A program made the position numbers and the translations under genes. 64,000 nucleotides of DNA from the NCBI GenBank assembly GCA_007996965.1, contig BIMP01000001.1, forward strand, positions 620,001-684,000. Reading direction: 5' to 3'. Shown piece by piece: positions 1-64,000 of the stretch. Below the pieces are notes generated by a model. The model was given only the letters and a program-made list of their open reading frames with translations. It did no database searches and was not told where the DNA came from. Each line of letters starts with the position of its first letter. Position 1 is the first letter of the stretch. Source of the DNA: a cyanobiont of Ornithocercus magnificus. Lineage in GTDB: Bacteria; Cyanobacteriota; Cyanobacteriia; PCC-6307; Cyanobiaceae.

Positions 1-346
1 TTGGCCAGTGCTGGAGTTAGGCCTAAATCCAGAAAACTTACGCCAGCGCATTGAGCAACGCACACGGCAGCTATATGCTAGCGGACTGGTAGAGGAAACA
101 GAACAGCTCTGCAATCGTTTTGGTAACAGTCTGCCGTTGCTACAAACGATTGGCTATGGCGAGGCTCTGCAGCTTCTAAGAGGGTTAATATCTCGCGAGG
201 CAGCACTCAATATCACCTTGTGCCGTAGTAACCGTCTCGCCAAACGTCAGCGCACCTGGTTCCGGAACCAACACCAGCCATATTGGTTACCAAATGGTCA
301 AGCTATGAGCCAGGCTATCCAGCTGATCAAAAGGAGACTAATGTAG
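1..346 (+). CDS. miaA: tRNA dimethylallyltransferase, C-terminal part (cut by window edge)
   Basis: This is the last ~114 residues of MiaA, which adds a dimethylallyl group to N6 of A37 in tRNAs that read UNN codons. The frame is open to the window edge and reads W-P before the GTG at position 8, so that GTG is internal and the gene begins outside the window. Visible family features are the segment VLELGLNPENLRQRI, the motif QTIGYGEAL around residues 46-54 of the visible part, and a basic end with AKRQRTWFRNQ, the tRNA-binding RQxTWFR motif. It ends 65 bp before infC on the same strand. The miaA-infC neighbourhood fits picocyanobacterial backbone order. Confidence 0.93.
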   Translation, partial: WPVLELGLNPENLRQRIEQRTRQLYASGLVEETEQLCNRFGNSLPLLQTIGYGEALQLLRGLISREAALNITLCRSNRLAKRQRTWFRNQHQPYWLPNGQAMSQAIQLIKRRLM

Positions 347-411
347 AAGCTGGAGATTCCATTGCGCATCAACCACGCTATGCAGTCTCTTCCGCTCCTT
401 TATCTGCCTGA

Positions 412-1122
412 ATGCCTCCACGTCCTCGTTTCGACCGACGCGCTCCGGTCCGGGAACTTCCCAACATCAACGACCGCATCCAATACGCACAGTTGCGGGT
501 GGTTGATTCTGACGGTACACAGCTAGGAGTAATCAGTCGAGATGAAGCCCTTGCAGTCTCTCAGGAACGAGACCTCGACTTAGTGCTAGTGAGTGAGAAA
601 GCAGATCCTCCAGTCTGCCGGGTAATGGATTACGGTAAGTACAAGTTTGAACAGGAGAAGAAAGCTAAGGAGGCCAAGAAAAAATCGCATCAGACTGAAG
701 TAAAAGAGGTCAAGATGCGTTACAAGATTGACCAACACGACTATGATGTCCGCATCGGCCAGGCTGTCCGTTTCCTCAAAGCTGGAGATAAAGTAAAGTG
801 CACGGTAATTTTTCGTGGCCGCGAAATCCAGCACACTGCTCTGGCTGAATCATTACTGCGGCGCATGGCTAAAGATCTTGAAGAGCAATCTGAGATTCAG
901 CAAATCCCGAAGCGTGAGGGACGTAACATGATCATGTTTTTGACGCCGCGCAAGACACCACTGGCAAAGAAGGAAGACAGAGGGGAAGCTTCACATAAAG
1001 CTATACGAACAGTTCCAGCGTCACTAAGACTTACCACAGCCAGGAGTGCACCACTTCCAACAATGGCAACCCAGGCTAATCAACTTAATAAAGATATATC
1101 ACCACCTTCTTCATCAGCTTAG
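412..1122 (+). CDS. infC: Translation initiation factor IF-3
   Basis: IF-3 binds the 30S subunit, discriminates start codons and the initiator tRNA, and prevents premature 50S joining. The N-terminal domain (about residues 15-85) has NDRI and the [21 protein letters not shown] signature region. A lysine-rich helical linker ([10 protein letters not shown]) follows, then the C-terminal domain with [17 protein letters not shown] and [10 protein letters not shown]. The start is an ordinary ATG, unlike the AUU of E. coli. The protein has 236 residues against ~180 in E. coli; the excess is a Ser/Thr/Pro-rich tail of ~50 residues, as seen in many cyanobacterial IF-3 proteins. Its 3' end overlaps the convergent hydrolase gene by 9 bp. 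Confidence 0.96.
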
Positions 1123-1860
1123 GTGCTTACTGATCAACTGCCACCCCGCTGCTGCTGCTGCTGCATCGAAGGTATCACGGGCTTCGCACATGAATCCGTG
1201 ACCTACCTTAGGAATTTCAATGTAATGAAGACGCTCTGCAGAGGGATCAGCTACTGCCATGGCTGAAGCAACAGCTGTACGCTCACTAATAGGGATTAGT
1301 GGATCAGCACTGCCACAGATATAAGTAAGCTGACCGTATATTTGTGGCAAGACTTCCAGACTAGGAGGACCACCACCAGGACGACTGTGGCTAACGCCGG
1401 CCCCGTAAAAGATTAATGTAGAAGACACCTGTGGCAGGATAGATGTAAGTAGAGCAGCATGACCACCGAAGCAAAATCCTAGTACAATAACTAGCGGTGG
1501 ATTTGGGCCAGCTTTAACTACTCGTTGCAGCCAGGCGATAGCTGCTGCAGCATCTGCTTGAATCTGGTCAGCTCTAGTGGCTTCTTTATGGAGGCGACCC
1601 TCAGCTAGTTCTGCCTCGCTGTATCCCAAATCGAGTGTGGGAGAACTACGTGCAAAAAGCGGTATTGCCAGTGCAGGCGTACCTGTACTGGCAATACGGT
1701 CCGTGACACTACGCACCCAGGCGTTTACGCCAAACACCTCAGGAAGCACAAGTACTACGCGATTACTAGCGCGGGCTGGTGACCACCAGCAGCGCAGTGT
1801 TACCAATGCATTATCAATCGTGATCCAATGTCCAGGGACTATATCGGTGACAGGTGACAT
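1114..1860 (-). CDS. Dienelactone hydrolase family protein
   Basis: An alpha/beta hydrolase of the dienelactone hydrolase family, cytosolic and probably acting on a small ester or lactone. The real substrate in cyanobacteria is unknown. The Cys nucleophile elbow GFCFGG, the acid segment CGSADPLIP and the histidine segment KVGHGFMC form the expected Cys-Asp-His triad in the right order. I start it at the ATG at 1860 (MSPVTD); the frame extends ten codons upstream to 1890, but that part shows no family similarity. It is convergent with infC (9-bp overlap) and divergent from the GntR gene, with about 80 bp between the starts. Confidence 0.85.
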
Positions 1861-1939
1861 AGGACAGCGAGATGCAAAAACAATTGTCACTGAGAAGATC
1901 GCTCCTTAGGGTGGCCACATTCCAATCTGGCTCACCGGC

Positions 1940-2929
1940 GTGCGATTCCATATCCAGCAGGAGAGTGATATCCCAGCGTCAACCCAGCTGTACAACCAGA
2001 TCTGTTTCGCTATCGCTGCTCGACATTACCCGCCAGGTCACAGGCTTCCAAGCACTCGCCAATTAGCTATGCAAACAGGATTGCATCGCAATACGATTAG
2101 TAAGGTTTACCGGCAGCTTGAGAGCGATGGTGTTGTTGAGGCAATGGCTGGCTCAGGTATTTATGTGCGTGATCAGCAAAAGCCACGCAAGATCCGGACT
2201 CCTTCACAAGCCCGCAGCCGCACTGTTACTGATCTAGATCGTGAAGTGCGCAAGTGCATTGATGGTTTGCTCAATGCCGGATGCACGCTACAGCAGACCA
2301 GAGAGCTACTCATACATGAGATCGACTGGCGACTGCGCTGTGGAGCTCGTGTTTTGGTGAGCACGCCAAGAGAAGACATTGGCGCTTCAATGCTAATAGC
2401 TGAGGAGCTAGAGCCCTGTCTTGGTGTACCTGTAGAGATAGTCCCGATGGAAGAACTTGAGAGCGTTTTGGAAACCACTAACAATGGCACTGTGGTAACT
2501 AGCCGCTATTTTCTGCAGCCAATGGAGAAACTAGCTCAGCGTCATAGTGCACGAGCGATAGCAGTGGACCTCAATGACTTTTGCCAGGAATTAAACATGC
2601 TCAAAGAACTGCGAGCGGGTAGTTGTGTAGGCCTAGTAAGCATTAGCCCTGGTATCTTACGAGCCGCTGAGGTAATTCTACACAGCATGCGTGGTAATGA
2701 GCTACTACTAATGACAGCCACACCTGATGTTGGTAGTCGGCTCTTAGCACTACTGCGTGCCGCTAGCCATGTCCTTTGTGACCGCCCGAGCCTACCACTA
2801 GTAGAGCAAAGCCTACGTCGAAACCGCTCTCAGTTGATCCGAATGCCACAGATGCACTGTGCTCATCACTACCTTAGCGGTGCCACAATCGCTCAACTAC
2901 GCAAGGAGATCGGACTACAAGCTAGTTAA
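1940..2929 (+). CDS. GntR-family transcriptional regulator
   Basis: A DNA-binding regulator with the N-terminal GntR winged helix (about residues 10-78). Typical features are the stretch [29 protein letters not shown] and the wing GSGIYV. The ~230-residue C-terminal region is not an aminotransferase (MocR) domain and has no obvious FCD or UTRA signature; it looks like the effector domain of the cyanobacterial GntR form. The start is GTG at 1940, giving the usual N-terminus with [18 protein letters not shown]. The stop is followed one base later by the ATG of cysE, so the two are surely cotranscribed and probably translationally coupled. A role in sulfur or cysteine metabolism is only inferred from that pairing. 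Confidence 0.88.
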
Positions 2930-2930
2930 T

Positions 2931-3701
2931 ATGCTTAAGCATATGCGCATCGACCTGGCGATCATCCGGGCTCGTGATCCAGCTGCACGCGGTTTTCTGG
3001 AAATTCTGCTCTGCTACCCAGGATTCCAGGCTTTGGTGCTGCACCGTCTCAGTCATCAGCTATGGCGGTCTCGACTGCCACTAAAATTGGTAGCGCGGAT
3101 GTTGAGCCAGCTAGGCCGTAGCATCACAGGTGTGGAGATTCATCCGGGTGCGCGTATTGGCCTAGGGGTATTTATAGATCATGGAATGGGAGTAGTAATT
3201 GGTGAGACAGCTGAAGTAGGACAGCGTTGCCTGCTTTACCAAGGTGTTACACTTGGTGGAACTGGAAAAGAACATGGCAAACGCCATCCTACGTTAGCAG
3301 ACAACGTAGTAGTAGGCGCTGGTGCCAAGATATTGGGTGCAATTACCATAGGTGCTAACACTCGTATCGGTGCCGGATCTGTAGTAGTGCGCGATGTGGA
3401 AGCAGATTGCACAGTTGTCGGCATACCCGGTCGAGTAATACACCAGAGCGGCGTGCGCGTAAACCCTCTGGCTCACTCTGCGTTACCTGATACTGAAGCT
3501 AATGTCATCCGTAACTTAATGGAACGCATTGATCAACTAGAGAATCAGGTGGCAGCCCTGCAAACTGGTCTACGTGAGTTGGCTGCCGGGCGGCCAATTC
3601 ACGATACTTGCATGGGAGGAAAATCTCAGAACCTCAAAGATCGTGAGATACTAGAATTTCTTGGGGATAGCACTAGTTCAAAGCCTGGTAACCAGATCTA
3701 G
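2931..3701 (+). CDS. cysE: Serine O-acetyltransferase
   Basis: CysE transfers acetyl from acetyl-CoA to L-serine to give O-acetylserine, the carbon skeleton for cysteine. The helical N-terminal region has [21 protein letters not shown]. The left-handed beta-helix of hexapeptide repeats follows, with [27 protein letters not shown] and the catalytic-region [18 protein letters not shown]. The frame is open back to 2859, but the ATG at 2931, one base after the regulator stop, matches the family start. A C-terminal tail of ~60 residues ([11 protein letters not shown], a short coiled coil) goes beyond the core. The gene is convergent with secA, with a 3-bp gap. Confidence 0.95.
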
Positions 3702-3704
3702 CAG

Positions 3705-6557
3705 TTATGCTATAGCAGTTTGTGATGTTGGTACTGGCTGGAACATAAACATAGAGTAGATGACATTACGGCGCATGTTTGTCATCATCTCCAGAAACAT
3801 GTCATAGCCTTCATTCTTGTATTCAATTAGAGGATCCTTCTGTCCATAACCACGCAAACCAACAGACTCACGCAGAGCGTCCATAGCTTGAAGATGCTCA
3901 CGCCAGAGAGTGTCTATTTGCTGGAGGATAAAGAAACGCTCTGCCTCACGCATTAATCCTGGCCGCTGCTGATCAATTTGACTCTCTTTAATGTCGTAGG
4001 CGTTACGCAGCTGCTCTTGCAGAAAAGCTTTAAGCTCTTCTATCGAGAGGCCTCGCAGCTGCTCAGGAGTAAGGTCCTGCAGTAAGTAGATGAACTCTTT
4101 TACTTTGTCTGTTAGCTGGCCAAGATACCACTCTTCAGGTGGTAGATCTGGGTTGATGTATGCCTCAATAATTTCATTCATCGTTTGCTCACCATAGTCA
4201 ATTACCTGTCTTTTAAGTTCACGGCCTTCGAGGACACGACGACGCTCGCTATAAACTGCCCGACGTTGGTTATTCATCACCTCATCATATTCAAATACTT
4301 GCTTACGAATGTCGTAGTAGTAAGTTTCTACTTTTTTCTGCGCGCCTTCGAGAGAGCGCGTGAGCATAGTAGATTCGATTGGCATATCTTCTTCAACGCG
4401 AAACGCATTCATAAGCGCTGCAACCCGATCGCCACCAAAGATGCGTAGTAGATTATCGCCAAGAGAGAGGAAAAAGCGGGTGCTGCCTGGATCCCCCTGA
4501 CGACCAGCACGGCCACGTAGTTGATTATCTACCCGACGTGACTCGTGGCGCTCCGTGCCAATTACATGTAGCCCACCTAACTCACGTACTTGTAGCTCTT
4601 CCTGTTTTACAACTTCGTTAAATTCAGCCCGGACGCGGACAATTGCCTGACGCAGTGAAGTAATCTGGGGATCATCGGTAGGAGCTTGTTCAGCAGCAGC
4701 GGCAATTCGGTCCTCTAACTCGATTGAACTTAAAGTTCTATCACCCCATTTATCGACTAATTCTTGGCATAGTTGGTCTAACGCTTGATTAGTGCCCTCG
4801 GTAAGAGGGCATGGATAAAGGCTGCCGATAGTGCGGGTTATTCTGGAAGAATGTGTGCAAGGACTTGCAGTAGCAGAAATTCCAGACTCCCCAAAACCGT
4901 TGCCACCTTTAGTATTTCGTTGTAAAGATATGGCCGGATGACACCCTTCCTCAGACTGTGCTAATCGAGGCAATAATACCTCACGCAACTTCAAGCGGGC
5001 CATATAATCGCTGTTACCACCAAGGATAATATCAGTGCCGCGGCCAGCCATGTTAGTTGCAATAGTGACGGCGCCAGAGCGGCCGGCTTGAGCAATAATT
5101 TCTGCTTCACGCTCGACATTCTCTGGCTTTGCATTAAGTAAGTTGTGAGGGATATCTTGTTCAGTTAAGAGCGTACTGAGCAGCTCGCTCTTCTCAACAC
5201 TGGTAGTCCCTACTAAGACCGGTCGGCCCTGCTTATGAATTTCAGCAGTTTCACTAGCGACCGCTCGCCACTTGGCAGACTCGGTCTTGTATACTTGGTC
5301 AGTCCAATCCTGGCGTGCGCGCTGCCTGTGGGTTGGGATCACAGTTGTCTCAAGCTTGTAGGTTTTCTCAAATTCGACTTCCTCAGTTTTGGCAGTACCA
5401 GTCATTCCAGCTAAGCGAGGGTAGAGCAGGAAAAAGTTCTGGTAGGTGATAGATGCTAGGGTCTGGGTCTCTGGCTGGATCGCCAATCGTTCTTTGGCTT
5501 CAATAGCTTGGTGTTGACCATCGCTCCAGCGGCGGCCTGGCATTACACGACCAGTAAATTCATCAACAATTACTGCTTCAGCCTCACGAACAATATAGTT
5601 AACATCTCGAGTAAAAAGTTCTTTTGCCTTAAGTGCGTTAGTAATATAGTGGGCCCAAGGATCTTTTGGATCGTAAAGATCTTCGACACCTATTAGACAT
5701 TCAACTTTAGCAAAACCTTCATCGGTGAGTGTACAGCTTCGCTGTTTCTCATCTACCTCATAATCACCTTCAGGATCAATGCCATCTTTTCCCAATTTAG
5801 CTGAACGTTTGAGTATGCTAGCTACTTCAGCAGCTTTCTGGTACTTTTCCTGAGGTCGCTCTACTTGGCCTGAGATAATTAGTGGTGTTCGTGCTTCATC
5901 AATCAGGATTGAGTCGACCTCATCAACAACGCAGTACTGAAACTGCCGCTGCACCACCTCTCTAATGTCTGATGCCATATTATCTCGGAGGTAGTCGAAG
6001 CCCAACTCCGAATTGGTCGCATAAGTGATGTTGCAGGCATAGTTGCGGCGTCGCTCAGCTGGGCTCATATCCTGTTGAATGAGACCAACACTAAGGCCAA
6101 GAAACCGATGTACTTGACCCATCCACTCGGCATCTCGGCGAGCTAGGTAGTCGTTTACGGTTACCACATGCACACCACGGCCAGTGAGTGCGTTTAGAAA
6201 GCTGGGCAGAGTGGCTACCAGGGTCTTGCCTTCACCGGTTTTCATCTCGGCAATTTGCCCCTCGTGTAGCACCATGCCACCAATCAATTGCACATCAAAG
6301 TGACGCATACCCAGCACACGCTGACTAGCCTCACGCACTATGGCAAAGGCATCAGGCAATAGCTCATCGAGCAAGAAACGCTGCTTTTCAAGATCACCAG
6401 CGTTATCAAGACGCTGGCGGAGATCAGCTGTGAGCGCGCGCAACTCTTCATCGCTGAGTCGAGCAACATCCTCCTCGAGGAGGTTGATATCAGAGACGAT
6501 CGGCTGATAGCGCCTCAGCTTGCGGGCATTGGGATCACCCAACAGCAGCTTGAGCAT
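3705..6557 (-). CDS. secA: Preprotein translocase ATPase SecA
   Basis: SecA is the motor that drives unfolded preproteins through SecYEG at the plasma and thylakoid membranes. Nucleotide-binding domain 1 contains [13 protein letters not shown] (Walker A, near residue 105) and [23 protein letters not shown]2 contains [16 protein letters not shown] and [20 protein letters not shown]. Between them lies an insertion of roughly 80 residues rich in Ser/Thr/Gly, as in other cyanobacterial SecA proteins and one reason for the 950-residue length. The C-terminal zinc-binding cysteine tail of enterobacterial SecA is absent, which is normal here. The ATG at 6557 gives the expected start [10 protein letters not shown]. 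It marks the left border of the surface-glycan island. Confidence 0.97.
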
Positions 6558-7189
6558 GGACGGGTGCCGAATTGATTCCTGACCAGCCTACTAAGGTTGT
6601 CGAGAAGGGGATGACCACGGCCACCTGAATATTTCGAAGCAACAAACAGTGAAAATAGGCTCACTTAGTGCAGCTATGCTGACTTACATAAGCAACTTCC
6701 CTGGTTAGCTAAAGAACATGTAGTTTTGGAGCCTACAAACATTCATGATACCCACTTGGAGTACATACTTATAGGCTGCTTGAGTGCCGGCAAAAGTTTA
6801 AGTGTTTTTGTATCTTTGCCTACGACGAATAGGTAACCTCTAAATTGCATTTCAGGTTTATGCTAGCTATTGCCCAGTGAAGTTTTAGTCTAAGCTCTAC
6901 TACCCTAACTTTAATTTTGCTAAGTGCTACAGATAATAGCTTGATTGCAGGCCTAAAACTACAGCAAGTACATCTGAAGACTTTCAAATTTGATGCAAGC
7001 TTTTTTATGACAGGCAAGACCGTGCCTTGTTGACATAAGTGTGTGTTTTGCATCTTGCCACAATTGACACCTCAGAAAGACATTTTCTCATAAGGTCAGG
7101 CAATAACCGTGACTTAGTCCAAGTTCTAAGTCTTGTTGCAGGGATAATGCATAGCTTGTTGATAAACTCTTTTAAGATCCAAATTTCTT
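6558..7189. other. Gene-free spacer between secA and the surface-glycan island
   Basis: About 630 bases with no recognisable gene between the divergent secA and the first glycosyltransferase. It is AT-richer than the flanking genes. One 77-codon frame on the minus strand (6820-7053) has no family features and odd composition, and I do not call it. It must carry the secA promoter and that of the glycosyltransferase, but I see no convincing -35/-10 pair. It may be leftover sequence at the island junction. Confidence 0.5.
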
Positions 7190-8245
7190 ATGCGCTTATC
7201 AATTCTGGTCATCTCTCGAACACCAGGCTTCCTTAGTGCTATGTTAGGCAGTCTATCAACTGCCACCAGGCTATCGGGACGAGAGGTTGAAATACTCTGT
7301 TCTTGGAACGGTAGTCAGTGTGATGAAGCAACTATCAATAATTATTCTGGATACGAGATCTTAATAGCCCAGCGAGACCGCTATCACTTCGCTACTAACA
7401 TGAACTCATTAGCAGAGAAGGCTAGTGGTGAGTTGTTGTTACTAATTAATGATGATGTGATACTTGATCCTAGCAGTCTTGATATAGCAATCACCTGTCT
7501 TGAGAGTCATATAAAAACTGGACTTGTAGCTGGACGACTGCGTGATGGCGAGGGATCTCTAACGCATGCAGGCATACTGTTTGACAGTCGTTGCTCTCCC
7601 TATCACCAGCTTAGCCACGCCATATCTGCTGAGCATAGTGTTGTGACTGGAAAAAGCCGTGTTGTGCCTGCTGCAACTGGCGCACTGATGCTGCTCCGGC
7701 GTGAGGATTTTCAAGCCACACGCTTCAGCACACATTACCATGTCTGTGGCGAGGATGTGGAATTGTGTCTAGACCTACGTCAGCATCTCGATCTTGAGAT
7801 AAGATATTGTCCAGGCTTTAGTGGTCGTCATGACTCTGAAGGTACACGCTCACAAATTCAAGAACAACAAGGCAATAGTGAAGACCTAAGTAAAATACGC
7901 CAGCGATATCGGCGATTTCTCAGGGAGGCTAGTCGTCTGCAATTGCAACATGAGCTAGAGGCGAGCGTTGTAGAGGCGGAAGCTCTACGATCTCTTGAGA
8001 GACATCGGCAACAAGAAGGTGAACAGATTAGTAACTTGCTAGTTCTTTTAAAGCAACACAAGTCACAAAATATTCTCAGCCCAGAGTTACAGTATTGGCG
8101 CCAGCAGAGCCATGCTTTGCAACTAGAACGTTTACGTCTAGAGCACGATTTGCAGCACACGCATCAGTTGTTGCAAGCTTGCCAGTGCTTAAACAGATCA
8201 AGAGGCCTGAATCTGGATGACAGCCCAATCATTAATCGGCCGTAA
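7190..8245 (+). CDS. Family 2 glycosyltransferase with C-terminal coiled coil
   Basis: A GT-A fold glycosyltransferase, cytosolic or at the inner membrane face, adding a sugar to a surface glycan. The first residues RLSILVISRTPGFLSAMLGSL form the nucleotide-binding strand, and LLLLINDDVILDP near residue 85 carries the acidic metal-binding motif. A CGEDVELCLDLRQ segment matches the acceptor-side ED motif near residue 187. Residues ~220-335 are rich in Leu, Gln, Glu and Arg and look like a long coiled coil, unusual for a GT2 and possibly a scaffold for neighbouring enzymes. The donor sugar cannot be told. It overlaps the next gene by 29 bp. Confidence 0.83.
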   Translation: MRLSILVISRTPGFLSAMLGSLSTATRLSGREVEILCSWNGSQCDEATINNYSGYEILIAQRDRYHFATNMNSLAEKASGELLLLINDDVILDPSSLDIAITCLESHIKTGLVAGRLRDGEGSLTHAGILFDSRCSPYHQLSHAISAEHSVVTGKSRVVPAATGALMLLRREDFQATRFSTHYHVCGEDVELCLDLRQHLDLEIRYCPGFSGRHDSEGTRSQIQEQQGNSEDLSKIRQRYRRFLREASRLQLQHELEASVVEAEALRSLERHRQQEGEQISNLLVLLKQHKSQNILSPELQYWRQQSHALQLERLRLEHDLQHTHQLLQACQCLNRSRGLNLDDSPIINRP

Positions 8246-9755
8246 GGTTCTAATAACTGCTTATGATTTAGAGCAGAGCGAACATCGCGGTATAGCTGTT
8301 TACACTAAGGCACTAATCCGCTGCTTGGCACAGGCTGGTGCAAGGGTCTGGCTATTGACAGAGTTTGCACTCAATGATCGGAGACTAAGAGATCTACCAC
8401 AATCAACTCGTTTGATGATCCAGAGTGCGCATGTATTAAGTAGACTAGCTGATAGCCAAAGGCAAAAACCATCAACGCTACTGGAGCGCAAGTTTGAACT
8501 TGCTAGGAAAATTCGTTGTTGGAGCCGACGCGCAATTCTAGTTAGTGAGATAGCCAGGCGGCCACGCTATTACCGACAAAAAGACTTGTGCAAGATCCGT
8601 CTTGATCAACTGCATGACAATCCTTATCCCCGGCTCGAACGTCTAAACTATCTTAAGTATATTGAAGGTATTGTCTGCGCTCCAGAACTATTTTTTGCCA
8701 CACAGTTGGCAGCTATGCTAAAGCATCAGCAACCAGTAGAGATTGATCTTAGTGGCTTTGATATGTTGCTCACTAGTTGTCCATTGAATCTTTGGCCACG
8801 ACACATATCCACATTTGTTCAAACTGTACATGACTTAATACCTCTCGAGATCGCAGACTACGAAGACCCTTTTATGTTTAGCAACAGACTTCAGGCTTGT
8901 CTACCAGCGCGACGTTTGTTCGTCTCCCAGACAACAGCGATTAAGTACTTCCGTCATATTAAGCAACTAGAGTGCAAACGCTCGCATAGCTTTGTCCATA
9001 GCATCGAGCACCGGGAAGTTGTGGTTGTGCAACCACCATCATTACAGTTTCCTGACTGGCTGACAGCAAACCCTAAGCAAGTGAGTGACCTAAGACCTGT
9101 AAGTTACTTACTGCGGCAAGACACAATTGGCTCTATGCCTGAGGATGCACTAACAGCCAATTACATGAAGCAGAAGTCTTGCGAAAAGCTCCAGCCTTTC
9201 TGCTATCTGCTGTTTAACTCATCGGTAGAGCCCCGCAAAAACTTAGTCTTTCTTGCCCAGGCCTATGCTGAGTCCGATCTTAACAGCCTTGGTATTCAGC
9301 TTTGTGTTACTGGAAAGCTTAAGGGTGACGACTATAGTCATGCAGTCCAAGAGATTGTTGCACGTGAGTCTGGCATTCTACTCACTGGCTATATTGACGA
9401 GACTACTAAGCTAGATCTCTACTTGAATTCCCTATGCTTGCTAAGCCCTTCATTAGTAGAGGGTTTTGGCATTCCTGTGCTTGATGCTGCCTGTCTAGGA
9501 ATGACTGCGATTGTCAGTGACTGTGATTCTCATCGTGAGATTCAAGCCCTACATGATTTCCGGGATAATGTGATTACACTCAACATGCTACATAGACAAG
9601 ACTGGATTATGGCGATGCAAGCAGTCGTTAGCCTTAACAGTTTCCTCTGGAGAAACCCTGCTGAGGAGCGAAGGCGACGTATTAGCCGCTACAGGATGCT
9701 TGCTCAGAGCTTTTCTGACCAGCTACAAGACGATCTTCAAAAGCTGCTTAGTTGA
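8217..9755 (+). CDS. Family 4 glycosyltransferase
   Basis: A GT-B fold glycosyltransferase of 512 residues. The N-terminus KVLITAYDLEQSEHRGIAVYTKALIR is the usual GT4 acceptor-domain start. The C-terminal half holds LLFNSSVEPRKNLVFLAQAY and the donor-binding region SPSLVEGFGIPVLDAACLG with the E-x7-E type acidic pair. An insertion of ~80 residues (roughly 240-320) between the two lobes makes it longer than the typical ~370-400. It starts inside the end of the preceding GT2 gene, so the two form one operon. It is convergent with the ABC permease gene, 7 bp apart. Sugar and linkage are unknown. Confidence 0.85.
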   Translation: MTAQSLIGRKVLITAYDLEQSEHRGIAVYTKALIRCLAQAGARVWLLTEFALNDRRLRDLPQSTRLMIQSAHVLSRLADSQRQKPSTLLERKFELARKIRCWSRRAILVSEIARRPRYYRQKDLCKIRLDQLHDNPYPRLERLNYLKYIEGIVCAPELFFATQLAAMLKHQQPVEIDLSGFDMLLTSCPLNLWPRHISTFVQTVHDLIPLEIADYEDPFMFSNRLQACLPARRLFVSQTTAIKYFRHIKQLECKRSHSFVHSIEHREVVVVQPPSLQFPDWLTANPKQVSDLRPVSYLLRQDTIGSMPEDALTANYMKQKSCEKLQPFCYLLFNSSVEPRKNLVFLAQAYAESDLNSLGIQLCVTGKLKGDDYSHAVQEIVARESGILLTGYIDETTKLDLYLNSLCLLSPSLVEGFGIPVLDAACLGMTAIVSDCDSHREIQALHDFRDNVITLNMLHRQDWIMAMQAVVSLNSFLWRNPAEERRRRISRYRMLAQSFSDQLQDDLQKLLS

Positions 9756-9762
9756 CTACTAC

Positions 9763-10572
9763 TTAAATTAGAAATGGTAGGTTGGGGCGTTCTTGGTTGA
9801 GCAGGCGGACTGCAAGCCAAATTCCTAAGATGTTGATACCTAACAGACACAAGTTAACTATCCACTGCACCTCGCCTGTCATCAACGTGTGACGTATAGG
9901 TCTGAGCATATGGTAGAGAGGGTTAAGGTTAGCAGTCCAGCCCAAATTACCAAGGTTCTTTTTCTTATAAAGGATTGGTGATAGTAGGAAGACTAACTGC
10001 AAAGCAATCGGCACTAACTGATAAAAGTCACGGTAGCGTGCTCCAAGCAAGCAGACTAGAACAGGAAGCCAAAATAAGAATAGGAACAAGTTTATTAGGG
10101 GAAACCAGCCATAGAAAATCAAGTTAGCAAGGAGGTTATGCTGAAAATAACTGAGGGCTAGTAGAACGAGTAGAAAAGACTGGCCGAAAGTTTGCAGTTG
10201 AAAAGCCCATTCCTCAAGTGTGTAGAAAATTGGGTTAAGGTTAGTGTTGTGTACATGTACCTGGTTATGCTCGAATAAGTTAGGTGCTGATCCGATTGCT
10301 GCACCAATACTGTTCCAAACCACTAGACCAATACCGAGATATACTACATAAGTATTAAAGTCCTCTACTCTAAATACTGTTCCATAGACGAATGCTAATG
10401 CAGTGATTGAAAGCAAGTTTGAAAGGCCAAGCCAGAAGCTTCCAAGAAAGGTCCGCGCGAAGCGAGCTCGAGTGCGAGCTGTAGCTGTAAACCACCATAC
10501 ACGGCGTGTGTGCCAGGCCTCCCACAATGTATAGCTAACAGAGTCGATTTGTTTTGGGAAGTTGACAATCAT
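9763..10572 (-). CDS. ABC-2 type polysaccharide exporter, permease subunit
   Basis: The integral membrane subunit of a Wzm/KpsM-type exporter that moves a lipid-linked polysaccharide across the inner membrane. About six hydrophobic segments are visible, for example LGSFWLGLSNLLSITALAFVYG, VYLGIGLVVWNSIGAAIG, LLVLLALSYF, LFLFLFWLPVLVCLLG, LVFLLSPILY and LCLLGINILGIWLAVRLL. The motif LNPLYHMLRPIRHTLMTG near residue 220 is typical of this family. Its ATG shares one base with the stop of the ATPase gene (TGATG), so the two are coupled. The neighbouring glycosyltransferases presumably make the exported chain. Confidence 0.9.
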   Translation of the reverse strand: MIVNFPKQIDSVSYTLWEAWHTRRVWWFTATARTRARFARTFLGSFWLGLSNLLSITALAFVYGTVFRVEDFNTYVVYLGIGLVVWNSIGAAIGSAPNLFEHNQVHVHNTNLNPIFYTLEEWAFQLQTFGQSFLLVLLALSYFQHNLLANLIFYGWFPLINLFLFLFWLPVLVCLLGARYRDFYQLVPIALQLVFLLSPILYKKKNLGNLGWTANLNPLYHMLRPIRHTLMTGEVQWIVNLCLLGINILGIWLAVRLLNQERPNLPFLI

Positions 10573-11315
10573 CAGCTGGTCCTGTGATGATAGAAACTCA
10601 GGGCATTTTCTAGAAGGCCATCAAAGACTATGCTTCCTTCCTGAAATACCAAACCTCGACTACAGAATTGGCGAAGTAAACTATCAGAGTGAGAGGCAAG
10701 TACCAGAGTACCGGCCGCGGCTAAAAATGCGTGCAGACGTCCTTGTGCTTTCTCATAAAAGCTGCTGTCACCAGCTCCAAAACCCTCATCCATGGCTAGA
10801 CAGTCATGTCTGCCTGCTGTTAGAGTGGCAAAAAGTAGCCTTGCAGCCATACCTTGACTATATGTTTTTACAGGAAGATGAACAAAGTCGCCTAAACCTG
10901 AGAAACTGACAACGTCTCTACAGAAAGATCTGAAATCCCGCAAGTTACCGTGTACTAGTAAGTAATGAGCTTTAATTGCCTGTAAACCACTTAGTTCGGG
11001 ACTGGTGATAAAACTTTTGTGAATCATGGGGAAAACCGGCACCCGTGCCTCGAAGAAACCACCTGTGTGTTGGTAGATGCCTGCTATTAGTCGTAGGAAT
11101 GTACTTTTACCAGCTCCATTGTGGCCGATTAGAGCTACTCGCTCACCTTCCCTAATAGTGCAGCTTACATTTTGCAGTGCTGTGATCACTGCACCGCTAC
11201 GGCAGTAGCTAAGGCGACCACCAGTAAAAGACCGCATCAAAGAGGTCTTGAGGCTGCGCGTCTCGGTGGTGAAGACTGGAATATTGAGGCATACACCCTT
11301 GAGGCACAGCACCAC
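10572..11315 (-). CDS. ABC-2 type polysaccharide exporter, ATP-binding subunit
   Basis: The Wzt/KpsT-type ATPase of the exporter. Walker A is ALIGHNGAGKST. The signature loop reads YSQGMAARLLFA, the degenerate form typical of polysaccharide exporters rather than LSGGQ. Walker B is DCLAMDEGFGAGD, and the switch His is in VLASHSD. The leading segment IPVFTTETRSLKTSL is the usual N-terminal strand and linker. The frame is open to 11420 inside the preceding glycosyltransferase, but that part is unrelated; GTG codons at 11315 and 11312, just after the preceding stop, are the likely starts. There is no long C-terminal O-antigen-binding domain, so chain length control is probably not through Wzt. 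Confidence 0.88.
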   Translation of the reverse strand: MVLCLKGVCLNIPVFTTETRSLKTSLMRSFTGGRLSYCRSGAVITALQNVSCTIREGERVALIGHNGAGKSTFLRLIAGIYQHTGGFFEARVPVFPMIHKSFITSPELSGLQAIKAHYLLVHGNLRDFRSFCRDVVSFSGLGDFVHLPVKTYSQGMAARLLFATLTAGRHDCLAMDEGFGAGDSSFYEKAQGRLHAFLAAAGTLVLASHSDSLLRQFCSRGLVFQEGSIVFDGLLENALSFYHHRTS

Positions 11316-11320
11316 CGGTG

Positions 11321-12364
11321 TTAACTCAGACTGCCAAACAGCTGATGCAGGTTGCGGCACTGTCGCTCGAGGCTGTAATAGCAGGCGTTTTGAAGACCTG
11401 CCTGGGAGAGCTGCTGCCAAAGACTCGGATCCCGAGCGAGCCGTTGTAACTGTGCAGCGAGACTAATGCCATCATCACTACATTCCACTAGCAGAGCGAC
11501 ATCCCGGTGTAGCTCCTCATGGACAGGAATTTTGCTGGCCAGAGTGGGCAAGCCATGAGCTTGAGCCTCTAGTAGCGGATAGTCAAATCCTTCCATCCAG
11601 CTAGTGGAGAGGAGTGCAAAGCTAGCACGCCACTTTTTCTCGAGCGCTTCCGCGCCGAGATTGGGATACCAACAGATGCGACTTTCAAGTCCCAGCTGTT
11701 GCTCTAATCGCTGTAGCAGAGGTGTCTCACGTCCTGTACTGCCAACAATAACTAGCCGTCCATCCCACCTCGGGTTAAGAGCTAGGAACCGTGCGAAGCC
11801 TCGCAGAGCAAGCGGTATGTTCTTGTTGCGGGCATGGCGAGCTAGCAGTAGTAAATCTGGTCCTGCTGGAACCGTAAGTGGCTCAACTGCAGTTTCAATA
11901 CCGTTAGGGATCACAGCAATACGCTGGGCTGGCAGTCCCTTTTGCAGAAGTAGATCGGCTACATGTCGACTTATGGCTACTACGCAATCAGCACCATGGA
12001 GATGACGCGGCAGCCAGAAGCGGCTACGTAAGTAGGCACGTCTACTGTCTGGCCAGTACAGTGGTGTAAGATCATGGCAAGTAATTACTTGGGGTCGGTC
12101 ACAAATTCCTAGCAGCCTATCTGTGTAGGGAGAATATATTAGGCTAGGATTTAGGCTTTTTATGAGATTTTGCACTGGTACAGCGTGCTGTACAAGAGCG
12201 CTAGATTGAAGCAAGCGCATCCAGTAGCTGTGCTGCTCACGCGGGAGATAACTATCAGATGACAGCTCGGCTAAACCATCAGCCCGCAGACGGAGTTGAG
12301 TTGGCAAAGGTGTGCTAGTTGCTGGAGTCCAGGCTGCCAATAGCCGCTCAACATATCTGCTCAA
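11321..12364 (-). CDS. Family 4 glycosyltransferase; start codon unclear
   Basis: A GT-B glycosyltransferase with VITCHDLTPLYWPDSRR, VVAISRHVADLLLQKGL, LLLARHARNKNIPLALRGF and the donor site LSTSWMEGFDYPLLEAQAHG. The first standard start in frame is TTG at 12364 (MSRYVERLL), but the open frame continues upstream and reads INILPYRPALTGL directly before it, which is the normal first beta-strand and glycine loop of the family. No ATG, GTG or TTG precedes that part. The protein may start at an ATT at 12400, or the true start codon has been lost by mutation. The gene sits between another GT4 and the exporter ATPase, all on the minus strand. Confidence 0.82.
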   Translation of the reverse strand: MSRYVERLLAAWTPATSTPLPTQLRLRADGLAELSSDSYLPREQHSYWMRLLQSSALVQHAVPVQNLIKSLNPSLIYSPYTDRLLGICDRPQVITCHDLTPLYWPDSRRAYLRSRFWLPRHLHGADCVVAISRHVADLLLQKGLPAQRIAVIPNGIETAVEPLTVPAGPDLLLLARHARNKNIPLALRGFARFLALNPRWDGRLVIVGSTGRETPLLQRLEQQLGLESRICWYPNLGAEALEKKWRASFALLSTSWMEGFDYPLLEAQAHGLPTLASKIPVHEELHRDVALLVECSDDGISLAAQLQRLARDPSLWQQLSQAGLQNACYYSLERQCRNLHQLFGSLS

Positions 12365-12421
12365 GCCTGTTAAAGCTGGGCGATAGGGTAAGATGTTAAT
12401 TAGTAAGGAATTTTGCGTAGG

Positions 12422-13537
12422 CTATGAACTTAGTGTTGGAAAAAGTTTACTGAGACGCCAATACCATACGGGCCGAGCAAATAACCGATCATAGCGAGCG
12501 CGAGCTTGGCAGCCAAGCTTAACACGAAGTGTTGGGCTGGCTGCTAGGCGCTGCAATACCGTTGCTAGGTCTTCAGGCCGCTGCGACCAGATCAAGCCAG
12601 GCAATCGTCCAACCCACCCCATGCCAGAGCATGGATAGTCAAAAGCCAGAGCTGGCAGCCCAGCCGCCATAGCTTCCAGCTGCACAATGCCAAAGGCTTC
12701 ATTGCTGCGGTCTGAAGGTAGTACTAAGACCTCAGCTATAGCTAGGCAATGAAGCTTAGACACTTCATCTAAGCGGCCGTGAAAAGTGACAGGTACTCGC
12801 GGCCCAAATAACTTTGTGGCTAATGCAGCAAAACTAGCCCGTCGTGGACCATCTCCTACTACATCCAGGTGCCAGGATGTAGACAAAGTTGCTAGAGCTT
12901 CTAGCAACCAATCTAGGCGCTTGTAGCTATCAAGTCGACCAATAAATAAGACCTGCAGTGGATCATCAACGGTGGGTTGACGAGGGGGCAAGACCATTGC
13001 TGCAGATTCCTGCTCTGCTGGCAAGCAGCAAGGCAGGATTTTGACCTGTCCAGCTGGACAGCCACTGAGTTCGAGCTCGCTAGCTAGTGGTGGCGAGGTA
13101 GTGACCACGCTCGATAGATAAGGAATCACTAGTAGAGCAAAGCGCTGGTAAAGGGCAAACAGACAACCAGTAAATCCGGGTGGACTTTCCAGAAAACAGT
13201 GCCAGTGAGCTGTAACTTGTCGTTGCGGATGTAATAACCGTGCCAGCAATAATATCAACAGTACTCCAGGAGAAGGTAGATGCCCATGAAGGGGCTCAGT
13301 TGCCTTTAGTAGTTGCCAAAGAGTCTGCGATGGCCAAGGAATGAGAAGGCGGCCAAGAGCGAGACGCGGCAATGTCTGTCGTCGGTACCGTACTGGCAGT
13401 GGGTCTAGTTCAGTACGATAACTGGGTTGAGCATCAAGGCTAAAGACCATGCCGCCCCAAACATCCGCCAACTCGTGGGCAATCCGCTCAATACCACCGT
13501 ATCCAGGCGGCCATTCGCGGAGTAGCTGTAAAGTCAT
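12422..13537 (-). CDS. Family 4 glycosyltransferase
   Basis: A 371-residue GT-B enzyme. It begins with the classical TLQLLREWPPGYGGIERIAHELA, where the GGIER glycine loop follows the first strand. It later has LQVLFIGRLDSYKRLDWLLEAL and the donor-binding PSDRSNEAFGIVQLEAMAAGLP, where the two glutamates bind the nucleotide sugar. The ATG overlaps the stop of the sulfotransferase-glycosyltransferase gene (ATGA), so they are translationally coupled. It belongs to a minus-strand run from 16053 to 9763. Donor and acceptor are unknown; the E-x7-E pattern indicates a retaining enzyme. Confidence 0.88.
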   Translation of the reverse strand: MTLQLLREWPPGYGGIERIAHELADVWGGMVFSLDAQPSYRTELDPLPVRYRRQTLPRLALGRLLIPWPSQTLWQLLKATEPLHGHLPSPGVLLILLLARLLHPQRQVTAHWHCFLESPPGFTGCLFALYQRFALLVIPYLSSVVTTSPPLASELELSGCPAGQVKILPCCLPAEQESAAMVLPPRQPTVDDPLQVLFIGRLDSYKRLDWLLEALATLSTSWHLDVVGDGPRRASFAALATKLFGPRVPVTFHGRLDEVSKLHCLAIAEVLVLPSDRSNEAFGIVQLEAMAAGLPALAFDYPCSGMGWVGRLPGLIWSQRPEDLATVLQRLAASPTLRVKLGCQARARYDRLFARPVWYWRLSKLFPTLSS

Positions 13538-16053
13538 GGTTGTGCCAAGGGTAACTTTAGCCAGGGATGCCGCACTTGTAGGGTGCGTGAGAGAGGACGC
13601 CAGGAACGTCTAGTTACTGTTTGGCTCATAGAGTCGATGTGGCTGTGATAGATAGCGAGCACCTGGGGACACTGAATACCGTTCCAGCCAGCCGCCACGA
13701 GCTTGCACCAAAAGTCGTAATCTTCCCAACCATCAGCAATGTCACTGTAACCATCAACAGCTTGCCAGGCGCTACGCCGCACAAGTGCCATAGCGTCTAT
13801 ATAGTTGCCAGATAGAAAACGGTCTCGCTGCCAGGACTGGCACCCTATGAGAACATGTTGTTTTTCTAGCTGGCCTGGCTCGGACTTAATAGCTATTAAT
13901 GGGTGAACTACAGCCAGAGAGTTACCGCCAGCCTCAGCTAGACTTAGACAGACGCTGACAGCGCCAGGGTAGAGCGCATTATCAGCGTCTAGTACAAAAC
14001 ACCAGGATGAATGAGCTGCTGTGAAAGCGGTGTTGCGGGTCGCGGCTAGGCCAGCGTTGTGTTGGTGACGAAGCAACAGCATTCTTTGAAAAGGATGACG
14101 ATGGCCGATGTGTTCCTGCATCCAATTCTGAATAACGGAGGCTCCCCCATCAGCAGAGGCGTCATCGACGACAATTAGCTCTAGCTCTGACTGCTGCTGC
14201 GCGAGTACACTATCTAGTGCTTTTCCGATGCGGTCTGCATAGTTATATGAACTCACTAATACTGCTGCCCGTGGCAGTTCACTACTTTTCCAGTGAAATA
14301 ATTCTTCCGTAGGTGGCGAGGGAACATCTCTAGCAGCTGCCATCAGCCTCTTGCCTGCGTGTAGTGCTCTTAGCTCTAGTGGCGTGAAAGGCTGGCCCAA
14401 CACCAATGGCGGAGCTTGCAAACCATCAAGCAAAGTCCAGTCTACTGATGCTTTGGTAGTTGAGGCTTCAATCAGGCGGGCGGCGGTGTGAGCGGCGGCG
14501 GCCAGCCAGCCAGCCCGGATCAAACCCGCAGTCGGTGTAGCTACGATCAAGTCAGGCCAACCTGGCAGATAAGCAATGGTCGGCTTGATTTGCTTTCCTA
14601 ATGCTGTTTCTGCTGCTAAGCCTTTTTCCCAGTCTGCTCCTCCTGGACCAAGCACTACAAGAGCACTAGCTATAGGTGGTGGCAAACCCAGCTCTGATGC
14701 CCAACGATTTGGATCAGTTGCTAGAGACTGTTGCATCCAGCCATTGTTTGGTGCTGAAGGATCTAGCCACCACGCAGGCAAACCAAGGGTCCGCAGCAGC
14801 CGGACACGAGCTGGGTCAGGATCCCATATCAGTTGCTGAGCATGCATATGAGCAAGCCAGTGCGCAGCTCGCTCTGGCGGCGGTAGTTCAAGATTGAGAG
14901 TTATGAACTTAACAAGTTCATCCTTTGTAGGATTTATAGAAGCAGCTCGGTCTATACTTCGCAGACACAACTGGTGGTGGTTACTGCAGTTAGAATCTAG
15001 ATAAATGTACTTAAGTTCCGGTAGTGGCAAGTGTTGTAGCAGCAAGTGAGGCCACAACTCGCACCAAGAAAGACCACAGCTACTAATCAAGAATTCTGGG
15101 GCGAGCTGCACATGCTTTGCAAAGCGTGGTGCCGGGTAATTGCGCCACTGTATGAGCAGATCTGGCCATGCAGTAGGGTCAGTTGCTGATGCTTGTATTG
15201 CTGCGCTTTTTGCTTGTAAATTGAGGCGCAGAGTTGCAGGAGGCTCAGCTGTCGGCCAGCGTTGTGGTAGGGGCCTCTGCTTTAGAAGCCTGTATAGTCG
15301 CCGTACAGGTGGCAACAGCGGCAAAGCAGCAACTTTAAGACTATGACAGTATTCTGGGTGTATCATTTCTAGCGCTGCTTGGCACTGATCTGCTCTAGGC
15401 TTAATTTCTGGGCAAGCCTTTAAAAGGTCTTGTATTTGAGCTTCAGGGTTATTAAACCAGCACTCAAAGTCGAAAACTGCAAGGGGAGATGATGACAAGC
15501 GAGTAGCGTGAATTACCTCAAGGTTGTGTCGCCACCAGATTTGTTGGCCTTGATTGGTATCCAGGCCAGTGAGAGGACCATCACGTCGTAATAACGAGTG
15601 CACAACCTCAGCAGGATTACGAACTGCTAGCAACAGTCGTAGAGGTAAATCAAGCTCGGTAGTAAGCTGTGACCAGAGGGGCAACAAACGGCTGCAACGA
15701 GGGTCTTTAATAACCCAAGGGCTTGATTGCAGGCTGGCTACAGCAGCCAAGAGTTCATGAAGCTGCCGACTGGCAGCTTGTGTAGCAGGGTGCTGTAGCC
15801 AGCCTTTAGGAAGGGCTAATGCGCCTTCCGGGGAAGGCCACCAGCGGTTGAGGTCGACTAGTAGCCTCTCTTGTATATCAACTACTTGTCGCCACTCGAA
15901 ATAACCCTCCGGATTATAGGTGTCACTGGCAATCATTTCTCCTGGAAAAGCAGCCCCAAGTTGCTGTAGCACACCACTGAGGAGGGATGTACCACTACGA
16001 TGCATGCCTACAACCAGTAGCAGGGGAAAATGTGTCAATGAATCCCTAAGCAA
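13534..16053 (-). CDS. Fusion protein: sulfotransferase domain plus family 2 glycosyltransferase
   Basis: A large 839-residue protein with two enzyme domains. The N-terminal ~200 residues are a PAPS-dependent sulfotransferase: LLVVGMHRSGTSLLSGVL is the 5'-phosphosulfate loop and LLLAVRNPAEVVHSLL the 3'-phosphate site. From about residue 593 to the end is a GT2 domain with AAVLVSSYNYADRIGKALDS, LELIVVDDASADGG, the LDADN metal site and GWEDYDFWCKL. The middle (~270-590) I do not recognise; it is rich in Leu, Ala and Trp. The start is TTG at 16053, only 2 bases from the divergent ATG of the next gene. Fusion suggests coupled sugar addition and sulfation of one glycan. Confidence 0.82.
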   Translation of the reverse strand: MLRDSLTHFPLLLVVGMHRSGTSLLSGVLQQLGAAFPGEMIASDTYNPEGYFEWRQVVDIQERLLVDLNRWWPSPEGALALPKGWLQHPATQAASRQLHELLAAVASLQSSPWVIKDPRCSRLLPLWSQLTTELDLPLRLLLAVRNPAEVVHSLLRRDGPLTGLDTNQGQQIWWRHNLEVIHATRLSSSPLAVFDFECWFNNPEAQIQDLLKACPEIKPRADQCQAALEMIHPEYCHSLKVAALPLLPPVRRLYRLLKQRPLPQRWPTAEPPATLRLNLQAKSAAIQASATDPTAWPDLLIQWRNYPAPRFAKHVQLAPEFLISSCGLSWCELWPHLLLQHLPLPELKYIYLDSNCSNHHQLCLRSIDRAASINPTKDELVKFITLNLELPPPERAAHWLAHMHAQQLIWDPDPARVRLLRTLGLPAWWLDPSAPNNGWMQQSLATDPNRWASELGLPPPIASALVVLGPGGADWEKGLAAETALGKQIKPTIAYLPGWPDLIVATPTAGLIRAGWLAAAAHTAARLIEASTTKASVDWTLLDGLQAPPLVLGQPFTPLELRALHAGKRLMAAARDVPSPPTEELFHWKSSELPRAAVLVSSYNYADRIGKALDSVLAQQQSELELIVVDDASADGGASVIQNWMQEHIGHRHPFQRMLLLRHQHNAGLAATRNTAFTAAHSSWCFVLDADNALYPGAVSVCLSLAEAGGNSLAVVHPLIAIKSEPGQLEKQHVLIGCQSWQRDRFLSGNYIDAMALVRRSAWQAVDGYSDIADGWEDYDFWCKLVAAGWNGIQCPQVLAIYHSHIDSMSQTVTRRSWRPLSRTLQVRHPWLKLPLAQP

Positions 16054-16055
16054 AT

Positions 16056-16820
16056 ATGGGAGAGACCAGTCTCTTCAATCACGTGCAGCTTTGCCATTTT
16101 CGTTTACCTCACTTTTTGGTAATTGGAACTCAGAGAGGAGGTACCACTAGTCTCCAAAAGCTGCTGGAGCAGCACCCTGATGTGTACCTTCCATCTCATA
16201 AAGAGGTTCACTACTTCACCCTACATGCGGAGCAGTCAGTGGCATGGTATAGTACACACTATACCAGTTCATCGTGGGAACAACAGCGTGGTGATATAAC
16301 GCCTTACTATTTGTTTCATCCCGAAGCACCACGGCGAATCTTTAGGTTGCTACCAAGTGCAAAGCTGATTGTCCTATTGCGTGATCCGGCAAACCGTGCA
16401 CTCTCTCAATTTTTTCATGCCCGCCGTCACGGTTTTGAGAAGCTGAACATTAGAGCAGCTCTAGAAGCTGAACCAGAGCGACTGGCTAGTGGCAGTCTTT
16501 ACAGTCACCAAAAGCACAGCTATGTGGCCCGCAGCTGTTACCTAGAACAGATGGATCGCTATGAGGCTCTATTCTCACGACACCAAATCTTGGTGTTGCG
16601 CAGCGAAGATTTATTCCAGAACCCCGGAGAGGTCTGGAGCCAAATCCAGTACTTCCTACAGCTGCGATACCAACCCCTACCAATTCCGGTTATACATGCC
16701 AATGCTGGTCAGGGTGAGGCTTCAGTTTTAGATCCAGAGGTTAGAGCAGGTCTCAGAGCAAAACTTGCTAACACTGTTGCGGGAGTAAGAGCACGCTATG
16801 GATTTGATTGGGATTGGTGA
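16056..16820 (+). CDS. Sulfotransferase
   Basis: A single-domain, PAPS-dependent sulfotransferase of 254 residues, of the type acting on carbohydrates. The 5'-phosphosulfate loop is FLVIGTQRGGTTSLQKLL and the 3'-phosphate motif is KLIVLLRDPANRALSQFFHARR. EVHYFTLHAEQSVAWYSTHY and ITPYYLFHPEAPRRI are also usual for this family. It probably sulfates a sugar of the exported polysaccharide. The ATG at 16056 lies 2 bases from the start of the divergent fusion gene, so each promoter would have to lie inside the other coding region. A GTG ten codons in is an alternative start that would ease this. Confidence 0.88.
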   Translation: MGETSLFNHVQLCHFRLPHFLVIGTQRGGTTSLQKLLEQHPDVYLPSHKEVHYFTLHAEQSVAWYSTHYTSSSWEQQRGDITPYYLFHPEAPRRIFRLLPSAKLIVLLRDPANRALSQFFHARRHGFEKLNIRAALEAEPERLASGSLYSHQKHSYVARSCYLEQMDRYEALFSRHQILVLRSEDLFQNPGEVWSQIQYFLQLRYQPLPIPVIHANAGQGEASVLDPEVRAGLRAKLANTVAGVRARYGFDWDW

Positions 16821-16839
16821 AGAAGAAGTCCTGCAATTG

Positions 16840-17685
16840 TTAGTTAAAGTTGATGTTCATAGATGAAGATACTGGTTTGCCCCTAACACGCAAAAGTAGA
16901 GGGACAGTAAGAGTAGCAGGGTGACTGATACCGTGCTCCCAGAGACCATCCTCGCCCCAACAATCGCCATGGTCAGCACAGACTAGCACAGTACCATCAG
17001 CAAAACGTTGCAGCAACCAAGCCAGAGAGCAATCTATCCACTCCAGGCAGGCCAATTGCCGGCGAGCACTTTCAGCAGCACTACAACTGGGACCACCAAA
17101 AGGAGTGCATGGACTAGGCCAACATTCCCAGTCAGCCCCTTGGTGCCAATAAGGTACATGAGTTTCACCAATGTTAAGGAAGCAAAAGATGGGTTGGCCA
17201 AGAGAAGCAGATGTTAACTTAGCATCAATCCAGTTAAGTTGCTTCTCGAGACTCCAAGTATTCCCTGAGAAATAGAAATCTTCAAAGGGAGCACTTAATA
17301 CTGTTCCTGTTGCACTAGCAGGGTTAAACCAGTCAACAGCACCACTGCCAATAGTTCGATATCCACACCGGTAGAAGCCTTCAACTATGTTGGCACCTGC
17401 CAGATGAAAGGCCTCGTTATCACATCCTGGTGAACCTGCGAATGCCATGCGAAATAGTTTTCCAGCCTTTGGATTAAGCCAGGGCTGCTGGCTACCTACT
17501 ACGCCGGGTGTGAAGCCCATCCAGAAAGCGGCATGGCTGCCATAAGTAAAATAGCTAGGCGCTAATGCACGGTGCAACGGGCCTATGGTGCTCAGCTGAG
17601 CTAAAGTACCTACAGTATAAGCAGCCTCAAACGTATCATAGCGACAGGAATCTAAGCTGATAAACAACACGTCACAGGACGACAT
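16840..17685 (-). CDS. Sulfatase/alkaline-phosphatase-fold hydrolase
   Basis: A protein of the alkaline phosphatase superfamily, which uses two metal ions to hydrolyse sulfate or phosphate esters. The N-terminal metal site is CDVLFISLDSCRYDTF, the likely nucleophile region is YFTYGSHAAFWMGF, and the C-terminal metal-binding motif is VLVCADHGDCWGEDGLWEHG. LNIGETHVPYW resembles the family's substrate-side histidine motif. No signal peptide is seen, so it may act in the cytosol. I start at the ATG at 17685 rather than the TTG five codons upstream. Lying between sulfotransferases and the secretion operon, it could trim sulfate from a glycan or act as a phosphotransferase; neither is shown. Confidence 0.78.
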   Translation of the reverse strand: MSSCDVLFISLDSCRYDTFEAAYTVGTLAQLSTIGPLHRALAPSYFTYGSHAAFWMGFTPGVVGSQQPWLNPKAGKLFRMAFAGSPGCDNEAFHLAGANIVEGFYRCGYRTIGSGAVDWFNPASATGTVLSAPFEDFYFSGNTWSLEKQLNWIDAKLTSASLGQPIFCFLNIGETHVPYWHQGADWECWPSPCTPFGGPSCSAAESARRQLACLEWIDCSLAWLLQRFADGTVLVCADHGDCWGEDGLWEHGISHPATLTVPLLLRVRGKPVSSSMNINFN

Positions 17686-17744
17686 AAGTAAGGCGTCCAA
17701 TCAAAGGTAAGATTAGAATAGCTCAGCAACTTCGAAGTCGGTTC

Positions 17745-18842
17745 TTGAGAGTCCAGCAAAAGCAGCGCTTTGTGCTGCTGCCGCAAGAGCATACGGTAAT
17801 AGTGCGGCAAACCGCAAAATGCGGCCAGGTTTTTCTTCTATCTCTACTCGGACTAGGAGTAGTAAGCCTTAGCATAGCCTGGTGTTACCGAATCGATGAA
17901 ATAGTTACTGTTCGAGGAAGACTTGTGCCACAACAAGGTAGTGTTGAGGTCAAAAGTCCGATAAGTGGTCAGCTGGCGGCAGTACTTGTAGATAATGGTG
18001 AACAGGTCACAGAAGGGGAAATACTGCTGCGCTTTGACTTGAGAGGAGCAAAACTTGAGGAGCAAGCTCTTAGCCAGCAGCTTCAGCTAGAGCAAAGACG
18101 AGTTAGGGATCAACTACAGAGCAACGCCCAACGTCAAAAGACTCTAAAACGCAACATCGATTTAACAAGAAGAATCCTTAATAAACTAAAGATCTTAGAG
18201 AATGGAGGTGCTATTAGCGAAGTGCAGACATTGCGTCAGGCTAACCAGCTAGAATCCCAAAAAGATGAGCTAATACAGCTTCAGACCCATTATAGAGAGC
18301 TCCTAAATGAGAGCAACAGTCGCAATACAACACTACAAAGTAGACTGAATCAAGTACGTAACGAACTACGTAACGAACTAATTAAGGCTCCTGTTAGTGG
18401 TACAGTCTTCGGCTTGACAGCTGACAACAGTCGTTATGTAGCTACAAATGCTGAACCGCTATTGAAGATTGTGCCCAAGGGCCAGCTCAATGGCACAGTA
18501 AGTGTGGGCAACAAAGATATAGGCTTCATTCGAGCTGGCCAGGCAGTAAAAGTACGTGTAGACTCTTTCCCATATACTAAATATGGAGAAATTGATGGAT
18601 CTATTAGTTATATTAGTGCCGATGCTTTGCCCCCCAATCAACTAATCAGTCAATATCACTTTCCAGTAGACCTGAAGCTTGAGAGCTCTCAACTAATAAC
18701 TAGAGAAGGTATGCTTATCCCCCTTCAATCTGGCATGACAATTACTACCAACCTGAAGCTACGAGACCGACGACTGATTGAGCTACTTAGTGATCTGTTC
18801 ACCAGCCGCGGTGAAAGTCTAAAGCGTTTACGACAACCATAA
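17745..18842 (+). CDS. HlyD-family membrane fusion protein of a type I secretion system
   Basis: The periplasmic adaptor that links an inner-membrane ABC exporter to an outer-membrane TolC-type channel. One transmembrane helix (about residues 28-47, VFLLSLLGLGVVSLSIAW) follows a short cytosolic N-terminus. Then come a biotinyl-lipoyl-like half (VEVKSPISGQLAAVLVDNGEQV), a coiled-coil hairpin of ~100 residues rich in Gln/Leu/Arg, and the returning half (ELIKAPVSGTVFGL), with the C-terminal beta domain after that. The start is TTG at 17745; no ATG is available near the N-terminus. It lies 2 bp upstream of the isomerase gene and 753 bp upstream of the exporter gene on the same strand. No TolC gene is in the window. 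Confidence 0.9.
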   Translation: MRVQQKQRFVLLPQEHTVIVRQTAKCGQVFLLSLLGLGVVSLSIAWCYRIDEIVTVRGRLVPQQGSVEVKSPISGQLAAVLVDNGEQVTEGEILLRFDLRGAKLEEQALSQQLQLEQRRVRDQLQSNAQRQKTLKRNIDLTRRILNKLKILENGGAISEVQTLRQANQLESQKDELIQLQTHYRELLNESNSRNTTLQSRLNQVRNELRNELIKAPVSGTVFGLTADNSRYVATNAEPLLKIVPKGQLNGTVSVGNKDIGFIRAGQAVKVRVDSFPYTKYGEIDGSISYISADALPPNQLISQYHFPVDLKLESSQLITREGMLIPLQSGMTITTNLKLRDRRLIELLSDLFTSRGESLKRLRQP

Positions 18843-18844
18843 CC

Positions 18845-19594
18845 ATGACTGGTAACTGTAGTAGCATAGAACCAGTACTATGGCTAGATAAACATACTGT
18901 TGACAGCAAGAAGTTACTAGATACGCTGCGGCGACAGGGTCATATGGCTTCTCTAGTACAAGAATTAGTTTTAGAAAAAGAGCTAGAAACAGTCAATCTG
19001 GGGCTTGAAGAAGAACAGCGTCTGCTCAAAGAATTCAGAAGTACGAAGAATCTAGAGGATAGTGACTCCTATCTTGATTTCCTGAATCGCAGCCAGCTGG
19101 ACGAGACCCTACTGCTTCAGAGTCTCAGCCGCCCATATAAAGTAGTGCGCTATCGCGAGCAACGCTGGGGTCACTGCACAAATACTCTCTATCTAAAAAA
19201 TAAAGAGCGCTATGATCGTATTGTCTACCGATGCCTGGAAGCCATTGATGCCGATGTAATGCAAGAGGTATTCTTCCGGCTAAAAGACCGAGAGGACAGT
19301 TGGGAAAACTTAGCATGTCAGTTCCCTGGTGCCAAACCGGATGCAAATGCACGCCAAGGCCCTGTCTTGGCAGCAGACATTGAGCCTAAATTGCTACAAG
19401 CCCTTCGTTATGCTGGACCAGGACGGGTGATTAAGCCACTATCTCTGGGGACCAAAATTGTGGTCGCAGAACTCGAGAGCCTCAAGGCTAGCCACCTTGA
19501 CAGTGAATTGCGCACCCGAATTCTACGAGAGGAATTTAATAGTTGGCTAAAGAAAGAATGCGCCAGGGTGCTTAGAAAATTGCGGTATTCGTGA
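18845..19594 (+). CDS. Parvulin/SurA-like peptidyl-prolyl isomerase protein
   Basis: A 249-residue protein that I assign by architecture to the SurA/PpiC-like group that accompanies cyanobacterial type I exporters. A charged helical part (residues ~20-90, with EKELETVNLGLEEEQRLLKEF) precedes a PpiC-like region (residues ~110-220, with AIDADVMQEVFFRLKDRED, NARQGPVLAADIEPKLLQAL and the strand end VIKPLSLGTKIVVAELES). The parvulin signature is weak. No signal peptide or membrane helix is visible, so it probably acts in the cytosol on the substrate before export. It has a 2-bp gap from the HlyD gene and a 1-bp gap to the ABC gene, one tight operon. Confidence 0.7.
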   Translation: MTGNCSSIEPVLWLDKHTVDSKKLLDTLRRQGHMASLVQELVLEKELETVNLGLEEEQRLLKEFRSTKNLEDSDSYLDFLNRSQLDETLLLQSLSRPYKVVRYREQRWGHCTNTLYLKNKERYDRIVYRCLEAIDADVMQEVFFRLKDREDSWENLACQFPGAKPDANARQGPVLAADIEPKLLQALRYAGPGRVIKPLSLGTKIVVAELESLKASHLDSELRTRILREEFNSWLKKECARVLRKLRYS

Positions 19595-19595
19595 A

Positions 19596-22562
19596 ATGAC
19601 AGCTACTCTAACAATTAGAGACCGTATGCAAGCACTGCGCAATATCTACGTGTTCAGTGATACTTGTGAACAAAGTCTGAGAATTCTTGCCAGTTGCTCT
19701 GAGAAGGTAAGTCTCAGACAGGGGCAGACGCTATTGCGCGCTGATGTGGTGGAGTCGCATGCTTTCCTACTTTTGGAGGGAAGCCTGCGACTCTTGGGCA
19801 GGGATCCCATCCTTGACGATCTTTTCACTGTCAGCTGGCTAGGACCTGGCGAACTGGTAGGTGTGATTGACTTATTGCGCCAGGGCGCATGCGAGGCGGC
19901 TATTGCCCGTCAGCCTTGCCAGCTTCTGAGTTTCCCTCTAAACCTGCTATTCGAGCTAATGAAGGAGGACTTAGGACTGCGGGATGGTCTCAGGCAATTG
20001 CAAAGTCCATGTGAGGGCGCTGCCGTACTAGGTGCATTACTGCAGAGGCTAAACCCACCCCCTAAAGATGCACAGGCCTGGATTCTGAGTCAGCTAAAAA
20101 GTTCAACAGATCCTGAGCAAGGCCACGAAGTTTTCCTACTGAGTTCAGTAGTCACTGGTGCTGAAGATCTGGTGGGTCATTCGCTAAGTTCTGAACAGCG
20201 CGAATACATATCCAGCCGCAGCAGCTTGCCACTACGCTTCTGGCGTTGGAAGGAGACAACACAAACAGCAACTCAACAAGAAACGCTTGCTGTCAGAGCA
20301 GTGCCAAAGATACCGGAGACGAAGAACAAGAATTGGAAGCCGGGAAAGACTCTCGACTTTGCAGCTATTGGATTACGCGAAGCCCACTCCGAGTCAGATC
20401 TACAAAGTTTTCGACCAATTCGTGGCCAGGGATTGGTAGCTGCGAACTTGGCAGCACTGCGCATGGTAAGTCAAGCATATGATGCACCTTGCCCAGTAGA
20501 TGTCCTGACAAGATTGCTTGAGGGCATTGTGAAGCGCACTGGCTTGGTATCAATTCAAGACATGGGCCATCTAACTGAATTAATGGGACTTCAAACTCAG
20601 TTAGGAGGTGTGCTTCTCGAGCAACTGCATCGCCTAAAGCTGCCGGTTTTAGTAAGTCGTGGTAGGCACTTTGCATTGCTGACAAAAGCAAACCATAGCC
20701 ATGTGATGCTAGCTGACCCAGAAATGGGCTGGCTGCAGCTACCATCTGACGAAGCCCACGCTATGTGGGGAGACCAAGTGCAGGTGATACTACTTAATAG
20801 GCTTGCCAGCACGCCAAAGCGTCGTTTTGGTTGGGTCTGGTTTGCACCTGTGCTAGAGCGCTTCCGCTGGCAGCTAGTCCAAGTACTGCTAGCTTCACTG
20901 TTAATTCAGTTGTTCCAGCTAGTCAATCCTCTGTTAATCCAGCAGATAATTGACAAGGTAATCAATCAAGGCAATCTCTCAGCCTTACAGGTATTAGGGA
21001 TAGTGCTAATAGCCTCAACACTGTTCCAGGGCTTACTAGCAGCAGTGCGTACTTGGCTACTAATTGACACTACTGACCGCATGGATCTTTTACTCGGTAG
21101 CCAAGTTATCGATAACTTATTGCGACTGCCGCTTCGCTTCTTTGAACACCGCCCTGTAGGGGAGCTTTCACAACGCTTGAGTGAGCTAGGCAATTTGCGA
21201 GGCTTCCTCACAGGTACAGCTATTACCAGTACTTTAGACCTGCTATTTGCAGCAGTTTATATCCTAATTATGCTGCTATATAGCCCCTTGCTTACAGCTT
21301 TAGCACTAGGCACCGTGCCTTTTTATATAGGCTTGATCTTATTTGCTGCACCACTCTACCGACGTATAATCCGCAGACAGATGCAATTTGCTGCACGTAC
21401 ACAAAGTCATCTCATTGAGACACTGAGTGGGATCCAAACAGTTAAAGCACAGCACTTTGAGCTAAACTCTCGTTGGCGATGGCAAGAGTTCTACTCTCGC
21501 CAGATTACTGAGGGCTTTAAAGGTACTGTACTCGGTAGTAGCACTAGCGAAGCAGGCAATTCTCTCAACCAGCTTGGCTCAATACTAATTATTTGGGTGG
21601 GGGTACATCAAGTTGTCAATAGCAAACTGAGCTTAGGTCAGCTAATTGCCTTTCGGATTATCGCTGGTTATGTTACAGGTCCAATCCTTAGACTCTCTAG
21701 TCTTTGGCAAGGCTTTCAGCAAGCAAATATCTCCATGGAGCGCTTAGCTGAAGTTGTTAACCAGGTGCCGGAGGCAGACCAACGAGATGCTGACCAGATC
21801 ATACTTCCCCCTATTCAAGGACAAGTGAGTTTTGAGAGACTTATCTTTCGTTTTGGTCGGAGAGGACCTTATCAGATCGATGGTGTAGATTTGCAAGTAC
21901 CGGCAGGCAGTTTTGTTGGTATCGTTGGTCCAAGTGGTAGCGGCAAGAGCACGCTGATGAAATTGTTACCACGGTTGTATGAGCCAGAGCAAGGCCGCAT
22001 TCTGATTGATGGTTTTGATATCACTAAAGTAAACCTCAAGAGTATACGTCAGCAAATTGGCATTGTCCCACAGGATTGTTTACTCTTCGCAGGTACAATC
22101 CGAGAAAACATAGCGATAAATTGTGCTGAGGTGAGTACTGAAGCGATTATCCGTGTTGCACGTGCTGCTGCTGCTCATGATTTCATTATGGAGCTACCTA
22201 ATGGTTATAGTACCCACATTGGTGAGCGAGGCACAGGACTGAGTGGTGGTCAGCGCCAGTGTATTGCTATTGCTCGCACACTCTTGCAAAATCCAAACTT
22301 ACTAATACTAGATGAAGCTACTAGCGCTCTAGATTACGCCACTGAGGCAGTAGTCTGCCGCAATCTCCAAAATGTGCTGCGAGGAAAAACTGTATTTTTT
22401 GTAACTCACCGTCTACGTACCGTGCGACATGCTGATCAGATAGTACTAATGCATCGAGGAAAAATTTCTGAGATTGGAACTCACGCAGAGCTAATATCAA
22501 GATCTGGCTACTATGCAGCCCTCTACTTTAATCAAGATAGTATGTTTAGCGAGGAAACCTAG
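19596..22562 (+). CDS. Type I secretion ABC exporter with cNMP-binding and inactive C39-like domains
   Basis: A 988-residue fused exporter. Residues ~25-130 are a cyclic-nucleotide-binding-like domain (LRQGQTLLRADVVESHAFLLLEG). Residues ~275-400 are a C39 peptidase-like domain. The usual Cys-bearing segment reads LVAANLAALRMVSQAY, so the catalytic Cys is missing, although GRHFALL and LADPEMGWL preserve the His and Asp strands. Residues ~425-700 are the six-helix membrane domain and ~735-980 the ATPase, with GPSGSGKST, LSGGQRQCIAIARTLL, LLILDEATSALD and the FFVTHRL switch. A dead C39-like domain is what HlyB-type RTX exporters use to hold their substrate. The RTX-like protein encoded near 31 kb is the obvious candidate cargo. 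Confidence 0.9.
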   Translation: MTATLTIRDRMQALRNIYVFSDTCEQSLRILASCSEKVSLRQGQTLLRADVVESHAFLLLEGSLRLLGRDPILDDLFTVSWLGPGELVGVIDLLRQGACEAAIARQPCQLLSFPLNLLFELMKEDLGLRDGLRQLQSPCEGAAVLGALLQRLNPPPKDAQAWILSQLKSSTDPEQGHEVFLLSSVVTGAEDLVGHSLSSEQREYISSRSSLPLRFWRWKETTQTATQQETLAVRAVPKIPETKNKNWKPGKTLDFAAIGLREAHSESDLQSFRPIRGQGLVAANLAALRMVSQAYDAPCPVDVLTRLLEGIVKRTGLVSIQDMGHLTELMGLQTQLGGVLLEQLHRLKLPVLVSRGRHFALLTKANHSHVMLADPEMGWLQLPSDEAHAMWGDQVQVILLNRLASTPKRRFGWVWFAPVLERFRWQLVQVLLASLLIQLFQLVNPLLIQQIIDKVINQGNLSALQVLGIVLIASTLFQGLLAAVRTWLLIDTTDRMDLLLGSQVIDNLLRLPLRFFEHRPVGELSQRLSELGNLRGFLTGTAITSTLDLLFAAVYILIMLLYSPLLTALALGTVPFYIGLILFAAPLYRRIIRRQMQFAARTQSHLIETLSGIQTVKAQHFELNSRWRWQEFYSRQITEGFKGTVLGSSTSEAGNSLNQLGSILIIWVGVHQVVNSKLSLGQLIAFRIIAGYVTGPILRLSSLWQGFQQANISMERLAEVVNQVPEADQRDADQIILPPIQGQVSFERLIFRFGRRGPYQIDGVDLQVPAGSFVGIVGPSGSGKSTLMKLLPRLYEPEQGRILIDGFDITKVNLKSIRQQIGIVPQDCLLFAGTIRENIAINCAEVSTEAIIRVARAAAAHDFIMELPNGYSTHIGERGTGLSGGQRQCIAIARTLLQNPNLLILDEATSALDYATEAVVCRNLQNVLRGKTVFFVTHRLRTVRHADQIVLMHRGKISEIGTHAELISRSGYYAALYFNQDSMFSEET

Positions 22563-22704
22563 ATAGATAGATAGGTTCTCTGAGGTCTTGCACTTTAGGC
22601 TGTAGACTAGGCCAAGTAAGTAAAAGAAGACTACAAGTATTAGAGGCGTAAAATAGCTGTTTCTACCTCTCTTGTACCTTTAGCGAAGATTCTTCGATTA
22701 ACTC

Positions 22705-23961
22705 TCATTTAGATAGAGCTCCTGAAAGCACTAATTGCATTAGTGCTAATTGTTGAGGTACACACTGCTCAATACTAAAACGCCTTAGAGCCAGAGCGCG
22801 TGCATGTTTCCTAAGGTTCTGAGCTAGAGGTAAATCACTAAGCACCTGATAGACAGCATCTGCCAATTGAGAAGGTGAGAAGAAGTCTACTAATAAACCC
22901 TCTTGGCCATGATTAATTACTTCCTCAACTGGCGGTGTGGCAGAGCCGACGATGGCACAACCACTACTCATTGCTTCTAAAAGGCTCCAACTTAGCACAA
23001 ATGGGTATGTTAAGTAAACGTGGCAGGCGCTAAGCTTGAGCAGCTGTAAATAATTGCTGTACGTCAGTAGACCAGTAAAATGTAGCCGTGAAGGGTCATA
23101 GTGGCCATCAATTTCTGCAAGAAAGATATCGCACCAGCTGCCACTTGGTGCTGCCCATCCATAACTTACTTCCTCGGTATCTCCGACAACTACGATTTGG
23201 GCAAGCGGCAAGCGGCGTTGAATCTCAGGGATAGCGCGAAGGAATATGTGACAGCCTCGGTAAGGCTCAAGACTACGGTTGATAAATGTAACTGTAGCTT
23301 CACCAGCTGCGATTACAGTTCCATCAGGAAGTCTCATAGGTTTAGCTACCGGGCTGGGCGAAGCTAAATTAGTGTCTACACCATCATGGATTATTGTAAT
23401 TTGCGGTCGCCAAATATCAGGGAAAGTGCTGTGTTGAAATGCGGTTGGTGTCACATTCCAATCACTAGCTTGCAGCATCATCAGAGGATTAATATTCTTT
23501 AGACGAGTACGAGCAGATAATTCCCAGTCAGGCTGGTTTTGTAACTCCAGATCGAAATCTAGATCGAATCCCTGCGAGTGATAGAAAAATTCCTGATAGC
23601 AGAGCAATCGAGCCTGTGGCCATACATCTTTAAGAAATAGAGCTTCACCCCAACCAGGGTGGGCACAAATCAAGTCAGGCAAGAAGCCCTGATCACGGAG
23701 CTGCACTGCTGCTCTTGCGCAAGCCTCGCCGCGGACAAATTTACTATCTATATCTAGTAGCCACTCATGCAACTTAGGGGTATTACCGCGCTTTAGGCCG
23801 TACTGCACGTAGGTCACCCCAGTAGGCAAGGGCTCTGCAGGCGGATTGATACCCATACCAACAAGCTGATGACCTGCCTGGCCAGCTAGAGCTTGCAGGA
23901 TATGCTTGTACTGGCTAGGAAAACTCTGGTGGATGAATAAGATCTGTGTGTACTCGCGCAT
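22705..23961 (-). CDS. Family 4 glycosyltransferase
   Basis: A 418-residue GT-B glycosyltransferase whose N-terminal half is of the Glyco_trans_4_3 type, with ILFIHQSFPSQYKHILQAL and DLICAHPGWGEALFLKDVWP. The C-terminal half contains TFINRSLEPYRGCHIFLRAI, HFTGLLTYSNYLQLL and YLTYPFVLSWSLLEAMSSGC. It is a paralogue of the gene at 25334 on the opposite strand, with matching motifs throughout. Its ATG shares a base with the preceding stop (TAATG). It lies next to the type I operon and the Maf-like genes, so a role in glycosylating the secreted protein is plausible but not shown. Confidence 0.86.
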   Translation of the reverse strand: MREYTQILFIHQSFPSQYKHILQALAGQAGHQLVGMGINPPAEPLPTGVTYVQYGLKRGNTPKLHEWLLDIDSKFVRGEACARAAVQLRDQGFLPDLICAHPGWGEALFLKDVWPQARLLCYQEFFYHSQGFDLDFDLELQNQPDWELSARTRLKNINPLMMLQASDWNVTPTAFQHSTFPDIWRPQITIIHDGVDTNLASPSPVAKPMRLPDGTVIAAGEATVTFINRSLEPYRGCHIFLRAIPEIQRRLPLAQIVVVGDTEEVSYGWAAPSGSWCDIFLAEIDGHYDPSRLHFTGLLTYSNYLQLLKLSACHVYLTYPFVLSWSLLEAMSSGCAIVGSATPPVEEVINHGQEGLLVDFFSPSQLADAVYQVLSDLPLAQNLRKHARALALRRFSIEQCVPQQLALMQLVLSGALSK

Positions 23962-25172
23962 TAAAGGTTTAAGAAGGTTCTGCGCCAGGCTTGGAAGGAA
24001 ACCTCAATCCTATCCCAAGCCTTAGAAACTGACTGTTGCTCCTGATTACTACTGTGTAAGGTGCGTAGAGCTAGAGCTTGCCTCTCCAGGCGGAACCTTG
24101 TCTCACGTGGCTGCTCAGCGAATAGCTGAAAAGCCCGCTGGATGGCAACTACGAAACCTAGCCAATCACCAAAAACTACTTCTTCAGATGCACCAAAGCG
24201 AAATAGTTCATGCCCGCCTAAGCCACTATAGCCCACCACCCAACATCCTGAGGCCATCGCCTCAGCAATGGGTAGTCCAAAACCCTCAGGATGACTAAAG
24301 CTCAGGAACAAGCGAGCATTGCTAAGCTGGTTAGCAACCTCATAATGGGAGACTCCCTCCAGTGGGACAGCCTCCCAGCCGCTACCGTACTTTACGCCAC
24401 GTCTGTGTAGGCCTTGAAAGACAGCCTGCGCATGTCCAGAATTCTTTCGAGGCATCCAGTGCATACGGTTGATTTTGGGCTGGTTAGCACAGAAATATGG
24501 CTCAACAGCATTGACTATACGGCTTAAGCGATGATCTTCTAAGGCAAGGTTTTCTGCTAGAAAAGCATGAGTATTTTCAGAGATACTTAACACTTGCAGT
24601 ACAGAAGGATCATCATAAAAATAATGCAAGTTAGTAGCAGTCTGGGTATTAATAAGGCCATAGGAGTAGTAAGCATTCTGGTTGAATACTACGCGGGCAA
24701 TCTTAGAAAAGTCGAAGCCATGGATATCAGTTAAATCTACACCAATATATGTCTCCGGCAGTACTAAGATACAGTGGTTAGGCTCGAGGTCACCACTCGA
24801 TATACATTCAAGCAAGGAAATCGTAGGAGCAGTACTTGTAAACCAACTAGGCCGAAACCCCGTGCTCTCAGTGACTACAGCTGCATCCCAACCGAGAGTG
24901 ACAAGGTGTTCAGCATGGCGGTAGATTTGCTTGACTCCACCTACGATATACTCAACGTCAGGTAAACAAAGTAGACGTACGCAAGGTCTTTTACTTTGGT
25001 TATTCACGATAGAGTGCTTCCAAATTTCATTTTCGTCTTGCTCATTGTGTACGCAGTGTGTGTAGTCTTTAATCTCAGATACTAGAATGACTAAGAAACC
25101 TTTCTTCAAAGCTATAGCTAGTTTAGAAGCAACTAAGAACAGTACACCAATCACTAGGGAGAGGGTTACCAA
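23961..25172 (-). CDS. Glycosyltransferase, GT4-like; start uncertain
   Basis: A GT-B-like glycosyltransferase. From about residue 60 it reads CVRLLCLPDVEYIVGGVKQIYRHAEHL, the usual first strand and glycine loop. The C-terminal donor region is ARLFLSFSHPEGFGLPIAEAMASGCWVVGY. The open frame begins with TTG at 25172 and would add a ~55-residue hydrophobic leader (LSLVIGVLFLVASKLAIAL). GTG at 25007 gives a start that fits the family better, so the leader may be untranslated. The stop overlaps the next ATG by one base, linking it to the GT4 downstream. Confidence 0.8.
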   Translation of the reverse strand: MVTLSLVIGVLFLVASKLAIALKKGFLVILVSEIKDYTHCVHNEQDENEIWKHSIVNNQSKRPCVRLLCLPDVEYIVGGVKQIYRHAEHLVTLGWDAAVVTESTGFRPSWFTSTAPTISLLECISSGDLEPNHCILVLPETYIGVDLTDIHGFDFSKIARVVFNQNAYYSYGLINTQTATNLHYFYDDPSVLQVLSISENTHAFLAENLALEDHRLSRIVNAVEPYFCANQPKINRMHWMPRKNSGHAQAVFQGLHRRGVKYGSGWEAVPLEGVSHYEVANQLSNARLFLSFSHPEGFGLPIAEAMASGCWVVGYSGLGGHELFRFGASEEVVFGDWLGFVVAIQRAFQLFAEQPRETRFRLERQALALRTLHSSNQEQQSVSKAWDRIEVSFQAWRRTFLNL

Positions 25173-25333
25173 TCAAAGCTTCAAAGGGTAGCTACCGCAA
25201 ATTGATTACCAATACACAAGCTGTTGTCAAAATCAAAAATAGGTACAGCGGTCAAACCGCTTGTGATTGTCGTGTCGCGCTACAATTCACGTTAATGAGA
25301 CAATAGTTTGAGTCAATTATCACGAAAGTCTAC

Positions 25334-26563
25334 ATGGATGTCCTGTTCATTCACGGTAACTATCCAGCACAGTTTCGCTACCTTTGTGCTGCCTTCAGCA
25401 ATAACATACAAAACCAGGTTGTTTTTCTGACAGCTTGTAGAAATACGCAGCAATTTCCAATTTGTGGTGTTAAGACTATCCATTATAATATTCACCGTGG
25501 TATTCATCCTGAAACCCACCACTACCTTCATAGTACTGAGGAAGCTGTACTGCGGGGACAGGCTGTACTACGCAGTGTGGATGTACTTCTACAGCAAGGG
25601 TTCCAGCCACAGCTTGTGATTTTCCATGCTGGTATGGGTTTTGGGCTGTTTCTCAGAGATATACTACCTCGCGCTATCCTTATCGGCTACTTTGAGTGGT
25701 GGTTTCGTCCAGAAACTACCCAGCATCTTGTTGCAGACTTTAACTTCGATATACGCCTCAAGACTAACTTACGTAACCTACCGACTCTACAAGAACTGTC
25801 TATCTGTGATGCTGCAGTTGTACCAACTGACTGGCAAAAACAGCAATTCCCAGATATTTTTCAACATAAGTTAGAAGTAATCTTTGATGGAATCGATACC
25901 AAATTTTTCTATCCGGCACCTAATAACTTCCGGAGTAGAGTGCTAAGGATCAACAATCGAGTTAGCGGCGAGCAGCTTGAGTTTCAACCAGATGCTCTAA
26001 TTCTTAGTTATGCAACACGGGGAATGGAACCATTGCGGGGGTTTCCCGAGTTTATGCGCTCACTACCGCAAGTCTTCGAAGAGCTTGGTGACCTCCAAGT
26101 CGTTATTGCTGGTGTTGATCGGTGTGCATACAGCTACCCCGCGCCAAGTAGTAACGGAAGCTGGAAGAACTACCTACTGCAAGAACTAAAGGGTAAAATT
26201 CCCACGAAGCAGGTTTATTTTACAGGTCTTCTTAGCTATACGGACTACAGAGCACTCTTGTGGAGAAGCAATCTCCACTGTTATTTTACACGCCCTTATG
26301 TAGTGAGCTGGAGCTTTTTTGAAGCTATTTACTGCAAATCATGTCTGTTAAGCAATGCTTGTACAGCAACAGAAGATATTGCTCTTAAAGAAAGTGTTTT
26401 ATGGACAACTATAGAAGACCCTTCTAGTATAGTGAGAAGTATAGTTCAGGGAGTGAAGGCGCCAAACCAATTGCACGCCACTATAAAAAACTCCGAGATA
26501 TATGAGCTGAGTTCTTGTCTTGACAAATGGAAATCAATTTTGGACTTGTTAATACATGGTTAA
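25334..26563 (+). CDS. Family 4 glycosyltransferase, diverged paralogue
   Basis: A 409-residue GT-B protein of the same subfamily as the one at 22705. Shared motifs are VLFIHGNYPAQFRYL, LVIFHAGMGFGLFLRDILP, LSYATRGMEPLRGFPEFMRSL, YFTGLLSYTDYRALL and YFTRPYVVSWSFFEAIYCKS. The final third has drifted: the AMSSGCAIVGS-type donor loop of its paralogue reads AIYCKSCLLSN, and the C-terminus is short. It may have a different donor or be losing activity. It stands alone on the plus strand, with ~160 bp upstream to the divergent gene and its 3' end facing the Maf-like gene. Confidence 0.8.
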   Translation: MDVLFIHGNYPAQFRYLCAAFSNNIQNQVVFLTACRNTQQFPICGVKTIHYNIHRGIHPETHHYLHSTEEAVLRGQAVLRSVDVLLQQGFQPQLVIFHAGMGFGLFLRDILPRAILIGYFEWWFRPETTQHLVADFNFDIRLKTNLRNLPTLQELSICDAAVVPTDWQKQQFPDIFQHKLEVIFDGIDTKFFYPAPNNFRSRVLRINNRVSGEQLEFQPDALILSYATRGMEPLRGFPEFMRSLPQVFEELGDLQVVIAGVDRCAYSYPAPSSNGSWKNYLLQELKGKIPTKQVYFTGLLSYTDYRALLWRSNLHCYFTRPYVVSWSFFEAIYCKSCLLSNACTATEDIALKESVLWTTIEDPSSIVRSIVQGVKAPNQLHATIKNSEIYELSSCLDKWKSILDLLIHG

Positions 26564-26584
26564 GAGCCCATAAGTAGGCTACGG

Positions 26585-28555
26585 CTAGTTTTCTCCCGCA
26601 CATGGACTTCCAGACTCATGCCATTCGAGATTATTATGATCAAGTTTAAATAGAGTACTCAAGAACTCATCATACACAGTTTTAAGCCAATAGACATTTT
26701 CAATATAGTCAACCTTTCTCTCATGCCAATCTAACTGCGAGGAGTTATTTAGCGACTGAATTATCATAAAAGTAGGTAGTCTCATTAAACGCCTAACTAG
26801 TATGTCGCTAAACAAAGTTTTTGGGTTATCAAAGGACAAAATTTGGTCGAATTTTCTGGCCACGGTTAGGTTCCACGCAATTTCGTTATTCACAGTGGAT
26901 ATCAAAAGGTCACAGTATTTATAGAGACTAGTCTTAACTTTTGCTAGGCGGTGCTTGATTTCACTTGGTTCCAATGAGAATAATATGAGGCTTTTCCAAT
27001 TATCTATGAGTGGATAATTATTTTTAAACATATCTAGAGTCTTAACATCAAGCTCACATAGTGTAACAGGAGAATTGAGATATACTCCAAAAGGTGGTGA
27101 AAAGAAAGCAGTATCGTAAGCATTTAATGTGTTGGAAAAGCTATCACTTGCACTTAGGAGAGATGGGGTGGAGAAGACTGTTTTAGATGACCGACCTTGT
27201 GTAGGAATAGTAAATTCACGAGGGCTTAATCCTAGGGCACCATTTGCACGTGGATAGTCGCGTTTAGAAGTGCCAAAATCACACCCTAAACCAAGGATTT
27301 TAGAGAATCCTAGGTGGAGAAGAACCTCTAATCCTGCATTTACACTTTCTGGCCCGCTCTGTAGTAGCTTACCCTCAGACTCATTGTAAAAGAATGCCAG
27401 CGTGGATGAAAATGGGCGATGGAACCATACAGACCTAGCGAATAGTGAGTGCACACGAGGATCTAATGTCATAGATGCAAAAAGAGTAATCTTCCTTAGG
27501 TCATACCCTTCTTCAATTAGTTGAAGAGCATTGTAGAAAATGCTACTCTCACGCTCGAGCAGTACAACTGCGTCAGGGTATACCTGATTACGTACTAGTG
27601 CACCGACACTACTACCAGATGCAACAATTCTCACACTTTGGCGGTTATTGTAGAGCCATGGAATTGCCATATCTAGAGATGGACCACTAGCAGTAAGCAC
27701 AACTGGCCTGGACTGATTTCTTGGTGAGTAGGTTATAAACCTCCGATGTTGTTCTTGCAGTGATAGGAAAATAGCTTGTCGTAGTTGATTAATCTCATCT
27801 ACTTCTGATCCTAGAGAACTGATGACGTACTGCGTAAGCCCCTCTGGACTTCTTAACCATGACTCAAATGCTTGAAGGCAACTGTTACTGATTGGAGACC
27901 TAATAATTCTCATGCCGAATATTGTAGTTGCTTGGAGAGCTATTGTGGCAGTACAAAAATAATGCTTAAGTTTATCCAGATTTGCTTCTAATAGAAACTG
28001 GACCCCAACACTCCGCGATTTTGCGCTGTTTACCATGACGTGAAGATCACTTAAAAGTAGTCCAACTGCAAGGTCTCTGGGGTTTGACTCTATTATTATA
28101 ATGCGGTCAATATAGTTAGGTAGCAATTCAACCCTGATTGATTGCAGTACTGGAGCACCTAGAATTAACAATGTACGAGCTTGTTTAATAATACTGGTGC
28201 CAGCTTTATTCTGAATCTTAGTATGCAGTCCAGAGAGAATAGCAGACCTGCAGCTATTGTACGATTGCTTAAGAACACTTTGTGCTGATGGACGATAATC
28301 AAGATTATTAACCAATGTGGGGTACAAAAGCATTGGCCCGCTGCATAGGCCATACTGATATGAAGTAGTAATTAAATCTAAGTGTGGGAGCAAAAACTTA
28401 CCATCATAAAGTAATGATTTACTTCGGGAGTTAGAACTGTTCTCAATCGCTAGTCGATGATAAACATCACGAGCCTTTCTAAGAAAGCTAGTGTTGCCTT
28501 GACTCGATAAGAGGCGAAGGCCCCGAACAAGAGATCTGTAATTAAGCTGGTACAC
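26585..28555 (-). CDS. DUF115/Maf-like protein, probable protein glycosyltransferase (copy 1)
   Basis: A ~656-residue protein of the DUF115 (MAF_flag10) family. In flagellated bacteria, Maf proteins transfer pseudaminic or legionaminic acid to flagellin. The central domain starts at about residue 285 with VVLTASGPSLDMAIPWL, the nucleotide-sugar-binding glycine loop. It continues with VLLERESS, ASMTLDPRVHSLF, LLQSGPESVNAGLEVLLHLG and ILGLGCDFGTSKRDYPRANG. The N-terminal ~280 residues are a helical or Rossmann-like region of unknown role. The start is GTG at 28555 (or TTG one codon earlier), overlapping the stop of copy 2. No flagellar gene is visible, so the acceptor must be another protein, most simply the RTX-like product of the same operon. 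Confidence 0.8.
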   Translation of the reverse strand: MYQLNYRSLVRGLRLLSSQGNTSFLRKARDVYHRLAIENSSNSRSKSLLYDGKFLLPHLDLITTSYQYGLCSGPMLLYPTLVNNLDYRPSAQSVLKQSYNSCRSAILSGLHTKIQNKAGTSIIKQARTLLILGAPVLQSIRVELLPNYIDRIIIIESNPRDLAVGLLLSDLHVMVNSAKSRSVGVQFLLEANLDKLKHYFCTATIALQATTIFGMRIIRSPISNSCLQAFESWLRSPEGLTQYVISSLGSEVDEINQLRQAIFLSLQEQHRRFITYSPRNQSRPVVLTASGPSLDMAIPWLYNNRQSVRIVASGSSVGALVRNQVYPDAVVLLERESSIFYNALQLIEEGYDLRKITLFASMTLDPRVHSLFARSVWFHRPFSSTLAFFYNESEGKLLQSGPESVNAGLEVLLHLGFSKILGLGCDFGTSKRDYPRANGALGLSPREFTIPTQGRSSKTVFSTPSLLSASDSFSNTLNAYDTAFFSPPFGVYLNSPVTLCELDVKTLDMFKNNYPLIDNWKSLILFSLEPSEIKHRLAKVKTSLYKYCDLLISTVNNEIAWNLTVARKFDQILSFDNPKTLFSDILVRRLMRLPTFMIIQSLNNSSQLDWHERKVDYIENVYWLKTVYDEFLSTLFKLDHNNLEWHESGSPCAGEN

Positions 28556-30524
28556 CAATTCTCTTGCTCTTGTCGATCAAAAGATCAGATTCTATAGTGT
28601 CAAATAGCTCATATATCTCGCTCTCAACTTGGTTACAAATTTCAAGGAGGTACAATTGCACTTTATGGTAAAACTTTAGTGCAAGAGCTCCTGAGGGATC
28701 CTGAGTTAACAGAACATAGTTCTGACGTGTAATAGTGACGCTTAACTTTAGGAAAAGTGCCCTAACTAAGCGGCGTGCAACCTGCTGCCGTGATGGAACA
28801 TCAAGCTTCATAAGCTCAACTATCTTGCTTTGTAAATCATATGACCAGCTTGTGTTTAACATTAGCAACTCCCTTAGTGATGAGAACAGATCGCATACAT
28901 GCACACGTGATCTAGATGACTTCCAAAGGTTTCCTAGAGCTTCAGGCTGGAATCTCGGCTGTTTAAGCCACCAATCCCTCCAAGCATATTTATCAGTTAT
29001 GTGGTTATTGATTTTAGACATTAAACTTGACAGCACAATAGGTTCAGCCCCCTCAATCTTAACACCATCACTAGCATTGAATACTTTAAGCTTGGATATA
29101 GATAGACATCTCTCCATGGAAATTTTTCCATCCATCAAGAAACTATCACTATATACAACGTCTTGGAGGTTTCCTTCTGTTTTAATATCAAACTGACGCT
29201 TACTAGTGCCAACAGCATTTTTACTCCTAACGTATCGAAGTGAGGTTGTGCCTAGGTCAACACCAACTAGTACTACCTCTTCAGCCCTAAGACTAGCACA
29301 AAGTGCTACTCCAGTGTTTACTGTCTGTGGTCCTTCAAGATAAAGTACTTGTCTAGGGTTCGTAGAGAAAATTGCCAGAGGAGTTAAAGCAGGCCTAAAG
29401 TAAACCATGCTATCAGAAAATAAGCTATGAAGTCTGAAGTCACATGTCACGGATGCAAATAGGAAAGTCTCATCTGTACCAAACTCGTCCTTAACAGATA
29501 AATATTGTTCATATTCTATTGAGTTACGCTCTAACAAACAGAGAATATCCACCTTAATGCCAGCAGCTCTCAATGTTCGATAGTTACTTGCACACGCGAT
29601 AACAGAATAAGAGCTAGACAAGCATTTTACATAGTTTATATTAGCATCCAGACTCGGGCCGCTACCACATACTATGTACTTGCCGCCAATTTTGTTAAAA
29701 GGCAAGTGAAAAATGCGCGGTGATCTTCTTAGCGTAGCGCTAGCTGACCAAAGCATGTTGTATTCATCAAGGGTAAACCCCAGGTAGTTAAATAAATAAT
29801 CCAGCTTGCGACCACACAACTTCTCTCTATCATCAAGGTATGCTGGTAGCAGTGAACTACTTGAGTCTGGAACTACTATAAGTGCATGCTCACAGCCAAT
29901 AATATCAGAGTTCATGATAATTAAGCGCAATTGATCAATATCAGAATACGGGAGGATAGATATCCTCTGGTTAGGGTGTTCACACCTACTATTCCATAAC
30001 AGCTGCCAGTCAATCTCACTAAAACTTGTCTCTAGGTCAGCCCAGGAACGAATAGCAATGCAAAGATGGAATGGCTTAAAAGTGTTCACCATTTCGTTTA
30101 GAAGCCTCCCATTACCGCTGCCAAGGGCGATTATGGTTCGAGGCCTGATACTGTTGGTAGATGTTGATTGATTATCAGGGTCTGCACCAATCTTCTGCTC
30201 AATTTCTCTAAGTTTTAAAAGTCCCCAGACCAGATGTGGATCTAAATCTTCTGAGGGATTGATGTATTGTCTAATACCATGGTCAGGAGAAAAAGCCTTG
30301 ATTTTTTGTTTAAGGGCATCATACCCAGCCTGGGACAAGAATAATTGTGGTAGAACAAGTGCCTTGCTGCTAACCTGGGACCAACCCTTAATAGATTGGT
30401 CACCTGTAATACCTACAGGTGAATTGCTGTTTTCTTCAGGGGATACACGCTGAAGTGTGCCGGTGAGCTGCTTTTGAAGCAGAAAAGACTTCAAGAATAA
30501 CTTATTTTTTTCGAGTAAATCCAT
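28542..30524 (-). CDS. DUF115/Maf-like protein, probable protein glycosyltransferase (copy 2)
   Basis: A 660-residue paralogue of the downstream gene with the same architecture. The central DUF115 domain begins near residue 285 with YIVCGSGPSLDANINYV. It has LCLLERNSIEYEQYL, FASVTCDFRLHSLFSDS, LYLEGPQTVNTGVALCASL and VVLVGVDLGTTSLRYVRSKN, aligned block for block with copy 1. The N-terminal domain has TIIALGSGNGRLLNEMV. I use the ATG at 30524; a TTG nine codons upstream is also open. It follows the RTX-like gene by 39 bp and overlaps copy 1 by about 14 bp, so the three are one operon. Two diverged copies suggest two acceptor sites, two sugars or a heteromeric enzyme. Confidence 0.82.
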   Translation of the reverse strand: MDLLEKNKLFLKSFLLQKQLTGTLQRVSPEENSNSPVGITGDQSIKGWSQVSSKALVLPQLFLSQAGYDALKQKIKAFSPDHGIRQYINPSEDLDPHLVWGLLKLREIEQKIGADPDNQSTSTNSIRPRTIIALGSGNGRLLNEMVNTFKPFHLCIAIRSWADLETSFSEIDWQLLWNSRCEHPNQRISILPYSDIDQLRLIIMNSDIIGCEHALIVVPDSSSSLLPAYLDDREKLCGRKLDYLFNYLGFTLDEYNMLWSASATLRRSPRIFHLPFNKIGGKYIVCGSGPSLDANINYVKCLSSSYSVIACASNYRTLRAAGIKVDILCLLERNSIEYEQYLSVKDEFGTDETFLFASVTCDFRLHSLFSDSMVYFRPALTPLAIFSTNPRQVLYLEGPQTVNTGVALCASLRAEEVVLVGVDLGTTSLRYVRSKNAVGTSKRQFDIKTEGNLQDVVYSDSFLMDGKISMERCLSISKLKVFNASDGVKIEGAEPIVLSSLMSKINNHITDKYAWRDWWLKQPRFQPEALGNLWKSSRSRVHVCDLFSSLRELLMLNTSWSYDLQSKIVELMKLDVPSRQQVARRLVRALFLKLSVTITRQNYVLLTQDPSGALALKFYHKVQLYLLEICNQVESEIYELFDTIESDLLIDKSKRIGVPA

Positions 30525-30563
30525 GGGGGAAAATAAGTCGAGCCTACGCAAGGAAGACTGTAA

Positions 30564-32102
30564 TTAGACGAGAGTGATAATAATACCAGTGTCGTTACTA
30601 TTTGCAGTAACAGAGAAGCCGAAGTTGAGAGTTGTCACTGCAATATCTTGACTTAGCTTAGTAGTAGTCACTAGATCAGTGCCTCTAATATTAAATACTG
30701 CATACTTACTCCCGCCGCTAGCAATAGTGAAGTATGTGTCATTGCCATCACTATAAATGCCCATGCTTCCCTCAATATCTTCGAGTTCGGTTACAGAAGC
30801 AGAAGCTGTTGCATAGACATAGATTGTACCAGACGTGGAGTTAAAGTTAGAGTTAGAAACATCAAGAGCAGTACTGTCAGCAATAATTTTATCCCCGCTA
30901 ACTGCACCTTCGACAATAAAATTACTGTAGCCGCCATGATACCAGGGTCTACTTCCAGTTGCATTGAGAGCACCAGTAGACAGAAAGTTTGCTGTCGTAC
31001 CTCCATAAATTAAAGAGTCATTACCAGCCCCACCATTTAAGGTAGGTATACCAGTGAGTAAAGGTGAGCCAGTATGAGGATTAAAGTGTTTAATAATGTC
31101 ATCACCAGATCCACCGTTTACGCTGTTGAGAGTTTGACCATAGATGTGAATCACATCGTGGCCGTTACCACCAAATACTAAAGCGGAGCAACCAAACACT
31201 TTTATAGTATCAGCACCACCAGCTCCATAAATACTTGCATTGCCAAAGTCTTGAGCGGAGCCGCCAATGATATCAGCACCATCAGCACCACCTCCAAGAC
31301 CAGTACCAGCTGTGGTTACTCCAAATGCATCCCCATATATTTTGACACCACCGCCACGTGCAAACTTATCCTCATAGTAGTTAGTAGAGGGCTCGATAGT
31401 GATCGTATCACTAAGACCACCACCAGCAATAGAAGCTGCAATAAAAGAGGCAGTTCCAAGATGGATTGAGTCAGCGCCTTTGCCAGCACCAATATAGGTG
31501 TTAGTAACACTAGCTCCACCCTCAAAAGTGATTAGGTCTGCACCTAGACCTGCATTGATATTAACGTCAGCTAGGATTTGTTCCGCACCAATAGCGATTG
31601 TGTCTTTACCTTTAGCACCATAAATTTGGGAGTCGAATAGGGTAGTTGCGGGAGCGTGAATTGAGTCATCACCGCTACCCAGGCCAAAGAAAGAGTTAAT
31701 AACAGTACGGGTTGCAGTCCCAAGGTCGATTGTGTCATTGCCTCCTCCCCCAAAGATAGTTGAGCCTTTGACTAGACCTGTAGAACTTGGCGATCCAACT
31801 ATAATCGAGTCAGCACCATCACCAGCGTAAATCTGATTAGAGTAGCTAGCCCCATTTTTAGATGAGATAGTATCATCTCCAGCACCACTATCGATGGTAG
31901 CTACTTGAGAACCGCGAAAAAGTATGTTAATTGAGTCATTTCCTTGGCCAGCGCTAGCTGAGTCACTAGCCTGGCTAATCGTAATAGTGTCATCACCCTG
32001 AAAACCTACTATCAAAGCAGGTGATGGTTTCGTTCCCAGTACTGAACCAGGAGAGGAAAGAATGTCATTACCAGTTGTGCCAGTGATAGTTGTAGCTGTC
32101 AT
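30564..32102 (-). CDS. RTX-like Ca2+-binding repeat surface protein, putative type I secretion substrate
   Basis: A 512-residue protein made almost wholly of Gly/Asp beta-roll-like repeats, with cores such as GFQGDDTITI, AGQGNDSINI, SGAGDDTISS, AGDGADSIIV, GGGGNDTIDL, GAGGADTIKV and GGSGDDIIKH. Spacing is about 20-30 residues, longer than the nine of classical RTX arrays. There is no signal peptide. The last ~60 residues are free of repeats and end in hydrophobic GIIITLV, as expected for a C-terminal type I signal. It is rich in Ser and Thr, possible O-glycosylation sites. The frame is open to 32168, but ATG at 32102 (MTATTITGTTGND) fits best. It leads the operon with the two Maf-like genes and lies 8 kb from the type I exporter. 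Confidence 0.82.
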   Translation of the reverse strand: MTATTITGTTGNDILSSPGSVLGTKPSPALIVGFQGDDTITISQASDSASAGQGNDSINILFRGSQVATIDSGAGDDTISSKNGASYSNQIYAGDGADSIIVGSPSSTGLVKGSTIFGGGGNDTIDLGTATRTVINSFFGLGSGDDSIHAPATTLFDSQIYGAKGKDTIAIGAEQILADVNINAGLGADLITFEGGASVTNTYIGAGKGADSIHLGTASFIAASIAGGGLSDTITIEPSTNYYEDKFARGGGVKIYGDAFGVTTAGTGLGGGADGADIIGGSAQDFGNASIYGAGGADTIKVFGCSALVFGGNGHDVIHIYGQTLNSVNGGSGDDIIKHFNPHTGSPLLTGIPTLNGGAGNDSLIYGGTTANFLSTGALNATGSRPWYHGGYSNFIVEGAVSGDKIIADSTALDVSNSNFNSTSGTIYVYATASASVTELEDIEGSMGIYSDGNDTYFTIASGGSKYAVFNIRGTDLVTTTKLSQDIAVTTLNFGFSVTANSNDTGIIITLV

Positions 32103-32470
32103 GAGAGATAGAGCACGTATGGATACTATAACTTTTCTAGAAAGGAGTGAAGACATTCTGCAATCCATTACTTAGCTATCTGTATTGCTACCCTACAAAG
32201 GGCTAATATAACAAAAGTGGTTAACCGGGGAACTATATAGGTTATGAAATTCTAGATTGGTCAACTAATTTAGCTCTCGAGTTTCTGGCTAATCTTAAGT
32301 TCTGATCACCGTAATTTTGTTAGTCAATAAGATAGTCGTTACTAGTAGCATAGCCATAAGAGTAGTATTATTAGGTGTAGAAGTTGTCGATCGAGAACTT
32401 ATGCTGGTAAAATATCTCTAGGTTTGTGGCATGCTCACAGCTCCGGGATCATAGGCTGATACACCCCTTA
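32103..32470. other. Spacer upstream of the RTX-like gene
   Basis: About 370 AT-rich bases between the rfbB stop and the RTX-like start; the genes are all on the minus strand. I see no gene in it. It should hold the promoter of the RTX-Maf-Maf operon. A TTGACC-like hexamer (minus strand, near 32264-32259) and a TATAGT (32237-32232) are present but 21 bases apart, too far for a confident call. Confidence 0.4.
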
Positions 32471-33541
32471 CTATAATCCAGAACGTTGCTGCATGGCCTC
32501 ACACCATTTCCGATGTTCTAAGTACCAACGCACTGTAGTTTCTAGACTTTGAGCAAAGCAGTGGCGTGGCCGCCAGCCCAGCTCTTTACTGATAAGTTGG
32601 GCATTGATGGCATAACGCTGGTCGTGACCAGGCCTTTCAGGTACCAGGGTTACTAGACTGTTGTGCGGTGCTCCACTAGGTTGAAACCTATCCAGAAGCT
32701 TACAAATTTCCTGAACCACCTCCCAGTTCCTATACTCACCATATCCACCAATACAGTAACTATGGCCAACCCTCCCTAGGGTTGCTACTAGTAGTAAAGC
32801 ATCAACATGGTCCTCAACAAATAGCCAGTCACGTACGCTAGCACCACAACCATAAAGGGGGATCGGTTTACCAGTTGCTGCTTTAAGTATTACCGTAGGA
32901 ATTAGCTTTTCTGGAAATTGCCAAGGCCCATAATTGTTGCTGCAGTTGGTCAATACCGTGGGCAAGCCATAAGTGCAATGCCAGGCGTTAACTAGATGAT
33001 CGCTAGCAGCTTTGGTGGCAGAATAAGGACTACTAGGTCTATATGGGCTAGATTCTGAAAAGTGTCCTTTGGGTCCTAGGGAGCCAAACACTTCGTCAGT
33101 GCTGATATGATGAATTCGGAAAGTGTGTTGGCGCTCATCTGGTAGCCTTTCCCAATGAGTGCGTACTGCCTGCAATAGCTGAAACGTGCCCATGATGTTG
33201 CTCTCTAGGAAAGCGGCTGGTTTCTTAATAGAACGGTCCACATGACTCTCAGCAGCAAGATGTAGCACAAGGTCTGGATCAGCCTGCCGAACTGCTGCTG
33301 CTGTGACTCCGGCTTCAGCTAAGTTGATTTGGAGAAAATGGTGACGCTGCTCCGCATTGGCACCAAGTTTATTGAGCTCTTGCCAGATGCTGCTTAGATC
33401 GCTTGCATAGCCTAGTTTGTCTAGGTTAAATACTGTTGCTGTGGTGTCGCGCAGCAGGCGTCGGATCAGGGTGCTACCGATAAAACCAGCCCCACCAGTA
33501 ACCAGCACCCGACGGATATGCTCAGGGAGGGGAGATGCCAT
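32471..33541 (-). CDS. rfbB: dTDP-glucose 4,6-dehydratase
   Basis: RfbB/RmlB, the second step of dTDP-L-rhamnose synthesis, converts dTDP-glucose to dTDP-4-keto-6-deoxyglucose with bound NAD+. The N-terminal Rossmann motif is VLVTGGAGFIGSTLIRRLL. LVLHLAAESHVDRSI, HISTDEVFGSLG and the YxxxK pair in SPYSATKAASDHLV are the short-chain dehydrogenase and dehydratase features. TNCSNNYGPWQFPEKLIP is the RmlB signature. The ATG at 33541 shares one base with the rfbD stop, so the two are coupled. The TTG codon one position upstream is ignored. It serves the surface glycan made by this island. Confidence 0.95.
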   Translation of the reverse strand: MASPLPEHIRRVLVTGGAGFIGSTLIRRLLRDTTATVFNLDKLGYASDLSSIWQELNKLGANAEQRHHFLQINLAEAGVTAAAVRQADPDLVLHLAAESHVDRSIKKPAAFLESNIMGTFQLLQAVRTHWERLPDERQHTFRIHHISTDEVFGSLGPKGHFSESSPYRPSSPYSATKAASDHLVNAWHCTYGLPTVLTNCSNNYGPWQFPEKLIPTVILKAATGKPIPLYGCGASVRDWLFVEDHVDALLLVATLGRVGHSYCIGGYGEYRNWEVVQEICKLLDRFQPSGAPHNSLVTLVPERPGHDQRYAINAQLISKELGWRPRHCFAQSLETTVRWYLEHRKWCEAMQQRSGL

Positions 33542-34470
33542 CAAGCAGATTTTACTGAGGTGGCAGAGCGCATACGCTTTACCTCATTGAGAACTACAGC
33601 TAGTGCTGAACGCCAGGGCATTTGTTCTAGGTTTAGAATTTGCTGGGTCATACAACAATCGAGCAAGGAGTAGCTTGGCCGACGAGCTGATACAGGATAA
33701 TTTGCTGTTGTAATTGGTCGTACCCGAGCAGCCTGGCTGAGTAGACCAGAGTCTTTCGCCAGTTCACCTATTGCTATAGCCACATCGTACCAGCTAGCAG
33801 CGCCAGCATTACACCAGTGCATTCGCATTGGCAGAGACTTGCTGTATGAGAACTGTGTGAGAATGCGCCAGCAGGCATCTGCCAGCGTAAACGTGCTAGT
33901 AGGACAGCCTACTTGGTCAGCTATAACACTCAGTTCCTCACGCTCCCTGTGTAGTTGCAGCATTGTAAGAGCAAAATTGTGTCCAACTGGCCCCATCACC
34001 CAGCTAGTACGTAGGATAGTGCCACGTCCGGAAGCTGCCATGAATTCCTCAACAGCTACTTCACCAGCTGCTTTACTGGCACCATAGGTACCGAGTGGCT
34101 CTCGTGATTGATTTGGACTGTAAGGATGGCCTTGAGTACCGCTGAATACAAAATTGGTACTTAGCTGTAACAGCCGGCCTCCTGTGCTAGCCAGTGTTTC
34201 TGCGAATGCTCGTGGTGCACCAGCATTGACAGCATATACTAGTTCAGGTTCATTCTCGGCTCGGTCAACGGCAGTGTAAGCACCTGCATTTATTATCCAA
34301 TCTGGCTGCAGTTCCTTAACAATTTGACGGCAAGCAACAGTATCTGCCAAATTAAGCTCAGCACGGCTAGTAGCAATTAGCTTGATAGGTATTTTAGAAA
34401 GGGTGGTAGGAATAGCATTGATAAGAGCACAACCCAGCTGACCCTGGGCACCAGTGAGCAGGACACGCAT
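33541..34470 (-). CDS. rfbD: dTDP-4-dehydrorhamnose reductase
   Basis: RfbD/RmlD, the last step, reduces dTDP-4-dehydrorhamnose to dTDP-L-rhamnose with NADPH. The N-terminus RVLLTGAQGQLGCALINAI is the cofactor loop. INAGAYTAVDRAENEPELVYAVN is the RmlD signature, and the catalytic YGASKAAGE carries the Tyr and Lys. LRTSWVMGPVGHNFALTML is also typical. It has 309 residues, normal length. It forms a pair with rfbB downstream and is separated by ~410 gene-free bases from rfbC-rfbA upstream. Confidence 0.95.
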   Translation of the reverse strand: MRVLLTGAQGQLGCALINAIPTTLSKIPIKLIATSRAELNLADTVACRQIVKELQPDWIINAGAYTAVDRAENEPELVYAVNAGAPRAFAETLASTGGRLLQLSTNFVFSGTQGHPYSPNQSREPLGTYGASKAAGEVAVEEFMAASGRGTILRTSWVMGPVGHNFALTMLQLHREREELSVIADQVGCPTSTFTLADACWRILTQFSYSKSLPMRMHWCNAGAASWYDVAIAIGELAKDSGLLSQAARVRPITTANYPVSARRPSYSLLDCCMTQQILNLEQMPWRSALAVVLNEVKRMRSATSVKSA

Positions 34471-34883
34471 AGACCAAATCTACACAGATGAATCGCTCTA
34501 TTGTCGAGGCTTTAATTTTGATGTCTTAAACAATCTTTGTACATGAGAAATAACTTCAGCTCCCACTGGCTACACCCAATACTCTCATGTTTTTTAACTA
34601 GTTTCGCTTAGTCTCTGGATTTCTAGACTGAGATATTTATCTAAGATTGTTGACTGACAAGCTTAGACCTGCACATTAATAACTAATGATCAGCACTATT
34701 AGTATAATCAGCCATTGACTGGCTGCTACAGGTTGTCAGACCTTTGGATCTGTAGTTAAATTTACCCTTAATAGCTGAAAGATTGAGGGTAGGGTCCTAA
34801 GATATGATTCTAGGTCTGAGTCACACCAAACCTTCAGAATGCCAGGAGCCTAGATAATTCTACTGCAGTAGCTTACATGATAT
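34471..34883. other. Gene-free spacer splitting the rhamnose genes
   Basis: About 410 bases between the rfbD start and the rfbC stop, AT-rich with many stops in all frames. I see no gene, RNA or clear repeat. Rhamnose genes are usually contiguous, so this may be the scar of a lost gene, or a promoter region for rfbD-rfbB. Confidence 0.45.
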
Positions 34884-35489
34884 TCAGGCATCTCCATATT
34901 TAGGCCCAAAGATTTCCAGGAATGGCAGTTCAGCTAGCCGTGGCGCTACTTTATCCTTAAAGGACAACAGTGGAGATTTGTTTGCTACATTCTGTAGTGG
35001 CCAGGCAATTGAAAGATCTGTATCGTCCCAGCGAAGTGAGCGTTCGTAATTACGGCACCAAAACTCTGTGGTCTTGTAGAGCACCTCATTGTTCTCACTG
35101 AGAGCTAGGAAACCATGAGCAAAACCTTCTGGTATCCATAGCTGGCAGTAGTTAGTTGCTGTTAACTTAGCAGAGACCCAGCTGCCATATGTAGGTGAAT
35201 TATGTCTTATGTCTACTGCCACGTCAAAGATAGACCCTGCCACACATCGTACGAGTTTGCCCTGAGAATAAGGTGGTAACTGGTAGTGTAAGCCACGTAG
35301 TACACCGCGCACTGAGCGAGAATGATTGTCTTGGACAAAAGTCAAAGACTGGCCAATTAGCTCATTAAAGTGACGCTGGTTCCAGCTCTCGAGGAAAAAA
35401 CCGCGCTCATCGCTGAACACCCGAGGGGTTAGAAGTAGAGGGCCATACAGAGCACGGCCGTCAAGAGTGGCAAGCATCTCAATCTGCAT
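34884..35489 (-). CDS. rfbC: dTDP-4-dehydrorhamnose 3,5-epimerase
   Basis: RfbC/RmlC epimerises C3 and C5 of dTDP-4-keto-6-deoxyglucose. Family features in order are GPLLLTPRVFSDERGFFLESWN, FVQDNHSRSVRGVLRGLHYQ with the catalytic His, GKLVRCVAGSIFDVAVDIRHNSPTYG, and LWIPEGFAHGFLALSE. It has 201 residues, normal for this cupin enzyme. Its ATG lies 11 bp inside the end of rfbA, so the two are coupled. Confidence 0.95.
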   Translation of the reverse strand: MQIEMLATLDGRALYGPLLLTPRVFSDERGFFLESWNQRHFNELIGQSLTFVQDNHSRSVRGVLRGLHYQLPPYSQGKLVRCVAGSIFDVAVDIRHNSPTYGSWVSAKLTATNYCQLWIPEGFAHGFLALSENNEVLYKTTEFWCRNYERSLRWDDTDLSIAWPLQNVANKSPLLSFKDKVAPRLAELPFLEIFGPKYGDA

Positions 35490-36429
35490 AGGGCGGGTCT
35501 GGAAAATGTTCTATCGAGCGCTGCAATGATGCATCTCCACTGCCGGGTTGCTCTAGAAGCTGTAGTAAGTAGTGTCCGTAGCTACTCTCTAGTAATGGCT
35601 TAGCTAATCTCTCAAGCTGAGCATCATCGATCCAGCCACAGCGCCAAGCTACTTCCTCAGGACAACCTACTTTCAGTCCCTGTCGTTTCTCAAGCGTGCG
35701 AATATAGGAGCCAGCCTCATGGAGTGAGTCAAATGTGCCAGTATCAAGCCACGCCACGCCACGCCCCATAAGCTCGACGGTCAGCTGACCATCATCAAGA
35801 TACATCTGGTTGAGTGTAGTGATCTCCAATTCGCCGCGTGCCGAAGACTTTACCTGTCGTGCTCGCTTCACCACTGAGCTGTCATAAAAATAGAGGCCAG
35901 TAACAGCACAGCGGCTGCTAGGGTGCTGGGGTTTTTCCTCAATACTTATTGCTTTGCCATTCTTATCAAAAGTAACGATACCGTAGCGCTTGGGATCACT
36001 GACTGGATATGCGAAGATTGTGCCGCCTTGTCTGCGATTTTGAGCAGCCTGAAGTTGGGAGATCAGGTTATTACCGTGGAAGAGGTTGTCACCCAGCATA
36101 AGGGCAGCAGGGCAATCACCTAAAAAGGTTTCACCAATTAAAAGAGCCTGAACTAAGCCATCTGGCTTAGGCTGTATAGCATAGTCAAGGTACATGCCCC
36201 AAGCGCGGCCATCACCAAGCAACCTTCGGAAGGCATCCTGGTCGCGGGCAGTGGTAATGATTAATATTTCCCTAATGCCTGCCAGCATCAGTGTGCTGAG
36301 CGGGTAATGGATCATAGGTTTGTCATAAACTGGCATTAGCTGCTTACTCACCGCCCAGGTGAGTGGGGCAAGCCGAGTACCACTGCCGCCAGCTAAGATG
36401 ATACCGCGGCGATTGGCCGCTGCTGTCAT
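35479..36429 (-). CDS. rfbA: Glucose-1-phosphate thymidylyltransferase
   Basis: RfbA/RmlA makes dTDP-glucose from dTTP and glucose 1-phosphate, the first step to dTDP-L-rhamnose. The nucleotide loop is GIILAGGSGTRLAPLTWAVSKQLMPVYDKPMIHYPLS, with LMLGDNLFHGN and GVAWLDTGTFDSLHEAG further on. I choose the ATG at 36429 (MTAAANRRG); the open frame runs 13 codons further without similarity. It is divergent from the GNAT gene, with ~80 bp between starts. It is the right-hand gene of the surface-glycan island. Confidence 0.95.
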   Translation of the reverse strand: MTAAANRRGIILAGGSGTRLAPLTWAVSKQLMPVYDKPMIHYPLSTLMLAGIREILIITTARDQDAFRRLLGDGRAWGMYLDYAIQPKPDGLVQALLIGETFLGDCPAALMLGDNLFHGNNLISQLQAAQNRRQGGTIFAYPVSDPKRYGIVTFDKNGKAISIEEKPQHPSSRCAVTGLYFYDSSVVKRARQVKSSARGELEITTLNQMYLDDGQLTVELMGRGVAWLDTGTFDSLHEAGSYIRTLEKRQGLKVGCPEEVAWRCGWIDDAQLERLAKPLLESSYGHYLLQLLEQPGSGDASLQRSIEHFPDPPYAD

Positions 36430-36509
36430 GGCCAAGAAAACCGCAGATACTGCGCGACATTTCAGCACAGCCAGCCGAAGTGCGCGACTTGAGACAATAT
36501 AGGGTGCTT

Positions 36510-36965
36510 ATGAGTGGCATCCGGCTAGTTCAGCATGCACCAGGCGCTCCTGGGCTGCGCTGGTTTGGTCTTGGTCCAGGTCTGCGACCCAGCCGAGCGT
36601 TATTAAAACTCAGTTGCTTACTCGACAGATATGCTCCCTGGGCCAGTGGACGTTCAACGCAGCAACTAAGGCGACTGTTAGCAGGCAGTACGGCAGTAGT
36701 TAGCTTATGGCAGGGCAAGCGTCTGGTGGGCTTTGGTCGCGCAATCAGCGATGGAATCTATCGCGCTGTACTCTGGGACATAGTTGTAGTAGGTGACTTG
36801 CAAAGACGTGGTTTGGGAAGACGTATAGTAGAGGCCCTGATAGCAGCCCCTGCAGTTCGTGATGCTGAACGGGTGTACTTGATGACTACTAACAGTGCTG
36901 GCTTTTATAAGCAGCTTGGCTTCCTGTCAGCCGAGCCACAGCGACTGTTGATTCGCTGGCAGTAA
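36510..36965 (+). CDS. GNAT-family N-acetyltransferase
   Basis: A small acetyl-CoA-dependent acetyltransferase of ~151 residues. The acetyl-CoA pyrophosphate loop is VVVGDLQRRGLGRRIVEAL (the Q/RxxGxG/A motif), preceded by a strand with LVGFGRAISDGIYRAVLWDI and followed by VYLMTTNSAGFYKQLGFL. I use the ATG at 36510 rather than the GTG at 36480. A GNAT gene of this type is part of the core neighbourhood of secA and cysE in picocyanobacteria as I recall it, which suggests that the island was inserted between secA and this gene. The substrate is unknown. Confidence 0.85.
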   Translation: MSGIRLVQHAPGAPGLRWFGLGPGLRPSRALLKLSCLLDRYAPWASGRSTQQLRRLLAGSTAVVSLWQGKRLVGFGRAISDGIYRAVLWDIVVVGDLQRRGLGRRIVEALIAAPAVRDAERVYLMTTNSAGFYKQLGFLSAEPQRLLIRWQ

Positions 36966-36967
36966 AT

Positions 36968-37795
36968 TCAGCATCGTCTAAGAATCATCCAGGTAGTGTG
37001 GTAATCCAGTTCTGGCAAGCGCTCTTTGAAGACTCGATCGAGAGAGCGAAACAATCTTACTGAGTCACCAAGGCTGTAAACAGGAGACTCCAGTGTGGCA
37101 CCAATTTGAGAGAAATGATGTAGATAGTCGAATGCAGAGTCCACAGCAACAACAGTTGGACAGGAACCAGCAGCAAGAACTTGAAAGTATTTCTGCAACT
37201 TCGTCATGGACTCGTCTCCAAGCAAATCATCAGTCGTAGGCAAGGAAAGTCCCCGGAAGGGCAACTCTGCCTCTGCAAGAGCGCAGTGCAAAGCTGCGAA
37301 GCTATTCTCATCAGGCAGCGCTACAGCCAGGCAGTCACCTTGTCTCAGGCAATTGGCCCATATCTCAGTTAGTGTTTCCAGCGGTGATGGAGACCACTGT
37401 AATAGGTAACTGCTGAGGATCAACCTAGAGCCCTTTTGTCCTGCCTCTGCATCAAGAGCAGAAATGAGCGAAGGCTTAAAGGCATCTTGTAACAAGCCTT
37501 GCAAACGCTGAACCTTTGGTCGTAGCAAAGAGACAGCAGTTTCTAACATAGCCGGTGCCAAGTCTACTAGGATCGTTAGACCCACCGGGGGTTTATGGAG
37601 AAGTCTCTGGCGTTGCAGCCAGCTCAGCGTCGCTAAGCCAGTACCACAACCAAGATCAATGAGACAGTCAGGGGCTGACACCGAGACTTCCTGCCTGCCG
37701 CTGTCGAGCAGGCAACTGCTCAGAAGCTGGGCAGCCAGAGCTTGTGGCTGTGCAAACCGATCATAACTTTTGGAAGCACCTTGAAACGACGTCAT
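36968..37795 (-). CDS. BioC-like SAM-dependent methyltransferase
   Basis: A class I methyltransferase resembling BioC, which methylates malonyl-ACP so that it can enter fatty acid synthesis as a biotin precursor. SYDRFAQPQALAAQLL at the start is the BioC-type leader. CLIDLGCGTGLATLSWL is SAM motif I, and LILSSYLLQWSPSPLETLTEIW is the BioC post-I region with its LQW. It ends with HHFSQIGA and a YHTTWMILRR tail. Other bio genes are not nearby, so the function is inferred from sequence type alone. It is convergent with the GNAT gene, 2 bp apart, and lies just downstream of tRNA-Gly on the same strand. Confidence 0.72.
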   Translation of the reverse strand: MTSFQGASKSYDRFAQPQALAAQLLSSCLLDSGRQEVSVSAPDCLIDLGCGTGLATLSWLQRQRLLHKPPVGLTILVDLAPAMLETAVSLLRPKVQRLQGLLQDAFKPSLISALDAEAGQKGSRLILSSYLLQWSPSPLETLTEIWANCLRQGDCLAVALPDENSFAALHCALAEAELPFRGLSLPTTDDLLGDESMTKLQKYFQVLAAGSCPTVVAVDSAFDYLHHFSQIGATLESPVYSLGDSVRLFRSLDRVFKERLPELDYHTTWMILRRC

Positions 37796-37816
37796 GCGCC
37801 CAGGGCACTAGTCACA

Positions 37817-37888
37817 AGCGGATGAAGAGACTCGAACTCTCGACCCTCTCCTTGGCAAGGAGATGCTCTACCACTGAGCTACATCCGC
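37817..37888 (-). tRNA. tRNA-Gly (anticodon GCC)
   Basis: The minus strand folds into a complete 72-nt cloverleaf. The acceptor stem GCGGATG pairs with CATCCGC, the D arm is GCTC/GAGC around AGTGGTA, and the anticodon stem TCTCC/GGAGA encloses TTGCCAA with anticodon GCC. The T arm GAGAG/CTCTT (one G-U) encloses TTCGAGT. The discriminator is U, as in bacterial tRNA-Gly. The 3' CCA is not encoded. It lies at the island-proximal edge of the conserved ribH-psbZ-mutS block; such tRNA genes are common integration sites, though no second att copy was seen. Confidence 0.96.
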
Positions 37889-37989
37889 ACAGGGTCCTAA
37901 AATACTTCGCCTCCTCTAATTACCTAAGAAATTATGCATCATAGGTGGACTTAGAGTCAATGCGATAAATGACGTGCTTGTACCCTCTG

Positions 37990-38466
37990 TTAAGCAAGAG
38001 ATCTCATTAAGGATCCCATTTCAAGAGCCTGTAGGGCGTAATTCCATCCAAGGTTACTCTTAATACCAGCTCGCTCAAGAGCCTGTTGCATTGTGTCAGT
38101 AGTAAGCACTCCGAAAATCACTGGGATTCCTGTCTCGCGACAAACGCTAGCAATGCCTTTGCCTGCCTCTGCTACTACCACATCAAAGTGGGGTGTGTCA
38201 CCGCGGATGACAGCGCCAAGAGTTATTAAGACATCATAACGGCCACTGCGGGCAAGAGCTTGAACTACTAGTGGTAGCTCGAACGAGCCAGGTACCCAGG
38301 CTGTATCTAATTGGGGACTGTCCTTAGAGACATCGACACTGTGGCGGGCTAGGCAGTCGAGGCAGCCACTTAACAACTTGCCAGTGACCAGATCGTTGAA
38401 GCGGGCAACAACTATGGCAATGCGCAAGCTCTGCGCATCGGTAAAGCGTCCTTCGAAGATGGCCAT
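37990..38466 (-). CDS. ribH: 6,7-dimethyl-8-ribityllumazine synthase
   Basis: RibH condenses 5-amino-6-ribitylaminouracil with dihydroxybutanone phosphate, the penultimate riboflavin step, and forms pentamers or capsids. Visible motifs are [21 protein letters not shown], the [16 protein letters not shown] substrate loop, [17 protein letters not shown] (the His is catalytic) and [19 protein letters not shown]. It has 158 residues, normal. It sits in the conserved order tRNA-Gly, ribH, psbZ on the minus strand, with mutS divergent. Confidence 0.97.
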
Positions 38467-38529
38467 TTAAAGTGGTTGTCCCATCTGTGAACTATGGTCT
38501 CAAAGCACCTTGTGGGATGCATCCTGGAG

Positions 38530-38721
38530 TCACACGACAAAGTAGCTCATTCCCCAATTCACCAGGACTAATACTACCCAGACCAAGCCACCGAGTAAAA
38601 CCAAGCGGTTGGACCGACCGGCGTCTTCGCTGCCGGAAGCATACAGAACCGGCACCGCCACAATTAGGGCGAACGACATCACTACTAGCGCAAAGACAGT
38701 GAAGGTGTTCAGAAGCTGCAT
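38530..38721 (-). CDS. psbZ: Photosystem II protein PsbZ (Ycf9)
   Basis: A 63-residue thylakoid protein with two transmembrane helices at the edge of the photosystem II core, helping to stabilise PSII-antenna supercomplexes. Helix 1 is LNTFTVFALVVMSFALIVAVPV. The lumenal/stromal loop is ASGSEDAGRSNRL and helix 2 is VLLGGLVWVVLVLVNWGMSYFVV, the full family pattern at the usual length of 62-63 residues. The start is ATG at 38721. It identifies the organism as an oxygenic phototroph. It lies ~60 bp upstream of ribH, and mutS is divergent. Confidence 0.97.
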   Translation of the reverse strand: MQLLNTFTVFALVVMSFALIVAVPVLYASGSEDAGRSNRLVLLGGLVWVVLVLVNWGMSYFVV

Positions 38722-38855
38722 GGGTCTGTGGTGCCCAATATGCAGTAATTCTCACATGCTGGTAGGACCTTCCATCAGCTTTCTACCTGCAGCTTTACAG
38801 CTTGTGGTGTTCCTGCAGTGCTTTGCCACTGACCTCGCTCTTAGGCTCAATTGAT

Positions 38856-41591
38856 ATGGTGACAATGCCCAGAGCTTTACCCATGATCAAGCCAGATCAG
38901 GTCTTGCAGAACAACCTTTTCGGTGAGCCTGAACTAACAGCGATGACTGTTGCACCAGTAGTGTCCAATATCGAACTAGACGACGAAGGCCTGCGGAGTG
39001 ACGCTGCTGCCCGGCCACGTATCCAAAAAGCAAGCGTGAAAACGACAGACTGTTCACCCGTCGGTAAACACGAACCAGTTGTTAAAAACGGCAACTTAGC
39101 CTGGAGGCACCATAGCTCAGTAAAATCGAGTCAGTTAACTCCAATATTGCGGCATTACGTTGAGCTGAAAGCAGCTCATCCTGAGCGAATACTGCTTTAT
39201 CGCCTTGGCGACTTCTTCGAGTGCTTCTTTGAAGATGCGATCCAACTATCCCAAATTCTTGGCCTGACACTCACAGGAAAGGATGGTGGCAGGGCTATTG
39301 GCCGAGTACCGATGGCTGGCATACCTCATCATGCAGCTGAGCGCCACTGCACCGAACTGATCCGTCATGGCTTCAGTGTTGCTCTCTGCGATCAACTAGA
39401 GACTGTACCAATCAAGGGAATGCCACTTAAGCGTGGCATCACACGCGTATTTACCCCCGGGACTGTACTTGAGGAAGGGATGCTCAAAGCCCGGTCTAAC
39501 AACTGGCTGGTAGCAGTATTGGTAGAAGAGATTAATGATCATCTAGCCTACCAATGGGGACTTGCTAGCGTGGATGTCAGTACAGGTGAAGTGCAGCTGC
39601 AACAGGGGGAAGGAGACGAATTGCTGCAGCAAGAGCTAACTACTCTAGAAACTGGTGAGTTACTTTGGAGTAGCCAGGGTAAACCCCCGACTTGGTGCTT
39701 AGAGCAACTGCGACTAACACACACAGCTATTACCCCCTTTAGTTTACCCGAGGCAGATGCATCCTTGCGCAGCTACTATGGCCTGAGGGACCTAGCAGGA
39801 CTAGGTCTGGAAGATCAGCCACTAGCTCGACGAGCCTTTGGAGGTTTGCTGCACTATCTAGATGAAACTCAGCCGCTTAAGGCAATAGCTTCAGCTGTCC
39901 CGTTAGAACGGCCGAAGCTATTACAACGTGGCACAGCGTTAGTGCTTGATGCCCAAACGCGGCGTAACCTTGAGCTTACCAAAACTCAGCGAGACAACCA
40001 TTTCCAAGGGTCGTTGTTGTGGGCAGTAGATCGTACCCTAACTGCCATGGGCGGACGTTGCTTGCGACGCTGGATCGAGGCACCGTTGCTAGACCTAAAA
40101 ACCATCAATCATCGCCAGACAATAGTAAGCTTGCTTGTAGCACAGAGACCGCTGCGGCTTCTGCTACGCCAGATACTACGACCGATTGCAGACCTCGAGC
40201 GTCTAGCAGGTCGGGCTGGAGGTGGCCATGCTAGCCCTCGCGATTTGGTAGCAATTTCTAATGGTCTTGAGCAATTGCCCCCACTAAAAGCTTTCCTGAA
40301 GAGCGCTGCGTTGGGCGGTGATAATCTAGTCTGGCTAGACGGCTTGCTGCAGCCAAATCCTGCTTTGGCAGACTTAGTAGTGATGGTAAAGCACCAACTA
40401 CTAGCCAACCCCTCCTCAAACCTGAGTGAAGGTGGTCTCATATGTGATGGTGTTGATCCACTGCTAGACGGTCTACGTAACAAACTCGACGATCAGGATG
40501 CTTGGCTATTGCAGCAGGAATCTAAGGAACGCCTCGAGAGCAGAATCAGTACTCTACGGCTGCGCTACCATCGCACCATAGGCTACTTTCTAGCAGTAAG
40601 CCACGCTAAAGCTTTATCAGTACCTAATCACTGGATCCGGCGCCAAAGCTTAGCTAATGAGGAGCGCTTTGTGACACCAGAACTCAAGAATCGTGAGGGA
40701 CTAATCCTACAACTGCGTGCCCGTGCTGCTCAGCGGGAGTATGAGCTTTTTTGCAAGTTGCGAGAGCATGTAGGCGAACAGGTGAAATTAATCCGCCGCG
40801 CTGCCCGTGCTATTGCCAATCTCGATGCTCTTGCTGGTTTGGCTGATATTGCTGCTACTAGTGGTTGGGTAGCTCCAGAGGTAACAGAGGGGCGTGAGCT
40901 AGAGATTACAGCGGGACGACATCCGGTAGTAGAAAAACTACTAGTAGAAAAACATTTTACCCCTAATAGTACTCATCTAGGCAGTAACCATGACCTGTTA
41001 ATTCTCACTGGCCCTAATTCCAGTGGTAAGAGCTGTTACCTACGTCAGATTGCCTTGATCCAACTGCTTGCACAGATAGGTAGCTGGGTACCTGCCCAAT
41101 CTGCACGTCTAGGGTTAACTGACCGAATTTTTACCCGTGTTGGTGCTGTTGATGACATAGCCACTGGCCAGTCTACTTTTATGGTGGAAATGATTGAGAC
41201 CTCTGTCATCTTGCATCATGCTACGGAGCAATCCCTAGTACTGCTTGATGAGGTTGGTCGAGGCACTACTGCCCGTGATGGCCTTGCAATCGCCTGGGCT
41301 GTCAGCGAATACTTGGCTACTAACCTGCGTAGTCGTACTGTGTTCGCAACGCACTACCATGAGCTCGGTAAACTTGAAAATAGGCTAAATAACATTGCCA
41401 GTATACAGGTGTTAGTACGAGAAACTAGCGATAACAAATTGGTATTCCTACACAGAGTAGCAAGCGGCTGTGCTAAGCGCAGCTACGGTATAGACGTGGC
41501 CCGTATGGCAGGTGTACCACCCTTGGTGATACAGCGTTCGAGGCAAGTGCTAACTCAGCTGCAATTAGACACAGACTATATTCTGACTTGA
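38856..41591 (+). CDS. mutS: DNA mismatch repair protein MutS
   Basis: MutS recognises mismatches and small loops and recruits MutL. The mismatch-recognition domain has [17 protein letters not shown], containing the Phe-x-Glu wedge. Connector, lever and clamp regions follow. The ATPase has [21 protein letters not shown] (Walker A), [30 protein letters not shown] (Walker B) and [12 protein letters not shown]. An N-terminal extension of ~85 residues precedes domain I. I use the ATG at 38856; the frame opens at a TTG at 38802, and a further ATG at 38865 is possible. The length (~911) is within the cyanobacterial range. It is divergent from psbZ. Confidence 0.95.
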
Positions 41592-41656
41592 CTATTAGCC
41601 AGGTAATTCTAGCTTGCATTTGGAGAAGGAATAGCGACTCGGTCTTATGAATGTGA

Positions 41657-42313
41657 TTAGGCATCTGTCACTGATGCTCGCAGCAGTGCGTTGACTGCTG
41701 CGGCTGCCAGACCAGCACCACCACGACTGCCCTCAAGCCTTATTTGAGGCAGTCTACTTACTGCTAGCCGTCTTTTACTCTCCGCAACCCTTATAAAGCC
41801 CACTGGCATGCCGATCACTAAGGCAGGTTCTGCTACTGCACCTGCCTCTAGATTGTTCAACAGCCACTCAAGTACCGTAGGAGAACTGCCAACTAGCAAG
41901 ACAGGTTTAGGTTCAATCTGATTATTAGCCAGCTTAGCCCATGCCTGAGTCATACCAGCAACTGTGCGGGTACTGCCCACTGGTGCGAGCGCAGGAGCCC
42001 ATTCGAGAACTGAATATACCTTGTTACCACCACAGCGAGCTGCTGTTGGCGTAACTGCCGCTGCTGCCATCATAGTATCGGTGAGGATTGCTGCACCGTT
42101 ACGCAGAGCATTAATTCCTTGCTCACAGGCACCTGTACTGAAGTATAGTAGGGAGGTTAGATTAAAGTCTCCACTGCTGTGAATTAAGCATTCTAGTACT
42201 CGCTGCTGTAGTGGATTCAAGCCAGTGGCTCCCAGCTGCTCTCGGATAAGTTGAATGCTTTCTACAAAAGTAGGATGCTCGAAGTTTGTGGCTGATGGTA
42301 TCAGCATCAGCAT
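41657..42313 (-). CDS. cobH: Precorrin-8X methylmutase
   Basis: CobH/CbiC moves the C11 methyl group to C12 in the corrin ring during cobalamin synthesis, which marine picocyanobacteria carry out as pseudocobalamin. Visible motifs are RVLECLIHSSGDFNLTSLLYF with the catalytic His, the GALLxG-like NGAAILTDTMMAAAAV segment, and ALVIGMPVGFIRVAESKRRL near the C-terminus, the family signature GMPVGFV. GSRGGAGLAAAAVNALL closes the fold. I start at the ATG at 42313; the open frame begins at a TTG four codons earlier. It is divergent from holA, 26 bp apart. Confidence 0.93.
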   Translation of the reverse strand: MLMLIPSATNFEHPTFVESIQLIREQLGATGLNPLQQRVLECLIHSSGDFNLTSLLYFSTGACEQGINALRNGAAILTDTMMAAAAVTPTAARCGGNKVYSVLEWAPALAPVGSTRTVAGMTQAWAKLANNQIEPKPVLLVGSSPTVLEWLLNNLEAGAVAEPALVIGMPVGFIRVAESKRRLAVSRLPQIRLEGSRGGAGLAAAAVNALLRASVTDA

Positions 42314-42339
42314 GACCCTAATCAATTACCACTGTTACT

Positions 42340-43323
42340 ATGCCAATCATACTGTTGTGGGGCAATGATGCTGCAGCATTGGCACAAAAGATCGAAACTC
42401 AAATCGCCACAGTAGTCGATCCAGCCTGGGCTAGCTTGAATTTGAGCCGTTTCGACGGCAGCCAGCCTGAAAATGCAATCCGGGCTTTAGAAGAAGCTCG
42501 CACACCACCTTTTGGTTCTGGTGGTCGTGTTGTGCTACTAATGCATTCTCCTTTCTGTAATGAGTGCACTAGCGAGCTAGCGAAACGCTTTGAAGTAGTG
42601 TTTCAACTAATTCCTGCGACTAGCCATTTACTGCTCTGTAATCCAGTAAAACCAGATGGCCGTTTACGCAGTACTAAAGCAATTAGGGTACAAGTGAAGC
42701 AGGGGCTTGCGGAGGAGCAAAGCTTTCAGGTACCAGCAGTTTGGGACATTGCTGGGCAACGACAATTTGTGGAACGTGCGGCGAGCAACCATAATCTTGT
42801 ACTAGATCCTGAGGGGACAACAGCGTTAATTGAGGCGATTGGTAATGACAGTGCCCGCCTTAGCCTAGAGCTGCAGAAGTTGTCTTTGTATTCTGGTAGT
42901 TGCGATCAGAAAAGGCCAATCACTGCAGCAGCAGTTAATGCTCTGGTTGACTGCCGCTGCACAAACGTCTTTCAGGCAGGTAATGCTCTGCTGCTAGGCA
43001 ATGTCAGTGATGCTATCTCATTGCTCGATGCTTTATTGGATACTGGCGAGCCAGCGCTGCGAATTGTGGCAGCTCTCAGTGGCCAGATCCGACGCTGGCT
43101 TTGGCTGAGCCTACTAGAGCAGCAAGGAGAACGCAGCTCGGAAGTAATTGCCAAAACGGTAGGTATCAGCAACCCAAAGCAAGTTTATTTTATGCGTAAG
43201 CAGCTCCAAGGCTGTCATCCTAAACAACTCCTGATATTGCTGAAACAAATGCTGGAGATTGAAGTAGATCTAAAGCGTGGCGCCTCACCTGGCAATGCCT
43301 TTCGCGATGGACTCTTGAGTTGA
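42340..43323 (+). CDS. holA: DNA polymerase III, delta subunit
   Basis: HolA opens the beta clamp within the clamp loader. The N-terminal region IILLWGNDAAALAQKIETQI and LNLSRFDGSQ match the family, as do EEARTPPFGSGGRVVLL and TSHLLLCNPVKPDGRLRSTKAI. Domain II has LIEAIGNDSARLSLELQKLSLY, and the C-terminal collar has ALLDTGEPALRIVAALSGQIRRWLWL. It has 327 residues, normal. It precedes lysC by 28 bp on the same strand and is probably cotranscribed. Confidence 0.93.
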   Translation: MPIILLWGNDAAALAQKIETQIATVVDPAWASLNLSRFDGSQPENAIRALEEARTPPFGSGGRVVLLMHSPFCNECTSELAKRFEVVFQLIPATSHLLLCNPVKPDGRLRSTKAIRVQVKQGLAEEQSFQVPAVWDIAGQRQFVERAASNHNLVLDPEGTTALIEAIGNDSARLSLELQKLSLYSGSCDQKRPITAAAVNALVDCRCTNVFQAGNALLLGNVSDAISLLDALLDTGEPALRIVAALSGQIRRWLWLSLLEQQGERSSEVIAKTVGISNPKQVYFMRKQLQGCHPKQLLILLKQMLEIEVDLKRGASPGNAFRDGLLS

Positions 43324-43351
43324 AATAATTAAACTTTTCCGGCATACCTAA

Positions 43352-45115
43352 ATGGCACTACTAGTGCAAAAGTTTGGTGGCACATCCGTTGGAAGTGTAG
43401 AAAGGATTCAGGCAGTAGCCCGGCGAGTTGCTATCTCGCGCGAGGAAGGCCATGAGCTGGTAATAGTAGTTTCAGCTATGGGCAAAACTACTGATCAGCT
43501 TACAGACCTAGCGAAGCAGATTAGTTTAGAGCCGCCGAGGCGTGAAATGGATATGCTATTGGCTACCGGTGAGCAAGTCTCGATTGCACTATTGTCTATG
43601 GCCCTGCACGAACTCGACGTGCCGGCAGTTTCAATGACTGGTGCTCAGGTAGGCATCGTAACTGAATCAGTGCACGGCCGTGCCCGCATTTTAGAGGTGC
43701 GTACAGAACGGCTGCGTTCAAGATTAAACAATGGCCAGGTAGTAGTAGTTGCAGGATTTCAGGGTACCAGTGCAGGTGGAAGTGGCACTGCTGAAATAAC
43801 CACACTTGGACGGGGTGGTTCTGATACTTCTGCAGTTGCACTCGCAGCAGCTTTAGGGGCCGAAGCCTGTGAAATTTACACTGATGTGCCAGGCGTACTC
43901 ACCACTGACCCTCGAATAGTACCGGATGCACAGTTAATGGAACGGATTAGCTGTGATGAGATGCTGGAGTTAGCTAGCCTAGGTGCTGCTGTATTACATC
44001 CAAGAGCAGTAGAGATTGCTCGTAACTATGGAGTTACTTTAGCAGTCCGCTCCAGTTGGAGTGATGGCCCAGGAACACTTATAACAAGCAGAAATAACCC
44101 TATTGTCCTAGGCTGCAATGGGCTCGAACTAGGAAAACCTGTCGATGCAGCAGAACTTGTGGAAAATCAGGCAGTATTAGCACTTTCGCACGTTCCTGAT
44201 AGACCAGGTATAGCAGCCCAATTGTGTGAATCGCTTTCAGCTGGTGGTATTAATATTGACCTAATAATTCAGTCAACTCACAACATCGATAGCAACGATA
44301 TTACCCTTACAGTTCCTGAGAGAGATGCAGGTAAAAGCTTAGCCCTTTGTCAGGAGCTTCTTTCGAGGCTTGGCGGCTATGTAAATGTTGAAGGGGGCAT
44401 GAGCAAGATTAGTATCAACGGTGCAGGTATTATGGGACGTCCTGGCATAGCTGCTCAGCTGTTTGATACGCTATCGCGCGCCGGAATCAGCTTGCGGCTG
44501 ATTGCTACTAGTGAAGTAAAAGTAAGTTGCGTGATTGATGCATCATTAGGCAATAAAGCCTTGAGAGCTGTTAGCAAAGCATTTGAACTTAGTGAAAGTC
44601 AGCAATACCTCAATCCTGAACCAGGCGGAGATGGAGAACCTGACGTCCGTGGCGTAGCTCTAGACCGGCACCGTGCGCTCCTGAGTGTTCGGCATGTACC
44701 AGATCGTTTAGGTGCAGCTGCTGCACTTTGTACTACTCTTGCTGATGCTGGCATCAGCCTTGACGCAATTGTGCAGTCGGAGCGACGCCATGAAGATGCA
44801 AGCCGCGATATCAGTTTCACACTGCATCAATCAGATCGTGGTCGTGCAGATCAGGCTTTAGCTCCCTTGCTAAGTCAATGGTCTGGGGCAACTATAGAAG
44901 ATAGTCCAGCTATCGCTCGAGTTAGCGCTGTCGGTGCTGGAATGCCAAGCAAGACAGGTACTGCAGGTCTAATGTTTAGAACTCTAGGAGATGCCGGAAT
45001 TAATATAATAATGATCGCAACTAGTGAGATAAGAATTAGCTGTGTCATCTTAGAAGATTTTGCAAACAATGCCGTTAAGATTATTCATGAAAAATTTGCG
45101 CATAAACCTGTCTAA
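43352..45115 (+). CDS. lysC: Aspartate kinase
   Basis: LysC phosphorylates L-aspartate, the entry to lysine, threonine and methionine, and is feedback-regulated. The kinase domain opens with [19 protein letters not shown] and has [44 protein letters not shown] and [14 protein letters not shown]. From about residue 270 two tandem ACT-domain pairs follow ([25 protein letters not shown] and again [25 protein letters not shown]), four ACT modules in all. This explains the 587 residues against ~400 in two-ACT enzymes and is the cyanobacterial form. It marks the left border of the nonulosonate island. Confidence 0.97.
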
Positions 45116-45211
45116 GTAGGCTAAGTCTTATCTAAGTTAATGCTTTTCAAGTCAAGGGGACAAAAGAAAACAGCTGTGAAAGAACGTTTGGACAGAGTTA
45201 CATGTAGAGAA

Positions 45212-46081
45212 CTAGGTGTATGTAAAGGGTAAGCTAGAACCTGAGATACTAGCCTTATCTGTATAACTTTTCCAGTTGAACAGCCTATTAGCAGATTTCC
45301 AAAAGATGGCTGACTGTTCCTCGATTGAAAAATTATTGCGGTCAAAAAACTCTAGAGCTGATTGCCTTGAATGATCAAGATCCATATAAGGGAAATCAGA
45401 TCCATAGAGAACACGTTGAGCCCCTATGCGCTTATAAGCAAATGCAAGGTCTTGTTCAATGGTTGAGCCTAAATAGTATTTGACTGAGAAAGACATATCT
45501 AGAAAAACATTAGAAGATGACTCAGCTAGCAGCATTGCCTCTATTGCTCTTGCACCACCACTATGGAGAAGTACTACAGGAACACCAGCTACCCTATCAA
45601 TAATGGCTGCTGCTAACTGGAGATTATTATAGTGATACATTCCTGTAGAACCATAACTAGTGTCAATAAAAATAGGCATGTTAAGACGTGATGCATCAAC
45701 TGCAATATTTACTGCTTTAGGGATATCTGAAAAAGATATTTTCTGCTGATAGCTATGAAATTTTATCGCATCAACTCCAGCTTTCTTCATAGACCTGATT
45801 TTATCTGGTGATGAGAGTAAGTCTAAGCTGGCTAGCAAGGTAAAGCGTGATAGGGGCATTCTTTGGCGGACATATGAGGTAAATTCAGCTGCATCTGACA
45901 CACTAAGTGCCTGATTAAACAGCATAAAGTTAGCTGCAGTGAGACACTTTGATAAATTGGAATGGTAACTCATGAAGCATCGCTTAAGGTCAGAGCCGAC
46001 CATAGTCAAATCCTCAAGCAGCATTTCAGGACTTGTCAAACTGCCGCAGGGCAAGTGGATGTTAACATCGAAGAGTGGCAT
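45212..46081 (-). CDS. Amidohydrolase-2-like TIM-barrel protein
   Basis: A 289-residue protein resembling the metal-dependent amidohydrolase-2 group. The N-terminus PLFDVNIHLPCG stands where the HxH motif is expected, but its first His is Asn (N-I-H), so metal binding may be altered. Inside are KKAGVDAIKFHSYQ, MPIFIDTSYGS, VPVVLLHSGGARAIEAMLLAE and the C-terminal RVLYGSDFPYMDLDH, the GSDxP motif with the metal-side Asp. It is the last minus-strand gene of the island and is convergent with lysC. Its reaction is unknown; it may be a decarboxylase or hydrolase acting on a keto-acid or sugar precursor. Confidence 0.7.
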   Translation of the reverse strand: MPLFDVNIHLPCGSLTSPEMLLEDLTMVGSDLKRCFMSYHSNLSKCLTAANFMLFNQALSVSDAAEFTSYVRQRMPLSRFTLLASLDLLSSPDKIRSMKKAGVDAIKFHSYQQKISFSDIPKAVNIAVDASRLNMPIFIDTSYGSTGMYHYNNLQLAAAIIDRVAGVPVVLLHSGGARAIEAMLLAESSSNVFLDMSFSVKYYLGSTIEQDLAFAYKRIGAQRVLYGSDFPYMDLDHSRQSALEFFDRNNFSIEEQSAIFWKSANRLFNWKSYTDKASISGSSLPFTYT

Positions 46082-46459
46082 CTCTGTTGGGGAAATAAGC
46101 TCTTTCTACAAGCCTAGAAAGGAATTCTATAGCTAGAAAGCCACTAAAGTCGTCAGCTTTAGCTTTATAGAAGCTTAAGGAAATTGAACCACAAAGATCT
46201 AAGGCACTGGCCAGCAAGGTACATTAGTCTTCCTACGCTTTTTAGCTTTAAAAATCTAGGTTAGTAGCAGTAAGTGCTATAATACTTGTTAATATCTTAA
46301 ATAGTAATTTGCCCAGAGAGCAAAGTGACTAAACTAGTGTGACTCTTTCTACTCTCAGTCAACTGCTGTATACTTTTACTATAGAGCTACTGCTTAGCTG
46401 CTTACATTCAAGATTACTAGGTGATAGAAAACAGCAGCTTTACTCAGCCAGACTTCTCA
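46082..46459. other. Gene-free spacer in the nonulosonate island
   Basis: About 380 AT-rich bases between the amidohydrolase start and the RraA-like stop. Stops are dense in all frames. I see no gene, RNA or repeat. It probably carries the amidohydrolase promoter. Confidence 0.45.
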
Positions 46460-47155
46460 CTACGAAATACTAAAAGACTGTAGGGATGCCTGAAGTTCTT
46501 GAGGGAGTAAGTCAACTTCTCTCAAGTATCGCTTTAAGCAAACCGTTTCATAAGTAGACATCTTAAGCTTATCAGTGCAAAAGTACCGTATATCTTCTTG
46601 AAGTTTGATAAAATTTATGCGGTCCAAAAGGTCTTGGTTTTGGAACTCTGATCTAATTAGAGCACAACCAGAATCATCAGCAACTAATATAGCTCCATCG
46701 AACTTTTTATTTTGGGACTTGATATATGAATCAGTACTTGAGGAGCATTCAACTCTCTCATTAGAGCAACCTAGTGGTGTATAACCAGTACACCAGATTG
46801 GATAATCTTCTTTACGTAGCCGATGTACATCTCGTACGAGGCCATTCACGATAACTCCAGTGGATTTCTGATGAATTAAAAGCCACCTTGCTACAAGATC
46901 ACCTAAGATAGCCTGGTCTCCACAATTGATAGTATCTACATAGACTATGTGGCCAGGAGGAATCTGCTGCGCCTGCTCGTGAAGGGACCAGTTAGAGTTT
47001 CCCCAAGTACATATATAGAAGGCTTCAGCTGCTACAAAATGACCAGAATTAAGTGAGCTGATTCCAGACATAACACCAGTCTTACCTAAGGCGTCGGCAA
47101 CTTCAGCGGTAGAAACATGCTTTGTTAGAATTGTTTCCAAGATTAAGTTAAGCAT
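46460..47155 (-). CDS. RraA-like (HMG/CHA aldolase family) protein
   Basis: A 231-residue member of the RraA/HMG-aldolase-like fold. STAEVADALGKTGVM near the N-terminus matches the family's first helix. GDQAILGDLVARWLLIHQKS followed by GVIVNGLVRDVHRL gives the G...RD motif that binds the metal and a pyruvate-like carboxylate in the aldolases. The C-terminal ~70 residues, rich in Lys and Cys, are not typical. I start at the ATG at 47155, which overlaps the ATP-grasp stop by 8 bp. True RraA binds RNase E, while the aldolases split 4-hydroxy-4-carboxy acids. Beside NeuB, which uses phosphoenolpyruvate, a role in a keto-acid or keto-sugar step is possible but unproven. Confidence 0.68.
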   Translation of the reverse strand: MLNLILETILTKHVSTAEVADALGKTGVMSGISSLNSGHFVAAEAFYICTWGNSNWSLHEQAQQIPPGHIVYVDTINCGDQAILGDLVARWLLIHQKSTGVIVNGLVRDVHRLRKEDYPIWCTGYTPLGCSNERVECSSSTDSYIKSQNKKFDGAILVADDSGCALIRSEFQNQDLLDRINFIKLQEDIRYFCTDKLKMSTYETVCLKRYLREVDLLPQELQASLQSFSIS

Positions 47156-48323
47156 AGTCAAGCTGAACTTTTGAAATCAATGAGTCAGCCTCATAGATAC
47201 TGCCTCTAAAGATGATAAAGCCGTGTCGATCAGCATCTGAAGTTATTTTATTAATTTGATCACCAGGTTTAACCATCAACCGGGAGTAGATACAGCGTGG
47301 GTCACATGTAAGGGTATCCCAATTGTAAATAGCAGCAACTCTCCCTGGTTCAAAATTAAGAAAGCGAAGAGCAACAGGATTTCTCTCTGGAATATGGTAG
47401 TAATTAAACCGGTAACCAAGGCAATCTGAAATATACTGATCTAACAGATTAATGCCAGATGCTAAGGGTACTACTACCTCACTCGTCAGGACACCACCAC
47501 CTCTGTTTGCTGTTTCAACGAGATAAATCTTGCCTTTTTGAACTATGTATTCTGAATGCGTCATCCCGTAGTTGAAGTTAAATACAGAGCTTACTTTATT
47601 ATTAACTTGTACTATCTTATTATGGAGAGAGCTATCCAGGTCTCCTGGATAAGCAATGCCGAGTGCGACCTGAATTTCCTCACCACTCATGACCTTACTT
47701 CCACATGCAATCGATTGATAGCCTACGCTCGAAAATGCATATCCATCTATGGTAACTTGCTGGCCTGCGATAAATGTTTCGGCTAGTACAAGTCGTGAGT
47801 GGCTATTTGCCAATGCTGAAAAGAAGGCGGTTGATAGCTCATCAGGTTTGCCAACTTTGGTGACTCCAATGCTACCCCTATTATCAATTGGTTTAAGAAT
47901 AACTGGGTATCCAAAACCTTCAGCAAAAGCCAAAGCATCACTGGGTGACAGGCAGAGTTTGTAGTCTGGTATTAAGACTCCAGAGCTGCTTGCAAGCTTT
48001 CTCTGCAGGAATTTGTTGTTAGTCAGTTGTGCTGCTTCTAATGTTGGACCAGGGAGACCCAACTTGGTAGATATGGCAGCTTGGACAAGAAGACTATAAT
48101 CACATTGGTCTGAGATAACTGCATCTGGTTGTAACTGCTCAGCATAAGCAAGAATGGTGCTTAAGTCCCTGTTGTTTGTTATGCAAATGTCTTTAAAGAG
48201 CTTACAGAAACTTAGGCCTTTATCGGGGCAAATAGCATACAGATTGCAGTTCCATGTTGTGTGCAGACGATTGATCAAAGGGGCTTGTTCCCAGCCTGGA
48301 CTGATGATAAGTACTCGCTTCAT
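47148..48323 (-). CDS. ATP-grasp ligase
   Basis: A 391-residue ATP-grasp enzyme, which joins a carboxylate to an amine or thiol through an acyl phosphate. The N-terminal domain opens with KRVLIISPGWEQAPLINRL. The grasp domain has NNKFLQRKLASSSGVLIPDY, FGYPVILKPIDNRGSIGVTKV, LVLAETFIAGQQVTIDGYAF and the metal-binding VETANRGGG. It resembles the carbamoyl-phosphate-synthase-like and PurK-like ligases found in polysaccharide clusters. It is coupled to neuB (ATGA overlap) and to the RraA-like gene (8-bp overlap). It may attach an amino acid or other acyl group to the sugar; that is inference from context. Confidence 0.8.
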   Translation of the reverse strand: MKRVLIISPGWEQAPLINRLHTTWNCNLYAICPDKGLSFCKLFKDICITNNRDLSTILAYAEQLQPDAVISDQCDYSLLVQAAISTKLGLPGPTLEAAQLTNNKFLQRKLASSSGVLIPDYKLCLSPSDALAFAEGFGYPVILKPIDNRGSIGVTKVGKPDELSTAFFSALANSHSRLVLAETFIAGQQVTIDGYAFSSVGYQSIACGSKVMSGEEIQVALGIAYPGDLDSSLHNKIVQVNNKVSSVFNFNYGMTHSEYIVQKGKIYLVETANRGGGVLTSEVVVPLASGINLLDQYISDCLGYRFNYYHIPERNPVALRFLNFEPGRVAAIYNWDTLTCDPRCIYSRLMVKPGDQINKITSDADRHGFIIFRGSIYEADSLISKVQLDYA

Positions 48324-49336
48324 ACCTTACCTTTTAAGTCAGACCAATGAAGAAGAGATCCTGACTTGACTGTGTGGCTAAGCACAAAATGGCTCAAGAC
48401 TAACGACTCTTGGTTAACGTCGATACCTTTACGGTTACGAAGATAATCGAAGTCAGTAGCGGAAAGTTCTTCGCCCTCTCCTTTATCACAGCGTAGGACT
48501 AGACGGTAGCGGATCGTCTCACGAAAGCTGGCCTCAGATGCCTCCAAATCAAGGCGATCTTTATTACCACAAGCTACTTCAACTATTCGTATATTTTTCA
48601 CCATATAGGTGAACTGAGATGGTGTTAGGGAAAATGGAGCATCAGGAGAGTCTAGTATGCTATCTAAACGGAAGTGCTTCTCAAGCATATCAGCGCCAAG
48701 CGCAATAGCTGCTAATGCAACAGTGATGCCATCTGTGTGGTCAGAAAAACCAACAGGACACTTAAACATGTCACGGAAAGTCTTCATTCGCTTTAGATGT
48801 ACGATATTTGCAGGCGCTGGATACACGCTATTGCAATGAAAGATGGCATAATTTCTGTTCCCTTCACCTTGAAATATCTTGATGACCGAGGATATTTGCT
48901 CATAGCTAGCAATCCCGCTAGAGAAGAAAGTTGGCTTTCCGGTTGATGCAACCTTATGCACTAATTGAGGAAAAGTCCCTGCTTGAGCAGATGCTATCTT
49001 AAAGAATGGGACACCTATATCATCCATTATCCTAACTGCATCTAGATATGTTGGGGATGATGAGAAGAGCAGACCCCGGCAGTTCGCATACTCCAACAGC
49101 TCTAGATGCCAATCTTCAGGAAAATCTATTTGGGAGTGTAGTTCCCTGATTTCCTTGCTCGGCATATGCCATAACTTCCTGAGGTTAAGGCTCTGAAACT
49201 TGATAGCATCTACCCCAGTCTCAGCTGCGGCATCGATATGTTCCTTCGCACATTGGATGTCACCCTTATGGTTTGACCCCACTTCTGCAATGATGAAAGT
49301 TTGTCCTTGTCCAACTTTTTTTCCGGCTATTTCCAT
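48320..49336 (-). CDS. NeuB/PseI-family nonulosonic acid synthase
   Basis: It condenses phosphoenolpyruvate with a six-carbon 2,4-diacetamido or N-acetyl sugar to give a nine-carbon sialic-acid-like sugar. The TIM barrel has FIIAEVGSNHKGDIQCAKEHI, GVDAIKFQS, LLFSSSPTYLDAVRIMDDIGV, FFKIASAQ, FHCNSVYPAP, VGFSDHTDGITVALAAIALGA and LEKHFRLD. The last ~60 residues form the SAF (antifreeze-like) domain that closes the active site of a dimer partner. It has 338 residues, normal. It starts with ATG at 49336. The nearby pseB, pseC and pseF suggest pseudaminic acid or a close relative (PseI role), rather than N-acetylneuraminate. Confidence 0.92.
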   Translation of the reverse strand: MEIAGKKVGQGQTFIIAEVGSNHKGDIQCAKEHIDAAAETGVDAIKFQSLNLRKLWHMPSKEIRELHSQIDFPEDWHLELLEYANCRGLLFSSSPTYLDAVRIMDDIGVPFFKIASAQAGTFPQLVHKVASTGKPTFFSSGIASYEQISSVIKIFQGEGNRNYAIFHCNSVYPAPANIVHLKRMKTFRDMFKCPVGFSDHTDGITVALAAIALGADMLEKHFRLDSILDSPDAPFSLTPSQFTYMVKNIRIVEVACGNKDRLDLEASEASFRETIRYRLVLRCDKGEGEELSATDFDYLRNRKGIDVNQESLVLSHFVLSHTVKSGSLLHWSDLKGKV

Positions 49337-49800
49337 CTTGAGTAGATATAATTAGCTGTTAAGTTAAGTAAGAGTCTAAGGTGAATATGCTCTACTAATC
49401 TAACCCAATTTGAAAGCGGCACAAGTCTTGACAAAGTAGCTATCCATCCATTTAAGAATTGAGGTGTGTATCTTGAGTATTGAAGCTTAGCTATGATAGA
49501 AGGAATTAATTTATACATGCATTGGCATGGTATTTTAGTATATGTTACTAAGCTTATCAAGGTGATTAGGTCAGTCACAATGATTTAGCAGAATACTGCA
49601 CGTGTTGAGTTAATCTCCTGTGTTTAGCTTGTTTGCAGATCTTCACTTGTGATAATGACTAGCAATGCCTCACTAGTGTAAGAGATACCCTAATGAACTT
49701 TGTTACCTGTCGCAAAGACAATTGTAAAAGCAAAGGTAAAATTCTAGCAGAAACTAGAGCCAAATAATAAGAATACCTAGCTAGTCCTGGATCGAACTAT
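49337..49800. other. Gene-poor spacer between PseH-like gene and neuB
   Basis: About 460 AT-rich bases. One frame of 83 codons on the minus strand (49327-49578) ends inside the neuB start. It has no recognisable feature, and I do not call it. The break separates pseB-pseH from neuB and its partners, so neuB probably has its own promoter here. It might be decayed coding sequence. Confidence 0.45.
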
Positions 49801-50391
49801 TTATTGCCGCCACCACCAAAAAACCACTGATTGAGATTGCATCAAAGCACCTAGTGTAAAGCCATAGTGAGCAAAGGTAAGGTTGCTCGCTATATTTTTT
49901 CTGAAGACCTCGGCGAAAACCAACATATCTTTACCCCAACATTCTTGCATAAGTTGTATACCTTGATGTAGTAAGGTTGAGGCTAGACCAAAACCACGGA
50001 CTGCTGTGTCTAGAGAGAGATCAACACTTACATTGTCAGTAACGGGGTTTCGATCGAAGCGAATTTGACCGAGAGGATGGCTAGTTACGTCTACAGCAAC
50101 TAGAATCAACCTGTTTGGGTTTATAAGGCTGTTTTGGAACCATTGATTATGGTCTTCAGAAGTAATTGGTTTTGGAGAGAAGCTATTAGAACGTACCTCA
50201 GAGTCATTAGCCCAATGCAGAAGCAGAGGCTCATCAGAGTCGGCAGCCCTACGCAAATAAAGCTTTCTTCCCTTGTTGAGAGGAGTGGTGGGGCCATACT
50301 GGGTTCCCCAACTATCAACTAAGCTCCGGCTTTTACAAGATAGTAAGAGTTTACTTTCGGGGATAGTATACAAGGTGGGCCTTGTGGACAC
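49801..50391 (-). CDS. PseH-like N-acetyltransferase, probable remnant of a PseG-PseH fusion
   Basis: A 196-residue GNAT protein. The acetyltransferase domain (about residues 43-196) has LYLRRAADSDEPLLLHWAND, LGQIRFDRN, VDLSLDTAVRGFGLASTLL and FAEVFRKNIASNLTFAHYGF. These match the N-acetyltransferase that acetylates the 4-amine in pseudaminic acid synthesis. In several bacteria it is fused behind PseG. Here the first ~40 residues include RSLVDSWGTQYG, which looks like the last strand and LVDGxGxxR end of a PseG. The upstream frame closes at 50403, so the PseG body is gone. It starts at GTG 50391, with no clear ribosome-binding site. The acetyltransferase may still work. Confidence 0.75.
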   Translation of the reverse strand: MSTRPTLYTIPESKLLLSCKSRSLVDSWGTQYGPTTPLNKGRKLYLRRAADSDEPLLLHWANDSEVRSNSFSPKPITSEDHNQWFQNSLINPNRLILVAVDVTSHPLGQIRFDRNPVTDNVSVDLSLDTAVRGFGLASTLLHQGIQLMQECWGKDMLVFAEVFRKNIASNLTFAHYGFTLGALMQSQSVVFWWWRQ

Positions 50392-50530
50392 TAGCCAAGC
50401 TTATATTCCCTAGGGCATATGTTAATTGGGTCTAATAAAAAGCTGAGTAGCTAGCCTTTGGTCAATGCCAAAAGCAACTGTTGACGAATCTAGATTGTCC
50501 AAGTTGACATCACCATCATAGAAACACGAT

Positions 50531-51223
50531 TCATATTAGCTCTCTTAATAGGCAGAAAGCTTCAGCAACAGGTACACCAATCTGAGCACCACGCCAGCGG
50601 GCCAGATGTTCCACGGCCTGGGCTGACCTGGCATGAGGCCACGAACGCATCTCACTAATGTAGGCATCTAGTGCCTGTCGCTTGCGCTCCCATTGGTTAG
50701 TAATATCTACAAATAAGTTAGGGTGAAATGCTACTCCAGATCCTGGAGGTTGCCATTCTGTACTGCTAGATACTTCGAAACTCAATAAGCGCTTCACTGT
50801 ATTTCCTGGTGTTGGTCGGCAGGCAGTGACAACTGCCTCATGCAACCGCCGGTGGTCGATGTTAACATCACCAGCATGATGAACATAGATCACATTTGGG
50901 TGGCACTTTTGGACCCAGACTTCAACTAGCCTGGCTAGGTCTAGACGACTTATAGAATCGAGTCGATTATCAGGGAGATTAAGAAGCTTAACACTTGTTG
51001 TCCCAAGTATTGCCCCTGCTGTTTTAGCAGCTTGAGCCAAGATTGATATCTGCTCTTTGCCTCGGCGACGACCTTGATAATACTCTTGTCTAGATGTGGC
51101 GCCTTCAGCAACAATTAGCACTTGCACATAATCGCCAGCATCAGAATGTCGGGCTATGGTACCACCACAGCCTAGTACTTCGTCATCGGGATGGGCGGCA
51201 ACAACAAGAACTGAATCAGCCAT
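50531..51223 (-). CDS. PIG-L/LmbE-family deacetylase
   Basis: A zinc-dependent N-deacetylase of 230 residues, the family that deacetylates GlcNAc conjugates. The metal motif VVAAHPDDEVLGCGGTIARH is complete, and VIYVHHAGDVNIDHRRLHEA supplies the third metal ligand and the downstream His. The ATG overlaps the pseF stop by 8 bp, so it is in the pseB-pseC-pseF operon. Textbook pseudaminic acid synthesis has no deacetylase; here it could remove an acetyl group so that another acyl group can be put on, or act on the UDP-sugar. That is inference. Confidence 0.88.
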   Translation of the reverse strand: MADSVLVVAAHPDDEVLGCGGTIARHSDAGDYVQVLIVAEGATSRQEYYQGRRRGKEQISILAQAAKTAGAILGTTSVKLLNLPDNRLDSISRLDLARLVEVWVQKCHPNVIYVHHAGDVNIDHRRLHEAVVTACRPTPGNTVKRLLSFEVSSSTEWQPPGSGVAFHPNLFVDITNQWERKRQALDAYISEMRSWPHARSAQAVEHLARWRGAQIGVPVAEAFCLLRELI

Positions 51224-51920
51224 GAATTAGATATTGATCTAAAGCTGCATGCATTAGTTCTGCACGGTACCAGTCTTCCTCTGTGTCAATATCTTGTACA
51301 CGCCACCGCGGAAGTAATAAAGGGCGCGAGCCATCGAAAAAGTTGAGTGGGCTTCTCCAACGCTCTGGCCTAGCCCAATAGAATTGGCCAGCATCATGAA
51401 ATGCTTCTTCGAGGTCTTGACTACGCTTGGTAATAGCTTTAGGGTCAACAGAGACAGCATACCCATTAGTGTCAAGCCGTATAGCTCGCTCAATAGGAAA
51501 TGGGAAACTAGTTGCGGTGAATAGCAAGGTGTTAGTGTTAAACTGCTCTAGTTGCCAGGCGGCCTGAAGCAAATCATTTGGCTGTACAAACGGCGCTGTA
51601 GCATACAGACAGCATACGGCAGTCAATAACTCTAGGTGTAGAAGTGCCCAGTCGATTGCATGAGCCACTACATCTACTATATTAGCGTAGTCATCAGCAA
51701 GTCGACCAGGCCTAAGAAATGGGACACTAGCCCCCCAAGATCGCGCGACCGTAGCAATTTCAATGTCATCAGTGCTGACAATTATAGCGTCAAAGCACCC
51801 TGCTTTCATAGCAGCCTCAATTGACCATGCAATAACTGGTTTTCCTCTAAATGGGCGGATGTTCTTGTGTGGAATGCGTTTGCTACCTCCACGAGCTGGA
51901 ATTACACAGAGTTTTGTCAT
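51216..51920 (-). CDS. pseF: CMP-pseudaminic acid cytidylyltransferase-like protein
   Basis: It activates the nonulosonic acid with CTP to a CMP-sugar, the donor for transferases such as Maf. The N-terminal CTP-binding loop is LCVIPARGGSKRIPHKNIRPFRGKP, followed by AIIVSTDDIEIATVARSWGA and LADDYANIVDVVAHAI. The C-terminal part has DAGQFYWARPERW and the DIDTEEDW sequence of this family. It has 234 residues, the usual length for PseF/NeuA. It lies 7 bp after pseC. The neighbours favour PseF over NeuA. Confidence 0.9.
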   Translation of the reverse strand: MTKLCVIPARGGSKRIPHKNIRPFRGKPVIAWSIEAAMKAGCFDAIIVSTDDIEIATVARSWGASVPFLRPGRLADDYANIVDVVAHAIDWALLHLELLTAVCCLYATAPFVQPNDLLQAAWQLEQFNTNTLLFTATSFPFPIERAIRLDTNGYAVSVDPKAITKRSQDLEEAFHDAGQFYWARPERWRSPLNFFDGSRPLLLPRWRVQDIDTEEDWYRAELMHAALDQYLIHG

Positions 51921-51927
51921 GCTATCT

Positions 51928-53103
51928 TTATACTAACATGGCTAGAATAGCAGTAAGAGTATCTACCACATGCTGTTGATCTTGGCTACTTAGCCTAGGA
52001 AATAATGGCAGGCTAATAGCGCTGGTAGCGTAGTGTTCGGCTTTTGGAAAATCACCCTGCTGAAACCCAAGCTGTCGGTAATAAGGTTGTAGATGTACAG
52101 GAGAGTAGTGAAGCTGCACGCCTATGCCTGCTAGCCGTAGCCTCTCAAACACATGCCGATGTACTTGCGCGCTTTGGTTACGAAGACAAATCACTGCTAA
52201 ATGTGCAGCCGAATAAACACCAGAAGGAATATCAAGAAGGCTAACCGGCAAACCTACCGTCAATAATCGGTAATGCTCTAACAGCTGGTTTCTTTTCTCA
52301 ACAGTAGTTTTCAGACGTTGTAATTGGCTGCAGCCTAAAGCAGCCTGAAAGTCAGTCATACGATAATTAAATCCGAGCGTTTGTTGTTCATAACTCCAAG
52401 GTCCTGCAGCAGGAAACTGAAACTCGCTAGTATCCTTAGTGACACCATGATTCCGTAGCTGTTGCATTTGTCTAGCCAAGTGCTGGCTATTGGTGGTAGC
52501 GACACCACCTTCGCCAGTTGTGATGATCTTTACGGCATGAAAGCTAAATACACAAATATCACTGTAGCGACAATTACCGATTAGTTCCCCCTGATAGCTG
52601 CCGCCAATAGCATGACTAGCATCCTCGATTATGCAAAATCCGTAGAGATTAGCTAAGGCTGCAATAGCTCTCATGTCGCAACTAGTACCAGCAAGGTGGA
52701 CAGGTATGATGGCCTTAGGCAGCGTGCCTCTAACTTCTGCTTCTTGAAGCTTACGTACCAAGCTAGGTATGTTAATCAGTCCTGTCTCCAAATTTATGTC
52801 AACAAAGTCAATATCAGCGCCACAATAACGAGCGCAGTTTGCTGAGGCGACAAACGTGATCGGGGATGTCCAGACATGATCTCCTAAAGTCAGACCAACT
52901 GAACGGCAAGCCAGATGTAATGCACTAGTAGCACTATTAACAGCAACTGCATGTTGTGCACCTACCTTCTCAGCAATGTTATTTTCGAAAGCTGGGACAG
53001 CAGGTCCTTGAGTTAGAAATGGGCTACGAAGAACATCGACGACGGCATCGATATCTGCCTCTGTAACTGTCTGATGTCCGTAGGGTAGGAAAGGCTGGTT
53101 CAC
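51928..53103 (-). CDS. pseC: UDP-4-amino-4,6-dideoxy-N-acetyl-beta-L-altrosamine transaminase
   Basis: A PLP aminotransferase of the DegT/DnrJ/EryC1 family that aminates C4 of the PseB product. Features are FLPYGHQTVTEADIDAVVDVL, the start typical of PseC, then VAVNSATSALHLACRSVGL, HVWTSPITFVASANCARYCGA, IEDASHAIGGSYQGE and the PLP-lysine site VFSFHAVKIITTGEGGVATT. NHGVTKDTSEF and GFNYRMTDFQAALGCSQLQRL follow. It has 391 residues, normal. It starts with GTG at 53103, which overlaps the pseB stop (GTGA). Confidence 0.93.
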   Translation of the reverse strand: MNQPFLPYGHQTVTEADIDAVVDVLRSPFLTQGPAVPAFENNIAEKVGAQHAVAVNSATSALHLACRSVGLTLGDHVWTSPITFVASANCARYCGADIDFVDINLETGLINIPSLVRKLQEAEVRGTLPKAIIPVHLAGTSCDMRAIAALANLYGFCIIEDASHAIGGSYQGELIGNCRYSDICVFSFHAVKIITTGEGGVATTNSQHLARQMQQLRNHGVTKDTSEFQFPAAGPWSYEQQTLGFNYRMTDFQAALGCSQLQRLKTTVEKRNQLLEHYRLLTVGLPVSLLDIPSGVYSAAHLAVICLRNQSAQVHRHVFERLRLAGIGVQLHYSPVHLQPYYRQLGFQQGDFPKAEHYATSAISLPLFPRLSSQDQQHVVDTLTAILAMLV

Positions 53104-54116
53104 TGAGGCTGAAAATATGGGTCAATATGTTCTCGGACTAGAGCACGCAACTGATCAACAGTTAAAAAATCAGGATTGCTACCAGAGTTGTAGGCAAAAC
53201 CAGCAGGGACTGGTTTTGCTGTCAAGCCTATTGATGCATAACGTTCTTGAAAAGAGCTATTACTTGGGAGAATAGCAAAGTAGTTACCCAGATCAACGGT
53301 TGAAAAGCTATCAGATATAGTAATCATCTCCTCATGTATTTTCTCGCCAGGACGGATGCCTACGATTGGCTTTTTGCAACTAGGACAGATTGCCTCAGCA
53401 ACATCGGTAATCCGGTAGCTAGGGATCTTTGGCACGAACAACTCTCCACCTAGTGCATGGCACAGTACCCAAAGTACCATTTCTACGCCCTCGCGCAAGG
53501 AAATATTAAAACGAGTCATAGCTGGGTTAGTGATTGGTAGGGTGCCAAACTTTGCTTTTTCAAGAAAAAATGGTATTACCGAGCCACGTGAGCCCATCAC
53601 ATTACCATAACGAACCACTGAGTAACGTAGATCTCGAGCTCCTTTAGCATTATTAGCTGCTATAAATATTTTGTCTGAGCACAGTTTAGTGGCGCCGTAC
53701 AAATTGATTGGCGCTGCAGCTTTATCTGTGCTTAAAGCTACAACACGTCGTACACTAGAATCTAGGCATGCTTGGACAACATTCTCTGCACCAAGTACAT
53801 TAGTCTTGATAAACTCTATCGGATTATGCTCAGCAGCTGGTACTTGTTTTAATGCGGCTGCATGAACTACTGTGTCTATATGTTCGAGAGCTCGACGTAA
53901 GCGGTCCTGATCACGCACGTCACCAATAAAGAATCTCAGCTGTGGAAAATCAGATGCAGGGAAAAGCTGCTGTATCTCCCACTGTTTTAATTCATCTCGA
54001 CTATAGATTACAATTTGCCGGACCGCTGGATAAGATTTTAAGACATGGGAGATAAAAGCTTTGCCAAAACTTCCAGTTCCTCCCGTAATTAGCAGGCCGC
54101 TTGATTCATTAAACAT
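53100..54116 (-). CDS. pseB: UDP-N-acetylglucosamine 4,6-dehydratase (inverting)
   Basis: PseB removes water from UDP-GlcNAc and inverts C5, the first step of pseudaminic acid synthesis. The NADP-binding loop is [46 protein letters not shown] is the family signature, and the catalytic [21 protein letters not shown] carries the Asp, Lys and Tyr. [17 protein letters not shown] follows. I use the ATG at 54116 (MFNESSG), which overlaps the uvrB stop by 8 bp; the frame extends 18 codons further inside uvrB. The island thus begins flush with uvrB and may be driven by the uvrB promoter. Confidence 0.93.
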
Positions 54117-56202
54117 CCTGGTGTGTGCCTTGAGCACATGATGCAGTAGTTTTTGCCATTTCAGGTTCACCAGTAAGCTTTTGCTGCAATTGCTTGACCT
54201 GATCGCGCAGTTTAGCTGCTTCTTCGAAATTAAGACTCTTTGCTGCTTCTCTCATTCTAACTTCCAGCTGCCTAATTAATTCTGGTAGACTGTCTAAGTC
54301 TACTTCTATATTATCGCTTCCGTCTGAAATCTTTTCTGCCCCATCATTAATCTGCAGAGCGCTTTCACTTAGCATGCCTTCTTTGAGGCAGCGCGATAGC
54401 TCTATAAGATCCAGGATTGAGTTATTCGATTTTTTACTTACTGCTTTAGGAATAATACCATGCCTTTCATTGTAAGCTTGCTGTATACTACGACGACGGT
54501 CAGTTTCTTCAATTGCTTTTGCTATAGACTTTGTGAGATTATCTGCATAAAGTAATGCAACTCCCTCCACATGGCGTGCCGCACGACCAATTGTCTGTAT
54601 TAACGACCGCTCTGCTCTCAAGAAACCCTCTTTGTCAGCATCAAGGATTATCACTAGTGAGACTTCTGGTAAGTCTAAGCCTTCTCGCAACAGGTTTACC
54701 CCTACCAGTACATCATACTTCCCTATCTGAAGATCCTGAATAATCTCTATTCGCTCAATTGAATGAACTTCTGAATGTAAGTAGCGTACCCGAACACCAT
54801 TCTCTGCCAAGTAGTCAGTCAGGTCCTCTGCCATTCTCTTGGTCAGTGTTGTTATTAGTACCCGCTGCCGCTTCACAGTACGCATGTTGATCTCACTTAG
54901 CAAATCATCTACTTGACCTGCAGTTGGTCGCACCTCAACCACTGGATCAAGAACCCCTGTTGGCCGGATTATCTGTTCAGTTATTCTGCCACCACTTATC
55001 TTTAGCTCCCAATCACCTGGTGTTGCACTTACAAATATTGTGCTTTCAGTTTTGTCCCAAAACTCTTCACTCTTTAAAGGCCGATTGTCTGCTGCACTTG
55101 GTAGTCGAAAGCCATGGTCGATCAATACTTTCTTGCGAGCTTGGTCACCGTTGTACATAGCCTTTAGCTGTGGACAAGTCACATGACTCTCGTCTACAAT
55201 TAATAACCAGTCTTTAGGAAAGTAATCAATCAGACACTCAGGCGGTGATCCTTCAGCACGGTCTGCTAGATGTCGAGCATAATTCTCGACGCCGTTGCAG
55301 TAGCCAACCTGCTGTAGCATTTCCAGGTCATATGTTGTGCGTTGTCCTAGGCGCTGTGCCTCCAAAAGCTTGCCTTCACTGCTAAGAAGTTTTAGCTGGT
55401 CTTCCAGTTCAGCATGAATTGCTTTCATTGCGTTATCTAAACGGTCTTTTGGTGTTACAAAGTGCTTAGCTGGGTAGATATTTATAGCTTCTAAGCTTCG
55501 CAAGGTCTTCCCAGTAGTTGGATTTATATAGCAGATCGACTCCACTTCATCGCCAAAAAATCCGATCCGCACTAACGTGTCTTCATAGGCTGGTCCAATT
55601 TCGATTACATCACCTTTGACACGGAAGCTACCACGAGTGACCTCAATATCGTTTCGACAGTATTGATTATTCACTAGTCTCCGAAGTGAGTCGCGCACAT
55701 CGAGAACTTTACCTACCTTAAATTTAACTGCTGCCTTAAGATATTCACTAGGAATTCCAAGGCCATAGATGCAGCTAATTGAAGCCACAACGATTACATC
55801 CTGACGCTCGAATAGGGAGCGTGTAGCTGAGTGACGCAACATATCAATATCTTCATTAACTGAAGCTGTCTTAGCAATGTATGTATCGCTCACTGGTACA
55901 TAAGCTTCAGGCTGGTAGTAATCGTAGTAGGAAATAAAGTATTCAACAGCATTGTGCGGGAAGAAACCCCGCAGCTCATTGCATAGTTGTGCTGCTAGCG
56001 TTTTGTTGTGAGCTAGTACTAAGGTTGGGCGACCTATCTTCGCAATGACATTAGCGACTGTAAACGTTTTGCCTGTGCCTGTTGCGCCGAGCAAGGTCTG
56101 ATAGCGCTGACCTTGCTGGATGCCATCTACCAGTTGCGCAATTGCCGCTGGTTGGTCTCCCTGAGGTGTATATGGTGCTCTCAAGATGTAGTTATTCATC
56201 AT
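54109..56202 (-). CDS. uvrB: Excinuclease ABC subunit B
   Basis: UvrB is the damage-verifying helicase-like subunit of nucleotide excision repair. It has [18 protein letters not shown], Walker [18 protein letters not shown], and the beta-hairpin region [50 protein letters not shown] (motif II), [21 protein letters not shown] and QTIGRAARH follow. The C-terminal UVR domain that binds UvrA/UvrC is present ([27 protein letters not shown]). It has 697 residues, a short cyanobacterial tail included. It is upstream of and overlapping pseB. Confidence 0.97.
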
Positions 56203-56453
56203 TGATGCTTAGGTCAATAGTTTAGCTCGTGCTCCGGGCATTAATAATAGCAATAAACTTGACAAAAGTGGTTGGTGATCTACAGTGGGTGGTTAATGCT
56301 GCTTGGTAGTGCACGGGCTATTCATGATAAGAGAAATAGTCAGCTAGCGTGAGGACTAGGCCAGAAAAGGGAGAGCCCCATACATGGTCAAGAAGGTTAT
56401 CTAACGACGGCTGTCCTAGTGCTCTCTTGGTTTGAGGAGCTCATGTGCTGATT

Positions 56454-57230
56454 TCAGATCTGGGTGGCATTGGCAAAGCTGCCCAGAGCCTCGCGCAGAC
56501 GGCGTGCTACAGCTAACATAGCTAGCTCATCCTGAAGACGGTTCACAGCTGAACCAATTCCTACACCAGAAGCACCAGCAGCAATTGCCATAGGTACAGT
56601 AGCAGACGACAAACCAGAGGCACATATAACAGGGATATCAACCTTCGCAGCTCTTAGAGCAGTGCTAATGCTATAAGTTGCTGCTAGGGTAGGAGCTGCT
56701 TTTTCAATTAGCCCCAAATTGCCAGGGCTAACGGGTCTTGCACTGGTGCCGCCCTCTGTTTGTATCAAGTTAGCCCCAGCAACTGTCAAATCAATAGCTA
56801 ACTGCTCCTGTTGATCCAGAGACAGTATATGTGGCACAGTAACGCTTAGAAATATCTCAGGTAGTAGGGTACGTGTAAGGCGTGTGAGTTTAATTACCTC
56901 AGCAGCATCAAAGATACGGCCCTGGGGGTAGAATGTGTCATAATTGCCAATCTCTGCAATTATTGCGCCAGCTGCTATAGCTGCAGGAAATAGCTTAGGT
57001 TCTACAGCTGAGACACACACTGGCAAACCTCCGGACTCACGGGACGCAATTTTTACCAGTTCTGGGTCACAGGCTACGTCGATAAGGTCAGCGTTGCCGT
57101 AACTAGCGGCACGAGCCACACGAGTTACATGGTTGGCATCGAAATTCATCAGGCCAGCAATTAGCTTGAGGCAACGACGCCGTTCAAGGCTGATGCGCAG
57201 GGATTCTGGGAGCTGTTTAATGCAGGACAT
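56454..57230 (-). CDS. ycf23: Ycf23/DUF561 family protein
   Basis: A conserved cyanobacterial and plastid protein of unknown function with a TIM-barrel look. The start LPESLRISLERRRCLKLIAGLMNFD is the family N-terminus. Next come ADLIDVACDPELVKIA, VCVSAVEPKLFPAAIAAGA, AEIGNYDTFYPQGRIFDAAEV, ANLIQTEGGTSARP and VPMAIAAGASGVGIGSAVNRL, the last resembling a phosphate-binding loop. It has 258 residues. It is divergent from tilS, 73 bp apart, and 250 bp downstream of the uvrB start. Those ~250 bases hold no gene that I can see. Confidence 0.9.
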   Translation of the reverse strand: MSCIKQLPESLRISLERRRCLKLIAGLMNFDANHVTRVARAASYGNADLIDVACDPELVKIASRESGGLPVCVSAVEPKLFPAAIAAGAIIAEIGNYDTFYPQGRIFDAAEVIKLTRLTRTLLPEIFLSVTVPHILSLDQQEQLAIDLTVAGANLIQTEGGTSARPVSPGNLGLIEKAAPTLAATYSISTALRAAKVDIPVICASGLSSATVPMAIAAGASGVGIGSAVNRLQDELAMLAVARRLREALGSFANATQI

Positions 57231-57303
57231 CAGTGATAGGGCAGATCATCTAAATTCTCCCACCGACAGAGAGTGATAAAATTACCATTGTAAACTCCTG
57301 CTT

Positions 57304-58314
57304 ATGAGCTGGAGCTCCTGGCACCAACGACTGCATAAGCAGCTACGTCGATATCCCCTCCGCTTGCCTGAGGGTGCCTCACTATTGCTATCTATTTCCG
57401 GAGGGCAAGACTCGATGGCATTACTTGCTCTAGTACAGGATTTACAAAGGCTATACCACTGGAATTTACATGTTTGGCACGGTGACCATGGCTGGTATGC
57501 TGGCTCGGCTAAAACTGCTACCGAACTGAAAGCTTGGTGCGTTGCACGAGGATTGAAAGTAGTAGTGGATTGTGCAGATCCTGCCCAAGTTACCAGCGAA
57601 GCAGCCGCTCGCTGCTGGCGCTACCAACAACTAGCGGCCACTGCGGCTTATCTAAGCCAGAAACAGCCACAGCAACCCTATTGTCATGTGCTCACAGCTC
57701 ACACTGCCAGTGATAGGGCTGAGACTATGCTGCTCAACCTCGCCCGCGGCACCGATCTGGCTGGACTTGGCAGTTTACCGCCGGAGCGCAATCTCGACGC
57801 TGCACAGCCAGATGGCCTCAAGTTAGTTAGACCACTGCTGAACTTCAGTCGTGAAGACACTGCTGTCATCAGCCATAACTTAGCTTTACCAGTTTGGGTA
57901 GACCCGAGTAACACTGACTCTAGCTTTGATCGCAATCGCATCCGGTCAGAAGTGTTGCCAGTTATGGAAGCCATGCACCCTGGTTGTAGCCGCCGGCTAG
58001 CTCGCCTAGCCGATCGGCTATCCCATGTGCAGAGTACTCAGACAGCACTGGCAATGCTCGCTTTGCAAGCACTGCAGCAGGACAATAGTTTAGATCGTCG
58101 TAGTCTTGCTGCCTTACCTGCCAGTGCTCGCAGTACTGTGCTGGCTGCCTGGCTGCGGCAGCAGCAGATTACCAATCTAAACGCCAGCTTGCTAGAGGAG
58201 TTAGCAGCTGTGTTGGGATCGGGAATTAGTGTTGGTGGTCGCGACCTTAGTGGTGGTTGGCGAATCTGTTGGCAGAGGGAGCTAGTAAGGCTTTGCCAAA
58301 GGCAAGTCGGCTGA
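57304..58314 (+). CDS. tilS: tRNA(Ile)-lysidine synthetase
   Basis: TilS attaches lysine to C34 of the CAU-anticodon tRNA-Ile, so that it reads AUA. The ATP pyrophosphatase P-loop is LLLSISGGQDSMALLALV. WHGDHGWYAGSA, AARCWRYQQLAATAAY and VLTAHTASDRAETMLLNLARGTDLAGL give the HTxxDxxET motif. VRPLLNFSRED and VDPSNTDSSFDRNRIRSEVLPVME complete the core. It has 336 residues, the short form without the large C-terminal domains, usual in cyanobacteria. Confidence 0.95.
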   Translation: MSWSSWHQRLHKQLRRYPLRLPEGASLLLSISGGQDSMALLALVQDLQRLYHWNLHVWHGDHGWYAGSAKTATELKAWCVARGLKVVVDCADPAQVTSEAAARCWRYQQLAATAAYLSQKQPQQPYCHVLTAHTASDRAETMLLNLARGTDLAGLGSLPPERNLDAAQPDGLKLVRPLLNFSREDTAVISHNLALPVWVDPSNTDSSFDRNRIRSEVLPVMEAMHPGCSRRLARLADRLSHVQSTQTALAMLALQALQQDNSLDRRSLAALPASARSTVLAAWLRQQQITNLNASLLEELAAVLGSGISVGGRDLSGGWRICWQRELVRLCQRQVG

Positions 58315-58431
58315 ACAGCGGTGAACTTAAAAGTGTTTGGCCCGTAACTTGAGCTTGAGTGCCTCTTAATACAGTCTTAGAACTCCAAGCTCTCTCTATG
58401 AGACCTGAGACCTTTAGAAAGCTTGCAAGAC

Positions 58432-60444
58432 TCATGCTGCCGCTGAGCGACGGCGTCTAGTACGACCGGCAGGTATCTCTGGCTCAGTAGTCGCGGACAA
58501 CTTTAGTGGCTTGTCGGTAGATGCATTACTAGGAACCGCAGTAGCAACTGCTGCCGCTGAGTGAAGCGATAGCGGTTGAGAGCGATGCTGTGATGATCGC
58601 TGGTTCTGAGTACTATTACTGCTGCGGTGAGGGCGATTACGCAGCGCTGTAACTCTGTCATCAGACTCATCTGCGATGCGGCACTTATAAGCTGGTGTGC
58701 CAGCTGGCGCTGGCTGTACAAGGCATAGGATAAGTGGCTCTACCTGTAGCTCGCGGCGCATGCGGCGGCCGAGGCCAAGCTCCACTTCCCTTTGCACACC
58801 CATCCAATCCACCTCTGGGATTTTGCCCTCGCTGCTACGGCAAAGCTGTTTCCAGCGGTTCTCTAGCACCCAGCTAATCTCTCGTTCAGTCCAGAGTGAC
58901 ATCTTGCGGGTATCAGCAGTTGTAACTACACCGCGCAGACTGACTCGCGGCGGTGCTACCATTTTGCCATCAGTACTTATAGCTGCAAGCACAGTCATAA
59001 TTCCATCTTCTGCTAGTTGCTGACGCTCCTTAAGCACACATGCATCGACAATACCGTTACGTGACTGATCTAGCAGTTCAATACCAGCTTTCACAGGATT
59101 ACCTCTACGGATCGAGTCTGGTGTCAGCTCAACAACATCACCATTGTTGATGATCAAGATATTTTCAGCAGGTATGCCCATTGCCTGACCCGTCTTGGCA
59201 TGAGCTACGAGCATGCGATGCTCACCATGAACTGGCACAAAGAACTTGGGCTTAGTTAAGGCCAGCATTAGCTTCTGGTCTTCCTGGAAACCGTGTCCAG
59301 ATACATGAATACCTTCACTCTTACCATAGACTACCTTAGCACCAAGAATCATTAGTCGATCAATTGTGTTCACCACGGAGATCGTATTGCCAGGAATAGG
59401 GCTGGCTGAGAAGATAATTGTGTCATTGGTCTTCACCTTCACCTGCTGATGCTCACCACGAGAGATACGGCTGAGAGCAGCCAGTGGTTCACCTTGACTG
59501 CCAGTCATCAGCAACAGTATTTCGCGGTCAGGTAGATCATTGATCTGTTTAATCGGCATAAACAGATCATCGGGTGCACGCATGTAGCCTAGTTCGCGCG
59601 CCTTGGCAATTACGTTTAACATCGAGCGTCCAAGTAAACCTACCTTACGCTCATTCTTTAATGCTAGTTCCAAAATCATCGCAACTCGATGGATTGAGCT
59701 AGCAAAAGTAGTTATAATTACTCGACCTTCAGCCTGAGAGATGTGTCGGTCTAAATTGGGAAAAACCGACCGCTCTGGCGGACAAAAACCAGAAACTTCA
59801 GCATTAGTCGAGTCACTAAATAGACAGAGCACACCCTGTTCACCATGATGGGCAAGACGAGATAGATCAAAGTTCTCGCCATCGACCGGTGTGTGATCGA
59901 ACTTAAAGTCGCCGGTGAAAATTACTGTACCAGCCGGTGTGTTGATAGCCAGTGAGTAACTATCAGCCATTGAGTGGGTATTACGGATAAACTCTACAGA
60001 AAAGTGTCGCCCTACCTTGACAACCTCGCGTGGGCTTACTGTTTGTAGCGTTGTGCGGCTAGTCACACCAGCCTCATCCATCTTGGCAGTAAGCATTGAC
60101 AAGGCGAGACGTGGCCCGTAAATCACAGGGATATTGAAGTGTTTCAGATGATGAGAAATACCACCAATATGGTCCTCGTGACCATGAGTCACGATCATGG
60201 CCCGGATACGCTTTTGGTTCTCGCGCAGGAAGCTGACATCAGGCAAGACGACATTAACACCATGCATACCGTCACTGGGAAAAGCAAGTCCCGCATCCAC
60301 CAGCATTAGGTCACTGCCATACTCAAATACGCAGGTGTTTTTTCCAATCTCATGCAAGCCACCGAGCGGAATTACTCGCAGACAAGCTTGTTGGCGTCTG
60401 GTGCCGTGACTAATACGATTGTTCAAGGAGGTAGTGATTGTCAT
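58432..60444 (-). CDS. rnj: Ribonuclease J
   Basis: A metallo-beta-lactamase/beta-CASP ribonuclease with 5'-3' exo- and endonuclease activity in RNA turnover. The zinc motif is IVTHGHEDHIGGISHHL. LRVIPLGGLHEIGKNTCVFEYG and LVDAGLAFPSDGMHGVNVVLPD are typical starts. LLLMTGSQGEPLAALSRIS and VHVSGHGFQEDQKLM-like segments of the beta-CASP domain follow, then FFVPVHGEHRMLVAHAKTG. After the core (~560) comes a ~110-residue tail rich in Ser, Asn, Gln and Arg, ending in a basic cluster, as in other picocyanobacterial RNase J proteins. It starts with ATG at 60444. It is followed by ~115 gene-free bases and the convergent tilS. Confidence 0.95.
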   Translation of the reverse strand: MTITTSLNNRISHGTRRQQACLRVIPLGGLHEIGKNTCVFEYGSDLMLVDAGLAFPSDGMHGVNVVLPDVSFLRENQKRIRAMIVTHGHEDHIGGISHHLKHFNIPVIYGPRLALSMLTAKMDEAGVTSRTTLQTVSPREVVKVGRHFSVEFIRNTHSMADSYSLAINTPAGTVIFTGDFKFDHTPVDGENFDLSRLAHHGEQGVLCLFSDSTNAEVSGFCPPERSVFPNLDRHISQAEGRVIITTFASSIHRVAMILELALKNERKVGLLGRSMLNVIAKARELGYMRAPDDLFMPIKQINDLPDREILLLMTGSQGEPLAALSRISRGEHQQVKVKTNDTIIFSASPIPGNTISVVNTIDRLMILGAKVVYGKSEGIHVSGHGFQEDQKLMLALTKPKFFVPVHGEHRMLVAHAKTGQAMGIPAENILIINNGDVVELTPDSIRRGNPVKAGIELLDQSRNGIVDACVLKERQQLAEDGIMTVLAAISTDGKMVAPPRVSLRGVVTTADTRKMSLWTEREISWVLENRWKQLCRSSEGKIPEVDWMGVQREVELGLGRRMRRELQVEPLILCLVQPAPAGTPAYKCRIADESDDRVTALRNRPHRSSNSTQNQRSSQHRSQPLSLHSAAAVATAVPSNASTDKPLKLSATTEPEIPAGRTRRRRSAAA

Positions 60445-60501
60445 CTGACCTTTATTTGAGAAGTGCTGGGTCGGTGTTGAATTGGAAATACAGCCTTGAC
60501 C

Positions 60502-61410
60502 TCAGATCTGACGCAGGTTGCTTAGGGTACGGGCAAGATCATCACGCATGGTTGCGTTAAGAGGAAGTAGAGGAAGCCTGGGCGCACCAACTGGCCAGCC
60601 GCTAAGCTCAAGTGCAGCTTTAACAGGAATTGGATTGGTGGTGGCGAACAGTGCCTGAAACAGAGGCATTAGCTGTTCGTGATAGCCGAGAGCGATGGCA
60701 GGCTGCCCGTCAAAATGGGCCTTGATCAGTGCCTTGAGACGGCGACCGGCTACATGGCTAGCTACACTCACTACGCCGACAGCGCCTACAGAGAGCATTG
60801 GTAACAGCAGTCCATCATCACCGCTGTAGATAGCTAACTGCGGACCACATCTCAAACGTAGCTGGGTTACCTCCTCAGTAGTGCCACTAGCAGACTTAAT
60901 GCTGACAATGTTAGCACAGTCACAAAGGTGAGCAACAGTTGCTGGAGAAAGGCTGCAGCCAGTTCGGCTAGGAATGTTGTAAAGCATAAGAGGCAGCCTG
61001 GGTGCTGCTGCTGCTACAGCCCGGAAGTGGGCCTCTAAACCCTGCTGAGTGGGCTTGTTATAATATGGAGTGACAACAAGGGCACCATCAGCACCAGCTG
61101 CGGCTGCCTCTCGCGTAGCTTCTACTGCTTCTGCAGTGCTGTTGCTTCCTGTGCCAGTCAAGACTCTGGTGTTCCGATCAACAGCCTGACGTACTGCTTC
61201 TAGCAATTGGATTTGCTCTCGCCAATTAAGGGTCGGCGACTCTCCAGTTGTGCCGCAGACTATTAAGCCATCTGATCCCTCGCTAACTAAATGACGTGCA
61301 AGCCTGCCTGCAAGAGTCAGGTCAACCTGGCCTTCAGTATCAAAAGGCGTAACCATTGCCGTTAGAAGGCGACCAAAAGGAGTGGGAGAGAACTCAGTAC
61401 CTACACTCAT
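60502..61410 (-). CDS. dapA: 4-hydroxy-tetrahydrodipicolinate synthase
   Basis: DapA condenses pyruvate with aspartate semialdehyde, the first committed step to diaminopimelate and lysine. [41 protein letters not shown] and [20 protein letters not shown] contain the pyruvate-binding TT pair and the catalytic Tyr. [10 protein letters not shown] has the Schiff-base lysine, and [28 protein letters not shown] follows. It has 302 residues, normal. Its ATG overlaps the asd stop (ATGA), so it is coupled to the enzyme that makes its substrate. Confidence 0.97.
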
Positions 61411-62438
61411 GACGACATAATCAGTAACTCAGCAATCTGGATTGCGTTTAGCGCGGCCCCTTTTCTAATCTGATCACCACAAAGCCAGAGCTCAAGGGCA
61501 TTAGACTCGCTGATATCTTGACGAATCCGGCCTACAGCCACTAGGTCGCGGCCAGTGACATCTGCTGGCATCGGGAAGCGGTTAGTAGCGTAATCTTCGA
61601 TTAATTCAACTCCGGGAGCATTAGCAAGTAGCTGCCTAGCTTCATCTACAGGAAAGTGTTTGCTGAACTCTATGTTCACCGCCTCCGAGTGAGCTCGCAG
61701 CACTGGGACACGCACACAGGTAGCACTTAGGCGTAGATCAGGAAGATCCATGATCTTGCGGGTTTCGTTGACCATTTTCATCTCCTCCTCGCAATAGCTA
61801 TTAGATTGCAATGGAGAGTTGTGCAAGAAGAGATTGAATGCCAGTGAATGAGGTAAGATGGTACTGTGAGGTGTGCCACCGTCAAGTGCCACGCGGCTTA
61901 GACGTTTCAATTCTCCCATAGCACGGCCACCAGCACCACTAACAGACTGGTAAGTGCTAACCACAACCCGTCGCAGCGGGCAGTAGGTGGCAAGGGGAAA
62001 AAGTACCAGGCTTAAGAGAATTGTAGTGCAGTTGGGATTGGCGATTACACCGTCGTGGCTAAGGGCAGATCTCGGATTTACTTCGGGTACTACTAGCGGC
62101 ACTCCATTCTCAAGGCGAAAGGCACTAGAGTTGTCCACTAACAAAGCCCCAGCCATTTTAATAGGCTGTCTCCAGCGCCGTGAGACCAGGCTATTAGCTG
62201 AAGCTAATACCAAGTCAACACCATCAAAAGCATTGCCAGACGCTTCCTGGAGTACCAAGTCCAAACCGTTCCAGCGCTGTATCTGACCAGCAGAGCGTTC
62301 GGAACAAAGCAGCCGCAACTCTTTGATGGGAAACTGTCGTTCGGCAAGCAACTGAAGAATTTCCTGGCCAACGATTCCGCTAGAACCAAGCACAGCAACC
62401 GTTAAGGGGCGGTTTGGAAGACGGACAGGAACAGTCAA
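61407..62438 (-). CDS. asd: Aspartate-semialdehyde dehydrogenase
   Basis: Asd reduces aspartyl phosphate to aspartate semialdehyde with NADPH, between LysC and DapA. The NADP loop is [18 protein letters not shown], and [13 protein letters not shown] and [22 protein letters not shown] follow. The catalytic cysteine lies in [18 protein letters not shown], with [14 protein letters not shown] after it. It has 343 residues, normal. The start is TTG at 62438; no ATG is available before the cofactor loop. It is divergent from tig across ~140 bases that must carry both promoters. Confidence 0.96.
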
Positions 62439-62578
62439 GCTGAGGGAATGGTGGCAGCTGCTCGATTGCCGTGGCTGGGTTAGACCACGATCTTAAGAAG
62501 TTACCCTAACTGGGCAGGGTTGGACCAGACTCTTCCTTAAGGTGATCAACTGTTCTCCTCATTGAATATCTGCTGCTG

Positions 62579-63913
62579 ATGAGTGCCGCCGACCTAAAGG
62601 TCACAACCGAAACCCGGCCTGGGAGCCGTCTATTGGTAGTGTTAACTGTCTCAGCGGAGCGCTGCCATGCAAGCTATGAAGGGGCAATAAGGCGCCTAAG
62701 CCGGTCAGTAAAGTTGCCTGGCTTCCGTAAGGGTCAAGTGCCTCGCCCAGTCTTGCTGCAGCAAGTTGGCTCACTACGCATCCGGGCTAACGCACTCGAA
62801 GATCTCATAGAGACTGTCTGGCAAGAAGCACTGGAGCGAGAGTCTATTGAGGCTCTTGGCCAGCCTGAGATAAGCGCTGGCTTTGAAGTTTTGCTTGATG
62901 CATTCCGAGCTGACGAAGCACTTACTGTCACTCTAGAGACTGACATTGCACCAACGCCGAAGCTGAAAGCCACAAAAGGACTCAAGGCTGAGGTGGAGAA
63001 AGTAGACTATGACCCCAACCGCATCGATGAGATGCTGGAGCAATCTCGCAAGCAACTAGCTACTTTGGTACCAGTTGAAGGACGAGCTGCCAAAAGTGGT
63101 GATGTAGCAGTAGTAAGTTTCCGCGGTACCTACAGTGACGATGGTAGCGAGCTCGAGGGTGGCAATACTGACACAATGGATGTAGATCTCGAGGATGACC
63201 AAATAATTCCTGGGTTTACCGAAGGAATTATAGGTATGGCAATCGGCGACGAGAGAGCTATCAATTGTCGTTTTCCAGATGATCATCCTAGTAAGAATGC
63301 TCGCGGACGCCAGGTCGATTTCCTAGTGAACCTTCAAGATCTCAAGACTCGCGAGCTGCCAGCACTTGACGATGCCTTTGCAAAGCAGGCTAGTGAGAAA
63401 GAGACGCTAGTTGAACTTCGGGCTGATCTAGAGCAGCGTCTTCGAGATGATGTTGAGCGTCAGAAGACTAACAATCGCCACGATGCTCTGCTCAAAGCAT
63501 TAGTGGAACAGCTAGAGGTTGATTTGCCTGAGACTTTAGTTGAACGAGAAACACGCAATCTTGTCGAGCAAACTGCTGAACAGTTTGCTCATCAGGGGGT
63601 AGATGTCAAGTCCCTCCTTACTCCAGAATTTGTGCGCAACTTGATGAAGTCCTCGCGCCCAGAGGCTGAGAGACGACTGCGACGCAGTCTAGCCCTCACC
63701 ACTCTTGCGCGAGATGAGCAACTCAAATTAGAAGAGAGTGTTATCAATGCCAAGATGCAAGAGCTTAGTCGTCAGCTTTCAGGCCAGGGAGGTTTTAGCC
63801 CTCAGCATCTACGCCAGGCTGTGACAAATAGTCTCTTGCAAGATCTGCTCCTAAAATGGTTAGAGGAAAACAGCACAATTATAGAAGTTAAGCCAGAGCC
63901 TAATCCGAAATAA
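62579..63913 (+). CDS. tig: Trigger factor
   Basis: Trigger factor is the ribosome-bound chaperone that meets nascent chains at the exit tunnel. The ribosome-binding tip is [18 protein letters not shown] (the GFRxGxxP signature) near residue 45. The FKBP-like isomerase domain is at about 155-240 ([40 protein letters not shown]). The helical C-terminal chaperone arms contain DLRRxLEQRL-type segments and [17 protein letters not shown]. It has 444 residues, slightly short for the family through a shorter tail. Only 87 bases remain after its stop. In this group clpP usually follows, but none is visible in the window. Confidence 0.96.
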
Positions 63914-64000
63914 GGACAGGAATTAAGACCGAGACTAGGGTACCACACTGTGCCCCTTTGTACATATGTAAGGGCTGCCGTAGCTGGTAAAGAAGACGCA

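What the first reader, a model, noticed from the sequence alone, without database searches (positions are those of the whole stretch)
49801..50403. PseH-like gene looks like the tail of a PseG-PseH fusion whose PseG half is missing
The first ~40 residues include RSLVDSWGTQYG, similar to the C-terminal end of PseG, directly before a GNAT domain of the type fused to PseG in some bacteria. The frame is closed by a stop at 50403, and only ~130 bp separate it from the PIG-L gene, so the ~300-residue hydrolase domain is gone. No other PseG is seen in the window, so the UDP-removal step is unassigned.
Basis: partly seen in the sequence, partly recalled or inferred. Interest (0 to 1): 0.55.

Follow-up and report, generated by a model that had tools for sequence, protein, structure and literature searches.

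The report
Orphaned acetyltransferase half of PseG-PseH fusion
A sugar-making gene in this picocyanobacterium-like genome is the surviving second half of a two-enzyme gene: the first half, which strips UDP off the sugar, has been lost, so the surface-sugar pathway next to it lacks a recognisable step.

Summary
The 196-aa gene at 49801-50391(-) is a GNAT acetyltransferase preceded by LVDSWGTQY, which aligns without gaps, at the same distance from the GNAT start, to the last residues of PseG in PseG-PseH fusions of the same family. Of 22 non-self matches among 400 family genomes, 11 are fusions (531-771 aa), including the ten best. Nine of these 11 have PIG-L directly upstream, so about 0.8 kb of PseG is missing here between PIG-L and GNAT. 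No PseG was found in the assembly (95.6% complete). The 139-bp gap holds no PseG remnant better than chance. The GNAT part keeps 36 of 40 conserved columns; the PseG tail keeps 3 of 7. The usual PseI is also absent: the only NeuB-family enzyme in the genome is below the PseI and NnaB cut-offs. Absence of PseG beside a genuine PseF is not unique: 16 of 23 PseF-positive family genomes lack a strong PseG match (E<=1e-20), and five of six tested carry genuine PseI. So: an old truncation leaving a probably working stand-alone PseH-like enzyme in a partly rebuilt nonulosonic-acid cluster. Modest interest; the recurrent PseG absence is the better lead.

The parts
49801..50391 (-). 196-aa ORF, stand-alone PseH-like GNAT with a short PseG-derived tail (GTG start; other possible starts TTG 50373 and TTG 50256)
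50296..50322 (-). codons 24-32, LVDSWGTQY: remnant of the C-terminal end of PseG
   Evidence: 20 of 100,000 permutations for the 21-residue segment that it opens; 8 of 50,000 for these nine residues
49801..50262 (-). GNAT domain (residues 44-196), conserved
   Evidence: Acetyltransf_3 E=4e-10; one search keeps 36 of 40 columns conserved at 90%; model confident here
50392..50530 (-). 139-bp gap where the rest of PseG lies in relatives; no significant PseG remnant
   Evidence: 304 of 400 shuffles score as high
50531..51223 (-). PIG-L deacetylase, the gene directly upstream of PseG-PseH in 9 of 11 fusion relatives
51216..51920 (-). PseF, CMP-pseudaminic acid cytidylyltransferase
   Evidence: TIGR03584 288.4 bits, cut-off 205.7
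51928..53103 (-). PseC aminotransferase
   Evidence: TIGR03588 530.9 bits, cut-off 423.5
53100..54170 (-). PseB dehydratase
   Evidence: TIGR03589 493.6 bits, cut-off 407.75
48320..49336 (-). NeuB-family synthase below the cut-offs of PseI (222.2 bits, cut-off 340.25) and NnaB (241.6, cut-off 399.65); only NeuB-family gene in the genome
47148..48323 (-). ATP-grasp ligase overlapping the NeuB-family gene
46460..47161 (-). RraA-like aldolase/decarboxylase family protein, overlapping the ATP-grasp gene; 2 of 300 family genomes match, this one included
45212..46081 (-). Amidohydro_2 family protein

Best explanation
The gene descends from a PseG-PseH fusion like those in related genomes of its family. 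A deletion between PIG-L and the GNAT part removed nearly all of PseG; a few C-terminal PseG residues stayed as an unstructured leader. The GNAT half is probably still translated, from GTG 50391 or an internal TTG, and probably still N-acetylates the 4-amino group of the PseC product (UDP-4-amino-4,6-dideoxy-AltNAc). Shown: descent, loss of PseG from the assembly, conservation of the GNAT part. Inferred: expression, activity and substrate. The usual PseI is gone as well, and a divergent NeuB-family/ATP-grasp/RraA/amidohydrolase block stands in its place, so canonical CMP-pseudaminic acid is probably not made by the known route. Because PseF and two MAF-like genes are intact, a nonulosonic-acid-like sugar may still be made by a rebuilt route whose UDP-removing enzyme is not identified.
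For: Ten best non-self matches in 400 family genomes are PseG-PseH fusions. Tree: window GNAT lies with 11 family fusion GNATs, split from 10 stand-alone ones plus one other-family fusion by a branch of support 97/99. Ungapped tail match. PIG-L upstream in 9 of 11 fusion relatives. No PseG in own genome, and the single Epimerase_2 enzyme there is WecB, not hydrolysing NeuC. Tail columns kept 3 of 7 against GNAT 36 of 40, Fisher p 0.011; 0.006 and 0.013 at the two other thresholds tried. AlphaFold model: residues 1-23 and 33-41 under pLDDT 50, GNAT confident; fold matches GNATs. Window NeuB is not PseI by score while 6 of 6 tested syntenic relatives are.
Against: TIGR03585 (PseH) score is far below its cut-off, 30.4 against 93.1, although four fused relatives score only 31-36 too. 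Only about nine tail residues are recognisable, and two near-invariant ones (G, R) are changed. No remnant in the gap. GNAT identity to relatives (mean 47%) is below relatives among themselves (mean 56%), so mild relaxation is not excluded. The assembly has 16 contigs and is 95.6% complete, so a PseG on a missing piece is possible.
Confidence: 0.7

Rival explanations
1. Decaying relic: same descent, but the Pse cluster is no longer used, PseG and PseI went first, and the GNAT ORF is open only because the loss is recent.
For: PseG, PseI and the formyltransferase genes of the relatives are missing; GNAT, PseC and PIG-L are a little more diverged from relatives than relatives among themselves.
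Against: PseB, PseC, PseF and PIG-L are full length; GNAT keeps 36 of 40 conserved columns while the tail keeps 3 of 7, which points to selection on GNAT after the loss; MAF-like genes are intact in the window.
Confidence: 0.2
2. Assembly artefact: the PseG part was dropped when the assembly was made at 50391-50530.
For: Draft genome of 16 contigs; reads not available.
Against: No N in the window; about 200 bp at the junction match neither PseG nor PIG-L, which a collapsed join would not create; the tail itself carries substitutions at conserved sites; PseI is replaced too.
Confidence: 0.06
3. The GNAT never was part of a fusion here; it is a stand-alone nonulosonic-acid acetyltransferase with a chance N-terminus.
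For: Only a short tail match; stand-alone GNATs exist in the family.
Against: Tree and hit order place it with fusion GNATs, not with stand-alone ones; tail match at fixed offset; PIG-L synteny.
Confidence: 0.04

Closest known systems
   Same: GNAT half 44-48% identical in the seven best matches, same tail position, same upstream PIG-L
   Different: The PseG hydrolase domain (about 300 residues, its conserved columns listed) is absent here
Stand-alone PseH (TIGR03585), the Campylobacter/Helicobacter type
   Same: GNAT fold, position beside PseB and PseC, weak model match over residues 51-185
   Different: Far below the family cut-off; derived by truncation of a fusion, not an original stand-alone gene
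Pse-like gene sets with canonical steps missing: Shewanella oneidensis (PMC3765264, passages, abstract and outline seen) and Geobacillus without PseH (PMC5109656, passages seen)
   Same: Incomplete set of canonical Pse genes; in Shewanella a nonulosonic acid was nevertheless found likely by mass spectrometry
   Different: No truncated fusion reported in the passages seen; other gene sets

Membership tests
PseG-PseH fusion | GNAT domain of fusion type | tested here: met
PseG-PseH fusion | PseG hydrolase domain in the same reading frame | tested here: not met
   none
PseG-PseH fusion | PseG C-terminal end before the GNAT domain | tested here: met
   for about nine residues
PseH (TIGR03585) | score over curated cut-off | tested here: not met
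   30.4 against 93.1; four fused relatives 31-36
PseH (TIGR03585) | GNAT fold | tested here: met
PseH (TIGR03585) | acetylation of the PseC product | not testable with these tools
   needs an enzyme assay
Canonical pseudaminic acid pathway | PseB, PseC, PseF over cut-off | tested here: met
Canonical pseudaminic acid pathway | PseG present | tested here: not met
Canonical pseudaminic acid pathway | PseI present | tested here: not met
   sole NeuB-family gene below the cut-offs of PseI and NnaB

The most novel reading that the evidence does not exclude
Many genomes of this picocyanobacterial-type family run a pseudaminic-acid-like pathway without PseG: an unrecognised enzyme removes UDP (or the route avoids free sugar), and this genome shows the transition, with the PseG half of a fusion cut away while the PseH half, PseF and MAF-like genes are kept and PseI is exchanged for a divergent NeuB with an ATP-grasp/RraA/amidohydrolase block.
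Probability: 0.25. Interest if true: 0.6.

Novelty: new variant of a known kind. Interest (0 to 1): 0.38.

Why it matters
If the GNAT half is active alone, the truncated gene is a natural separation of a two-step enzyme and shows that this PseH does not need its PseG. More broadly, 16 of 23 family genomes with a genuine PseF have no strong PseG match, and five of six tested ones hold genuine PseI, so the UDP-removing step in nonulosonic-acid synthesis of this family may be done by an unknown enzyme; this genome is one place to look for it.

Tried and rejected
PseG remnant in the 139-bp gap: an apparent GDVNLDNL...DQRLA match in the read-through frame looked good by eye, but 304 of 400 dinucleotide shuffles score as high (gap alone) and 62 of 400 for gap plus 23 codons on the best score; 141 and 144 of 400 on the mean score; rejected. 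Formyltransferase remnants in the window: no match better than E=0.31. NeuC as substitute UDP remover: the only Epimerase_2 protein is WecB, 433.5 bits against cut-off 210.15. A gene shared by the PseG-less clusters and absent from PseG-bearing ones that could replace PseG: none convincing among ORFs of 17 loci without a strong PseG, 13 loci from the PseG side and the window; a 313-aa gene beside PseI in G343 has relatives on both sides. Scans of genome contigs with the GNAT and with the NeuB-family protein gave no relatives.

Limits: searches used thresholds of 1e-20 and 1e-40, so divergent PseG are missed; two PseF-positive genomes counted as PseG-less, G006 and G232, carry PseG-like ORFs of 59.6 and 65.6 bits, below cut-off, in the fetched clusters, leaving 14 of 23 without any found. 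Those 14 were checked whole-genome only at 1e-20, apart from G000 and G026 (1e-3). PseI was tested in six of the PseG-less loci: five pass, G203 does not. The tree used 10 of the 11 stand-alone GNATs printed (L045 left out).

Full report
What is there. On the minus strand the gene at 49801-50391 (196 aa, GTG start) stands between a PIG-L deacetylase (50531-51223) and a NeuB-family gene (48320-49336), in a run PseB, PseC, PseF, PIG-L, GNAT, NeuB-family, ATP-grasp, RraA-like, amidohydrolase. Pfam sees only a GNAT domain, residues 44-179, E=4e-10. NCBIfam PseH matches weakly, 30.4 bits against a cut-off of 93.1; four fused relatives score 31-36, so the model covers this branch poorly.

Descent from a fusion. 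In 400 genomes of the same family 23 match the protein, itself included. The ten best non-self matches are open frames of 531-771 aa, and an eleventh (G063, 751 aa) matches more weakly; all 11 carry a TIGR03590 PseG match in the same open frame. The remaining 11 matches are GNATs without PseG in their frame, 25-34% identical. In the alignment the window sequence LVDSWGTQY falls on LTDGWGA.R of the fusions, the last PseG residues, with no gap up to the GNAT start. At this one offset 20 of 100,000 permutations of the 21-residue segment reach the observed mean score against 10 relatives; one of 11 was left out because it has one more residue. Of 47,727 21-mers in the six-frame translation of the window, 8 reach it, the segment itself being in that set. 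A tree of 23 GNATs splits the window and the 11 family fusions from 10 stand-alone GNATs and one fusion of another family by a branch of support 97/99; inside the fusion group the place of the window is open.

Synteny. Of 11 fusion relatives 9 have PIG-L directly upstream (tblastn E<=1e-5), with about 1.0-1.5 kb from its end to the GNAT match; the other two (G320, G093) show no PIG-L match in the fetched stretch. In the window the same distance is about 0.27 kb. Two relatives (G301, G004) also have uvrB beside the cluster, as here.

The lost part. The own genome (1.88 Mb, 16 contigs, 95.57% complete) has no TIGR03590 match and none at E<=10 with an alignment of 11 family PseG domains. The tool warns that an empty answer for a private query proves nothing by itself; the TIGR03590 model does ring in 20 of 400 family genomes. 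The 139-bp gap shows no PseG remnant above chance. The junction therefore holds about 200 bp of unrelated or decayed sequence, which speaks for an old loss and against a collapsed assembly join; the window has no N.

Is the GNAT alive? Of columns at least 90% conserved in the relatives (at least 7 rows), the window keeps 3 of 7 in the PseG tail and 36 of 40 in the GNAT domain (Fisher p 0.011; 0.006 and 0.013 at 80% and 70%). GNAT identity to 9 relatives is on average 47.0%, relatives among themselves 55.9%; the neighbours show smaller or similar gaps (PseB 74.8/77.1, PseC 63.1/70.8, PseF 60.2/62.3, PIG-L 68.2/74.2; 9, 9, 4 and 11 relatives). The predicted model is confident over the GNAT domain and of low confidence at 1-23 and 33-41, and its best PDB matches are GNAT acetyltransferases. 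A TTG at 50256, at the GNAT start and behind a purine-rich stretch, is a possible second start; which start is used is unknown.

What else changed. In relatives the synthase gene after the fusion is PseI, in several of them past formyltransferase-like ORFs (that label for the ORFs rests on resemblance; a similar ORF of G375 was confirmed by Pfam): 6 of 6 tested synthases score 458-475 bits against a cut-off of 340.25. The window gene in that role scores 222.2 for PseI and 241.6 for NnaB, below both cut-offs, is at most 40% identical to any listed family homologue, and stays outside the PseI clade on a long branch. It is the only PF03102 gene in the genome. No homologue of these formyltransferase-like ORFs is found in the window. 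The RraA-like neighbour matches in 2 of 300 family genomes, this one included. So the second half of the pathway has been exchanged or lost, not PseG alone.

Signs that a product is still used. Two tandem proteins at 26585-30551 match PF01973 (MptE-like; that this is the domain of MAF flagellin-modifying proteins is recalled) and weakly the PseD model. Homologues of both, and of the 534-aa protein next to them, lie in the fetched 20 kb around the Pse cluster of G142, and of both MAF-like ones in G287. This fits transfer of a nonulosonic acid to a protein, but is indirect.

PseG-less clusters are common here. PseF passes its cut-off in 23 of 375 family genomes. Seven of these have a PseG match at E<=1e-20: G004, G142, G213, G215, G287, G310, G314. 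Sixteen do not, ten of them at least 90% complete. Two of the sixteen (G006, G232) have a divergent PseG-like ORF by the cluster. In five of six tested PseG-less loci PseI passes its cut-off (G343, G375, G151, G333, G061); the sixth, G203, has an atypical NeuB, and G203, G170, G378 and G107 form one clade of such NeuB. No obvious PseG substitute was found in these neighbourhoods. The weak point is the 1e-20 threshold.

Literature. Passages of PMC3765264 state that Shewanella oneidensis lacks clear PseH, PseG, PseI and PseF orthologues yet has a likely nonulosonic acid on flagellin; PMC7371886 (passages) reports PseH as one domain of a two-function protein in a Vibrio cluster; PMC5109656 (passages) gives the six-step pathway and clusters without PseH; PMC7591256 (passages) lists the six enzymes and redundancy or promiscuity of the acetyl step in Caulobacter. 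Searches for PseG-PseH fusions, cyanobacterial nonulosonic acids, Synechococcus with pseudaminic acid, missing PseG and NeuB with ATP-grasp listed no paper whose title or listed abstract start describes this truncation; I read passages of four papers only.

Verdict. The finding is right and well supported as evolutionary history. As biology it is a modest case of fusion-gene truncation, made more interesting by the replaced PseI and by the frequency of PseG-less clusters in this family.

Noticed in passing
window 26585-28558, 28542-30551, 30564-32168 (-): Two tandem MAF-like (PF01973) proteins and a 534-aa protein with weak matches to RTX-type and calcium-repeat models; homologues of all three lie near the Pse cluster of G142 (L074). 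Possible nonulosonic-acid transferases and acceptor.
   Followed up: partly
L070 (G222) and L078 (G063): Fused ORFs of 771 and 751 aa that add a further, formyltransferase-like part after PseG-PseH, apparently a triple fusion; the last label rests on resemblance to separate neighbouring ORFs of relatives, not on a family search of these two.
   Followed up: no
L119 to L134 (PseF-positive family genomes): Most PseF-positive genomes of the family have no strong PseG match; five of six tested loci have genuine PseI.
   Followed up: partly
L119:3737-4675 (-) in G343: 313-aa protein beside PseI with no Pfam or NCBIfam match; relatives in G170, G142 and G323.
   Followed up: partly
window 45212-49336 (-): NeuB-family, ATP-grasp, RraA-like and amidohydrolase block, first three overlapping, of unknown product; RraA-like gene very rare in the family.
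   Followed up: partly
L064 and L066 (G325:C16:33213-34147): PseG match split over two open frames, which suggests a frameshifted PseG in that draft genome.
   Followed up: no
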